The notes below the pieces were generated by a model, which was not told where the DNA came from, ran no database searches, and saw nothing but the letters and a program-made list of their open reading frames with translations. Positions 1-39,052 of a DNA stretch of 39,052 nt are shown here, one piece after another (the first letter of the stretch is position 1; the number at the start of each line of letters is the position of its first letter). This stretch comes from a virus, in IMG/VR virus record IMGVR_UViG_3300024520_000204, positions 1-39,052 of that record, one strand, 5' to 3'. The translations under genes were made by a program, and so were the position numbers.

Positions 1-564
1 AGTCTTTTCATTTTTTTGGATTGCAATCCAGATCAGAGCTGCTGCCCTGGCATCAGAAAGCGCCTCATGATGATCCAACTCAATGCCAAGGTGCTCTGCT
101 ACTGTTGGCAATTTATGATTGGGGAGATTTTTATAATTTTTTCTGGCCAGGGACAAAGTTGAGATCTGCAGATCATCATCCTCCCTAAAACATTTATAAA
201 GTGATGTGTGGATCTCCTCTTTTCTAAAGTGTGCCTCAATCCATCTAAAGTCCAGTTTGCCTGTTGCATGATAAACCATAGGCAATGGAAAGTGAGACTC
301 AAGAGGCTTGAGCCAATTGAGGAGACCAATGCAAGAGTCAATTGCTTTTGGAAAGCCTTTGGCCTTCCAAAAAGAGATCCCATGGATCTCCTCAGCTTTC
401 TTTGTCCAATATTTTGGTGATCTTGGTGCAGCATAAAAGATGGCCTCTCTGCCAAGAGTGAGGTCCTCCAAAATTTCAACAAAGGCCATGACAATAAGAT
501 CACCACCAACTTTGTCCCAGGCCGTGCACTCCATGTCTGCTGAGATTGCAATCACTCTGCTCAT
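1..564 (-). CDS. DnaQ-like DEDDh 3'-5' exonuclease, C-terminus cut by window edge
   Basis: The frame starts at ATG 564 and stays open for 188 codons to base 1, so the C-terminus lies outside the window. The three DnaQ/RNase T exonuclease motifs are visible: ExoI as D10-M-E12, ExoII as K-L-D105-F-R-W, and ExoIII as H166-EALS-D171, the DEDDh type. Members hydrolyse DNA or RNA from 3' ends using two metal ions; phage versions are taken to act in replication, repair or nucleotide salvage. The start overlaps the stop of the preceding gene as ATGA and is preceded by GGAGAAAAC, the same kind of ribosome site seen before several late genes here. It is the last visible gene of the left minus-strand operon. 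The family call is firm; the biological substrate is unknown. Confidence 0.85.
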   Translation of the reverse strand, partial: MSRVIAISADMECTAWDKVGGDLIVMAFVEILEDLTLGREAIFYAAPRSPKYWTKKAEEIHGISFWKAKGFPKAIDSCIGLLNWLKPLESHFPLPMVYHATGKLDFRWIEAHFRKEEIHTSLYKCFREDDDLQISTLSLARKNYKNLPNHKLPTVAEHLGIELDHHEALSDARAAALIWIAIQKNEKT

Positions 565-974
565 TGTTTTCTCCTGGCCGATCTTAAAAAGGACCTCAGT
601 GTCATTGTATTTTTTCTTTGCTTTCTTTTAAAGGTGCCAGTAGGGACATCATCAATAAAATAATGATCAGGCATTGAGCAAGTCATCAGCATTTTTGTCT
701 GCTGCTCACTCAAAAAGCGCTCCCAGATTGACTCATCTCTTTTTGGTGGATCTATAAATTGAGGCTCAGGTCTTGAGAAAGCCAGCGGCCTGTCCTCATA
801 ACTAAAGACTGAGCCTTGATCCATGTGCTTTGAAGGTGTGCAGATACTGACAAAAAGAGCTGCCTGCTTTTGATTGAGTTTTGCTTTTATTTTCTCAATC
901 ATAGTTGGATGCGCCAAAAATCTTTTTGCGTGATCATACTCATCCATAATGGCAGCCATTTTTTTGATGTCCAT
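561..974 (-). CDS. hypothetical phage protein, 137 aa
   Basis: I do not recognise a family. The 137-residue product is basic at its C-terminus (RSARRKQ) and has a proline-rich centre. It has no signal peptide or membrane segment. It starts at ATG 974, sharing bases with the stop of the methyltransferase gene, and ends inside an ATGA overlap with the exonuclease gene. It is therefore translationally coupled in a methyltransferase - unknown - exonuclease series. Its codon use and GATC richness match its neighbours. A nucleic-acid role is only a guess from context and the basic tail. Confidence 0.75.
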   Translation of the reverse strand: MDIKKMAAIMDEYDHAKRFLAHPTMIEKIKAKLNQKQAALFVSICTPSKHMDQGSVFSYEDRPLAFSRPEPQFIDPPKRDESIWERFLSEQQTKMLMTCSMPDHYFIDDVPTGTFKRKQRKNTMTLRSFLRSARRKQ

Positions 975-1927
975 TATTTTACTCCTGGCATTTGTCTGAC
1001 AAGATGTGCGATCACATCAACAGTCATGGCCTTGCCCATTAATCTATAGGCTGCAGTGTTGCTCACACCGTAGGTCCAGAGATCTGGAAAGGTCTGCAAG
1101 CGCTCGGCCTCAATTGGAAAGAGCTTTCTCCACTCACCTGGCTTTAATGTATTGATGAGGAGATCTTTTTTTTCAAAAACTCTCTGAGGCTTGTGCTTGA
1201 TTTTTTTCTTTGAGAAAAAATTGACTGACTCTGATCCATTGATTGAGCCAGTGAGACAATTGGCTTTGGTGTCGGATCTCAATCTCTCATCCATATAGGA
1301 GAGATGAGTCTTTGTCTCTGGCCTGAAAGATTTTGACCATGCATAACTATACTTAAAGGGACAGCGCAACTTGATGTCAGCCAAAGAGATCTCAAGATCT
1401 GGTGGTTGAGTGCACTCCCATGATGTCCAATAGTATCTGTCACGGTTTTGAGCAGAGACCAATGATGAGTTGATCCTGATTGGCTCAACTCCCAAAAGTC
1501 TGGAGATCTCATCCCTGGCCGCATTGCTCATGCTGGCAACATTTTCCAACAAAAAGTGCTTTGGTTGAGTCCTGTCCAGTTGTCTGAGCCAATTATAAAA
1601 GAGCTTGGACTCATTCCCTTTGAGATGCTCTCTCTGATCTCCATTTTTGCTGCCTGCATTTCGGATGATTGACAGATTGGTGCAAGGTGATCCTGCAATT
1701 GAGAGGTCATGACCTTTGCCCAATTTTTTCCAGGATCTAAATTTTCCAATGTCACCATGATTGGGGATGCCATCTCCAAAATTTTTCTCTCTTATAAAGT
1801 TGGCATCAGGGCAGATCTCAAACTCACCAAGCACTCTGACAGTGCCACCGCCATTGAGTGCCCTGGCAACACCAAGCACACCACCACCAGCACCAGCAAA
1901 AGAGTCAATGATTGTCAGCTCACTCAT
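974..1927 (-). CDS. C5-cytosine DNA methyltransferase
   Basis: The 317 aa product carries the ordered motifs of C5-cytosine methyltransferases. Motif I (SAM binding) is DSFAGAGGG near residues 8-16. Motif IV is GSPCTNLS with the catalytic Cys at about 82. Motif VI is LLENV at about 126-130. Motif VIII is QNRDRYYW at about 160-167, and a motif-X-like segment lies near the C-terminus (RLMGKAMTVDV). It would transfer methyl groups from SAM to cytosine C5 in a short recognition sequence; the target cannot be read from sequence. No restriction endonuclease is adjacent, so it is best seen as an orphan phage methyltransferase, perhaps protecting phage DNA from host restriction. It overlaps both neighbours by 1-4 bases (ATGA type), showing an operon. 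Confidence 0.92.
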   Translation of the reverse strand: MSELTIIDSFAGAGGGVLGVARALNGGGTVRVLGEFEICPDANFIREKNFGDGIPNHGDIGKFRSWKKLGKGHDLSIAGSPCTNLSIIRNAGSKNGDQREHLKGNESKLFYNWLRQLDRTQPKHFLLENVASMSNAARDEISRLLGVEPIRINSSLVSAQNRDRYYWTSWECTQPPDLEISLADIKLRCPFKYSYAWSKSFRPETKTHLSYMDERLRSDTKANCLTGSINGSESVNFFSKKKIKHKPQRVFEKKDLLINTLKPGEWRKLFPIEAERLQTFPDLWTYGVSNTAAYRLMGKAMTVDVIAHLVRQMPGVK

Positions 1928-2199
1928 GAGATCACCTCAATCAAAGGAGAAAAATCCTTGTCTCTTAATATGCAGACACCATGGCAAGTGCAGTGACTTG
2001 CTCTGCACTCCTCAAGTCCAAAAAACCTGGACCAAATAAAGGGCCAGCGCTTGATGTAAATTTTGAGCACACCTTTCCTGCTGTTAAATTTATAAACCAT
2101 GTCAGGGAGTCCCCTGGTGATTTTGAAAAGTTTATCTCTTGGAACCCATTGCCCAATTGGATCTTTGATCCTGTGAATTTTCAACCAAGGTGATTTCAT
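1924..2199 (-). CDS. hypothetical protein with cysteine cluster, 91 aa
   Basis: An unrecognised small protein joined by ATGA overlaps to the gene before it (2196-2199) and to the methyltransferase after it (1924-1927). Residues about 65-77 hold a Cys/His cluster (CRASHCTCHGVC) that could bind zinc, and the N-terminal half is basic and aromatic (WVPRDKLF, IKRWPFIWSRF). A small nucleic-acid-binding or adaptor protein is possible, but nothing decides it. Another open frame covers part of the same bases; I prefer this one because both of its ends fit the overlap pattern of the operon. Confidence 0.6.
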   Translation of the reverse strand: MKSPWLKIHRIKDPIGQWVPRDKLFKITRGLPDMVYKFNSRKGVLKIYIKRWPFIWSRFFGLEECRASHCTCHGVCILRDKDFSPLIEVIS

Positions 2200-2414
2200 T
2201 GATCACTCCTTTCTGTCATTGCATCCTGACAAAAGTCTTTGGTGCATCTCCAAAGAGAAAGATTGAGATCCTTATTGCCTCTTGAGACTTCGATCTGAGC
2301 AAGGGAGTGCATTTGGATCAACTCACTCTCTGAGATCACCTGGCCCTGGGCCTTTAAAGTCATTGCCAGCTTTTCATTTTTAATCTCATCAAGTCTGACT
2401 ATTGCAAAAGTCAT
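2196..2414 (-). CDS. hypothetical protein, 72 aa
   Basis: A small unrecognised protein beginning at ATG 2414, which overlaps the upstream stop as ATGA, and ending in an ATGA overlap with the next gene. The sequence is soluble and mixed-charge (MTFAIVRLDEIKNEKLAMTL at the start), has no membrane segment and is probably helical. Position between two coupled genes is the main reason to accept it. Confidence 0.6.
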   Translation of the reverse strand: MTFAIVRLDEIKNEKLAMTLKAQGQVISESELIQMHSLAQIEVSRGNKDLNLSLWRCTKDFCQDAMTERSDQ

Positions 2415-2773
2415 GAGTGGACCTCCCCTTGGATCAAGTTTTTTTCTTTGTTTAATTCATAGTGATAAAAATAGTGGATTGCCCTGGCTGCACTCATCTC
2501 AAAAGTGAGATCTGATGCAAGGATTGATGTGCCAGAAAAAATCTCTCTCCCCTCATATATATCAAAGTGCATGTTGGTGGTGATCCAAAGTCCCCTGATC
2601 TTGTCCCAAAAATGATGGAAAGAGAAAGGCAAGCGCTCAATTGCATTGAGGACAAAGTGAGCCTCCAATGGTGTCATCAAGTTTTTGCTTTGGAGGATCT
2701 GTCTGATTGACTCACCCAGGATCTCTGGATCTCTTGAGAGTGGATCAATTTTTCTCCTGCTTTTTTTTGCCAT
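2411..2773 (-). CDS. hypothetical protein, 120 aa, first gene of the methyltransferase operon
   Basis: I set the start at ATG 2773 (MAKKSRRKIDPLS), which has AAGG directly upstream. A longer frame runs back to 2812 but would begin inside the terminator hairpin. The protein has a basic N-terminus and a helical body, with no family I can name. It is the first gene after the hairpin at 2788-2820, so its expression, and that of the methyltransferase and exonuclease behind it, probably depends on read-through or on a promoter in the TATAAGG region just before the start. Confidence 0.65.
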   Translation of the reverse strand: MAKKSRRKIDPLSRDPEILGESIRQILQSKNLMTPLEAHFVLNAIERLPFSFHHFWDKIRGLWITTNMHFDIYEGREIFSGTSILASDLTFEMSAARAIHYFYHYELNKEKNLIQGEVHS

Positions 2774-2787
2774 CCTTGTGCCCCTTA

Positions 2788-2820
2788 TAAAAAAAGAGGA
2801 GAGAGCTGCCAACTCCCCTC
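2788..2820 (-). terminator. terminator-like hairpin before the methyltransferase operon
   Basis: Read on the minus strand, GAGGGGA (2820-2814) can pair with TCTCCTC (2802-2796) with one G-T wobble, an 11-base loop and then a run of seven T (2795-2789). This is a small intrinsic terminator or attenuator between the Cro-like gene and the 120 aa gene. Confidence 0.6.
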
Positions 2821-2821
2821 A

Positions 2822-2840
2822 GTGTGTGTGTGTGTGTGTG
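2822..2840. repeat. TG/CA dinucleotide tract, 19 bp
   Basis: An uninterrupted alternating GT run of 19 bases in the gap between the Cro-like gene and the terminator hairpin. Shorter tracts of the same dinucleotide lie at about 3115-3125, 3425-3434 and 29362-29372, all upstream of genes or in non-coding DNA. Confidence 0.9.
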
Positions 2841-2914
2841 CTACTTTGCCCCCAAAGTGCTCATGCAGCTTTTTTGTCCCCTAAAAATTTACGGCAATAA
2901 ACTAAAGGAAAATA

Positions 2915-3106
2915 TCACTCACCAAGACCTTTGGTCTTGAGTTGCAAAATTGTGTCTGACCATTTCCATGGGATGTGGCCATCTCTGATCCATTTTTTGA
3001 CTAGATTGCTGTCATTGAGCTTGATTTTGGCAGCCACTTTGACATGGCCGTGCTTGGACACCAGTGCCTTGAGAGTCACCAGTCCCCTTGTGTTGATTGT
3101 TGTCAT
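2915..3106 (-). CDS. small Cro-like helix-turn-helix regulator, 63 aa
   Basis: The 63-residue product reads as a compact DNA-binding protein of the Cro/YdaS kind. A helix (LVTLKALVSKHG) is followed by VKVAAKIKLNDSNLVKKWI, matching the helix-turn-helix, and then by the typical tail GHIPWKWSDTI. Such proteins bind operators between divergent phage promoters. The gene starts at ATG 3106 after AAGGGGACTC and diverges from the plus-strand unit at 3331-3723. Repeats that fit an operator overlap its start. A terminator-like hairpin follows it, so it may control entry into the methyltransferase operon. The fold assignment is by motif resemblance only. Confidence 0.65.
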   Translation of the reverse strand: MTTINTRGLVTLKALVSKHGHVKVAAKIKLNDSNLVKKWIRDGHIPWKWSDTILQLKTKGLGE

Positions 3107-3138
3107 GAGTCCCCTTGTGTGTGTGCGATTGTGACAAC
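3081..3138. promoter_or_regulatory. operator-like repeat cluster around the Cro-like gene start
   Basis: A 13-base direct repeat AGTCCCCTTGTGT occurs at 3081-3093 and again at 3108-3120. An inverted pair GTTGTCA (3099-3105) and TGACAAC (3132-3138) spans the ATG and ribosome site. Such spacing around a small HTH gene suggests autoregulation, though no binding is shown. Confidence 0.45.
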
Positions 3139-3218
3139 GCTGTGAATTTTTTTTAAAACTTTTTTAAAAATCTTTTTTTAATTTTTAATCAAACCAAGTG
3201 ACCTTGTCCATTTATTTT

Positions 3219-3247
3219 TTGCACCATTTTCTTTTTTTCAATATTAT
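3219..3247 (+). promoter_or_regulatory. candidate sigma70-type promoter for the plus-strand unit
   Basis: TTGCAC (3219-3224) and TATTAT (3242-3247) are separated by exactly 17 bases. The -10 box matches the consensus at 5 of 6 positions and the -35 at 3 of 6. The predicted start of transcription near 3254 would serve the 35 aa and 90 aa plus-strand genes. The 3140-3240 stretch is very A/T-rich and contains no gene I can support. Confidence 0.4.
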
Positions 3248-3330
3248 TTTTTTGATGCAATTGGTTGATAAAAAAGAGGAGCCTCAGATTGGCTTGTGAG
3301 AGCTTTGATTGATTGGAGCAAGGTCTTTGC

Positions 3331-3438
3331 ATGGACCTGGATCTCCAAATTGATCTGGAGGCTTTTGAGATCCTCTCAATCATTTGGCAAAAGGAGTCTG
3401 ATTGGCTTAAAATTTGGATTGATTCACACACACAATAA
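3331..3438 (+). CDS. small acidic protein, 35 aa
   Basis: ATG 3331 opens a 35-codon frame ending at TAA 3438. The peptide is acidic and amphipathic (MDLDLQIDLEAFEIL at the start, many Trp and Ile near the end). AAGG lies seven bases before the start. The frame ends 12 bases before the GTG of the 90 aa gene and carries the same GATC-rich word use as other genes here. No family recognised. It would be the first gene of the plus-strand unit. Its short length keeps confidence moderate. Confidence 0.45.
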   Translation: MDLDLQIDLEAFEILSIIWQKESDWLKIWIDSHTQ

Positions 3439-3450
3439 AAGGGGGCCATT

Positions 3451-3723
3451 GTGGCAAGGCAAAAGAAAGCAAAAAAGACGGTCAAAAAGAAAGTGGAGAC
3501 ACCAATCAATAATGATCAGGATCTCAATCCAGGCCAGGCCAATGATCCAGGACCAGGAGACACACCAAAGCCAGTGGTGTTGACTGGCATCCAATTGGAG
3601 ATTGTTGATGAGGCAAAAAAGATTGCCACTGGCCAGGTCACTGGCTGCTATAAATTAACAACTCTTGCCAAAGAGTTGATTGCATTTGAAAGGCAGTTCC
3701 CTGCGGCCTATCCCCAAAGTTAA
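3451..3723 (+). CDS. hypothetical protein, 90 aa, plus strand
   Basis: GTG 3451 follows GGGGGCCATT, a ribosome site type seen before several other genes in the window. The product has a Lys-rich N-terminus (MARQKKAKKTVKKK), a Pro/Gly/Asp linker of about 25 residues and a helical C-terminal half (LEIVDEAKKIATGQVTGCYK). This looks like a small DNA- or protein-binding adaptor, but I recognise no family. It is one of only three plus-strand genes, diverges from the Cro-like regulator and ends 27 bases before a bidirectional terminator that faces the late operon. Confidence 0.7.
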   Translation: MARQKKAKKTVKKKVETPINNDQDLNPGQANDPGPGDTPKPVVLTGIQLEIVDEAKKIATGQVTGCYKLTTLAKELIAFERQFPAAYPQS

Positions 3724-3741
3724 AAAAAGAAAAGAGATCCT

Positions 3742-3780
3742 AAAAAAGAAAGGCCCCTCAATTTAGAGGGGCCTCTTTTA
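3742..3780. terminator. bidirectional intrinsic terminator
   Basis: AGGCCCCTC (3751-3759) pairs perfectly with GAGGGGCCT (3766-3774) around a six-base loop. CTTTTA follows on the plus strand and TTCTTTTTTA on the minus strand. It lies between the convergent ends of the plus-strand 90 aa gene and the late operon, and can stop transcription from both. Confidence 0.9.
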
Positions 3781-3806
3781 TTGTGCCAACTGATTAGGGG
3801 ATAAAA

Positions 3807-4475
3807 TCAGCAGCCACACTCAACTTGCTCCACATCAAGAGCTTGTCTGATTGGCTCCATGTCAACATCATCAACACCAATCCTCACATAAAGATCCAGG
3901 TCCTGGTCATTTTTTACATCAAGCAGATCCACATCATCTTTGGAAAGAAAGATCTTGAGTGATCCACACTTGGCCTCAACAACTTCAATCCCATGGGCCA
4001 TGGCCCCTTTGAGTGTCTCTGTCACTGTTGGTGTGACTGCCACTGCAGCGATGGTGAGAGAATTTTCCACAATCTCCATTGCAGGCTGCTCTCTTGATCC
4101 ATCATCAGTTGCAAAAGTCACTGCTGATGATCCTGATGAGATGTCTCCAACAACACCAGCGCCACTGTATTCATTGAGGGCATTGATGGCCGCTGCGATT
4201 GCTGCAGCAGTTGCGCCAAAAGCAATGGCTGCAGTTGTCTCATCTCCAATTTTTATTTTGAAAGATCCACCATCAGGGATTGATGGAAAGGTGATGGTCT
4301 GGATCTCATCAACACCAGCAGTCTTTGGTGCATACTTGGTGAGGCATCCACCATCATAATTGATTTTTAATCTGATGACAGAAAAGCCAGTCAGGTCTTT
4401 TGGTTTTTGATTGGTGTCTTGGACAATGATCTCAAAAGATTTTGCCCGACCTTTCACTGCTTTTATTTTTTGCAT
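3807..4475 (-). CDS. virion surface / baseplate-upper-like protein, 222 aa
   Basis: Start at ATG 4475, overlapping the previous stop as TGATG. Residues 1-55 resemble the beta-rich N-terminal domain of phage baseplate-upper and receptor-binding proteins (a kGRaKsFEIIVQD...LTGfsVirlkI pattern). Residues about 60-155 resemble a widespread phage beta domain recognised by I-P-x-G-G-S-F-K-I-K-I, then Ala-rich A-I-A-F-G-A-T-A-A-A-I, then AVTFATDDG. The first domain seems to resume after residue 160 (KCGSLKIFLSKDDV). It is the last gene of the late operon, next to other fibre-like genes, so a surface or fibre-accessory role is inferred. Confidence 0.6.
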   Translation of the reverse strand: MQKIKAVKGRAKSFEIIVQDTNQKPKDLTGFSVIRLKINYDGGCLTKYAPKTAGVDEIQTITFPSIPDGGSFKIKIGDETTAAIAFGATAAAIAAAINALNEYSGAGVVGDISSGSSAVTFATDDGSREQPAMEIVENSLTIAAVAVTPTVTETLKGAMAHGIEVVEAKCGSLKIFLSKDDVDLLDVKNDQDLDLYVRIGVDDVDMEPIRQALDVEQVECGC

Positions 4476-4954
4476 CAATTGCTCCTTGCTGTCAGTTGAT
4501 CATCTTGCTGATTAGTTTTTGATTGGTCATCTTGTGTTGAGGTCTCTGCCTCATCATCTCTGATGTCTGCTTGAAAAGGGAGATCATCAATGAGATCCAC
4601 TTTTGATTGGTCGGTCATAACTTTTGCCACAAGTGGACCAATGGTCACACCTGCAAGAGTTGTCTGCTGCTCTGCTGATCTTTCAATTGTCTGGATGACA
4701 TTTGAAAACCTGCTTTTAAAAGATTGTGTGAAAGCTGCATCCTTGAAAACTTCCAAAGTGATTTTGATCTCAGACACATCAGGAAAGATCAAGGCATTGT
4801 TGGTGTATAAACCTTGGCCAACATAGGTCAAAGAGACTGGACTTGATCCCAAAAGGATGTCATCAGGATCTCTCAAGACTGCCCTCACAAAAAGATCAGA
4901 CCGATCCAATGGGGCCTGATATTTTATGCGCATTTTATCACCTGGGAGTGGCAT
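4475..4954 (-). CDS. structural-type protein with Ig-like N-terminus, 159 aa
   Basis: The N-terminal 100 residues look like a beta-sandwich with a typical pattern (DLFVRAVLRDPDD, then VSLTYVGQGLYTNN, then ALIFPDVSEIKITLEVF). The C-terminus from about residue 130 is a Gln/Asp/Ser/Thr-rich low-complexity tail with a repeated QDDQ unit. ATG 4954 shares bases with the stop of the 53 aa gene (TGATG), and its own stop overlaps the next start the same way. It probably acts with the fibre genes around it; exact role unknown. Confidence 0.6.
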   Translation of the reverse strand: MPLPGDKMRIKYQAPLDRSDLFVRAVLRDPDDILLGSSPVSLTYVGQGLYTNNALIFPDVSEIKITLEVFKDAAFTQSFKSRFSNVIQTIERSAEQQTTLAGVTIGPLVAKVMTDQSKVDLIDDLPFQADIRDDEAETSTQDDQSKTNQQDDQLTARSN

Positions 4955-5115
4955 CAGGGGATCTCCTTTTCAATGACAAAGTCTCTGGTCTCTGCTGTTG
5001 GATGATCTGGGCAGTTGGCACTGTCATCAAGAGTCTCCTGATCAAGCCAGAAATAGTGCCAACCTTTGCCATCACCATTTTCTGCCTCACACACCAATCT
5101 CACTTTAAAAGTCAT
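4954..5115 (-). CDS. small protein, 53 aa
   Basis: A 53-codon frame fills the gap between two fibre-region genes exactly. ATG 5115 overlaps the upstream stop as ATGA, and its TGA overlaps the next ATG as TGATG (4954). The peptide begins MTFKVRLVCEAENGDGKGWH and includes two Cys and a WHYFWLD segment. No family recognised. Precise double coupling and matching base composition are strong evidence that it is translated. It is easily missed because of its size. Confidence 0.75.
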   Translation of the reverse strand: MTFKVRLVCEAENGDGKGWHYFWLDQETLDDSANCPDHPTAETRDFVIEKEIP

Positions 5116-5690
5116 AGTGTCAGCCTCCTGACTTCAATTGCAGACCAAAAGATCTCTCCATTGGAGTTGCCGTTTTTCATTCCTTGGATCTCAATCACTG
5201 GCTCTGGCCCTGGTGGTGGTGTAAAAGTAACCTCTTTATAAGTTGGCGTGGTCTCTGTGAAATTAATTGGACCGGCCAGGACTTGTGCATTGGTCACATC
5301 ATAAAGCTGCACATCAACTGATGAGTTGCCTGACTGCTCACATATTATTTGCCATAAATTGGTTGAGTTATTTGGCTCCTGATCCAGACTATTCATGTGA
5401 CCAAGACAAAGTCTCTCAAAAAATTTTTTATTGAAATTAACACCTGAGCCAGTGCTGGTAAAAATAGTGTTGTGATCCTGAAAATACTCAGGATTGACAG
5501 TCCTCCAGTCATTGACACCAGCGCCAAACTTAAACCACATTAGCCCATCAGTCTTATTAAAATAATAAGAGGCAAAAGGCGCATCAGTCCCGACTGGTGA
5601 GCCGATCCCTGAAAAGATCCCAACACCAGTGACATCATCAAGGATGATGCCATTGGATGTCTCAAAAGCTTTGGTGTGGTCAAAGGTCAT
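5112..5690 (-). CDS. fibre-like virion protein, 192 aa
   Basis: The N-terminal part carries a short pattern found in phage fibres, G-x-P-V-G-T-D-A-P-F-A-S-Y-Y-F-N-K-T-D-G, followed by WFKFG and D-W-R at about residues 30-65. A beta-rich C-terminal domain with carbohydrate-binding-module-like spacing follows (SSVDVQLYDV, VTFTPPPGPEPVIEIQGM). It starts three bases after the stop of the 398 aa fibre gene and overlaps the 53 aa gene. An appendage or decoration role on tail or baseplate is inferred from these and from context. Confidence 0.6.
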   Translation of the reverse strand: MTFDHTKAFETSNGIILDDVTGVGIFSGIGSPVGTDAPFASYYFNKTDGLMWFKFGAGVNDWRTVNPEYFQDHNTIFTSTGSGVNFNKKFFERLCLGHMNSLDQEPNNSTNLWQIICEQSGNSSVDVQLYDVTNAQVLAGPINFTETTPTYKEVTFTPPPGPEPVIEIQGMKNGNSNGEIFWSAIEVRRLTL

Positions 5691-5692
5691 TT

Positions 5693-6889
5693 TTAGATCC
5701 CACCGGCCTCAACAAAGCCAATCCTTTTTGACCTGAAAGATGTGGCTGCACTTGCTGCCACTTTCAATTGCATTTTTTGAGCTGCACCAACTCCAATCAA
5801 CTCCACTGTGATTGTGGTGCTGAATGCTGCCCCAATCAAGAGCTTGCCAAAGCTTGTGTCATCAACTGATGCAGCATCAGCTCCTGAGTGACCATTGTGT
5901 TGGCCATGGACAATGACTGATTTTCTCCTGGCAGGATTCGAGTCAAGACTTGCAGTGATCATCCACTTGCCTGAAAGAAAATCATCAACATCAAACTCAT
6001 CAAGCACCACTGCACTTGTGACTGCATTTTGCAGCATTTGACCATCAAGCCTTTCAATCTCTGTCTCAATCTGTTGAAAGAGTGCCTTGGCGGTTGAGTT
6101 GTCAGTGAGCAGCCCACCTGTGAAAGTCCCAAAGTGTAAAGCTCCCTGGGCAATGCCAAGAGCAGTCAGGACAGCATCATTGTTGCCATCTAATTTTTCA
6201 AGCACTGACTCAAGCACCTCACTGGCTGCTGGATCTCCAGCCCCTGGTGTGTAGGATGCAGAAAGATTGATCCCTGTTGCAATTGCAAAATTAAAGTCAG
6301 CAAGCTTGATGACATTGGTGCCATTATATAAAGCGATGATCTGCTTTTCTTGAGCGTCTGGTGAGTCTGGTAAAAAGTTTCTAATGATCATCATGTCATT
6401 GTCTGCAAGAGCATTATGATCTGGAGGTGTAGGATCAACAACAGTGATGTTGGGGAAAGCCACCACTGAGACTCTCATGATCTTTGGTGTGCCACCAATC
6501 CCAAAAACAATATACTCATCAACTGCAAAGTCATTGGCATCAATCAAAGGGACATCATCATCACCAAAAGGAGTGGTGGTCAGATCAAGCACTCCACCTG
6601 ATGCTGGTGCAACATCTCCAGTCCCAACTCTGATGATCTCAGCTCTCCATGAGAGGCTTGTGATGTCATTAGCATTGGCCATCTTGATCCACTTGTCAGT
6701 GCCAGTGCCTGCAGTTTTTTTGATGTGGAGAGATCCATCAGTCCTTTGATATGTTGAGCCTTGAGGCGCATTGTCAGTCTCAGTGGTGCCACCTGGGAGG
6801 CCAGCACCAAAAAGGAGCTGCACACCAGTGTCAGTGTTTTCTCCCTGGATCTCAATCCCTTTCTCAATTGCAAAAAATTCTCTGCTCAT
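5693..6889 (-). CDS. fibre-like virion protein, 398 aa
   Basis: Start ATG 6889 follows AGGAGAAAAAA, the strong ribosome site used by several structural genes here. Residues about 25-70 hold the fibre pattern G-L-P-G-G-T...A-P-Q-G-S-T-Y-Q-R-T-D-G-S followed by K-W-I-K. The middle is Asp/Ala/Val-rich beta sequence and includes a helical stretch (AKALFQQIETEIERLDGQM). The C-terminus (about 300-398) is beta-rich, like an attachment tip. It is probably a side fibre or receptor-binding subunit. No enzymatic motif is seen. Confidence 0.65.
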   Translation of the reverse strand: MSREFFAIEKGIEIQGENTDTGVQLLFGAGLPGGTTETDNAPQGSTYQRTDGSLHIKKTAGTGTDKWIKMANANDITSLSWRAEIIRVGTGDVAPASGGVLDLTTTPFGDDDVPLIDANDFAVDEYIVFGIGGTPKIMRVSVVAFPNITVVDPTPPDHNALADNDMMIIRNFLPDSPDAQEKQIIALYNGTNVIKLADFNFAIATGINLSASYTPGAGDPAASEVLESVLEKLDGNNDAVLTALGIAQGALHFGTFTGGLLTDNSTAKALFQQIETEIERLDGQMLQNAVTSAVVLDEFDVDDFLSGKWMITASLDSNPARRKSVIVHGQHNGHSGADAASVDDTSFGKLLIGAAFSTTITVELIGVGAAQKMQLKVAASAATSFRSKRIGFVEAGGI

Positions 6890-6898
6890 TTTTTTCTC

Positions 6899-7234
6899 CT
6901 ATGTTTCACCAAGAGTGGCAAAGGCCAGCTCAAGACTTATTGAAAATGATTCATTGTTGGTGATGGAAAGATCCAAATTGCCTGACACCTCAGCAGGATC
7001 AATTGCAATGTTGAGCTTTCCAAGCTTTCCAAATAAATTAAAGCGCAGGCCTGAGTCTTTGATGACTGCAAGTTGAGCTGTCTTTGTTTTTTGTTGGGAC
7101 TCATTAAAAAAGGTCAGGATGTAATTGACTGACCTGAATTGAGCAACAGAGATCTGGTGGACAACTTTTGTCTGACCAGCATTGATGACATTGTCATCTT
7201 TAAACCAAACAGGAGTAAAAGCGCCCTGGCTCAT
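6899..7234 (-). CDS. hypothetical virion-associated protein, 111 aa
   Basis: An unrecognised soluble protein rich in beta-type sequence (KVVHQISVAQFRSVNYILTF in the first half; a NIAIDPAEVSGNLDLSITNN pattern in the second). ATG 7234 overlaps the lipoprotein stop as ATGA. It lies between the lysis-like genes and the 398 aa fibre gene. A fibre-accessory or chaperone role is only a contextual inference. Confidence 0.55.
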   Translation of the reverse strand: MSQGAFTPVWFKDDNVINAGQTKVVHQISVAQFRSVNYILTFFNESQQKTKTAQLAVIKDSGLRFNLFGKLGKLNIAIDPAEVSGNLDLSITNNESFSISLELAFATLGET

Positions 7235-7563
7235 TCCTTTTCTCCAGTGACTTTTTTTCTGACCTTTTCAAAAAAGTCAGCTAGGTCAATATAGTCCAGG
7301 GAGTCATAGCCAACAACATCATCACAATAGGTGACATCTTGCTCTGACTCCTGGCCAACAGATCCCAAATATTCTTTTGAGTGACGGTAAAATCTGACAT
7401 GGCAGCCAGACTCATCCTCATTGATATAACGGCGGCCACTGGAGTCATAGTCCAGGACCAGTCTGAGATTTTTCTGCTCAAGATCTCTGATCTTTGAAAA
7501 ATTGCAGGATATGCTAAGGCAACTTATTAAAAGTATCTTGATGATCTGCTTTAGTTTTTGCAT
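7231..7563 (-). CDS. small lipoprotein, 110 aa (o-spanin-like candidate)
   Basis: I choose ATG 7563, giving MQKLKQIIKILLISCLSISC: a positive N-terminus, a hydrophobic stretch and a lipobox ending L-S-I-S-C at about residue 20. This predicts a lipoprotein processed by signal peptidase II. The mature part is acidic, with two more Cys and a C-terminal helix (DLADFFEKVRKKV). Its start lies 50 bases inside the 66 aa membrane gene in another frame, which recalls overlapping Rz/Rz1 spanin pairs. But it is longer than usual o-spanins and not proline-rich, so spanin function is only a hypothesis; a superinfection-exclusion lipoprotein is an alternative. Confidence 0.6.
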   Translation of the reverse strand: MQKLKQIIKILLISCLSISCNFSKIRDLEQKNLRLVLDYDSSGRRYINEDESGCHVRFYRHSKEYLGSVGQESEQDVTYCDDVVGYDSLDYIDLADFFEKVRKKVTGEKE

Positions 7564-7714
7564 TTTTGTGTGCCTCCCCTTTTTTCTTTGACTCTTTTTT
7601 TCTCTTTCTTTCAGTATTCCATTTTTTTGCAATTTTAAAGAGGGCCTTGCTGCCATCCACAATCAGCGGCCTGATCACATAAACCATCAGCGCCTCAATT
7701 ATTTTTGCCCACAC
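7514..7714 (-). CDS. small membrane protein, 66 aa, lysis-cassette candidate
   Basis: GTG 7714 follows AAGGAGGGCATT, a near-perfect ribosome site. Residues 1-28 form a hydrophobic or amphipathic segment (MWAKIIEALMVYVIRPLIV) and the remainder is strongly basic (KRKKESKKKGEAHK). That could be a small one-helix holin-like or inner-membrane spanin-type protein. The 3' part of the gene contains the start of the lipoprotein gene in another frame. Function is inferred from location only. Confidence 0.55.
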   Translation of the reverse strand: MWAKIIEALMVYVIRPLIVDGSKALFKIAKKWNTERKRKKESKKKGEAHKNAKTKADHQDTFNKLP

Positions 7715-7741
7715 AATGCCCTCCTTTTTTATTTTTTTAGT

Positions 7742-7984
7742 TTATCCCTCTTGACCATCAATCTTGTCCACAAGACTGGCCAGGCCTTCACGGGCCTTGC
7801 CTTCAACTGCTGCCCAGACCATGTCATCATATTTATTTGATGTCTGCTCAACAACTAGACCAACAACATCAAGAGCAAGCTCTGCGAGATCACCAGCAGC
7901 ATCCTCTGCTGCATCCAGGCCACGGCTCTTTGCCATCTCCAGGACTTTCTTTTTAAATTCTTCTTTTTTTTCTGCATCAGGCAT
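7742..7984 (-). CDS. hypothetical helical protein, 80 aa
   Basis: ATG 7984 lies five bases after GGGGGGC, supporting this start (MPDAEKKEEFKKK) over an in-frame ATG at 7996. The product is Ala/Glu-rich and helical (AAEDAAGDLAELALDVVGLV) with a conserved-looking KYDDMVWAAVEGKAREGL segment. It sits between the coiled-coil membrane gene and the 66 aa gene, so it belongs to the lysis-like cluster by position. The role is unknown. Confidence 0.6.
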   Translation of the reverse strand: MPDAEKKEEFKKKVLEMAKSRGLDAAEDAAGDLAELALDVVGLVVEQTSNKYDDMVWAAVEGKAREGLASLVDKIDGQEG

Positions 7985-8019
7985 GTTGCCCCCCATTGTT
8001 TTTGGATCTGGTCATCAGA

Positions 8020-8319
8020 TCACTTTTTAAAATTGAAAAATATTCCAAGCAATGCCAAAGCAAGTGCCTGGACTGTCCCAAAGATCCGGCCCATCCACTT
8101 TTGATTGGTGCAGATTGTCTGGATCTTGACTTTGTTTTTTGTGGAGAGATTCTCATTGGCCTTGATGTCAGTCCTCACATCTTTGACCTGGGACTTGATG
8201 ACAGCAACATCCTCTTGGATGAGGACCACTGCCCCCATTGTTGTCTTGATGTCAGACAAGCTCTCTCTCATGTGAGAAAAATGCTCTTTCATTTCGGCCC
8301 TGCTTACTGGATCTGTCAT
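8020..8319 (-). CDS. coiled-coil protein with C-terminal membrane anchor, XhlA/holin-associated type
   Basis: ATG 8319 follows GGAGAGGGTG. Residues 1-75 are heptad-like helix (ESLSDIKTTMGAVVLIQEDVAVIKSQ). The C-terminus is a single hydrophobic segment, GRIFGTVQALALALLGIFF, ending in a basic tail. This layout matches haemolysin XhlA-like phage proteins, which help holin-endolysin lysis at the inner membrane. The endolysin lies far away on the other strand at 31 kb, so the assignment rests on architecture and small-membrane-gene neighbours. Confidence 0.6.
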   Translation of the reverse strand: MTDPVSRAEMKEHFSHMRESLSDIKTTMGAVVLIQEDVAVIKSQVKDVRTDIKANENLSTKNKVKIQTICTNQKWMGRIFGTVQALALALLGIFFNFKK

Positions 8320-8333
8320 CACCCTCTCCTTTT

Positions 8334-8963
8334 TTACTCTCTTAAAAGATACCTCAGCACTTTTCTCAACTCTGCACTTGAGAGATCCTCACCAGCTTTT
8401 AATTTGGCCATGATTGCACCTCTCACTTGAGATCTCCTGGTGTCCCTGGCCGCTTTTTTTGTGGCCTGGGATGCGAGTCTTGCAGATCTTTTTGATTGGT
8501 CGATCACTGAGATCTTTTTTCCAGTTGGCTTGTCAGGCACACTGACAATCTTGGTGCAATAAACCTCTTGAGGATCAGTGTCCAATCTGATGATTGAGTG
8601 CTCAAGTGGATCTGCACAATCTTTGGCCTTGTGAGCTGTCTCACAAGTTGACTCTGTGATCACTGTGCCACTTGCATTGGTCACACTCACTGGAGTGCCT
8701 GAGCAAGTCTCTGCCTCACTTTTTGAGTGAGAGGCATTGTCAAAATCAGGAGTCATCTCATCAGCAAGCACACCATCCCTGTGATCATAACGGCCAACAG
8801 ATCTGATGCAGGTCTTTCCTGGATTGTGTTGCTGACATTTTTTTTCTGTCCTCATTACTTTGAAAGAGCCATCACCACTTTTGCCATGGTCCTCTTGAGG
8901 CAGCCATGAGTCTGCTTGGCAAAGTATTGGAAAGATAAAAAGTAAAATTTTAATTTTTTTCAT
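8334..8963 (-). CDS. exported cysteine-rich protein, 209 aa
   Basis: ATG 8963 is coupled to the upstream stop (TAATG) and follows GGAGAAAA. The product opens with a clear Sec signal peptide, MKKIKILLFIFPILCQADSW, probably cleaved around residue 16. The mature protein has about eight Cys in pairs (KCQQHNPGKTC, CSGTPV...STCETAHKAKDC) that suggest disulphides outside the cytoplasm, then a basic helical C-terminus (SARLASQATKKAARDTRRSQ). Secretion is unusual for a gene within a tail-fibre region. It could be a periplasmic or surface factor such as an exclusion or lysis regulator, or an accessory of the exported fibre-like protein before it. Confidence 0.65.
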   Translation of the reverse strand: MKKIKILLFIFPILCQADSWLPQEDHGKSGDGSFKVMRTEKKCQQHNPGKTCIRSVGRYDHRDGVLADEMTPDFDNASHSKSEAETCSGTPVSVTNASGTVITESTCETAHKAKDCADPLEHSIIRLDTDPQEVYCTKIVSVPDKPTGKKISVIDQSKRSARLASQATKKAARDTRRSQVRGAIMAKLKAGEDLSSAELRKVLRYLLRE

Positions 8964-11041
8964 TATTTTCTCCCTGCACAAAAGATGTAAAAATCACGAT
9001 CGAGAAAAGCTGCGTTATTTTCACATTTGACATAAATTTTTGAAGTTGTTGGGAGTCCCCCTTGCAAAGTGCATTGCTGTGTTGAGGCCCCATTTCTGAT
9101 TGAGACCTGGCACTCAGGCTCTTTGTTAAAAACTCCCACCTTTGGATCAATCTCAACTTGTCCAAGAGCTGTCCTGGAGACTGAGTCAATCCACTCATTG
9201 CCTGTCACAATGGCCGCTGTGCCATTATTTGTGATGATTGCTGAGTTGACTTTAAGGCCACTTCTTAAAGAAGTGTCAACCATGTCAATGATCTGAGGTC
9301 TTGAGACATTGTGTGAGACAAGCTCAACAGTGATGTTGGCCACTGGAGATCCGGTGCCAGTCATATAAATTGCCACCTCAGCAGAGTTGCCCTCTGAATA
9401 ACCTCTAATAACTTTCTCACCTATAGTTGAAAAATCAAAATGAGAGCAATGTCTTTGAAGTCCAACACCAGCAGCCGAGTTGCCTCCACCTATCCTTGAA
9501 CCCTCTTGCAAAGATGTTTGAGAGCCATCAAGTGTCTCTTTCCAAAAAAAGTGAGATGTGCCACCAACTCCAGCAACATAACTGCCACACACTTTATATC
9601 TCCCAACAACAGGAGCATTAAAAACAATACCGAGCTGCTCACTGCCAACAGAGCAAGTGGTGCCTGTGCTGAGATTAGTTGTTGAGCAAGGGATCTTGGC
9701 AGATCCATGTCTGACATTGCTGATTGATAAGGATGCATTTTCCAGAGGGACTGGGCCGCCACTGGTGAGAGTGATGTTGGCACCACTGATGTCAACATCA
9801 ACAAAAAAGTTGGCCTGCTCTGGTGTGTAAGTATCTTGCACCTCTCCAGAAAGTTTGTAAATTTTTATTGATAACTCTCCCCCTCCAGTGAAAGCATCAC
9901 TCAATTTTAAAAAGACTGAGGTGCCAGTCTGTGACTGACCTTGCATCTCAAAGGTCCTGTCAGCAACTGATGGATTGTCAAACTCTGTTGAGATGACAAA
10001 AGGTATAAGGGCAGTTGCTGTAAATTCGTGAGACTTCCAAGAGTCTTTGACAAAGTCTGTTGCTGTTGAATTTTCCACCAAAGATAACTCAACCACTGAG
10101 TTGTTGTTTTGGGCCGTGATCCCTCTGACTTCAATTGCATATTTTCCAACAGGCATGTTGGTCAACTTAAAAGTTGGGAGGTCATCATCAGTGACATCAA
10201 AGACAAGGCCCTTTGACTCAAGTCTTGGAGAGAGGGCAGGGCAATCTGCATCGACTGGAAAGTCTGCAATTGTCAAATTGCCTTTTGACCACTCACAATT
10301 TGTTGTTGGTGTATAAAAACCCTCAGCCACAAGCTCTCTGCCCTGGCCAGCGGCTCCCATGTTTTTATTTGATCCTAAATACATTGAGTCAAGATCAATT
10401 GGAGGTGCATCACCTGATGCCTTAAACTCCATTTTCATTTTTTCAGCACAAGGGAAAGCAAGAGTTGGCTGCTTTGTCCAGGCCGTTGATGTGGCCACTG
10501 TTGCTGATGCAATTACTGTTGTTGAGCTTGCATCATAAATATTGACAACAATGTCACCACTTGATCCCTTATAATTAAAATCGGCCATGCATCCAAAGCG
10601 ATCTAAGACAGCATTATTTTTTTCTCTCAAGTCAAAAGTGTCTGAGGTCAGAGTGTCATTGTTGGCCGCTGCATCCCACCTGGCCGACTTGTCACCTGCT
10701 GCAATTTCAGTTGATGTTGCCACCTCCACAAGAGATCCAGATCCAGCATTGGTCCAATTGGAAAGACCATCCTCAAAGCCTGGATTGACAAGAGCATTGA
10801 CACCGCCTGCAGTGCCTCCCTCTCCTGATCCAAATTTTTTCTCAACAATTCCATCTTTGGAGTGGAACCAATCACCATTGTTGGCTTTTTTTACATAGCC
10901 GCCATCACGGTGCTTGAAAAGAAAGTCAGCAGATCCTGATCTCTTTCCAATGTTGACTGTGTCTGATTGGAGATTGGCAGCAAAAGTGGTGCCTCCCAAA
11001 AAGACAAAAAACAAAAGCAAAATCATTTTTAAAAACTTCAT
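8963..11041 (-). CDS. large exported fibre-like/adhesin-like protein, 692 aa
   Basis: Residues 1-21 are a textbook Sec signal peptide (MKFLKMILLLFFVFLGGTTFA, cleavage after A-F-A or nearby). A fibre-type motif follows (SADFLFKHRDGGYVKKANNG then DWFHSKDG). Then comes a carbohydrate-binding-module-like beta domain with N-P-G-F-E-D-G-L-S-N-W at about 88-98, then at least two further beta domains, and a C-terminal Cys-containing part (CQVSIRNGASTQQC). It lies where tail-fibre genes are expected, after the gp48 and 188 aa fibre genes. A signal peptide on a virion protein would be odd. It may be a true fibre whose N-terminus only resembles a signal, or a secreted phage-encoded adhesin. Confidence 0.65.
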   Translation of the reverse strand: MKFLKMILLLFFVFLGGTTFAANLQSDTVNIGKRSGSADFLFKHRDGGYVKKANNGDWFHSKDGIVEKKFGSGEGGTAGGVNALVNPGFEDGLSNWTNAGSGSLVEVATSTEIAAGDKSARWDAAANNDTLTSDTFDLREKNNAVLDRFGCMADFNYKGSSGDIVVNIYDASSTTVIASATVATSTAWTKQPTLAFPCAEKMKMEFKASGDAPPIDLDSMYLGSNKNMGAAGQGRELVAEGFYTPTTNCEWSKGNLTIADFPVDADCPALSPRLESKGLVFDVTDDDLPTFKLTNMPVGKYAIEVRGITAQNNNSVVELSLVENSTATDFVKDSWKSHEFTATALIPFVISTEFDNPSVADRTFEMQGQSQTGTSVFLKLSDAFTGGGELSIKIYKLSGEVQDTYTPEQANFFVDVDISGANITLTSGGPVPLENASLSISNVRHGSAKIPCSTTNLSTGTTCSVGSEQLGIVFNAPVVGRYKVCGSYVAGVGGTSHFFWKETLDGSQTSLQEGSRIGGGNSAAGVGLQRHCSHFDFSTIGEKVIRGYSEGNSAEVAIYMTGTGSPVANITVELVSHNVSRPQIIDMVDTSLRSGLKVNSAIITNNGTAAIVTGNEWIDSVSRTALGQVEIDPKVGVFNKEPECQVSIRNGASTQQCTLQGGLPTTSKIYVKCENNAAFLDRDFYIFCAGRK

Positions 11042-11053
11042 TTTTTTCTCCCC

Positions 11054-11620
11054 TTATTGTCTAATTTCAAAAATTTGAGTCATGGATAAAAGTCCCACAT
11101 AGGATGCACCTGTCAGATCATCAGTGGTGGCCTCCAATTGGGCAGCATCAGTGTCTGCATTGTCGATTGAAAAGGCAACTCCTGAATTGTCCAGGACTGA
11201 GAAAGCCTCTTGCAGCCATTGATCATTTTTAGAGTCATAGGTCATAAATAGGACACCACACTCATTGACATTTTGTGTTGCTGACTTTCTCTCAATTGAA
11301 TAAAAAGCAACTTTGGCAACACTGGTGCTCTTGTCCATTGTCATCCCAATCACATCAGCATTGGCCGTATTGTTGGCCAGGACATGAGTGAGAGTTGTCT
11401 TTCTGCCTCCCCTTAAAAAATATTCAAGGATGGAAAGATTGAGTTGGTTTTGAGATGCCTTGACCAAAGAGATCCCTGTCTCCTCAATAACGTGTGCAAT
11501 CTCCTCTTGGACTTCATTGAGCCAAGCATCACTGACCACTGTTGCTGGTATTGATGCCCCTGGATCTCCCTCGGTAAAAAGATTTCCAGGAGCAAAGCCT
11601 GCGCTGTCGATTCTAAACAT
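11054..11620 (-). CDS. tail fibre / tail-tip protein, 188 aa
   Basis: ATG 11620 follows AAAGGAG. Residues 10-45 carry a motif common at the start of Mu/P2-type tail fibres: G-N-L-F-T-E-G-D-P...I-P-A-T-V-V-S-D-A-W-L-N-E-V-Q-E-E-I. The rest is a short beta domain. It is directly after the gp48 gene, the classical fibre position in contractile-tail phages. At 188 residues it is short, so it may be a fibre-connector with the distal part supplied by the following genes. Confidence 0.75.
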   Translation of the reverse strand: MFRIDSAGFAPGNLFTEGDPGASIPATVVSDAWLNEVQEEIAHVIEETGISLVKASQNQLNLSILEYFLRGGRKTTLTHVLANNTANADVIGMTMDKSTSVAKVAFYSIERKSATQNVNECGVLFMTYDSKNDQWLQEAFSVLDNSGVAFSIDNADTDAAQLEATTDDLTGASYVGLLSMTQIFEIRQ

Positions 11621-11635
11621 TATAAAACTCCTTTA

Positions 11636-12256
11636 TTAAATCCCACCAAAGGAAAATATCACTATAGTGTGTGCTGGTTTATGTTTATTGAAAAGGCACT
11701 CAAGAGTTGGATTGGAATAAAATCTCAAAGGATCACCTGCCCTGCCATCTCCTGCCCTGAATATTTTTGACTCTGTTGCTGGTAACTCCACAATAAAAGT
11801 GAAAATCCAATCACCATTGGTCAAGCGATCACCTGCCCTGGCCCGGCCTGCCTGAAAAGGAGGCTGATCCTGGACATCAATGATGTTGGTGTCAAAGCCA
11901 AAATTTTCAGCAAGTCTTTTATAAAAATCTGGATATTGGCCGCCTTGAGTAGTCAGGACCTGGACCAATCTGTCTCTCCTCTCCTGGATGGTGAGACTTG
12001 CAGGATCTTGCTCACACTCATCAGGCAATGCAAGCAGCCTCTCCCAATCAGGCAACATCTCTGATGTTGTCCTGGGATCTGACTCCTCAACTAATTGGAG
12101 AGATCTCTCCTCAACTCTGCAGGCCTCATTGCCAAGAGAGTCCAGGAGCTTTCTGAGATCTGAGGTCTGATCCTCAATTGCCTCCCAGGCCTTTCCTTTT
12201 GGAAAGAGCTGCCTCAAAAGGCGTTGATATTTTTTGAGTCTTACAGTGCTGACCAT
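11636..12256 (-). CDS. Mu gp48 / DUF2313-family baseplate protein
   Basis: The 206 aa product fits the gp48 (YmfQ/DUF2313) family. A basic N-terminus LKKYQRLLRQLFPKGKAW leads into a helical region, then LPDWERLLALPDECEQD and a conserved TIQERRDRLVQVLTTQGGQ block at about residues 90-115, with the C-terminal H-T-I-V-I-F-S-F. In Mu this protein links baseplate and fibres. It overlaps the end of the gpJ/gp47 gene by 16 bases. Length and order (gp46, gp47, gp48, fibre) are exactly as in Mu-like tails. Confidence 0.88.
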   Translation of the reverse strand: MVSTVRLKKYQRLLRQLFPKGKAWEAIEDQTSDLRKLLDSLGNEACRVEERSLQLVEESDPRTTSEMLPDWERLLALPDECEQDPASLTIQERRDRLVQVLTTQGGQYPDFYKRLAENFGFDTNIIDVQDQPPFQAGRARAGDRLTNGDWIFTFIVELPATESKIFRAGDGRAGDPLRFYSNPTLECLFNKHKPAHTIVIFSFGGI

Positions 12257-13356
12257 GTCACATCACTTGCTTTGAAAGTTGCCAACTCTCCTGTTGCTGG
12301 GACCACATCAGCAGGGGCAACTGCATCAATTGTGTTGATCAAAAAATCCTCAATGCCAGTGGCAACACCAATGGCAGTCCTTATCTTTGAAAGTTTTATT
12401 TTTCCATCATGTGTCTCTGCTGCATTTTTAAAAGCGCCGGCCAGGGCAGCATCAACTTTGAAAAGGTCGGCCAGCTCTGCAGCAATAGCTGCTTGGACAG
12501 TGGTGTTGTTGGGAGTGATTGAGATGTCAAAAAGAGTTGCGGCCTCAGTTGGTGCAAAGACAGAAAGATCAGCAGTCACTGGCTTTCTGCTTGGACTCTC
12601 AATGTAGTCAGTGACCTCAGTGATTTTTGCTGCATCAGGTATGATTGAGACTGGATCATCATCCTCAACAAAAGAGACACCAACAGTGCCTGCACCAAGG
12701 TGATTGGGCAAGACCCATGACCTTGTGACTCCTGGGACTTCTTTTGCCCAAACAATGTAGTCATTGGCAGATCCACCAAGTGGAGGCAATTGGATGCGAG
12801 TGATCAACCTGGATCTCAAGCTTGCATCACTCTCAGTGTCCTCAGCCTCAACAACAACTGCAGAGACTGTTGCATCACCATCCACATTGGCAATTGGAGA
12901 GATCAAAGAGATCACATCAGCAACTGCCATGTTGGGATTGTCACCTGCATCTTGTGCAATAACTTTCCCGACTATTGAAAGGCCAACAGGGATTGTGACC
13001 TCAGTGTCCAAAGCATATTGGACACCATCTCCTCTCTGATACAAGGTGCCTGCTGGGACAACACCTCCACTGTTGCCAGTGATGGTGACATCAAGCTCTG
13101 CAAAAGTTGCCTCATTTCGAGTGATCCCCCAAATAGATGCAATCCTTTCCAAAAATTCAAGCTCTGCAGTGTCTGCAAAAATTTGATCAGCAATAAAGTC
13201 CAAGTGTCCATGGAGCAAGTGAGACAATCCTGCAAGTGCTCTTGAGATCACACCAACAAAGGAGCGCCTCAATACTGTTGTAATGCCAAGGCCACCTTTG
13301 ATGTCAGTCTTGACTCTCTCAATTAGTGTTGGCAAGTCTGGTCTTGTAAAGGCCAT
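12241..13356 (-). CDS. baseplate J-like protein (Mu gp47 / P2 gpJ family)
   Basis: The 371 aa product has the baseplate J pattern. An N-terminal F-T-R-P-D-L-P-T-L-I-E-R-V-K-T-D-I is followed by a helical stretch, then AELEFLERIASIWGITR near residue 65 and the central PAGTLYQRGDGVQYALD near 100. Next comes EDTESDASLRSRLITRIQLPPLGGSANDYIVWAKEVPG at about 165-205 and an Ala-rich C-terminal region. J forms the wedge part of the baseplate. It starts directly at the stop of the gp46 gene and its end overlaps gp48. Confidence 0.93.
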   Translation of the reverse strand: MAFTRPDLPTLIERVKTDIKGGLGITTVLRRSFVGVISRALAGLSHLLHGHLDFIADQIFADTAELEFLERIASIWGITRNEATFAELDVTITGNSGGVVPAGTLYQRGDGVQYALDTEVTIPVGLSIVGKVIAQDAGDNPNMAVADVISLISPIANVDGDATVSAVVVEAEDTESDASLRSRLITRIQLPPLGGSANDYIVWAKEVPGVTRSWVLPNHLGAGTVGVSFVEDDDPVSIIPDAAKITEVTDYIESPSRKPVTADLSVFAPTEAATLFDISITPNNTTVQAAIAAELADLFKVDAALAGAFKNAAETHDGKIKLSKIRTAIGVATGIEDFLINTIDAVAPADVVPATGELATFKASDVTWSAL

Positions 13357-13812
13357 TTATAATCTCCTCAACTCTTGAGCATCCCAATTGGACAAAAAGC
13401 GTGATGTGTTGCCTGCAGGTTTTGAGATCTCAATCTCTGCAATCAGTTGTCCTGCATCATCATAGGATGAGACAACAGTCACACTGTCAGCAACACCATC
13501 CTCAATCATCCAATCAAGGGCCTCTCTGTGCAACTCATTGGCACGGTTTAAAGTTTCTTGTGTCCTTTTTTCTTTTGTGATCAACCAAAGTCTTGATCCA
13601 ATTTGGTCCTGGTCAATCTCTGGGACCATGTCTCCCCACCAACCTCTTTTGCAAGATTGGCCAATTGGGAGATCATCCTCACCAACTCTTTTGTCAGTAA
13701 AAAGAGAGATGGCAACTGATGTCTCAAGTCCTGCATCAGTTTCGAGATCTCCACTTTTGACATTGATGTCAAAGCAGGTCTCTTTTAAAAATAAAGCTAT
13801 GTCATTGCTCAT
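13357..13812 (-). CDS. Mu gp46-like baseplate protein (GpW/gp25-type wedge)
   Basis: The 151 aa product has the gp46 signature. D-I-N-V-K-S-G-D-L-E-T-D near residue 15 precedes ETSVAISLFTDKRVGEDDLP and the conserved RGWWGDMVPEID...GSRLWLITKEKRT block at about 57-80. A beta end follows (VTVVSSYDDAGQLIAEIEIS). The family is the Mu counterpart of the gp25-like baseplate wedge. ATG 13812 overlaps the previous stop as ATGA, and the gpJ ATG follows its stop immediately. Confidence 0.92.
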   Translation of the reverse strand: MSNDIALFLKETCFDINVKSGDLETDAGLETSVAISLFTDKRVGEDDLPIGQSCKRGWWGDMVPEIDQDQIGSRLWLITKEKRTQETLNRANELHREALDWMIEDGVADSVTVVSSYDDAGQLIAEIEISKPAGNTSRFLSNWDAQELRRL

Positions 13813-14048
13813 GTGATTGTGCTGTCAACTCCTGTCCCTGGTAATGTTGTGGCACCTGATTGGGCATTGGGGATGCTCACGGTGGTGGTGATGTCCATGT
13901 TGTCTTTGATCTCATCAATGATCTCACTTGCAATTGCTTTCCAGAAAGTCCTCAAAGTTGTCTCCTCACTTGCACTTGGTGCAATGGGATTGATGGCCAG
14001 GATTGTGTCAACAATTGCATCACCTAATCTGTCTTTATCCATTGCCAT
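13809..14048 (-). CDS. small baseplate-region protein, 79 aa
   Basis: A short gene between the gp45 and gp46 genes. Its N-terminal half is helical (DKDRLGDAIVDTILAINPI, then TLRTFWKAIASEIIDEIKDN) and the last 30 residues are Thr/Ser/Gly-rich and extended. Small genes with this layout occur between gpV/gp45 and gp46 in other contractile-tail phages, where their role is undefined. It overlaps the next gene as ATGA. Confidence 0.65.
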   Translation of the reverse strand: MAMDKDRLGDAIVDTILAINPIAPSASEETTLRTFWKAIASEIIDEIKDNMDITTTVSIPNAQSGATTLPGTGVDSTIT

Positions 14049-14055
14049 CTTTTAA

Positions 14056-14610
14056 CTATTCCTTAAAGAGATCAAAATCATCTTTGGTCAATTGCATTGG
14101 GACTTTGTCTGCAGTGATCCATGATTGGGGGCCAAGAGCAGTCAAGATCCTCCCATCAATTACTTTTTGCTTAAAGTCTGATGATCTTTCAATCATGTCT
14201 TTGCCTGCAGTGTTTTTGACTGTGAGTGTCTCAAGGAAAATCTTGATTTTTGTCCCCTCAATCCAGATATATGTCCCACTTTCATTATACAAGGCAGTGT
14301 CACCTTGGAGCAAGGCCTTTAGTCTGCTGTCACGGTGCTCTGATGCTATGATCACACCATGATCTCTGTTGCCCCCCATTGAGAGCATGATGCACTCAGA
14401 TCCATTTGGAGCGCTTGAGACAAAGCCATAGGAGTGAAAGACCTCAACCAAGTCTTTTGACTCACCTGCCAAAAGATTGACAGAGGCTTGCTGCAGCTCA
14501 GTGCTGTCATTGACAGCAGTCAGGATTGCTCTCCCAATCATCAATTGCACACTCCTTTTGAGAGGTGCCAACAATTTTCTGAGTGCCTTTTCTAATTGGT
14601 CAAGATTCAT
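14056..14610 (-). CDS. Mu gp45-like baseplate spike protein
   Basis: The 184 aa product matches the Mu gp45/gpV spike family. A helical N-terminus (LEKALRKLLAPLKRSVQLM) leads to an OB-fold region with E-V-F-H-S-Y-G-F-V-S-S-A-P-N-G-S-E-C at about 65-80. Next is the conserved GGNRDHGVIIASEHRDSR at about 85-102 and the beta-repeat stem (LYNESGTYIWIEGTKIKIFL) that ends in the needle. The spike pierces the outer membrane at sheath contraction. It overlaps the hub gene by ATGA at 14607. Confidence 0.92.
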   Translation of the reverse strand: MNLDQLEKALRKLLAPLKRSVQLMIGRAILTAVNDSTELQQASVNLLAGESKDLVEVFHSYGFVSSAPNGSECIMLSMGGNRDHGVIIASEHRDSRLKALLQGDTALYNESGTYIWIEGTKIKIFLETLTVKNTAGKDMIERSSDFKQKVIDGRILTALGPQSWITADKVPMQLTKDDFDLFKE

Positions 14611-15734
14611 TTTGTGATCCCCAATTTTTGCAAGAGATCATCTTTTTTCTTTGTTGTTTTTTTAAACTCAAGAGAGTCTTTTCTGATCAGCTCAATGTCA
14701 GTCTTTCTGCCTGCAGTTGTCTTGGTATATTTTACCGATTGCACCAGCATTTGAGACTTGATCCCAACTGATGGTGACTCAACCTGGACCAATTGATTTA
14801 TTGCCCAAAGAGATCCATCCTCTTGCCGCCAACCTTTCACTGAGATTGTGACCTTGAGACCTTTTGCAACTCTGAGACCTGCCTCAAATTCAGCACGTTT
14901 TTGAGCACCATCATTGTTGACTGCATTTTCTGCCAGGACAATGTTGGGCCTAAAGCGAGTGATGCCCTCATCAGTTGCCTCACCAAGAGAGGCATTGGTG
15001 TCAGTTGGTGATCCTAAAATCCCAGCCTGCTGACCTTTGACTTTATAAACTGAAAATCTTTCAGTGTTGTCAAAAGTTGCACCAATTGAAAGGATATTCA
15101 CTCCCTCTTTTAATTCAGAGGCAGCTCTCTTGACTCCTCTTTTTTCAATCAAAAGATTGCCATGAGTTGATGATAAAAGGATGAGTTGCCTTTCTTTGGC
15201 GGCCCTGTTGAGCGCCTCAAAAACTGTCTCACCTTGCTTGATTGTAAATTTGGAAAATTTTTCTCCCACTGAAAGTGCAGAGTCTTTGATCACCTTGAGA
15301 CCAAAAGGCTTGAGCATCTCTTTGGCCAGGCCTTCAAAGTCTAAATTGTTAAACTCACTTGCACCATCATGAGAGCAGTCCACAAGATCTGATGTCCTGT
15401 CTCTGCCAGTGATCGTCAAGTTGCGAGATCCTGAGATGAGATTGGCAGTGAAGGTGTCAACATAACCCTCAAAGAGTGCAATCTTTCCAAGGTGGCAATG
15501 GATGCGATCCCCTGGGAGGATCTCAAAGTCTTGAGCCTCAATGGACCACTTGTCCAGGACTGAGATCTCAAAGGTGCCAGTGAGACTCATTAAGTTGCGG
15601 CTCAAATTTACATTTTTAAAACCTTCAAAGACTTTGTTATTGACATAAAAAGTCACTGCATCCTCAATGAGAGTGCCACGGTCAAAAGGTATTGATGATC
15701 TGTGCTTGATCTTTGGGGAGTCAAGGTCAGCCAT
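14607..15734 (-). CDS. baseplate hub protein (Mu gp44 / gpP, P2 gpD-type)
   Basis: The 375 aa product has the hub-protein plan. An N-terminal beta domain (DAVTFYVNNKVFEGFKNVNL, then GTFEISVLD) is followed by PGDRIHCHLGKIALFEGYVDT at about 70-95. After that come TGRDRTSDLVDCSHDG at about 110-125, the middle IKQGETVFEALNRAAKERQLILL and LLIEKRG, and the SVKGWRQEDGSLWAINQLVQV block. Such proteins form the trimeric hub that holds the spike. It overlaps the gpN gene by eight bases. Confidence 0.92.
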   Translation of the reverse strand: MADLDSPKIKHRSSIPFDRGTLIEDAVTFYVNNKVFEGFKNVNLSRNLMSLTGTFEISVLDKWSIEAQDFEILPGDRIHCHLGKIALFEGYVDTFTANLISGSRNLTITGRDRTSDLVDCSHDGASEFNNLDFEGLAKEMLKPFGLKVIKDSALSVGEKFSKFTIKQGETVFEALNRAAKERQLILLSSTHGNLLIEKRGVKRAASELKEGVNILSIGATFDNTERFSVYKVKGQQAGILGSPTDTNASLGEATDEGITRFRPNIVLAENAVNNDGAQKRAEFEAGLRVAKGLKVTISVKGWRQEDGSLWAINQLVQVESPSVGIKSQMLVQSVKYTKTTAGRKTDIELIRKDSLEFKKTTKKKDDLLQKLGITK

Positions 15735-16914
15735 CTAAGACCTCCAAAGACTTTCCTGATGGTATAAAGGCAGGATGTCTGATCCCATTTCGGTCAATGA
15801 TGTCTTGCTCATTGTCCAATGACTCAAAAAGATCATAGGTCAAAAGCAAAGTTGGCTCTGATGCCACAATCTCAATTGTTTTTATATTTGGGAGATCCAG
15901 ATCCACATCAGGGAGAGCATCAACTAAATTGGCATTGATGTCAGCAAGATTTTGAAAGACCTCAGTCCCATCATCCAAAGTGAGCTGCTCCTCAAGCTGA
16001 TTGGTGATCTCAATCCTGGCCGCCTCAGCATCTTGGAAAGAGACATAGGTCCCATTGGCAGCAGAGCCTGCAGCCTTTGCTGCTGCAATCCTGCGCATAA
16101 AATTATTGAGCGCATCTTGATTTTGTTTTTCCTGGACTCTTGTGGGAGTGTCACCACTGACATCCTCATCACCAAAGCCAAAGAAAGTTGCAAGAGCATT
16201 GGCCTGGTCCTCAGCTTTTGTGAAAGCACCTTGCAAAAAATTAAAGGAGTCTTGCAGCCGAGCAGCCAATGCGCTGGGGGCCTGCATGAGATCATTGACC
16301 TCGGCCACAAGATTCCTGGTGGTAAAAGCAAGCTGATTTATATTGTCAGCAATGTCACCACCTAATTTTGATATTTTTTTAAACTGATCAGCAGCTTTGC
16401 CGATCCCTGATCTTGCACTATCCAATGCATTTTGAGGGAGGCCTGCCACTGAGAATTTTTTTTCAAAGTCAGCAACTGCACTTGCCTCAGCAGCGTCAAT
16501 TGAACCAAGCAGGATTGCTCCCTTGTCATTGACTCCTTTTGGAAAGCGATTGTCCCCGGCCTCCAAAAACTTTGCAGAAAATTTTGCAATAAATCCTGAG
16601 AGATTGGACTCTTGGATTGTGACCGTCCCAACCTGGACAAAAACTGCACCATAATAAGGATGGATCAGCTCTCCTGGCCCCTCTTTTGTGAATATTTTTT
16701 CAAGCTCTTTTTTTTGTGTGAAATAGTCATCACCAAGGATGTGGCCCTCAAGCTCATAGGTCTCAGCAACTCGACCATTGTCATCAGTGAAAGGGAGATC
16801 TCTTTTTGGGATCTCATGTTGGACAGCACGGCGGCCCAAAGTTTTTGTTGATGTGTCAGTGAAAAATTTGACACCTCTGAAAGATCCTTGTCTCAGCTCA
16901 TCTTTAAATCCCAT
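15727..16914 (-). CDS. Mu gpN / gp43-like tail-DNA circularisation-N family protein
   Basis: The 395 aa product begins GFKDELRQGSFRGVKFFTDT, followed by L-G-R-R-A-V-Q-H-E-I-P-K-R-D at about 27-40. Further on are YELEGHILGDDYFTQKKELE and PGELIHPYYGAVFVQV, the hallmarks of the DNA_circ_N family (Mu gpN). The C-terminal two-thirds are helical and Ala-rich. The Mu protein is a baseplate or tail component between the tape measure and hub genes, just as here. The start follows immediately after the tape-measure stop. Confidence 0.92.
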   Translation of the reverse strand: MGFKDELRQGSFRGVKFFTDTSTKTLGRRAVQHEIPKRDLPFTDDNGRVAETYELEGHILGDDYFTQKKELEKIFTKEGPGELIHPYYGAVFVQVGTVTIQESNLSGFIAKFSAKFLEAGDNRFPKGVNDKGAILLGSIDAAEASAVADFEKKFSVAGLPQNALDSARSGIGKAADQFKKISKLGGDIADNINQLAFTTRNLVAEVNDLMQAPSALAARLQDSFNFLQGAFTKAEDQANALATFFGFGDEDVSGDTPTRVQEKQNQDALNNFMRRIAAAKAAGSAANGTYVSFQDAEAARIEITNQLEEQLTLDDGTEVFQNLADINANLVDALPDVDLDLPNIKTIEIVASEPTLLLTYDLFESLDNEQDIIDRNGIRHPAFIPSGKSLEVLDG

Positions 16915-18746
16915 CAGATCCCTCCTGCCATTTGGCCAGTGAGAGAGTCCAAGACATTGCCTTTGTCCTCAACACTCACATTGGTGCCCTTTGGAATATT
17001 TGAAAAGTTGACATCCAGGAGAGCTTTTTTGTCTCTGTTTTTTTTCTCCTCAGACTCTTTGACCACTGCTCTTGATCCAAGTGGATCACCAGAGGGGCCG
17101 CCAATTTTAAAGCCTTGAGCTTTCAGCTTGGCATCAGTGTCATCACCTCCAAAAAGCTTTCCAAGGAAAGGGATTTTTGAGGCAAGCTCACCTGCAAAAG
17201 AGATCATGTCTTTGATCTGCTCAAGTGGACTTGTAAAAAGGTCAGAGAAAAAAGCTTTGATTGGTGTCCAGGCATTAAAAATCATCACTGCTGCAGTCAC
17301 CAGGAGCGCCACCAATGCCAACACTGGCAATGAGACTGCACCAACTGCTGCACCAATTGCTGCAAAGATTGGGGCCAAGGTGGCAAAGCCTGAAATTAAA
17401 AAAGGCAACATTGTGATCACTGTCCCCAATGCCAGGACTATTGGTCCAAGCACTGCGACAACACCAGCAATGATGAGTCCCCATTTCAACATTCCATTGG
17501 ATGTGTCTGCAAGCTTTCTCAAAAATTCTGTGATTTTATTTATATTTTTTTCAATTATGTCTTTCAGTTTTACGCCACCAAATTCAACATCAAAGATGGC
17601 AATCTGAAAACCCTCAAAGGCTGACTTGAGATTGGTGATTGCTCCTGGCAATCCTTTCATCATTGTCTTGGCCATGTCTGCAGCAGCGCCTTTTGCTCCC
17701 TTCAATTCATTGGTGAGACTTTGGATTGAGTTGACACCATCTTTGCCAAGCTTATTGACAGAGTTGAGGAGCACATTGGCACCAGCAACTGCTCTCAAGC
17801 CAAAGATCTCATTGATGACTGCCAACTTGCCAGCTCCCTTGAGTCCTTTTGCTTGAAAAGATTTATTGAGATCACCAAGGATGTCAGTCATTGGTCTCAA
17901 TTTTCCAGTGGCAAGATCTCTCATCTCAACACCAAGGCCGCCCATGATTGTCTTTATTCTTTTTGTTGGTGCAGACATTTTTAAAAACATATTTTTTAGA
18001 GTGGTGCCTGCTTTTGATCCCTGGATGCCTGAGTCACCAAGCTTTGCAATGAGTGCACTGGTCTCCTCAATTGTTGAGCCAGCAGCTTTTGCCACGGGGC
18101 CTGCGTCCTTCATTGCCTCAGCAAGTTGGATCATGTCAGTGTTGCCTCTTGCAGTTGCAAGGGCCAGGACATCAGCAACTTTGGCAGTGTCTTTGGCTTT
18201 AATATTAAAAGCGCCCATCACGTTTGATGCAATGTCTGCTGCAGTTGCAAGATCTGTTGATGATGCTGCTGCAAGAGATAAGACTGCTGGTGTTGCTGAT
18301 AAAATTTCATTAGTTTTAAAGCCTGCTTGTGCGAGAAAAGCCTGGGCATCAGCAGTTTGAGATGCAGAAAATTGTGATTCTCGGCCCAGCCTTTTGGCTT
18401 GCTCAGTTAGTTTTTTAAGTGGCTTTCCAGTGGCCCCTGAAAGGGCCGCCACTTTATTCATTGATTTTTCAAAGTTGGCTGCAGTGTTGAGCGATAAAAC
18501 ACCAAGCGCCACAATGGGCGCTGTCAGGCCAAGGCTCATGCCTTTGCCAATGCCTTTCATTGCTCTCCCTGTTTTTGTGAGAGACTTTCTGAGAGACTTG
18601 GTTTTTTGTTTTAAAAGCTGAGTTGCAATTGCTGCCTTTTTAAAATTGGATGTCATTTTTGGGATCTTGTTTTTGACCTTGTCAATGACCTTGGACATGG
18701 AGTCAATGGCTTTGAGTCTCAATTTTCCTTGTGCTTCTTTAGCCAT
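16914..18746 (-). CDS. tail tape measure protein, 610 aa
   Basis: A long helical protein with the tape-measure core: SLNTAANFEKSMNKVAALSG at about 85-105, then LTEQAKRLGRESQFSASQTA and an Ala-rich domain to residue 330. A hydrophobic section at about 425-500 (WGLIIAGVVAVLGPIVLALG and three further segments) fits the membrane-interacting part. The basic N-terminus (about 1-60) is typical. The tape measure sets tail length and is threaded inside the tube. ATG 18746 follows GGAGCAGGAAAAAA and overlaps the end of the chaperone E' frame, the usual order E/E' then tape measure. Confidence 0.92.
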   Translation of the reverse strand: MAKEAQGKLRLKAIDSMSKVIDKVKNKIPKMTSNFKKAAIATQLLKQKTKSLRKSLTKTGRAMKGIGKGMSLGLTAPIVALGVLSLNTAANFEKSMNKVAALSGATGKPLKKLTEQAKRLGRESQFSASQTADAQAFLAQAGFKTNEILSATPAVLSLAAASSTDLATAADIASNVMGAFNIKAKDTAKVADVLALATARGNTDMIQLAEAMKDAGPVAKAAGSTIEETSALIAKLGDSGIQGSKAGTTLKNMFLKMSAPTKRIKTIMGGLGVEMRDLATGKLRPMTDILGDLNKSFQAKGLKGAGKLAVINEIFGLRAVAGANVLLNSVNKLGKDGVNSIQSLTNELKGAKGAAADMAKTMMKGLPGAITNLKSAFEGFQIAIFDVEFGGVKLKDIIEKNINKITEFLRKLADTSNGMLKWGLIIAGVVAVLGPIVLALGTVITMLPFLISGFATLAPIFAAIGAAVGAVSLPVLALVALLVTAAVMIFNAWTPIKAFFSDLFTSPLEQIKDMISFAGELASKIPFLGKLFGGDDTDAKLKAQGFKIGGPSGDPLGSRAVVKESEEKKNRDKKALLDVNFSNIPKGTNVSVEDKGNVLDSLTGQMAGGI

Positions 18747-19184
18747 TTTTTTCCTGCTCCTTCAATCTATCAATCCAAAAAATTAAATCACTCTTTTTAA
18801 AATCCATCAGCTCAGTTGGCTGAAAATGGAAAAACTTTGCAAGCGTCCCAATTGCATGGTCCCAATCAGAGGGCCATCCTAATTGAATGACGAAAAATAC
18901 TCCACCGCCCTGTTGGTGTCTGGCATGGAAAGCTCATCAATGATTGATGTTGGCTCTTGTGCCAGCTTTTCAACAATGATCAGGATCTCATCCATGTCAG
19001 GCTCACCTGAGAGGCCCCTGAGATGTTTTGCTTTTGGCTCATCCAGGAGCAACTCACTGACCTCTCTGTCTCCATGCTTGAAAGGTTTTTGAAGTGGCAA
19101 GCACCACTTGCCATCTTTTTTCTCAAGCTCATCCAGGATGGTCTTTTCTTTTTTTTCGGTTTTTGTTTTTGTTTTCTTTGACAT
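18739..19184 (-). CDS. tail assembly chaperone, E product (stop 18879) and E-E' -1 frameshift product
   Basis: The 0-frame product runs from ATG 19184 (after TTGGGGGCAACT) to TAG 18879: 101 aa, matching the P2 gpE / Mu gp41 chaperone family (KWCLPLQKPFKHGDREVSEL, then LRGLSGEPDMDEILIIVEKL). A second frame, shifted -1, is open to TAA 18739. It reads on with QLGWPSDWDHAIGTLAKFFH then FQPTELMDFKKSDLIFWIDR, typical of the E' extension. This second frame has no usable start codon: its only ATG is near the end, and TGA TGA lies upstream. A -1 slip at TAT TTT TCG (18899-18891) would give about 148 aa. Such fusions recruit the tape measure during tail assembly. Confidence 0.82.
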
Positions 19185-19203
19185 AGTTGCCCCCAACTAA
19201 AAG

Positions 19204-19224
19204 AGGGGAGGCCAGGCCTCCCCT
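19204..19224 (-). terminator. strong hairpin after the tail tube gene (attenuator)
   Basis: AGGGGAGG (19204-19211) pairs with CCTCCCCT (19217-19224) around CCAGG. On the minus strand CTTTTA follows, a weak T-run, so partial termination or 3'-end protection of the tube/sheath message is likely before the low-copy chaperone and tape-measure genes. Confidence 0.7.
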
Positions 19225-19231
19225 TTGTTTT

Positions 19232-19594
19232 TTATCTGATCTCTTGAGGTTTTTTAATTGATTCAAAGCGGGCCTCAATCTCCCCCTCCTCAGTGGTGAT
19301 GTTTCCATCACCTGCAAAATATGCCTCAGCAAAAGAGATGACCTTGCCATTGGCAAGCTCCAATGTGATTGTGGCATCCTCTGTCCTCAGCAAAGCCTCA
19401 ACAGAAAGATCACCACGGTCAGTGATTGTCCCCTCAACAAAGCCAACTTGAGGAGTGACTTTAAAGCCATGGACACCATCCATGCCAACCACTGCCTCTT
19501 TTTTGTCCTCTCCTAAATTATAAGACCAGGACCCTTTGACCTTGTATTGTTGACCATCAACTTTCAAAAAAATAATTCCACCAACTCGATTCAT
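19232..19594 (-). CDS. tail tube protein (Mu gpM-like)
   Basis: The 120 aa product fits the Mu-type tail tube family. An N-terminal G-G-I-I-F-L-K-V-D-G-Q-Q-Y-K-V-K-G-S-W precedes the conserved YNLGEDKKEAVVGMDGVHGF at about 26-45. After that come GFVEGTITDRGDLSVEALL and TLELANGKVISFAEAYFAGDG. The tube is the inner channel inside the sheath. It follows the sheath gene by 12 bases and precedes the chaperone, the standard order. Length is normal for the family. Confidence 0.92.
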   Translation of the reverse strand: MNRVGGIIFLKVDGQQYKVKGSWSYNLGEDKKEAVVGMDGVHGFKVTPQVGFVEGTITDRGDLSVEALLRTEDATITLELANGKVISFAEAYFAGDGNITTEEGEIEARFESIKKPQEIR

Positions 19595-19606
19595 GATGCC
19601 CCTCCT

Positions 19607-21076
19607 TTAAAGTAAAAATTTGATCTGAGTGCCCATGACTCTCAGTTGGTTGATAACATCAGGCTGCATCAAAAAATCCAACCTATTCACGTCAGAGCTG
19701 TTGCGCTCCACAATCAGTGACTCTTTGAATTGGTCAACACCTTCAACCAATCCATCAAGCTCCCATTGCTCAAATTTAAAAATGGCCTCAGCCTTTCCAA
19801 GTCCAGGAGTCATGATCTTTTGTCCTGTTGAAAATCGAGTCCCATCATTGGCAAGCTTGTGCTTTGGATATTTTCCAAGCATATAGTTGCGCCAATCAAA
19901 TCGGAGAAAGGAAAGAGTCAGCAAAGTGTTGAGGTCCAAATAGGACACATCATCAGCACCAGCCTCACTTGTCTGATAGGTGGTGATGACTCTTTCAATG
20001 ATGACCTTGTCTCCACTTGTTTTATAAGTGGCAATGCCATTGAAAAGCAAAGTGTTGCGATCAACAACAGGCCGGCGCTCAGACTCCTCTGGTGCCAAGA
20101 TCCCTGTCTCTGAATTTTGGAAAGGACTTGCAGGATCAATCTCACCCTCAGCAACTACTTTGCCAGCAATTTTTGAGATCTGACTTGCTCCATGCTCTGG
20201 CCCTCTCACATCCACAAAAATTGTAAATTGAGAATTGAGTGCAGATCCAACAGTCACTTGAGATCCAAGATCTCCTCTTGAGCTGTAGAAAAAATAGCCA
20301 TCATTTTGCAGCAATGGTCCAAAGCGTGAGGTCATCTCTGCCTCAAGCAAGATGCGATTGGCAGAGTCAGCAAAGGCTGAGATCCCAATGATGTATTGCT
20401 TGTCATCAATGGCAGCAATTGCTGCAGTCAGATCTGGATTAGTTGCACCAGCGGCCATTGGCGTGATTGCAACTGCAAGGCCCTCAGGGAGAGCATCATC
20501 ACTATTATAATTGAAACGGAGATCAATCTCATTGCCAGAGAGACCATCATTTTTTGCAGTAAAATCCAAAGTCTCTGGAGAGACATTGATCACTGATGTG
20601 ATCATGATGTCTGCATTGGCAGCAAGGGCAATCTCATCATTGAGATCTGAGGCAATGGATGCCAAAGACTGACCTGATGCAACTGCAATCTGGATCTTTT
20701 TTCCAGCAGCATAAAAGCTCAGTGTCCCAGCTTTTGTGACTGCACCTGAAAAGGTAACATCACCAGCAGCAGCAACACCAGCGCCATTGTCATCAACAGG
20801 CAGGCACCAAAGCTCTTGGAAAGTGTTGGCCTTTTTAAAAGAGTCAACCATGTTGGCCAGGAGTGATCCTTGACCAAAGAGAGTCTTGGCCTGCTCAAAA
20901 CTTGAGACAAGCACGGCCACATTGGCAGTGGCAGTCCCAGCAGCAACTTTTGGACCAATCATCAAAGCTCTATATGGCTGATTGACTGGACCTTGGATTG
21001 CACCTTTGTTGTCAAACTCTGCATAGAGAAAGGGCACTCTGATTGCACTTGGTACTTGGTTAAAAGGGACTGTCAT
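19607..21076 (-). CDS. contractile tail sheath protein (Mu gpL-like)
   Basis: The 489 aa product begins TVPFNQVPSAIRVPFLYAEF and continues PYRALMIGPKVAAGTATANV, as Mu-type sheath proteins do. The C-terminal sheath fold is visible in R-N-T-L-L-F-N-G-I-A-T-Y, then VIIERVITTYQTSEAGADDV and SYLDLNTLLTLSFLRFDWRN (about 375-410). It ends LMQPDVINQLRVMGTQIKFL. Sheath subunits contract to drive the tube through the envelope. It overlaps the gp38-like stop as ATGA and is followed by the tube gene. Confidence 0.95.
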   Translation of the reverse strand: MTVPFNQVPSAIRVPFLYAEFDNKGAIQGPVNQPYRALMIGPKVAAGTATANVAVLVSSFEQAKTLFGQGSLLANMVDSFKKANTFQELWCLPVDDNGAGVAAAGDVTFSGAVTKAGTLSFYAAGKKIQIAVASGQSLASIASDLNDEIALAANADIMITSVINVSPETLDFTAKNDGLSGNEIDLRFNYNSDDALPEGLAVAITPMAAGATNPDLTAAIAAIDDKQYIIGISAFADSANRILLEAEMTSRFGPLLQNDGYFFYSSRGDLGSQVTVGSALNSQFTIFVDVRGPEHGASQISKIAGKVVAEGEIDPASPFQNSETGILAPEESERRPVVDRNTLLFNGIATYKTSGDKVIIERVITTYQTSEAGADDVSYLDLNTLLTLSFLRFDWRNYMLGKYPKHKLANDGTRFSTGQKIMTPGLGKAEAIFKFEQWELDGLVEGVDQFKESLIVERNSSDVNRLDFLMQPDVINQLRVMGTQIKFLL

Positions 21077-21300
21077 GACTCACCTCCATCATTTTCCTTT
21101 TCGGTTTTTGATTTTGCTTTTGCTTTTGGTTTTTTCTTTTCTGCCTTGGCCAGCTCAATTGATCCCTCTTTCAAGCGCCTCATCCAATATGGATCTGCAG
21201 GCACCTCAGAGACTTTGTCTCCTGGGAGAAAGCGATTGGACATAGGTCTTGGCACTTTTAGGCCGGCCTTTGGTCTCACCTTTAAAATTTTGTGTGGCAT
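21073..21300 (-). CDS. Mu gp38-like protein (DUF2635)
   Basis: The 75 aa product shows the DUF2635 pattern: K-V-R-P-K-A-G-L-K-V-P-R-P near the start and P-A-D-P-Y-W-M-R-R-L-K-E-G-S-I at about 35-49. A Lys/Ala-rich tail follows. These proteins lie just upstream of the sheath gene in Mu-like phages; their function is unclear. ATG 21300 follows GGAGAGCAATA. The tail may interact with nucleic acid or be unstructured. Confidence 0.88.
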   Translation of the reverse strand: MPHKILKVRPKAGLKVPRPMSNRFLPGDKVSEVPADPYWMRRLKEGSIELAKAEKKKPKAKAKSKTEKENDGGES

Positions 21301-21312
21301 TATTGCTCTCCT

Positions 21313-21849
21313 TTATTGATCAAGAGTGATGGTGTCTTGAGCATCATCACTCTGCTGTCCATTCACTTTATAGGTTGATTTTATTCTCTTGAGGCCAGGA
21401 CCGTCAAAGACTCGGCTCTCATCAGTTGTATAGTTGAAATTGTAGTCCAGTTGGACTTTGCCAATTGGGGACTCACCATCTCCCTCAGTATCATAGGCAA
21501 CATTGGTGAGATCATAGTCATTGACCATTTTGAAAAGGTCATCACTCTGGATGGATCTTTCCATCACATCCTCAACCAATTGGGAGAGATCATCCATCTC
21601 ATCAGCAAGTTGCTCATCAGTGTCATGCGTGGTGATGATCTCAAGGGAGATGCCAAAATCTCTCTCATAACTTTTTGGGGACTCATCAAAGCGATCAACT
21701 GACTCCCCTTTGGTGTAGACTAAAATTAGGGGGAGATTCTCATGCTGAGAACCAACTGACCTGGCAGAAAAGATGTCATCTCCAATTTTGTTGATCTTGG
21801 CCCCTTTCAGGACTTCAATCACTTTTTTTCTTAAAGACTTTCTGTCCAT
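21313..21849 (-). CDS. probable tail terminator / completion protein
   Basis: I choose ATG 21849 (MDRKSLRKKVIEVLKG) because the longer frame to 21906 runs deep into the upstream gene. The 178 aa product has the fold-level pattern of lambda gpU / Mu gp37 terminators: an N-terminal helix, LPLILVYTKGESVDRFDESP with RDFGISLEIITT at about 40-80, then helical Q-L-A-D-E-M-D-D-L. A beta end with GKVQLDYNFNYTTDE follows. It lies between the head-tail joiner and the sheath genes, where the terminator belongs. Identification is by position and pattern. Confidence 0.7.
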   Translation of the reverse strand: MDRKSLRKKVIEVLKGAKINKIGDDIFSARSVGSQHENLPLILVYTKGESVDRFDESPKSYERDFGISLEIITTHDTDEQLADEMDDLSQLVEDVMERSIQSDDLFKMVNDYDLTNVAYDTEGDGESPIGKVQLDYNFNYTTDESRVFDGPGLKRIKSTYKVNGQQSDDAQDTITLDQ

Positions 21850-22168
21850 GACTGACCTTGTGCAAGTGCAGAGAGGCTCCCCCTTGGCCATCCTCTCTGA
21901 CCTCAACTATTTTAAAGTTGAGATTTCTGATTTTTATTTGATCACCAACCTTTGGATGGATCTCAAGATTGTGCAGGTTGATCCCTATTCTTGGCTGATT
22001 GCTGATGACAGTCTGCTCAGTGTCTGGATCAATTATTTCAAACTCATTGTCAAAGATTCCTTTGAGTGAGTAGCGGCCACCTTTTTTTGGCAGCAGAGTG
22101 ACATCCTCACCAAAGGCTTTGGTGGCAGTTTTCAAAATCTTGTCAACTCTGTTGCGAAAATCTGTCAT
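21815..22168 (-). CDS. head-tail joining protein (lambda gpFII/attachment type)
   Basis: ATG 22168 gives a 117 aa product starting MTDFRNRVDKILKTATKAFG. A beta-barrel pattern follows: SLKGIFDNEFEIID, then PRIGINLHNLEIHPKVGDQI and FKIVEVREDGQGGASLHLHK. That is the phage attachment/head-tail joining plan, in which the ring connects portal to tail. No ribosome site is visible because a strong stem-loop ends only six bases before the start. This may keep expression low after the highly expressed capsid genes. Confidence 0.75.
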   Translation of the reverse strand: MTDFRNRVDKILKTATKAFGEDVTLLPKKGGRYSLKGIFDNEFEIIDPDTEQTVISNQPRIGINLHNLEIHPKVGDQIKIRNLNFKIVEVREDGQGGASLHLHKVSHGQKVFKKKSD

Positions 22169-22174
22169 AAAAAT

Positions 22175-22201
22175 CAAGGGACCTCAAAAAGAGATCCCTT
22201 G
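22175..22201 (-). terminator. stem-loop terminator/attenuator after the decoration gene
   Basis: On the minus strand CAAGGGATCTC and GAGGTCCCTTG pair over 11 positions (one wobble) around a TTTTT loop, followed by ATTTTT and the ATG of the next gene. This is terminator-like and covers the ribosome-binding area of the head-tail joiner gene. Confidence 0.75.
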
Positions 22202-22219
22202 CCTCATACTTTTTTTGTC

Positions 22220-22573
22220 TTAGTAGCTCATTGGGCCAGGTTGATTGTTGACAAGGATCTGGACGGTGGCATCAGCAGCAAGTGCTGCGACAAAGACAGT
22301 CCCAATGTCAAAATCTTTTGTGGCATCAGCAGAGTCAACAACATTGGCGTTGCCCTCATCATAACCGACTGCCTCAAAGCTTGCCATGGCAGTGGCTGCC
22401 TCTTTAGCAAAAGAGTGCACACCGCTTGTGGCGTATTCACCAGACTCATTGGCATCATAGGCACCACAAGCAACACCAACTTTGCCATTGCCCATGTCAA
22501 TTGGTTGACCAGATACAACTGCACTTGTGTGAGCAAAGGTGGCCACATGGCCAGACTTAATTGCATTTTTCAT
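22220..22573 (-). CDS. capsid decoration/cement protein (DUF2190 type)
   Basis: The 117 aa product fits the DUF2190 capsid-decoration family. It starts M-K-N-A-I-K-S-G-H-V, followed by SAVVSGQPIDMGNGKVGVAC at about 17-37. Later segments are SGVHSFAKEAATAMASFEAV and D-I-G-T-V-F-V-A-A-L near the end. Such proteins stabilise expanded heads. ATG 22573 follows AGGAGAAAAAA. A hairpin lies between it and the capsid gene, and another after it, so its message is bracketed by structure, fitting high dosage. Confidence 0.85.
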   Translation of the reverse strand: MKNAIKSGHVATFAHTSAVVSGQPIDMGNGKVGVACGAYDANESGEYATSGVHSFAKEAATAMASFEAVGYDEGNANVVDSADATKDFDIGTVFVAALAADATVQILVNNQPGPMSY

Positions 22574-22588
22574 TTTTTTCTCCTATTG

Positions 22589-22612
22589 GGGCCACTCTCT
22601 AAAGAGTGACCC
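22589..22612 (-). terminator. stem-loop between capsid and decoration genes
   Basis: GGGCCACTCT (22589-22598) pairs with AGAGTGACCC (22603-22612) around CTAA, ten pairs with one wobble on the minus-strand RNA. There is no T-run after it, so mRNA 3'-end protection, processing or pausing is more likely than termination. Confidence 0.65.
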
Positions 22613-22633
22613 AAAAAAGTTGTTGGTTAAGGA

Positions 22634-24715
22634 TTACGCTCCCACATTTTTGCTCAGACCTCTAAAGTCCAGAGCTTTCACTCCAAACACATAGCGGATC
22701 TTGGTCTCCATACCGTCAACGGCAAAGCCCTCTCTGGTGGAGATCTCAGGACCGCGGCCCTCAAGACGTGCAAGCTCAACCATTTCAATGGCTCCCTTGG
22801 CTGCTGCTTGATACCAAGAGAGTGCAGAGTCAGCATCAAGCCTTGGCTCAACAATAACCTGGAGCTGAGAGCTGAAAGGATTGACATCAGATTCTTTCTC
22901 AGGAGAGACATCTCTGGTTAATTGCTTGGCCTTAACCTCAAGAGATGTTGGAACCATCAAAAGACTTGGTGTCAGATTCAAGATCCCACCATCAAGCTCA
23001 GTTTGCAGGCGCATTTTTGACTGCTGCACACCGAGTGAGGTCACACTCAAGGCAGTACCTGGACCAGTTACCAAGTTGTTATGGTCAGCATGGAAAAGAG
23101 TCTTTCCATCCTCAAGCATTACTGGATTGCCAGTGATGATTGCCCATACCAAGTCACCCTCTTTGATCCTGGCCTTGCGTCCAAGATTGGCAGGGATGCG
23201 AGTGAAAGCGCCAAGGTCATCATTGAGCAATAGCTCCCATGTGAGACCGATGATGCGGCCAAATTTTTCAACCTTGTATTTTTCGGCACTCTCTGAGAGT
23301 GTCCCTTTTTGATATTCCCCATGCTCATTGACTGGCAAGAGACCTGACCCATGACCCAACTGAGTTGAGCTGATGTCTTTAAAGTCCTTGATGTCATTTC
23401 GCTCACTGGTAAAAGGCATGTGAGTCTGAGGTGCCTCTTGATAGGCAGCTCTGATGCTTTTGTTGGAAAGATCCTCAAGCACAAGACCAAAATCTGATGA
23501 GTGATGCAAGGCTCTTTTGCAGAGATCAGATCCATGGAGTCCACGGACATTGACACCCTCTGACTGCAAAAACTCTCTGGCAGAGTCTTGGAGACTGCCA
23601 CCAAGAAAGGCATTGTCACCAGTCTCAAGCTTATTGTTGACTGGATCTTGACGGTGAGCAAGTGCTCTCACACAAGCTGCACGTCTTTTTTCTGTATGCT
23701 CCACACTGACCTCCACTGTGATGCTGTTAGTAGGATTTTTCTTGTTACGTTCGGCCAACATTGTGATGACTTCTTTTCGAGCCGCCTCAATGGTGACATC
23801 ATCATTGATCATTTTTTCTGAGATCTCTCTTTCAAGACCAACAGAGTTGACCAATTTTGTGATCTCAGTGCTGCGAGTTTTTTCTGCAGCAGCAGCCTCA
23901 GATCTCACTTTGTCAGTGTCAAGCTCTGGCTCAACCACTGGCTCAACTTTTGGCTCAACCACTGGCTCCACAATTGGATCAGTATTCCGAGCAGCAGCCA
24001 CAAGCTCAATGGCCTCTGTCTGACAGTCCTCAAAAGTTTTTTCCGAGTCGATCATTTTTCGAGCAATTGTCTCATCAAGGCCAAGATCTGTGACCAGCTT
24101 TTCAATTGCAGCTTTCCTTTGTTCTTTTGTCATTTCTTTCTCCTTTGAAAAGACATCACACTCATAGTGTTGGTTTTTATTTTCCTGGGCAGCACTCCTG
24201 ACCTGTGAGTCTTGATCTGCTGGAATATTAACAAGTGATAACTCCATTGGTGTCCAATCGACTGCACGAAAAGTTGGGATCTCATCTCTCTTTTTTGAGA
24301 CATCCTCAAATTTTTCCACTCGATAACCGACTGAGACATTTTTGATCACACCATCTCTCACATCTTGGACAATGCCTTTGATCTCATCTCTGCTGGAAAA
24401 TTGGACAATAGCTCTGCCCTCTCCTTTTGAGATCCAGGCCTTTCTGACAACACCAATGTTGTCACCAAGTGTGCGGCTCTCATGGTTATTCAAGAGAGGT
24501 GCTCCTAAATTTAAACGCTCAAGATTGACGTGATCTTTTTTCAGGGAAAGCTCCTCAAAATATTCTCCCTCAAAGAAAGAAAACCTTTTAACTTTCTGAC
24601 CTGTTGTCCACACAAGCTCTGCAGTCAGATCATCCTCATTAAAGGTGTCTGACCTAAACTGACCATAAAAATTTTGGTTTTGTGGCAGTTTAAATTTTCT
24701 TTTTTTATTCTTCAA
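22634..24715 (-). CDS. prohead protease - major capsid protein fusion
   Basis: One 693-codon frame carries two normally separate proteins. Residues 1-175 are an HK97-family (U35) prohead protease: the GAPLLNNHESRTLG segment with catalytic His78, the K-N-V-S128-V-G-Y segment, and WTPMELSLVNIPAD with Glu158. Residues about 180-340 are charged, coiled and Pro/Glu/Val-repeat-rich (VEPVVEPKVEPVVEPE), like a scaffold. Residues about 370-693 match the Mu-gpT-like major head protein (NDDLGAFTRIPANLGRKARI, then GKTLFHADHNNLVTGPG). Self-cleavage would release the capsid subunit. The start is TTG 24715 after TAGGAGCACCAA, overlapping the portal stop by 11 bases. Confidence 0.9.
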   Translation of the reverse strand: MKNKKRKFKLPQNQNFYGQFRSDTFNEDDLTAELVWTTGQKVKRFSFFEGEYFEELSLKKDHVNLERLNLGAPLLNNHESRTLGDNIGVVRKAWISKGEGRAIVQFSSRDEIKGIVQDVRDGVIKNVSVGYRVEKFEDVSKKRDEIPTFRAVDWTPMELSLVNIPADQDSQVRSAAQENKNQHYECDVFSKEKEMTKEQRKAAIEKLVTDLGLDETIARKMIDSEKTFEDCQTEAIELVAAARNTDPIVEPVVEPKVEPVVEPELDTDKVRSEAAAAEKTRSTEITKLVNSVGLEREISEKMINDDVTIEAARKEVITMLAERNKKNPTNSITVEVSVEHTEKRRAACVRALAHRQDPVNNKLETGDNAFLGGSLQDSAREFLQSEGVNVRGLHGSDLCKRALHHSSDFGLVLEDLSNKSIRAAYQEAPQTHMPFTSERNDIKDFKDISSTQLGHGSGLLPVNEHGEYQKGTLSESAEKYKVEKFGRIIGLTWELLLNDDLGAFTRIPANLGRKARIKEGDLVWAIITGNPVMLEDGKTLFHADHNNLVTGPGTALSVTSLGVQQSKMRLQTELDGGILNLTPSLLMVPTSLEVKAKQLTRDVSPEKESDVNPFSSQLQVIVEPRLDADSALSWYQAAAKGAIEMVELARLEGRGPEISTREGFAVDGMETKIRYVFGVKALDFRGLSKNVGA

Positions 24716-26117
24716 TTGGTGCTCCTACTTGCAGGCCACCTGCCTGATTGGTTTTCCTGGGATCAGTGTCAAAAATAAACTCATTAGAGTCAATGGAGTC
24801 ATTGTCTTTTTTGATTCTCTCATCAACATCTTTGACATCTTTGCCAAGGGCAGCGATCTCCTCAGTCCTGGATGACAATCCAGCTCTGATTGCTTTGATT
24901 GATGCTCCAAATTCTTTGGCAGGATCAATCATCTCTCTCTTTGGTGAGACATGTGTGAAAGTCATTCCATCAGTTGGGATGCCTCTCAATGATTGCATCA
25001 AAATAAAATCTTGCTCAACTTTTTTGAGAAAGTTTTGGATGATGATTTTCTCTCTCCATGCATCTATATTGCGGCCCATTTCAATCCAGCCCATTCGAGC
25101 GCTTGAAAAATTGACCTCAGAGAGATCTCCAGTGAGTGCCTCATAGGAGACACCAAGACCTGCAGCAACTGACTTGAGTTGCTGTGATGTAAATTCTTTA
25201 TAATTAGTTGGATCAGGGGGATTGGCAAACTCCACATCTTTCCCTGGTGGCAAGTGCTCAATCATTGCTGGTGTCATTCTCTCACCAAGCTCCTCACTTT
25301 CCTCATCATCATTCACACACTCTGCAGAGAGATCTCTGACAAAGGCCACAAAAAGTGCTGAGACTTTTTGCCTCATGAGGACAGCATCCTCAAAGTCAGA
25401 AAAATCTCTCAATCGGATCATTACAGGGGCAAGCCATGGGACTCCTCTGACTTGGCCTGGCCTCTCTTGCCTGAAAAGGTGATAGACCTCCTGAGCAGGA
25501 ATGAGATTGGATGATGATGTGAAGTTGGCCAGGGAGGCGTTGACTCCTCCTGGATGTGTTGAGTGCAAGTGATAACCAATGCGCCGGCCATTAGAGTCAA
25601 ACTCGATCCCCTGTAAGATCAAATTACCTCCCTCCTGGATACCATCCAATTGGGAGTCATTTAAAAAATCACTTTCTAATATTTGATAGCTGATCGGAAA
25701 TTTTGAGTCAGTGATGCGCCTCCTGGCCATAACCTCACCAGACTCAACCACTGCATCCATCAAGATGCCCTGGAGGCCAAAGAGATTGGATCTCTCCTCA
25801 AAATCAAAGAGAGCAGACTCAGTCCACTCTTTCCAGTCTTTCTCATTTTGTTTATTTGGTGTTGGATCATTTTGGATGATGGTCTTGATCCCTTTGCCAA
25901 TCACATTGTTGGTGATCAGCTCCACACCTTTTTTTGCATGTGAGTTATTACGCCTCAGATCCCTGGACCTTTCCCTCAAGATTGGGAGAGCAGGTCTGAT
26001 CTGTGCAGCAGCATCACCACCACCAGGCCGCCAGTGCTTGGTGCGCCGGCCTCTTGATCCACCTTCAAAGCCTCTTTTTTTTGGTTTTTGTTTTGGAAAG
26101 TTTTTCAGCCAACTCAT
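24705..26117 (-). CDS. portal protein (lambda gpB family)
   Basis: ATG 26117 overlaps the gpW stop as TGATG. The 470 aa product has lambda-gpB portal features: an Arg-rich N-terminus (KKRGFEGGSRGRRTKHWRPG), then LPILRERSRDLRRNNSHAKK and G-V-E-L-I-T-N-N-V-I-G-K-G-I near 60-80. The middle reads PAQEVYHLFRQERPGQVRGV, then PWLAPVMIRLRDFSDFEDAV at about 210-250. SYEALTGDLSEVNFSSARMG lies near 350. Twelve copies form the DNA channel at one capsid vertex and dock the terminase. Acidic C-terminus. Confidence 0.94.
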   Translation of the reverse strand: MSWLKNFPKQKPKKRGFEGGSRGRRTKHWRPGGGDAAAQIRPALPILRERSRDLRRNNSHAKKGVELITNNVIGKGIKTIIQNDPTPNKQNEKDWKEWTESALFDFEERSNLFGLQGILMDAVVESGEVMARRRITDSKFPISYQILESDFLNDSQLDGIQEGGNLILQGIEFDSNGRRIGYHLHSTHPGGVNASLANFTSSSNLIPAQEVYHLFRQERPGQVRGVPWLAPVMIRLRDFSDFEDAVLMRQKVSALFVAFVRDLSAECVNDDEESEELGERMTPAMIEHLPPGKDVEFANPPDPTNYKEFTSQQLKSVAAGLGVSYEALTGDLSEVNFSSARMGWIEMGRNIDAWREKIIIQNFLKKVEQDFILMQSLRGIPTDGMTFTHVSPKREMIDPAKEFGASIKAIRAGLSSRTEEIAALGKDVKDVDERIKKDNDSIDSNEFIFDTDPRKTNQAGGLQVGAPIEE

Positions 26118-26356
26118 CAATTGAGATCCTTGTCATGCTCGGCCTCAATCCTGGCACCACCAAAGAGACCTTTCTTTTTGCTGGTGCATTTGGTGAGATC
26201 TTTTTGCATCATTGATTTAATTTTGAGCATCTCATCCAAAGACCTATACTTGATCCGCTTGTCAGAGTATTGGACCTCAAGAGCGCCCTCAGCAATGGCA
26301 TCACATAGCGCTTGATATTGTGCTTGTGAAAAGCCTGAGCTGGATTTTTGCGCCAT
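26117..26356 (-). CDS. gpW-like head-tail connector protein, 79 aa
   Basis: A small protein between the large terminase and portal genes, the position of lambda gpW. The sequence fits the family: S-Q-A-Q-Y-Q-A-L-C-D-A-I-A-E-G-A-L-E-V at residues 10-28, then S-D-K-R-I-K-Y-R-S-L-D-E-M-L and a basic C-terminus (KKKGLFGGARIEAEHD). GpW seals the portal after packaging. ATG 26356 lies six bases after the terminase stop. Confidence 0.88.
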   Translation of the reverse strand: MAQKSSSGFSQAQYQALCDAIAEGALEVQYSDKRIKYRSLDEMLKIKSMMQKDLTKCTSKKKGLFGGARIEAEHDKDLN

Positions 26357-26362
26357 TTATGA

Positions 26363-28273
26363 TCACCAATAGTCTGATTGTGGAGAGCGCTTTTTGCGCT
26401 TTGTTTTCTTGTCCTGCTTTCCATTCTCTTTGGAGTGCAACTTTGGCGCAACTTTTATCTGACCCTCAAGCTTTTGCCATTGTGACTCATTCAGTCGATC
26501 AATCCCAATAATGTGTGAGAGTGCTCTGCCGTAGACATGGAGGTCTAGGATCTCATTTCGCTCCCTGACCTTGATCCACTCGATCACTGCAAAGCCTTTC
26601 TTGTTTTTTGTGATGCGCCTCTCCTCAGCAGTGAGCTGCAGAAAAAAGTCCTGGTCAAATTGTGGAAAGTGGATAAATCCTTTGGGATAGTCCTCAATCA
26701 GATCCTCTGGAGGATCTTTTTGAAGGTCCCCATATAGCTCTGATTTTATCATGTCAGTGGAGACTCCCCAAAGCTTGACTCCCTTTTTTATTCTCTTTCC
26801 ATTTTCCAATTTGACTGAGACTGCTTTGGGAGTCCCAACCATTGTGCTGAGAGATGGCTGACCTTTAATTGGGATCACTTGTCTGCTGGAATATTTTTCA
26901 CAAAAATTATAGACGTGACTGGTCTGAAAGCCTGAGTCAACTCCCACCATCCTGATCCCCATGTCAAAGCCATCAACATGTGAAAAGGTTGAGCTGATAT
27001 AAAGGCCAAGGTCATCCCATGTCTCTTGCTCTGTTGGCTTTCCAGTGATCACCTTGTGCTCAATATCCCAACACTCACGGCCCCTGCCCCAACCTTGGAC
27101 CAAAGCCTCAAGCCTGTCATCCTGGACATCAACAGAGCAAGTGAGAAAGACCACACCTCTTGGCACTGTCCCAATATTGTAAAGCTCACGTCTTGAATAA
27201 AGTTGATCATGCGCTGGCTTTTCTCCTTTCACTTCAAAGGTCTCACCAAGCACGGTGTTGACAAAGGCCTGCAATTTAGTTTGATCACCTTGAGCGTTGA
27301 CCCAATCTTGTGCGATCTCTTTCCAAGAGTACCATCCCAATGGACTATAAAGAGCATTGATGTGAAAGCCTGGGATCTCGCTTTTTGGATTGTGCTTGAT
27401 CCACTTTCCTTTGATCAGCATTTTTGTCTTGTGGTGCTCTGGGATCTCCTCTCCACAATGCTCACAAAAATAGGAGCACTCTGTGACAACTTCCTCACCA
27501 TTGTCATCTTGATTGGTATTGTATTGAATATTTTTCCAATTGAGGATCTGTCTTTTTTTACAGTGAGGACATGGCACATAAAAATATCTTTGGTCACTGG
27601 CATTGAACTCTTTTGCAATTTTGGATCTGCCTTTCACTGTTGGTGTGGAGCAAAGAAAAGCTTTTCTCCTTGAGTAAGTCCTGGACCTGGCCATGACCAA
27701 AGCAATTGGATCTCCCTCATTTTCCACATCATCGGGAAAGCGATCCACCTCATCCAAGAAAAGATATTTGGCAGGCACTGAGCAGAGACCACTTGCAGAG
27801 TTGGCACCAGTTAAAATCAGGGCACCACCATCAAAGTCTTTAAATAGTGCAGTATTTTTTTGATCTTTATTTTTTCCAGCAGAGACTTTATCACTCAAGA
27901 CTGGTGTGCTTTTTAAAAGAGGATCAATCCTCAGCTTTGAGTTTTTTTTAACATCAGGCAGAGCTGGCCAGACAATCATTGTGGTGGCTGGATCATAGTC
28001 TATAATGTAGCCAAGCCAATTGAGTCCCAACTCTGTTGCTCCAATCTGAGCACTCTTTTGCCAGACAACTTTTTTTGCAGGATTCATGTGAGACAAGCAA
28101 TCAGCAATCTCTCTGATGTAGGGAGTCCGATCAGTCCGATAGGGGCCAGGCTCTGATGCAGTTTTTGATGTCAACATCCTAAACTTGTCGGCCCACTGAG
28201 AGACTGTCAGGATCTGCTTTGGCTCAAAGCCTGCTTGGAAAGATTCAAAGAAAAGATTGCCACCATTGATCAT
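26363..28273 (-). CDS. terminase large subunit (lambda gpA / GpA family)
   Basis: The 636 aa product has the GpA plan. The N-terminal ATPase shows a Walker-A-like W-Q-K-S-A-Q-I-G-A-T-E at about 71-81 and Walker B Y-L-F-L-D-E-V-D at about 170-177. A Cys4 zinc knuckle (CPHC at 235-238 and CEHC at 270-273) is followed by a C-terminal nuclease with acidic TCSVDVQDD at about 378-386 and G-V-D-S-G-F. It cuts concatemers and pumps DNA into the prohead. GpA-type terminases normally work at cos sites with a Nu1-like small subunit, which is encoded just upstream. Alternative starts exist because no clear ribosome site is seen at 28273. Confidence 0.95.
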   Translation of the reverse strand: MINGGNLFFESFQAGFEPKQILTVSQWADKFRMLTSKTASEPGPYRTDRTPYIREIADCLSHMNPAKKVVWQKSAQIGATELGLNWLGYIIDYDPATTMIVWPALPDVKKNSKLRIDPLLKSTPVLSDKVSAGKNKDQKNTALFKDFDGGALILTGANSASGLCSVPAKYLFLDEVDRFPDDVENEGDPIALVMARSRTYSRRKAFLCSTPTVKGRSKIAKEFNASDQRYFYVPCPHCKKRQILNWKNIQYNTNQDDNGEEVVTECSYFCEHCGEEIPEHHKTKMLIKGKWIKHNPKSEIPGFHINALYSPLGWYSWKEIAQDWVNAQGDQTKLQAFVNTVLGETFEVKGEKPAHDQLYSRRELYNIGTVPRGVVFLTCSVDVQDDRLEALVQGWGRGRECWDIEHKVITGKPTEQETWDDLGLYISSTFSHVDGFDMGIRMVGVDSGFQTSHVYNFCEKYSSRQVIPIKGQPSLSTMVGTPKAVSVKLENGKRIKKGVKLWGVSTDMIKSELYGDLQKDPPEDLIEDYPKGFIHFPQFDQDFFLQLTAEERRITKNKKGFAVIEWIKVRERNEILDLHVYGRALSHIIGIDRLNESQWQKLEGQIKVAPKLHSKENGKQDKKTKRKKRSPQSDYW

Positions 28274-28322
28274 GATTCAAAGAGCTCATTTACTAGGGGA
28301 AAGCTTAGAAAAATATAGGCCA

Positions 28323-28847
28323 TCACTCCTCACTCTCCTCTTGGCTCTGGAAAAAAGACCAATTGCCTCTTGAAATATTTTCACAAGCTTGGTGGATCTC
28401 AGTCATCAAAATTTTATGGACTTGGTTGATGTCACTCTCTGCTGCAAGCAGTGGTGAGAGCTTGTCTGGTATTGTGAAAAGGGCATCCCTGGTGATCCTG
28501 GCCACATCCTTGGCAGCTCTTTGGACCTCATCAACTTTGCAAAGCTTGCCAACTCTCTCCTCATATTTCAATTGCTCATTTTTGGCTGCAAAGCTTTCCT
28601 TGAAAGCTCTGGCTTTGGAGTAGTCAGCACCTTTGGTCATGGTCTCTGAGTTTTTATTGTTGGTGATTGTGTTTTGAGACCAGAGCTTGTCTGCAGTTTT
28701 ATAATTTATTTTTTTATTTTTGCCCTTGGTGACAATGGCTGCTGTCAACTTATCTTTTTTGATGGCATCCTGGACAGCAGCAAGTGAGACACCACGATGC
28801 CTTGCATACTCTCTGAGTCCCATCAAATTTTTTTTATTTTGCGCCAC
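28323..28847 (-). CDS. terminase small subunit (Nu1-like)
   Basis: I choose GTG 28847 (after GGGGGCAGA), although an in-frame GTG at 28880 exists. The product, 174 aa, begins with a winged/HTH unit, L-R-E-Y-A-R-H-R-G-V-S-L-A-A-V-Q-D-A-I, seen in Nu1-type subunits that bind cos DNA. A basic region (TKGKNKKINYKTADKLW) and a helical oligomerisation part follow (VDEVQRAAKDVARITRDALF). A TTGACA box lies at 28902-28897 on the minus strand, with GACAAT 18 bases further as a weak -10, so a late promoter may be close by. It lies directly before gpA, as in lambda. Confidence 0.82.
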   Translation of the reverse strand: MAQNKKNLMGLREYARHRGVSLAAVQDAIKKDKLTAAIVTKGKNKKINYKTADKLWSQNTITNNKNSETMTKGADYSKARAFKESFAAKNEQLKYEERVGKLCKVDEVQRAAKDVARITRDALFTIPDKLSPLLAAESDINQVHKILMTEIHQACENISRGNWSFFQSQEESEE

Positions 28848-29031
28848 TCTGCCCCCATCATGACCAGTCACAATTGTCACTTATTTGACTGAGTGCTGTC
28901 AATTTTTTGGATTGATTCATTGCAGTCTGCAATTTTTTAAAAAAAATTTATAAAAAAAAATTATTTTTTCTGCAGTCCACCACCAAGTGGATTAGGTGAC
29001 AAGTGTCTAAAATAGTTAAAAAAATGACCAA

Positions 29032-29055
29032 AAGCGGGGGCCGAGCGACCCGCTT
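29032..29055. other. candidate cos site (GC-rich dyad)
   Basis: AAGCGGG (29032-29038) and CCCGCTT (29049-29055) form perfect arms around a GC-rich centre, GGCCGAGCGA, within A/T-rich non-coding DNA just upstream of the terminase genes. In lambda-type phages the cohesive-end site is in this position, and its nicking site is likewise a GC-rich imperfect dyad. A transcription terminator is an alternative (TGTATTTTTA follows on plus). Confidence 0.4.
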
Positions 29056-29184
29056 GTGTATTTTTATAGGAAGGACCCAAATTTTTTGAGCGCCCTTGTG
29101 AAAATTTTTTAAGCTGTTATCATTCCAATAACTATGGATAGCGTCAAACCAATTGAGATCTGCAAAAAAGAAAATCCAATTGAA

Positions 29185-29229
29185 ATGATGCGGCCTGGGA
29201 TGGACATCAAATCCATTAGGCCGCATCAT
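29185..29229. repeat. 12-bp perfect inverted repeat with nested stem
   Basis: ATGATGCGGCCT (29185-29196) and AGGCCGCATCAT (29218-29229) are exact complements. Inside the loop, ATGGA and TCCAT can pair again around CATCAAA. The RNA of either strand would fold into one long hairpin. It lies between the cos candidate and a weak minus-strand promoter-like box (TATATT near 29250), so it may be in the leader of the terminase message. Confidence 0.75.
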
Positions 29230-29717
29230 AAAAATATTACCGCCCCTTAATATAATTTAATTAATGATCAAAGCAAAGCCTTTTTGTCTGCACCTTGAGC
29301 TTGGAATAATCATAGGACAGAGCACACTGATGGAATAGTGAGGGAAGTGACTGCCCTGGATGCACACACACAATGCAATCAGTCCATGGATATTAGAAAG
29401 ACCATTGTAGTAGTAGGCCAGGATGGCTGAGGGGGATGAGTCAGAGTGTCCATGTAAAAGGTCCCACCATAGGGGCCAACCTTTTGAAAGAGTTTTGTTG
29501 TCATAGGCCAGCAACTTAGGGACGGGAAATACCTAATCAATCCGATCACCGTCCAAAGCCCAATCAATTGGATCTCTCAAGATGTCTCTTGTGTGCCCTG
29601 TCTGGTAGGTAGGTGATGGCCTTGCTGTGCACAATTTTCTTTTTTTGATTTTTTTCTGTTGTCTGAAAGGCTTTTCAGTTAAGCTTTTTATAAGTTGTCT
29701 TTCAAGCGACCCAAAGC
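29230..29717. other. non-coding, structure-rich region
   Basis: No frame here has a convincing start, ribosome site or family. Its word use differs from the coding parts: few GATC and more irregular composition. Hairpins are visible: GGTCCC (29460-29465) with GGGGCC (29472-29477, loop ACCATA, one wobble), and GGACGG (29520-29525) with CCGTCC (29549-29554). A CA tract is at 29362-29372. The region ends at a plus-strand terminator, so a plus-strand structured RNA is possible. Confidence 0.5.
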
Positions 29718-29774
29718 ATCCCCTCCCCTTGTCCCGTATAGGCTAGAAAGCAAGAGAGTGAGGGGATTTTTTTT
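29718..29774 (+). terminator. plus-strand intrinsic terminator 1
   Basis: ATCCCCTC (29718-29725) is complementary to GAGGGGAT (29760-29767), followed by a run of eight T (29767-29774). The loop is long (34 bases). No plus-strand protein gene lies upstream for more than 1 kb, so it implies a non-coding transcript. Confidence 0.6.
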
Positions 29775-29778
29775 GATC

Positions 29779-29807
29779 TTGAAAATCTCTTTATTTTTAC
29801 TTATATT
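29779..29807 (+). promoter_or_regulatory. sigma70-type promoter of the candidate small RNA
   Basis: TTGAAA (29779-29784) and TATATT (29802-29807) are separated by 17 bases, 4 of 6 and 5 of 6 matches to consensus. Predicted transcription start is near 29814. It begins only five bases after terminator 1, which would insulate it from upstream reading. Confidence 0.6.
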
Positions 29808-29813
29808 CAAATT

Positions 29814-29878
29814 ACCACAATTTTATTTTAAGGGCCTTGAAGCACGTTGAAGGTTAAACTGCTCAAGGCTTTTTTTTT
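29814..29878 (+). ncRNA. candidate small RNA, about 65 nt
   Basis: Bounded by a good promoter on the left and an intrinsic terminator on the right. GCCTTGA (29834-29840) pairs with TCAAGGC (29863-29869), a bulge and three more pairs extend inward, and nine T follow (29870-29878). The first 20 bases are unpaired and A/U-rich, and the loop contains GTTGAAGGTTAAAC. No start codon with ribosome site is present. Layout (short leader, stem, U-run) is that of a regulatory small RNA; a target cannot be read by eye. Confidence 0.5.
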
Positions 29879-29898
29879 GGCATTGCCATCTCCCTTTT

Positions 29899-29924
29899 AA
29901 AAGGGGCCAGCTTTCACTGGCCCC
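29899..29924 (-). terminator. minus-strand terminator behind the tail Z-like gene
   Basis: GGGGCCAG and CTGGCCCC pair perfectly (29917-29924 with 29903-29910) around a six-base loop, followed on the minus strand by TTTTAAAAGGG. It ends minus-strand transcripts from the right side before the non-coding region. Confidence 0.8.
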
Positions 29925-30051
29925 AAAGTCCTCCAGTCTGACAGATAGGCTGATGAGATCCCATAGGCAGCCAGTCCTCAATCATCTCAATTGACCAATT
30001 GCCTGGAGTGCTTTCTTTTCTCCATGACCTTACTGATTGGGGACCAGTATC
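29914..30051 (-). pseudogene. HTH-like ORF fragment without a start codon
   Basis: A 45-codon open stretch reads DTGPQSVRSWRKESTPGNWS and continues IEMIEDWLPM to a TGA located in the loop of the terminator hairpin. It resembles the recognition helix and tail of small phage HTH regulators (V-R-S-W-R-K...P-G-N-W). A TGA stands immediately before the first codon and there is no ATG, GTG or TTG before residue 23. It may be a decayed regulator, or be translated only from an internal ATG as a 23 aa peptide. Confidence 0.35.
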
Positions 30052-30071
30052 TCAATTGGATTGAAATTATT

Positions 30072-30698
30072 TCAGAGTTTTTTGAGAGGTGCTGAGTTGA
30101 CCTTTCCAGTGAGCTTGTCCAACCTAAACTGCATCTCTCCTGGAAAGCGCTGGTCAAAAGTCCTTTGCATTTTTTTCTGGAGAGCCTTGATCATGTTGGG
30201 CCTAAAAACAATCTCAGTGATTGAGGGGCCTGCTTGGCGCTTGAGACCTTTGCCCCCTCTTTTAAAGACTTGCTTTGAGTGGACCTTGCCAATAAAAGCG
30301 CCTTTTAAAATCACTTTTTTCCCTGGCCTGATCTCTGCTTTGAGTTTTTTTCTTTTTTTGACCTTGATGCCCTTTTGCTCAATGATGTTTTTCGATCCAG
30401 AGACAAAAGAGAGCAATGGGATTGGCTTGCCAGCAAAAAGGATCTCTCCAAAGAGAGTGTCAAGATGACCACCTCTTGCTTTTTTGATGTGATGTGCTTT
30501 TTTGACATCAGTTGCTGAGAGACCACTTTTTTTGACTCTATATTGGCGCTTAATCAATTTGATTGAGAGCTTTCTGGTGGCAATGAGTGATCTGTTGATG
30601 GTACTTCTTGCCGCTTGAGTTGCGGCCTTGTTTTTTATATCATCAAGCCAGATCTCAAGGTCATTAAAATTGTGCTCTAAATTTATATCAAGTGCCAT
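30072..30698 (-). CDS. minor tail protein Z-like
   Basis: ATG 30698 gives a 208 aa product. Its pattern fits phage minor tail protein Z: A-A-R-S-T-I-N-R-S-L-I-A-T-R-K-L-S near 27-43, then the basic IKRQYRVKKSGLSATDVKKA. Next is GEILFAGKPIPLLSFVSG and ILKGAFIGKVHSKQVFKRGG, and the signature GPSITEIVFRPNM. It is separated from other tail genes by the non-coding region and the packaging genes, so may be expressed on its own. TATAAT lies exactly six bases before the ATG with no ribosome site, suggesting a leaderless mRNA. A longer frame from 30746 would start inside this promoter region. Confidence 0.78.
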   Translation of the reverse strand: MALDINLEHNFNDLEIWLDDIKNKAATQAARSTINRSLIATRKLSIKLIKRQYRVKKSGLSATDVKKAHHIKKARGGHLDTLFGEILFAGKPIPLLSFVSGSKNIIEQKGIKVKKRKKLKAEIRPGKKVILKGAFIGKVHSKQVFKRGGKGLKRQAGPSITEIVFRPNMIKALQKKMQRTFDQRFPGEMQFRLDKLTGKVNSAPLKKL

Positions 30699-30704
30699 AA
30701 AGGT

Positions 30705-30710
30705 ATTATA
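30705..30710 (-). promoter_or_regulatory. TATAAT box six bases before ATG (tail Z-like gene)
   Basis: Minus-strand TATAAT at 30710-30705, then ACCTTT, then ATG 30698. Transcription would start at or next to the A of the start codon. No Shine-Dalgarno sequence fits in the six bases. Confidence 0.55.
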
Positions 30711-30811
30711 AGGGGACAACAGAAACAAGACCAGCACTCCCTCCATGGATTGCTGATCTTTGGAGACAATAAATCAGTGGCACACGTTCCACTTGACTCA
30801 CTTATTTAATT

Positions 30812-31045
30812 TTAATCCTGGGACTGATACGATCCAATATAATTTTTCTTTCTTTGTCTTGCAGAGCGATAAACACCAAAGGCATTGTCAATCAACCTCA
30901 ATTGGATTGGGGAGAGATTGAGATCCTTAAAGCACTCCATGGATGGCTCAATCATCTCCACACCAATCATGTTGAAAATCTCATCAGGTTTTGCATTTTG
31001 CAGCCACCTCAATTTGAGAAAGTGACTGATCAGAGCTTTTGTCAT
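30812..31045 (-). CDS. hypothetical protein, 77 aa
   Basis: Unrecognised. ATG 31045 (MTKALISHFLKLRWLQN) lies six bases after TATAAT and is preferred over an in-frame start at 31069, which would lie in the promoter palindrome. The product is helical with a short NLSPIQLRLIDNAFGVYRSA segment and a basic Tyr-containing end. It diverges from the endolysin gene, whose TTG start is only 36 bases away, so both may be switched at one site. Confidence 0.6.
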   Translation of the reverse strand: MTKALISHFLKLRWLQNAKPDEIFNMIGVEMIEPSMECFKDLNLSPIQLRLIDNAFGVYRSARQRKKNYIGSYQSQD

Positions 31046-31046
31046 A

Positions 31047-31061
31047 GGTTTATTATAAACC
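31047..31061. promoter_or_regulatory. palindrome with TATAAT between divergent genes
   Basis: GGTTTATTATAAACC is a perfect 7-bp dyad around one base. The minus strand reads TATAAT (31057-31052) six bases before ATG 31045. The plus strand reads TATTAT (31051-31056), a possible -10 toward the endolysin. A dyad over two opposing -10 boxes could be an operator. Confidence 0.5.
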
Positions 31062-31080
31062 AAAAACAAAGGGGATCATT

Positions 31081-31761
31081 TTGGAGAATTTTTTAACGAG
31101 ATTGGTCAATTGGCTTGCTAACTGCATCAACTCACTCACTGCTAAAATTAATGCTTTTAATAGCTCTAAAAAGGCTGTCTCAGAGCCGCCAAAAAAGAAA
31201 GCCAAGCCAATCATGCCACTTGGATCAGATCCGAGATCAGAGCGCTATTTTGAGGCCCTCTGGAGATCTCTCAAGCCAAGGCAGTCCAATGGCCTGGCCT
31301 ATGTGTTGACCAGCATCAAAGGGAGGCGCAGTCAATATGAGGCAGTGAGCAGAGAGACTGGTGTTGATTGGGAGGTGATTGGATGTCTGCATCTCATGGA
31401 GGCTGCACTGGATGGATCAAGACAGATCCTCAATGGAGAGCCATGGGATCAAGTGACCCAATTAGTCCCAAAAGGATTAGGCCCATGGGAGTCCTGGACT
31501 GAGTCTGCAATTTTTGCAATTAAGAAAAAAGGACAGATTTTTTTTAATGCTGACATTCCAACGGTGCTTTTGGCTTTTGAGATATACAATGGCACTGGAT
31601 ATAAATCAAAAGGCATCCACTCACCTTATCTTTGGGCAGGCTCTCAGCATTACACCAAAGGAAAATACATCCAGGATGGTGTCTATGATCCAATGGCAGA
31701 AAGTCAGCAGATTGGTGTGGCAGTTATTTTAAAAGCTCTTGGATACGGTGCAAGCTCTTGA
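31081..31761 (+). CDS. endolysin, phage lysozyme-family muramidase
   Basis: The 226 aa product from TTG 31081 (after AAAGGGGATCATT) matches the COG5526-type phage lysozyme family. Y-F-E-A-L-W-R-S-L-K-P-R at about 56-67 precedes V-I-G-C-L-H-L-M-E107-A-A-L-D-G-S at about 99-113, with Glu107 the likely catalytic acid. N-G-E-P-W-D and G-P-W-E-S-W-T-E-S-A follow, then IPTVLLAFEIYNGTGYKSKG and HSPYLWAGSQHYTKGKYIQDGV. It should cut glycan strands of peptidoglycan. The N-terminal 45 residues are amphipathic and basic, of unclear use. Its 3' end overlaps the convergent peptidase gene by 38 bases, and it is far from the lysis-like genes at 7-8 kb. Confidence 0.85.
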   Translation: MENFLTRLVNWLANCINSLTAKINAFNSSKKAVSEPPKKKAKPIMPLGSDPRSERYFEALWRSLKPRQSNGLAYVLTSIKGRRSQYEAVSRETGVDWEVIGCLHLMEAALDGSRQILNGEPWDQVTQLVPKGLGPWESWTESAIFAIKKKGQIFFNADIPTVLLAFEIYNGTGYKSKGIHSPYLWAGSQHYTKGKYIQDGVYDPMAESQQIGVAVILKALGYGASS

Positions 31762-32071
31762 TCCATTTTTTATCAACACCAAAAGACTCAATGAGGAGAT
31801 TGCCAATGCACTCAGCAAGGCACTCCTCACTTTTGTCATCTAGCGAGTCACAAAGGCCGGCCCTATAAATAAAAGCATGTCCAAGCTCATGGGCAAGACA
31901 CCTCATTTTATAGTCATCATTGGTGATTGATTTTCTGATGCTGATGATAAAAGTCTCATGACAAAAAAGACCATCATTGAGATCATCCTGGACCATGTCA
32001 TCATCACTCACCTCAAAGACAACAACATCACGGCCCAAAATTGGGATCAGCAATCCATCCAGGTCAATCAT
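31724..32071 (-). CDS. ImmA/IrrE-like zinc metallopeptidase, 115 aa
   Basis: The HExxH zinc motif is clear: A-H61-E-L-G-H65-A-F near the middle, with a downstream acidic S-E-E-C-L-A-E-C helix that may supply the third ligand. This is the single-domain ImmA/IrrE pattern (peptidase M78-like). ImmA cleaves phage repressors, so a role in lysogeny or host-regulator control is possible; no repressor gene adjoins. The start overlaps the phosphoesterase stop by eight bases, and the 3' end lies antisense to the endolysin end. Confidence 0.75.
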   Translation of the reverse strand: MIDLDGLLIPILGRDVVVFEVSDDDMVQDDLNDGLFCHETFIISIRKSITNDDYKMRCLAHELGHAFIYRAGLCDSLDDKSEECLAECIGNLLIESFGVDKKWIKSLHRIQELLK

Positions 32072-33401
32072 CCATCATCTCCTTTGCAGTATAGACTCGA
32101 TCATCAATCACTGCCCAATCATCAAAAGTAAAATGCACTTTGGGGATGGACTCATGAGTCTTGATGTTGATTGTCACCTCTAAAAATCCAGTATTCCAAC
32201 CACTGGTCTCACCCAAATAGGATGCATCTTTGACATGCATCCCAGGAGTCTGAGTCCATGTCAGTTGCTTGGTGAGGTTAGTTGTTGGATCAATAAAAGC
32301 ATAAGAGTCAATCTTGCCAGTGTGGTGATGTCCATTTGATCCAGAGAGGGACCTGAGCCGCTTGTCTGGTATATGTGAAAAAATAAAAGTATTAAAATAG
32401 ACCCTATAGTTTTTTTTCGTTTCATTTTTAATGTCAGCCTTTGAGAAAGCGCCAAGGTCAAATTTTGAGGCCCAATTTATTTGGAACTCATCAAGACCAA
32501 AGATGTCTGCAAAAGAGATCCCCATCACATCAGACAATAGGACTCTCACATTGGGAGTGGCATCAGCAAGCAATCTCAAAAGTCTCAGCTCATGATTGCC
32601 GGCCAGGAGATCAATCTGAGCATCAGGGCACACCTCTCTCAGTGGCCTAAAGACTCTCTCTCTGACAAAAGCAAAGCGGCCCTTGATGTCCACCTCTCTC
32701 AAATCAATTGAGTATTTTCCAAACTCCAAAAGATCATAGATGTCACCATTGAGGACAATGACATCAGGCTGCTTGATCTTGCACTCTGCTATAAAAACAG
32801 AAAGCGAAAATTGGCAGCACTCTTTGTCATGCAGGTCACTCATGGCCATTATTTTTTTTATGTGATGCGGCCTCGATATTTTTTGATACTTATCCACATA
32901 GGGCAAGACCTCTCTGTCAAAAAAAGATCTGTAATGATCAACACTGGCCTCTTTTGCAATTGCTCTCTCAAGAGCTGCCTGTTGCCTGGAAAGCTCAAGA
33001 CCTGCCTGTCTCCTAAACTCTTGGAAGGTCCCAAAAAATTGCTCCCAGGTTGAGTCAGAGAGCTTGCCATTGTGTCGGTAAAAGTTGCGAGTGATGTGCT
33101 TGCCCCAATTAGATTTTTGGAGATCTCTCAAGTCATCAATGCAGTCATCAGCAGTGGCATTGGGATCAAAGCTTTTCTCATGCTCTGAGAGGAGTGCTCT
33201 TTGATTGGAGGTCAGACTTTTGACATAGGCAGCACCTGCCTCTTTTTTAAAATCTTTCCATGATCCAAAGTGTTTGGTGAGCTGCCCCCTGGTGGTGGCT
33301 GCATACTTCAAAAAGTCATCCCTCATGATTTTGCAATTGGGATCTTGTTTTGACTCTTTCAGTGAAACATAGGCACCAATGAGATCTTTCTTTGAGGTCA
33401 T
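32064..33401 (-). CDS. calcineurin-like phosphoesterase with two homing-endonuclease-type repeats
   Basis: The 445 aa product is a fusion. Residues about 5-57 (ending L-T-K-H-F-G-S-W-K-D-F-K-K-E-A-G) and about 85-135 (ending F-F-G-T-F-Q-E-F-R-R-Q-A-G-L) match the repeat found with HNH homing endonucleases, a DNA-binding unit. Residues 180-430 are a metallophosphoesterase: M-S-D189-L-H191, N-G-D220-I-Y-D, A-G-N269-H270-E and the G-H-H-H-T-G-K block near 357-363. It may be a nuclease or phosphatase directed to DNA. TATAAT lies six bases before ATG 33401, and a terminator lies upstream, so it has its own transcription unit with the ImmA-like gene. Confidence 0.8.
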   Translation of the reverse strand: MTSKKDLIGAYVSLKESKQDPNCKIMRDDFLKYAATTRGQLTKHFGSWKDFKKEAGAAYVKSLTSNQRALLSEHEKSFDPNATADDCIDDLRDLQKSNWGKHITRNFYRHNGKLSDSTWEQFFGTFQEFRRQAGLELSRQQAALERAIAKEASVDHYRSFFDREVLPYVDKYQKISRPHHIKKIMAMSDLHDKECCQFSLSVFIAECKIKQPDVIVLNGDIYDLLEFGKYSIDLREVDIKGRFAFVRERVFRPLREVCPDAQIDLLAGNHELRLLRLLADATPNVRVLLSDVMGISFADIFGLDEFQINWASKFDLGAFSKADIKNETKKNYRVYFNTFIFSHIPDKRLRSLSGSNGHHHTGKIDSYAFIDPTTNLTKQLTWTQTPGMHVKDASYLGETSGWNTGFLEVTINIKTHESIPKVHFTFDDWAVIDDRVYTAKEMMDD

Positions 33402-33407
33402 GAGTCA

Positions 33408-33413
33408 ATTATA
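33408..33413 (-). promoter_or_regulatory. TATAAT box six bases before ATG (phosphoesterase gene)
   Basis: Minus-strand TTGGTTTATAAT ends at 33408, then TGACTC, then ATG 33401. The 12 bases TTGGTTTATAAT are identical before the 77 aa gene at 31045. TTG also occurs six bases further upstream in both. No good -35 box at 17 bases. Confidence 0.6.
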
Positions 33414-33459
33414 AACCAAGTGCAATTTTTGATTGGGAGTGCCTGAGTGTTTTTGTTTT

Positions 33460-33491
33460 TAGAAAAGAAAAGGGAGAGCAAAAGCTCTCCC
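33460..33491 (-). terminator. intrinsic terminator behind the PP-loop gene and 33 aa gene
   Basis: GGGAGAGC and GCTCTCCC (33472-33479 and 33484-33491) pair perfectly around a four-base loop. On the minus strand TTTTCTTTTCT follows. It closes the transcript of the PP-loop enzyme before the phosphoesterase promoter. Confidence 0.85.
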
Positions 33492-33539
33492 CTTAGTTGA
33501 CCCAATTACTTTGGAGGTGCTTGGATCAACTCTCACCAA

Positions 33540-33641
33540 TTACTTTAATCGGGCAACAGTGTCCTGATTGGTTTTTGTTTTTAAAATTCTTTTTATGTGA
33601 TCCCACTTTTCAGGATCAACTCTTGCTTGGATTTTTATCAT
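33540..33641 (-). CDS. small basic protein, 33 aa
   Basis: ATG 33641 stands five bases after a perfect AGGAGG, the strongest ribosome site in the window. The 33-residue product (MIKIQARVDPEKWDHIKRIL, then KTKTNQDTVARLK) is basic and resembles the start of small ribbon-helix-helix proteins (I-K-I-Q-A-R-V-D-P-E), but is too short for certainty. It follows the PP-loop gene by 13 bases and ends before the terminator. A longer frame upstream in the same phase overlaps the PP-loop gene and is not needed. Confidence 0.6.
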   Translation of the reverse strand: MIKIQARVDPEKWDHIKRILKTKTNQDTVARLK

Positions 33642-33654
33642 GTGAGCCTCCTGA

Positions 33655-34641
33655 TTAATATCCATTAGAGATGCAGTGTCCATTTTTAAAGTCATACTCT
33701 TTGAGATCCTCAAGACTCCAGTCTTTGAAAGTCTCAAGCGCCTCTCTCAGCTCTCCAAAAAGATCTTTGGTGCCACCAAGAGCGTATGAGTTGGCCTCAC
33801 CTTTTGCGGCCTGGATTGGTGCCCATTTTTTCAATTTTCTTTTCTCATGTCTTGCCCAATCAATAAAAGAGGCACGGTCATCAAGCCACATCAACACAAG
33901 AGTCTGCTTGGTGATGTTAGGACACATCTTGCACATTGATGGACCACAAGCTCCCCATGGAGTTGTCTCCATGTAAGAGATACACTCAAGACGGTCCATT
34001 GATAAAACATCAACCAAAGGGAAAGTCTTTTCGATTGACTGCCACCACTTTTGCTTTCCTGCTTTGGCAGCTTTTTTGACTCTGCTCTCCTCACCTTTTG
34101 CAAAGCCAATCATCATCTCAATTTTTCCAAATTGTTTTGCATAGGCCTGGATGTTTTGCTTTCCATGGTCTTTGATTTTTTCTCCCATCAACTCAGCACA
34201 AAAAGAGTTGAGCCATCTATAGATTGGCTTGATCTTGAGATTGTCAGTGCAGCTTTTATTGCGTCTAATTGCAAGATTGTGATTGCGTAAATACTGAGCG
34301 GCCAGGGCAGCCCAACTCTCAGAGTGAAAGCCAGTGGTGATATGATCAACAGATCTCCCATTTTTTTTATGCATCTCAATTGTCCAAGCTGATGCCAAGT
34401 GGATGCACTTGATGCCATAGGCATTGCAAAGATCTTTGATCCTCCACATGTGGTCATAGGTGGCGGCTCTCTCATCTCCAGTGTCAGCAAAAACCAACAC
34501 CAAATTTCTGCCATTAAGTTTTGCAGATCTGAAAGCTGGATCAAGTAGGAATCTATAGAAAATTGTTGTTGAGTCCTGGCCAGCTCCAAAAGAGAGGACC
34601 AAAAGGCCGAGTCTTGTAATGTTGAAAATTAAGTCAGTCAT
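33655..34641 (-). CDS. PP-loop ATPase of the PAPS reductase / DndC-like superfamily
   Basis: The 328 aa product has an ATP-pyrophosphatase PP-loop: L-V-L-S-F-G-A-G-Q-D-S-T-T at about 14-26. The second signature is F-A-D-T-G-D-E at about 51-57. Two further features are typical of the phage and Dnd-linked branch: NKSCTDNLKIKPIYRWL near 128-144, and a Cys cluster C232-x4-C237-x2-C240. Enzymes of this superfamily adenylate substrates or handle sulphur (PAPS reductase, DndC). The phage branch has no agreed function. ATG 34641 follows GGAGGTGCAAC, and TATACT about 25 bases before it suggests its own promoter. Confidence 0.82.
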   Translation of the reverse strand: MTDLIFNITRLGLLVLSFGAGQDSTTIFYRFLLDPAFRSAKLNGRNLVLVFADTGDERAATYDHMWRIKDLCNAYGIKCIHLASAWTIEMHKKNGRSVDHITTGFHSESWAALAAQYLRNHNLAIRRNKSCTDNLKIKPIYRWLNSFCAELMGEKIKDHGKQNIQAYAKQFGKIEMMIGFAKGEESRVKKAAKAGKQKWWQSIEKTFPLVDVLSMDRLECISYMETTPWGACGPSMCKMCPNITKQTLVLMWLDDRASFIDWARHEKRKLKKWAPIQAAKGEANSYALGGTKDLFGELREALETFKDWSLEDLKEYDFKNGHCISNGY

Positions 34642-34745
34642 GTTGCACCTCCAAAGTACTCCCTAAGTATAGGCCAGGATAAAAAACCATTAAAAAATAG
34701 GGAGTTGGAGAGGCAAAAAGGCCCCCAATCAGGCCATCTCTGCCA

Positions 34746-35246
34746 TCAATTAGTGGCAGCACCTCTCAAGTGGTGCTTTCTGACCATATAAGTGGCAAAG
34801 TGCTCTCCCTGGTAAAAAATTGAGAGGGGCAATTGGACAGCTCTCTGATAGGTGCCTGCGCTGGTGTAGCCATCAAAATCAACATCAGTCCTCACTGAGA
34901 CATAGGCAATGCCATTGTGCAAAAGGAGATCTTGGATCTGTTGGATGACCTCACTCTCATAGGAGGGAGGCAAGACATAGAGGACATAGTTGCAAGTGAT
35001 GGTGTCGAAAAATCCCAATGGTTTTGTTGGCCACCAATTGGGATCATATTTTTCCAGGCCCAATCTTTCTGCATCCTGGCCGCGGCCACATCCAAAGTCT
35101 AAACATTGACCAAAGAGCAGTCCTCTCTCATTCAAAAGCTGCATTGGTGTGCTGAGTTTTTTTCTATTGAGCGCTGTCTTTTTTGCTCTCTCGATTGCTG
35201 GTGTGATCAATTTTTTTCTCCTGGTGTTGCCCCTGCAATTTTCCAT
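34746..35246 (-). CDS. class I SAM-dependent methyltransferase, 166 aa
   Basis: Motif I is C-L-D-F-G-C-G-R-G-Q-D-A-E-R-L at about 48-62, followed by K-Y-D-P-N-W-W-P. The preceding T-A-L-N-R-K-K-L-S-T-P-M-Q-L-L block and this combination resemble the methyltransferase family linked to DNA phosphorothioation operons and relatives in phages. Later parts read FFDTITCNYVLYVLPPSYES and AYVSVRTDVDFDG. Target unknown; DNA or a small molecule are both possible. It overlaps the preceding membrane gene by 83 bases, which is long but the N-terminal motif supports an early start. Hairpin-like GGCC repeats and TTTTT near 34715 may end this operon. Confidence 0.75.
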   Translation of the reverse strand: MENCRGNTRRKKLITPAIERAKKTALNRKKLSTPMQLLNERGLLFGQCLDFGCGRGQDAERLGLEKYDPNWWPTKPLGFFDTITCNYVLYVLPPSYESEVIQQIQDLLLHNGIAYVSVRTDVDFDGYTSAGTYQRAVQLPLSIFYQGEHFATYMVRKHHLRGAATN

Positions 35247-35430
35247 CAGAAAAGATGACTGAAAAATTGACCATCATGACTGTGCAGATACAAGCAAGAG
35301 TGATTGGTCTCAAAAGATTTTGCCCTTGCTCTTTTATAAAAGCATCCAATTGACCATATAAAAATATAAGATTGAAAGCAAGCCAAACAATATGGATCAT
35401 CACCAGCTCCTCTGGTGCGATCTCACTCAT
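35164..35430 (-). CDS. small membrane protein, 88 aa
   Basis: ATG 35430 (MSEIAPEELVMIHIVWLAF) is preferred, overlapping the upstream stop. Two hydrophobic segments are visible, about 10-26 (VMIHIVWLAFNLIFLYG) and about 41-62 (PITLACICTVMMVNFSVIF), with a basic/polar C-terminus. It is a probable two-span inner-membrane protein in the replication operon. No family recognised. Roles such as membrane anchoring of replication or superinfection exclusion would be guesses. Confidence 0.6.
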   Translation of the reverse strand: MSEIAPEELVMIHIVWLAFNLIFLYGQLDAFIKEQGQNLLRPITLACICTVMMVNFSVIFSDGKLQGQHQEKKIDHTSNRESKKDSAQ

Positions 35431-35698
35431 CAAGATCACCAGGGGACAGAGTCACTGCTTGGACAATATGCAAGTAAGTCCGATAGGCAGAGAGAAAATC
35501 TTTGGTGGCCTGGCCGTGCAAGACAAAAGAGTCTGGCACTCCTGAGACATGGATCTCAATTGATGGACAATTTGACTTTTGTGCTCTGACTGCCAAGACA
35601 TTTTCAAAAGGGATCACGTCAAAGTCATGGTCATAGGCAATGGCCAGGATTGGCTCATCCTCTTTTTGCTTTGGCATTGTTTTTTTTTCTGTTGTCAT
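35423..35698 (-). CDS. hypothetical protein, 91 aa
   Basis: ATG 35698 overlaps the resolvase stop as ATGA. The product has a Lys/Glu-rich N-terminus, then DHDFDVIPFENVLAVRAQ and a beta section, ending in a helical GQATKDFLSAYRTYLHIVQ. No family recognised. Location between the resolvase and the membrane gene gives no clear role. Confidence 0.65.
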   Translation of the reverse strand: MTTEKKTMPKQKEDEPILAIAYDHDFDVIPFENVLAVRAQKSNCPSIEIHVSGVPDSFVLHGQATKDFLSAYRTYLHIVQAVTLSPGDLDE

Positions 35699-36258
35699 CC
35701 TTGTGCCCTCCCATAGTTGGCGATCAAGGCCGCATCAATGCAGCCATCATGAGGGACCTTGCATCCCTTTAAAATAAAATTAAAGCCAGGAAAAATCCTC
35801 TCAGCAGAGTTGAGAGATGTTGCCTTGGTGTCAGTGTCGGATTGCTTGATCCTTTTGTTGGGATTTTCTCTGACAACAATGTCCTCATTGATCCAAGTGA
35901 TCTCTTGCCAGGCCTTTGGCATGATCTCTCTGAAAGGGACACCAAGAGCAGTGATGACTCCATGGAGTTGACCTGCACCATAGGCAATCTTGAGATTGTT
36001 TTGGAGACTGATCCCATAAAGAGGGATTGATTTTTCCAGCCAGACATGAGGATCATCATAGGCGCTTAAAATATTCACAAGAGCAAGAGTGTCAATTGAC
36101 TCCTGGTCCCTATATTGTCCTTTTGACTTTCCCTTGGTGTGCTTAAAAGCAGTGGTCTTGGTGAGTGTTGGCATCTTATAAACTTTTAAAAGTTTATCAT
36201 TTTCAAAGATGGCAATCCCTCCCTTGAGTCCAGGATCAATCCCAATTATTGTGCTCAC
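35695..36258 (-). CDS. RuvC-like Holliday junction resolvase
   Basis: The 187 aa product shows the RuvC/RNase H-fold motifs: I-G-I-D8-P-G-L-K-G-G at the N-terminus, an acidic V-W-L-E75-K-S, and the C-terminal H170-D171-G-C-I-D175-A-A-L-I-A. Together these form the four-carboxylate metal site. Phage RuvC-like enzymes cut branched replication intermediates before packaging. The start is GTG 36258, overlapping the stop of the 41 aa gene. Length is near that of bacterial RuvC. Confidence 0.88.
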   Translation of the reverse strand: MSTIIGIDPGLKGGIAIFENDKLLKVYKMPTLTKTTAFKHTKGKSKGQYRDQESIDTLALVNILSAYDDPHVWLEKSIPLYGISLQNNLKIAYGAGQLHGVITALGVPFREIMPKAWQEITWINEDIVVRENPNKRIKQSDTDTKATSLNSAERIFPGFNFILKGCKVPHDGCIDAALIANYGRAQG

Positions 36259-36380
36259 TCCATTGCCTCTTGAGCATCAGAGTGCCCTCCTTTGAGTGCA
36301 TAAAAACAACAACACAAAAGAAAAGATAAAATATAAAACAGGACCCAAATTGGAGCCACTGCATAAGCTGCTTTTTTCAT
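36255..36380 (-). CDS. very small membrane protein, 41 aa
   Basis: A 41-codon frame fills the gap between two genes exactly. Its ATG (36380) forms an ATGA overlap with the upstream stop, and its TGA overlaps the GTG of the resolvase. The peptide reads MKKAAYAVAPIWVLFYILSF, then LLCCCFYALKGG and an acidic end, so one membrane span with three adjacent Cys. GGTGAG lies before the start. No family recognised; coupling on both sides makes translation likely. Confidence 0.7.
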   Translation of the reverse strand: MKKAAYAVAPIWVLFYILSFLLCCCFYALKGGHSDAQEAME

Positions 36381-36625
36381 TTTCTCACCTGCCTCATTAT
36401 TTTTTTATTGATCCCCTGTCTGATCAAAAGTTGTTGATACTGATCCAGTGTGGAGGCACAAGCAATGGTCTGAGCCATTGCCTCCATTGCCTGGTGTCTC
36501 ATCTCTTGAGTCTCAATTGAGATCTCCCCAATCAAAGTGTCTCTTGCACTCACTCTCACCTCCTGGATCACAATCACCAGGAGCATCAAAAGAAAAATCA
36601 AGAGTGACCAACCACGGCCCGTCAC
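36377..36625 (-). CDS. small single-span membrane protein, 82 aa
   Basis: The start is GTG 36625 inside the ParB-gene stop (GTGA). Residues 6-22 are a membrane segment (WSLLIFLLMLLVIVIQE) and the rest is a helical, amphipathic domain (IEMRHQAMEAMAQTIACAST-like spacing) with a basic end. It could point to the periplasm. It neighbours a second small membrane gene, forming a pair. Function unknown. Confidence 0.6.
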   Translation of the reverse strand: MTGRGWSLLIFLLMLLVIVIQEVRVSARDTLIGEISIETQEMRHQAMEAMAQTIACASTLDQYQQLLIRQGINKKIMRQVRK

Positions 36626-37311
36626 TGGACACCTTTGGACTCAAGCACGTCAATTGGTCTGAGTCTCCTTTTTGTTTTTGTGTTGCCCTTAAAGTTTTTA
36701 AGTGCGAAAAGCAGCGCCTCTGTCTGATTCATTAGGTCTTGCTCTCTGATGATCCCATCAAGTTTTGAGTCAATGTCCATTGCCTCTTTGCCAGTGCAGG
36801 CAAAAATCATTTTGGTGGCATCAGTGGATGATCTTTTTGTCTTTGGTTTTTTTTCTTTTGGCTCTGGCTCATCATCCTCTGACAACAGATCCTCAATCTC
36901 ATCCAACTCAAAGCCTGGGAGATCCATGGCCAGGCCTGCATCAAGCTCAGAGAGATCAAGCACAAGATCCTTGAGGAGATCCTCATCCCAATCAGAAAGC
37001 TCTGAGGTCTTATTGTCTGCAATGTTGTAGCTTATAAATTGGGCCTCAGACATCTCTTTGACCAGGACAGGGATTTTTTTGAGTCCCAAAGCTTTTGCTG
37101 CAAGAGTCCTGGTGTGGCCAACACATATCCTGAAATTTTGATCAGTGACCACTGGCTGATTGAACCCATGGACATCAATTGATTTTGCCACTGCCTCCAC
37201 TGCCCCCTCATTCACTCTGGGATTTTTATCATAGGGCACAAGCTTGCTTGGACTCATCATTTTAATTTTTGGATTTTTAATTTTTGGACTTTCTTTTTTT
37301 TCTTTTTTCAT
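36622..37311 (-). CDS. ParB/sulfiredoxin-domain protein, 229 aa
   Basis: Residues about 18-85 are a ParB N-terminal domain: S-K-L-V-P-Y-D-K-N-P-R-V-N, then VEAVAKSIDVHGFNQPVVTD and the V-G-H-T-R-T-L-A-A-K-A-L-G-L box (nucleotide-binding GxxR-like), followed by KIPVLVKEMSEAQFISYNIA. The C-terminal half is acidic (LDEIEDLLSEDDEPEPKEKK), then basic. In phages this domain is often linked to DNA methyltransferases or acts as a CTPase/nuclease-like switch; here it stands without a methyltransferase domain. It overlaps both neighbours by four bases. Confidence 0.82.
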   Translation of the reverse strand: MKKEKKESPKIKNPKIKMMSPSKLVPYDKNPRVNEGAVEAVAKSIDVHGFNQPVVTDQNFRICVGHTRTLAAKALGLKKIPVLVKEMSEAQFISYNIADNKTSELSDWDEDLLKDLVLDLSELDAGLAMDLPGFELDEIEDLLSEDDEPEPKEKKPKTKRSSTDATKMIFACTGKEAMDIDSKLDGIIREQDLMNQTEALLFALKNFKGNTKTKRRLRPIDVLESKGVQ

Positions 37312-37583
37312 TTTTCTTTTTCCCCTTTTTTAATTTTAATTATTTTTAATTTTTTAGGCCGACCAAAGTCATCATCAAAAACGATTGGCACCAAGGTGCA
37401 GCCTAATCTTTCAATTGCTTGATAGTCAGGGCAATAGCAATTGGTGTATTGCAGCAGCCACCTGTCCTGGCCCTTCAAATAAATTGCCCCCCAAAGTTTA
37501 AGGCTGGCAAAAAGTCCAATGTTGACTCCCTGGACCCAATAGTCCATTGAGTCAGTCTCAACTTGATCCTCTTTCTCTCTCAC
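37308..37583 (-). CDS. hypothetical protein, 91 aa
   Basis: Begins at GTG 37583, inside the end of the previous gene, and ends in an ATGA overlap with the ParB-domain gene. It has an aromatic, Cys-containing core (YWVQGVNIGLFASLKLWGAI, WLLQYTNCYCPDY) and a very Lys-rich tail (KKLKIIKIKKGEKEK). No family recognised. Coupled position supports it as real. Confidence 0.6.
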   Translation of the reverse strand: MREKEDQVETDSMDYWVQGVNIGLFASLKLWGAIYLKGQDRWLLQYTNCYCPDYQAIERLGCTLVPIVFDDDFGRPKKLKIIKIKKGEKEK

Positions 37584-37860
37584 TTTTGGTCATCCTTGAT
37601 CTAATTAGTCTCTGCTCTCTCTCCCAATCATAACATCCATGGTCATTCAGTGTCTCAAAATAAAGGACCCGATCATCAGGATCTGCTTTCTTTTTGACCC
37701 ATGAGATCAGCTCAAATTTGAAAAGAGAAAAGGCTTTCTGCTTGAGCACAATCATCTCAACTTTGCCTGGTGCTTTTCTGATGATCACTCCCAATCTCCA
37801 TGGCACCAAGTCAATCACTGTCTCCAAATTTAGATTGAGACTATTTTGTTGGATCTGCAT
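37558..37860 (-). CDS. hypothetical protein, 100 aa
   Basis: I choose ATG 37860 (MQIQQNSLNLNLETVIDLVP), overlapping the ATPase stop by 20 bases, rather than the longer frame to 38049, which lies inside the ATPase gene. The product has alternating basic and hydrophobic segments (WRLGVIIRKAPGKVEMIVLK) and a charged end (RLIRSRMTKSERERG). No family recognised. It may assist the adjacent replication ATPase. Confidence 0.6.
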   Translation of the reverse strand: MQIQQNSLNLNLETVIDLVPWRLGVIIRKAPGKVEMIVLKQKAFSLFKFELISWVKKKADPDDRVLYFETLNDHGCYDWEREQRLIRSRMTKSERERGSS

Positions 37861-38686
37861 TTTTCTTGCCCTTCCTTTCAATTTTTCCAAGATAGTCCCT
37901 GGCCTTAAACATTTTATTGACCACCTTAAAAGGGCACACCACATCCCCAACATAGGACTCATGCTGCCACTTGAGTGCATACCATCCAGCAGCATCAGGA
38001 TGGTGACGGTGCTTGGCGTTCCGCAAAAGGTTGACCTGATCATCATCAAGCGTAAATTTTTGAATTATATAAAAATACTCTGTGACCATTGGGAGATCTT
38101 TTGATCCCCTAATATCCTCTGGAGTTGAGACTCTGCCAAAGTTGTCAGTGACATGACTGCCTGAGTGAGCAGCATAAAAAATAGTGTGGCCAGTCTCTTT
38201 GGTGTAGTCCCTCAAAAACTCTGCAGATCTTTGTTGGCCAGTGAGACCATGAGTTGGATTGTAAAATCTTGAGGTGGTGATGTTGTCAATAAAAGTGATC
38301 TCAGCTCCTGACTCCTCAATCATTTGGTCAAAAAATTCAAAGAGTGCAGTCTGATTGTTTTTAATTTGGGGAGGGACATCTCTCTCCTCAATAAAAGTGA
38401 CATTGCCCAGGACATCACTGTCCAGATAGGAGATCATCTCTTGATATTCACTGACAGTCTCCTCACTCAGCCAGATCAAGACCTTTGCTTGTGCAGCAGT
38501 CTCAGTGATGATGCACTTGAGGAGTGAGGACTTTCCAGATCCCATTGTCCCTTTCAAACCGTGCAAGCATCCTGGCCTGATCCCATTGTGGACCGATAAA
38601 AATTTATATCTGGACTTGATCCAATGGACATTTTTTCTGGTCTTGTGATCTTGGATGAGTTGTCTGCTGACAGGTTTTTTGAGCAA
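37841..38686 (-). CDS. RecA/DnaB-like replication ATPase (helicase-type), 281 aa
   Basis: A P-loop G-T-M-G-S-G-K-S-S at about 46-54 (Walker A) and E-I-T-F-I-D134-N (Walker B) belong to the RecA-fold used by DnaB, RepA and KaiC-like proteins. A sensor-like Y-A-A-H-S-G-S-H near 175-185 and an E-D-I-R-G-S-K segment follow. It lacks the DnaB N-terminal domain, so it resembles compact RepA-type helicases or helicase loaders. The start is TTG 38686, eight bases after GGAGGAT and three bases after the previous stop, so it is coupled to the replication gene before it. Confidence 0.85.
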   Translation of the reverse strand: MLKKPVSRQLIQDHKTRKNVHWIKSRYKFLSVHNGIRPGCLHGLKGTMGSGKSSLLKCIITETAAQAKVLIWLSEETVSEYQEMISYLDSDVLGNVTFIEERDVPPQIKNNQTALFEFFDQMIEESGAEITFIDNITTSRFYNPTHGLTGQQRSAEFLRDYTKETGHTIFYAAHSGSHVTDNFGRVSTPEDIRGSKDLPMVTEYFYIIQKFTLDDDQVNLLRNAKHRHHPDAAGWYALKWQHESYVGDVVCPFKVVNKMFKARDYLGKIERKGKKNADPTK

Positions 38687-38689
38687 GGA

Positions 38690-39052
38690 TCAATCCTCCA
38701 AAAGTTTTTTTGCATCATCAAAAGCATTGGCCATCTCATTTGGGACTGGACTTTTTGCTGAGTCAAGATAGTTGCCAAAGTGCTTGGCACTAAAAAGAGT
38801 TGATGGCTGGAGATATTTTCTCATGTCTGGATTGTCCAGCCAATCACTTGCCTTGTGATCAATTACTTTTTTAAAATCATCAAGTGTGTGGCTTTCTCTC
38901 ATCCTGGCCTGGATTAATTTTTTATAATTGGCGCTGGTCTTTCCAAATTTTCTGCCAGCAATATTGTTGAGATGGTCAATCACTTTGTTGATCATCTCCT
39001 GGACTCCCTCAATCTGCTTGGTGCCTTTTTTTATTTTCTCACCAATGCAGAT
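38690..39052 (-). CDS. replication protein, phage conserved C-terminal domain, N-terminus outside window
   Basis: The frame is open from the stop at 38690 to the right edge (121 codons), so the internal ATG 38995 is not the true start. The C-terminal part, V-I-D-H-L-N-N-I-A-G-R-K-F-G near 103 residues from the end, then R-E-S-H-T-L-D-D-F-K-K-V-I-D and YLQPSTLFSAKHFGNYL, is the Phg_2220_C domain. That domain usually follows a winged-helix origin-binding domain in phage replication-initiation proteins. Placement just before the RecA/DnaB-like ATPase fits an origin-binder/helicase pair. Confidence 0.82.
   Translation of the reverse strand: MCIGEKIKKGTKQIEGVQEMINKVIDHLNNIAGRKFGKTSANYKKLIQARMRESHTLDDFKKVIDHKASDWLDNPDMRKYLQPSTLFSAKHFGNYLDSAKSPVPNEMANAFDDAKKLLED

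Follow-up and report, generated by a model that had tools for sequence, protein, structure and literature searches.

Three genes in the IMG/VR record of an uncultured phage carry the hexamer TATAAT exactly six bases before their ATG, raising the question of whether their transcripts begin on the start codon itself and are translated as leaderless messages. Leaderless translation initiation is a known process but, to our knowledge, has been little catalogued in phages. In the window (the whole 39,052-nt, or 39-kb, stretch analysed here) genes lie nearly all on the minus strand. We consider it likely that the three sites are σ70-type promoters in which a strong −10 element is all that remains, with RNA starting on or near the A of the start codon, and that the three genes are expressed from leaderless mRNAs. 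Sequence evidence makes this reading well supported for the genes starting at 33401 and 30698 and plausible for the one starting at 31045. The features concerned are as follows.

33469..33494, minus strand: strong intrinsic-terminator-like hairpin (11-pair stem, then a T-rich tail), ends the upstream unit
33408..33413, minus strand: TATAAT, predicted −10 element, exact match, N6 to ATG; predicted transcription start at the A of the ATG at 33401
32064..33401, minus strand: HNH-repeat and calcineurin-like metallophosphoesterase, 445 aa, predicted leaderless (PF18780, PF00149, phrog_20266); no ribosome (SD) site
31724..32071, minus strand: 115-aa HELGH-containing protein, SD-led (AGGAG) (phrog_1233; weak match to phrog_87 metallo-protease)
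31081..31761, plus strand: 226-aa lysis-enzyme-like protein, TTG start at 31081, SD AAAGGGG at 31068-31074
31047..31061, both strands: perfect odd palindrome GGTTTATAATAAACC (7+7, 15 bp), with −10 elements on both strands
31057-31052, minus strand, TATAAT, and 31051-31056, plus strand, TATTAT: −10 elements within the palindrome; predicted transcription starts at 31045 (minus) and 31063 (plus)
30812..31045, minus strand: 77-aa orphan ORF with coding-like codon use, predicted leaderless (the weakest case)
30705..30710, minus strand: TATAAT, predicted −10 element of the tail-completion gene, exact match; TAGAAT at the orthologous positions in the relatives G001 and G458
30072..30698, minus strand: tail completion/Neck1-type protein, 208 aa, predicted leaderless (phrog_27), just ahead of the structural block

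The TATAAT-N6-ATG sites occupy positions 33413-33399, 31057-31043 and 30710-30696, and no further copy exists in the window. At each of them the first T of TATAAT falls at −12, the spacing of leaderless genes. The earlier note's description of three exact matches holds. Dinucleotide shuffles yielded a mean of 0.09 copies and never reached the three observed. When 53 gene starts were shifted at random by 0-200 nt, at most two matches arose in 20,000 trials. Minus-strand ATGs number 946; the motif precedes just three of them, each a gene start read on the coding strand, and the remaining predicted gene starts in the window score at best 4/6 against TATAAT at N5-N7. The absence of a ribosome site, also claimed previously, was borne out at all three starts, whereas SD sites precede most other gene starts in the window. 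These are mostly GGAG, AGGAG or GGGG; the GGAG named in the note is indeed common, while its GGGGGC is rare. Inspection revealed no canonical −35 element or extended −10 (TGN) at the three sites, the window's list of promoters contains none there, and a search upstream of the genes returned no Rfam match.

The N6 spacer before 33401 contains an in-frame TGA, making this ATG the first possible start; the HNH-repeat domain begins at the N-terminus, and the next methionine is 25 codons in, within that repeat. The start is thus well supported by sequence. In other phages the phosphoesterase has relatives that align from about residue 51 on and so provide no test of it. These relatives (36-43%) occur in unrelated Roseobacter, Bordetella and large uncultured phages, and the window protein joins the phosphoesterase to an N-terminal homing-endonuclease-associated HNH repeat. 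For the tail-completion gene, the mechanical ORF starts upstream at 30746. In a four-protein alignment, however, the first methionine of each of three homologues falls opposite the one at 30698, and this, together with in-frame stops just upstream in G001 and G458, rules out the longer start and leaves 30698 well supported. Gene finders relying on SD sites easily miss leaderless phage messages, and annotation would make this third gene longer than it should be by 16 codons. Downstream of it, between the tail-completion and terminase small-subunit genes (28880-30072), lies about 1.2 kb of low coding potential with two small ORFs of atypical codon use and, at 29520-30060, stops in all frames; the matching region exceeds 3 kb in syntenic relatives.

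The three sites also lie where a new transcript has to begin, as had been proposed from the sequence. The strong hairpin precedes 33401, a weak terminator-like hairpin (30793-30776) precedes 30698, and 31045 diverges from a plus-strand gene, a transcription-unit context that fits leaderless promoters. Elsewhere in the window, two strong hairpins of nearly symmetrical form, each flanked by T-runs on either side (3749-3776 and 19202-19226), are possible bidirectional terminators. The support for leaderless reading at 33401 and 30698 comes from starts fixed independently, the lack of an SD site and a −10 box at the leaderless spacing.

Relatives sharing the structural gene order of the window extend the case for the tail-completion gene, and this comparison supplies the strongest of the new evidence. 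In G001 (IMGVR_UViG_3300033148_008077, 43.5 kb, TerL 57%) the orthologue is preceded by GATAGAATAGTCCT-ATG, that is TAGAAT-N6-ATG, with no SD site, an in-frame TAG just upstream of the ATG and a preceding non-coding gap of 297 nt. In G458 (IMGVR_UViG_3300022221_000014, 42.3 kb, TerL 62%) the sequence is TAGAATATCAC-ATG, giving TAGAAT-N5-ATG (CCTAGAATATCAC-ATG), again with no SD site, an in-frame TAA six codons upstream and a gap of 162 nt. Both genomes thus hold a near-perfect −10 box within one base of its position at 30698. Plus-strand ATGs with a box of at least 5/6 make up 0.9% in G001 (at N6) and 2.5% in G458 (at N5-7), which puts the joint chance at a few in ten thousand. A second box in G001, TATTAT, lies upstream of the first by 10 bp and is 16 nt from the ATG; a transcript driven by it could carry a short leader lacking an SD. 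G001 also contains TGATAGAAT, in contrast to the window sites with their lack of a TGN extension. Two more distant homologues, L042 and L049, have purine-rich SD-like sites (GAAGGGG and GAGAGA) before the tail-completion start. The −10-at-start arrangement at 30698 is therefore conserved in G001 and G458 and belongs to the window's own branch. Where the window has its −10 at the start, the tail-completion gene of L042 and L049 has a conserved leader some 100 nt long (L042:4800-5000 and L049:200-415; TCATGGACYGC ... GGGACGCCAA ... TTTTTACCGAA), which has no Rfam match. Separately, G458 has a further candidate leaderless gene at position 35624 (L134), a 72-aa ORF with an extended −10 at the leaderless distance from its start codon (TGATAAAAT-N6-ATG). 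For the genes at 33401 and 31045, no orthologues were found.

The 31045 site is a different matter. Its −10 lies in the palindrome, whose two predicted transcription starts are 18 bp apart with reciprocal A-11/T-7 pairs, and 18 bp is the usual geometry of bidirectional promoters (PMC10268837). With a plus-strand start at A31063, the lysis-enzyme-like gene would have a leader of 18 nt in which AAAGGGG precedes its TTG at 31081; its product matches a Bradyrhizobium phage 'peptidoglycan-binding protein' at 35%. We estimate that chance alone would place about 2.7 palindromes of this kind in 39 kb. The presence of one is therefore no proof, and it is the location that makes it notable. We propose that this −10 probably fires both ways, toward an SD-led lysis-like gene outward and a leaderless 77-aa ORF inward; 31045/31063 would then be a compact test case of a promoter with a leaderless message in one direction and a leadered one in the other. 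The 77-aa ORF has a codon score of +0.30 bits/codon, and no homologues of its product were found. Among 48 genes, its predicted mRNA 5′ end has the most structure, and the leaderless claim is weaker here for that reason. The 5′ ends at 33401 and 30698 are fairly open; openness of the 5′ end is mixed support across the three genes. As a leaderless gene, 31045 thus appears less secure, given the orphan ORF, the structured 5′ end and a −10 that may mainly serve the divergent gene. The note's claim of leaderless mRNAs accordingly stands best for 33401 and for 30698, with its arrangement kept in two phages, and less well for 31045.

The sequence TTGNNNTTGGTTTATAAT is identical at 33401 and 31045, as reported, and these two sites share the 18-nt core TTGN3TTGGTTTATAAT, while a 23-nt stretch spanning the start codon and −10 is 83% alike between them. 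The note had extended this core to a promoter family. Six exact matches to TTGN3TTGGTTTATAAT-N6-ATG exist in IMG/VR, none at a gene start, the ATG opening just 1-20 codons in each, so a wide family was rejected. In G001 and G458, the core precedes neither 30698 orthologue. The core is local and at most represents a duplicated promoter.

Several other explanations have to be weighed against −10-only leaderless promoters. That AT-rich matches were simply chosen after the fact is very hard to credit: motif and spacing were indeed picked after the sequence had been read, but for leaderless transcription an N6 spacing was to be expected in advance, the shuffling and random-placement results speak against it, and the arrangement recurs in two independent genomes, G001 and G458. 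A more substantial rival, confined to 31045, assigns the palindrome mainly to the plus-strand lysis gene, as its promoter or operator, and treats the N6 spacing to the 77-aa ORF as coincidental. The perfect 7+7 symmetry, a plus-strand −10 giving a leader with a correctly spaced SD, and the orphan ORF with its structured 5′ end all favor this account; the coding-like codon use of the ORF and the resemblance of the 23-nt stretch to 33401 count against it, and we regard it as a tentative possibility, short of even chances. It is unlikely, in our judgment, that TTGN3TTGGTTTATAAT is instead a binding site for a phage repressor or activator laid over the core promoter, with the two units forming a regulon. 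Such a site would suit the core common to 33401 and 31045, the palindrome at the latter and the absence of a −35 at all sites, which suggests help from an activator, but the core is missing at 30698 and before its orthologues, the IMG/VR matches are not gene starts, and 33401 is not palindromic.

Equally doubtful is the proposal that the −10 boxes are real but that transcription starts slightly off the ATG, or that the main transcripts come from upstream, producing short or ordinary SD-less leaders and making N6 incidental. Start-site choice varies by 1-3 nt, and the alternative TATTAT in G001 and the N5 box in G458 fit such a scheme and also count against strict leaderless initiation. However, the spacing is exactly N6 at all three window sites and N5-N6 in the two relatives, no SD site is available for any leader to use, and in-frame stops lie directly upstream. 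Other points against the −10-only explanation are the lack of a −35 or extended −10 at the window sites, while E. coli RpoD requires a −35 at such promoters (PMC12340547), the SD-like sites of L042 and L049, and the structured 5′ end at 31045.

On balance we favor −10-only promoters with leaderless mRNAs. Most likely a host σ70-type polymerase recognizes the −10 and starts on the A of the ATG or no more than about one base away from it. The phosphoesterase and tail-completion mRNAs would then lack a leader and enter translation by the 70S/5′-AUG route in place of SD pairing, while later genes in both units use ordinary SD sites, as does the 115-aa HELGH gene, second in the phosphoesterase unit and overlapping the 3′ end of the first. 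The start sites, polymerase and translation route are what we infer from these arrangements. A search for the host by comparing TerL with genome contigs found nothing close, and a tail-completion profile had no match in about 440 genomes. A broader and more speculative reading, to which we give little weight, is that a lineage of uncultured phages keeps a −10-only leaderless promoter for the tail-completion gene that heads its structural block, with a palindromic leaderless/SD-led bidirectional switch beside the lysis-like gene; if so, leaderless units could be favored as ribosomes change late in infection. Retention of the −10 at the start in syntenic phages shows that, in uncultured viruses, units of this kind can be recognized by comparative genomics alone.

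Promoters of this type with leaderless mRNAs are already known in kind. Leaderless genes occur in many phyla, they are marked in published work by a TANNNT some 12 bp ahead of the start, and leaderless initiation was first discovered in lambda (Zheng et al., 2011; PMC3160421). In Deinococcus leaderless genes a −10 without a −35 suffices (PMC12340547). The window sites resemble these TA-led bacterial genes, including the Deinococcus '-10-motif' genes, in a −10 hexamer that starts 12 nt before the start codon with neither SD nor −35. They differ in belonging to a phage whose other genes are SD-led and in having a full TATAAT box. Like the leaderless lambda cI transcript, the predicted messages would be phage mRNAs starting at AUG from a host-polymerase promoter; unlike cI, they would encode structural, phosphoesterase and orphan products and not a repressor. 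Finally, 31045/31063 shares with bidirectional bacterial promoters (Warman et al., 2021; PMC10268837) a symmetrical −10 and predicted divergent starts 18 bp apart, but here one direction would be leaderless and the symmetry reaches a 15-bp perfect palindrome.
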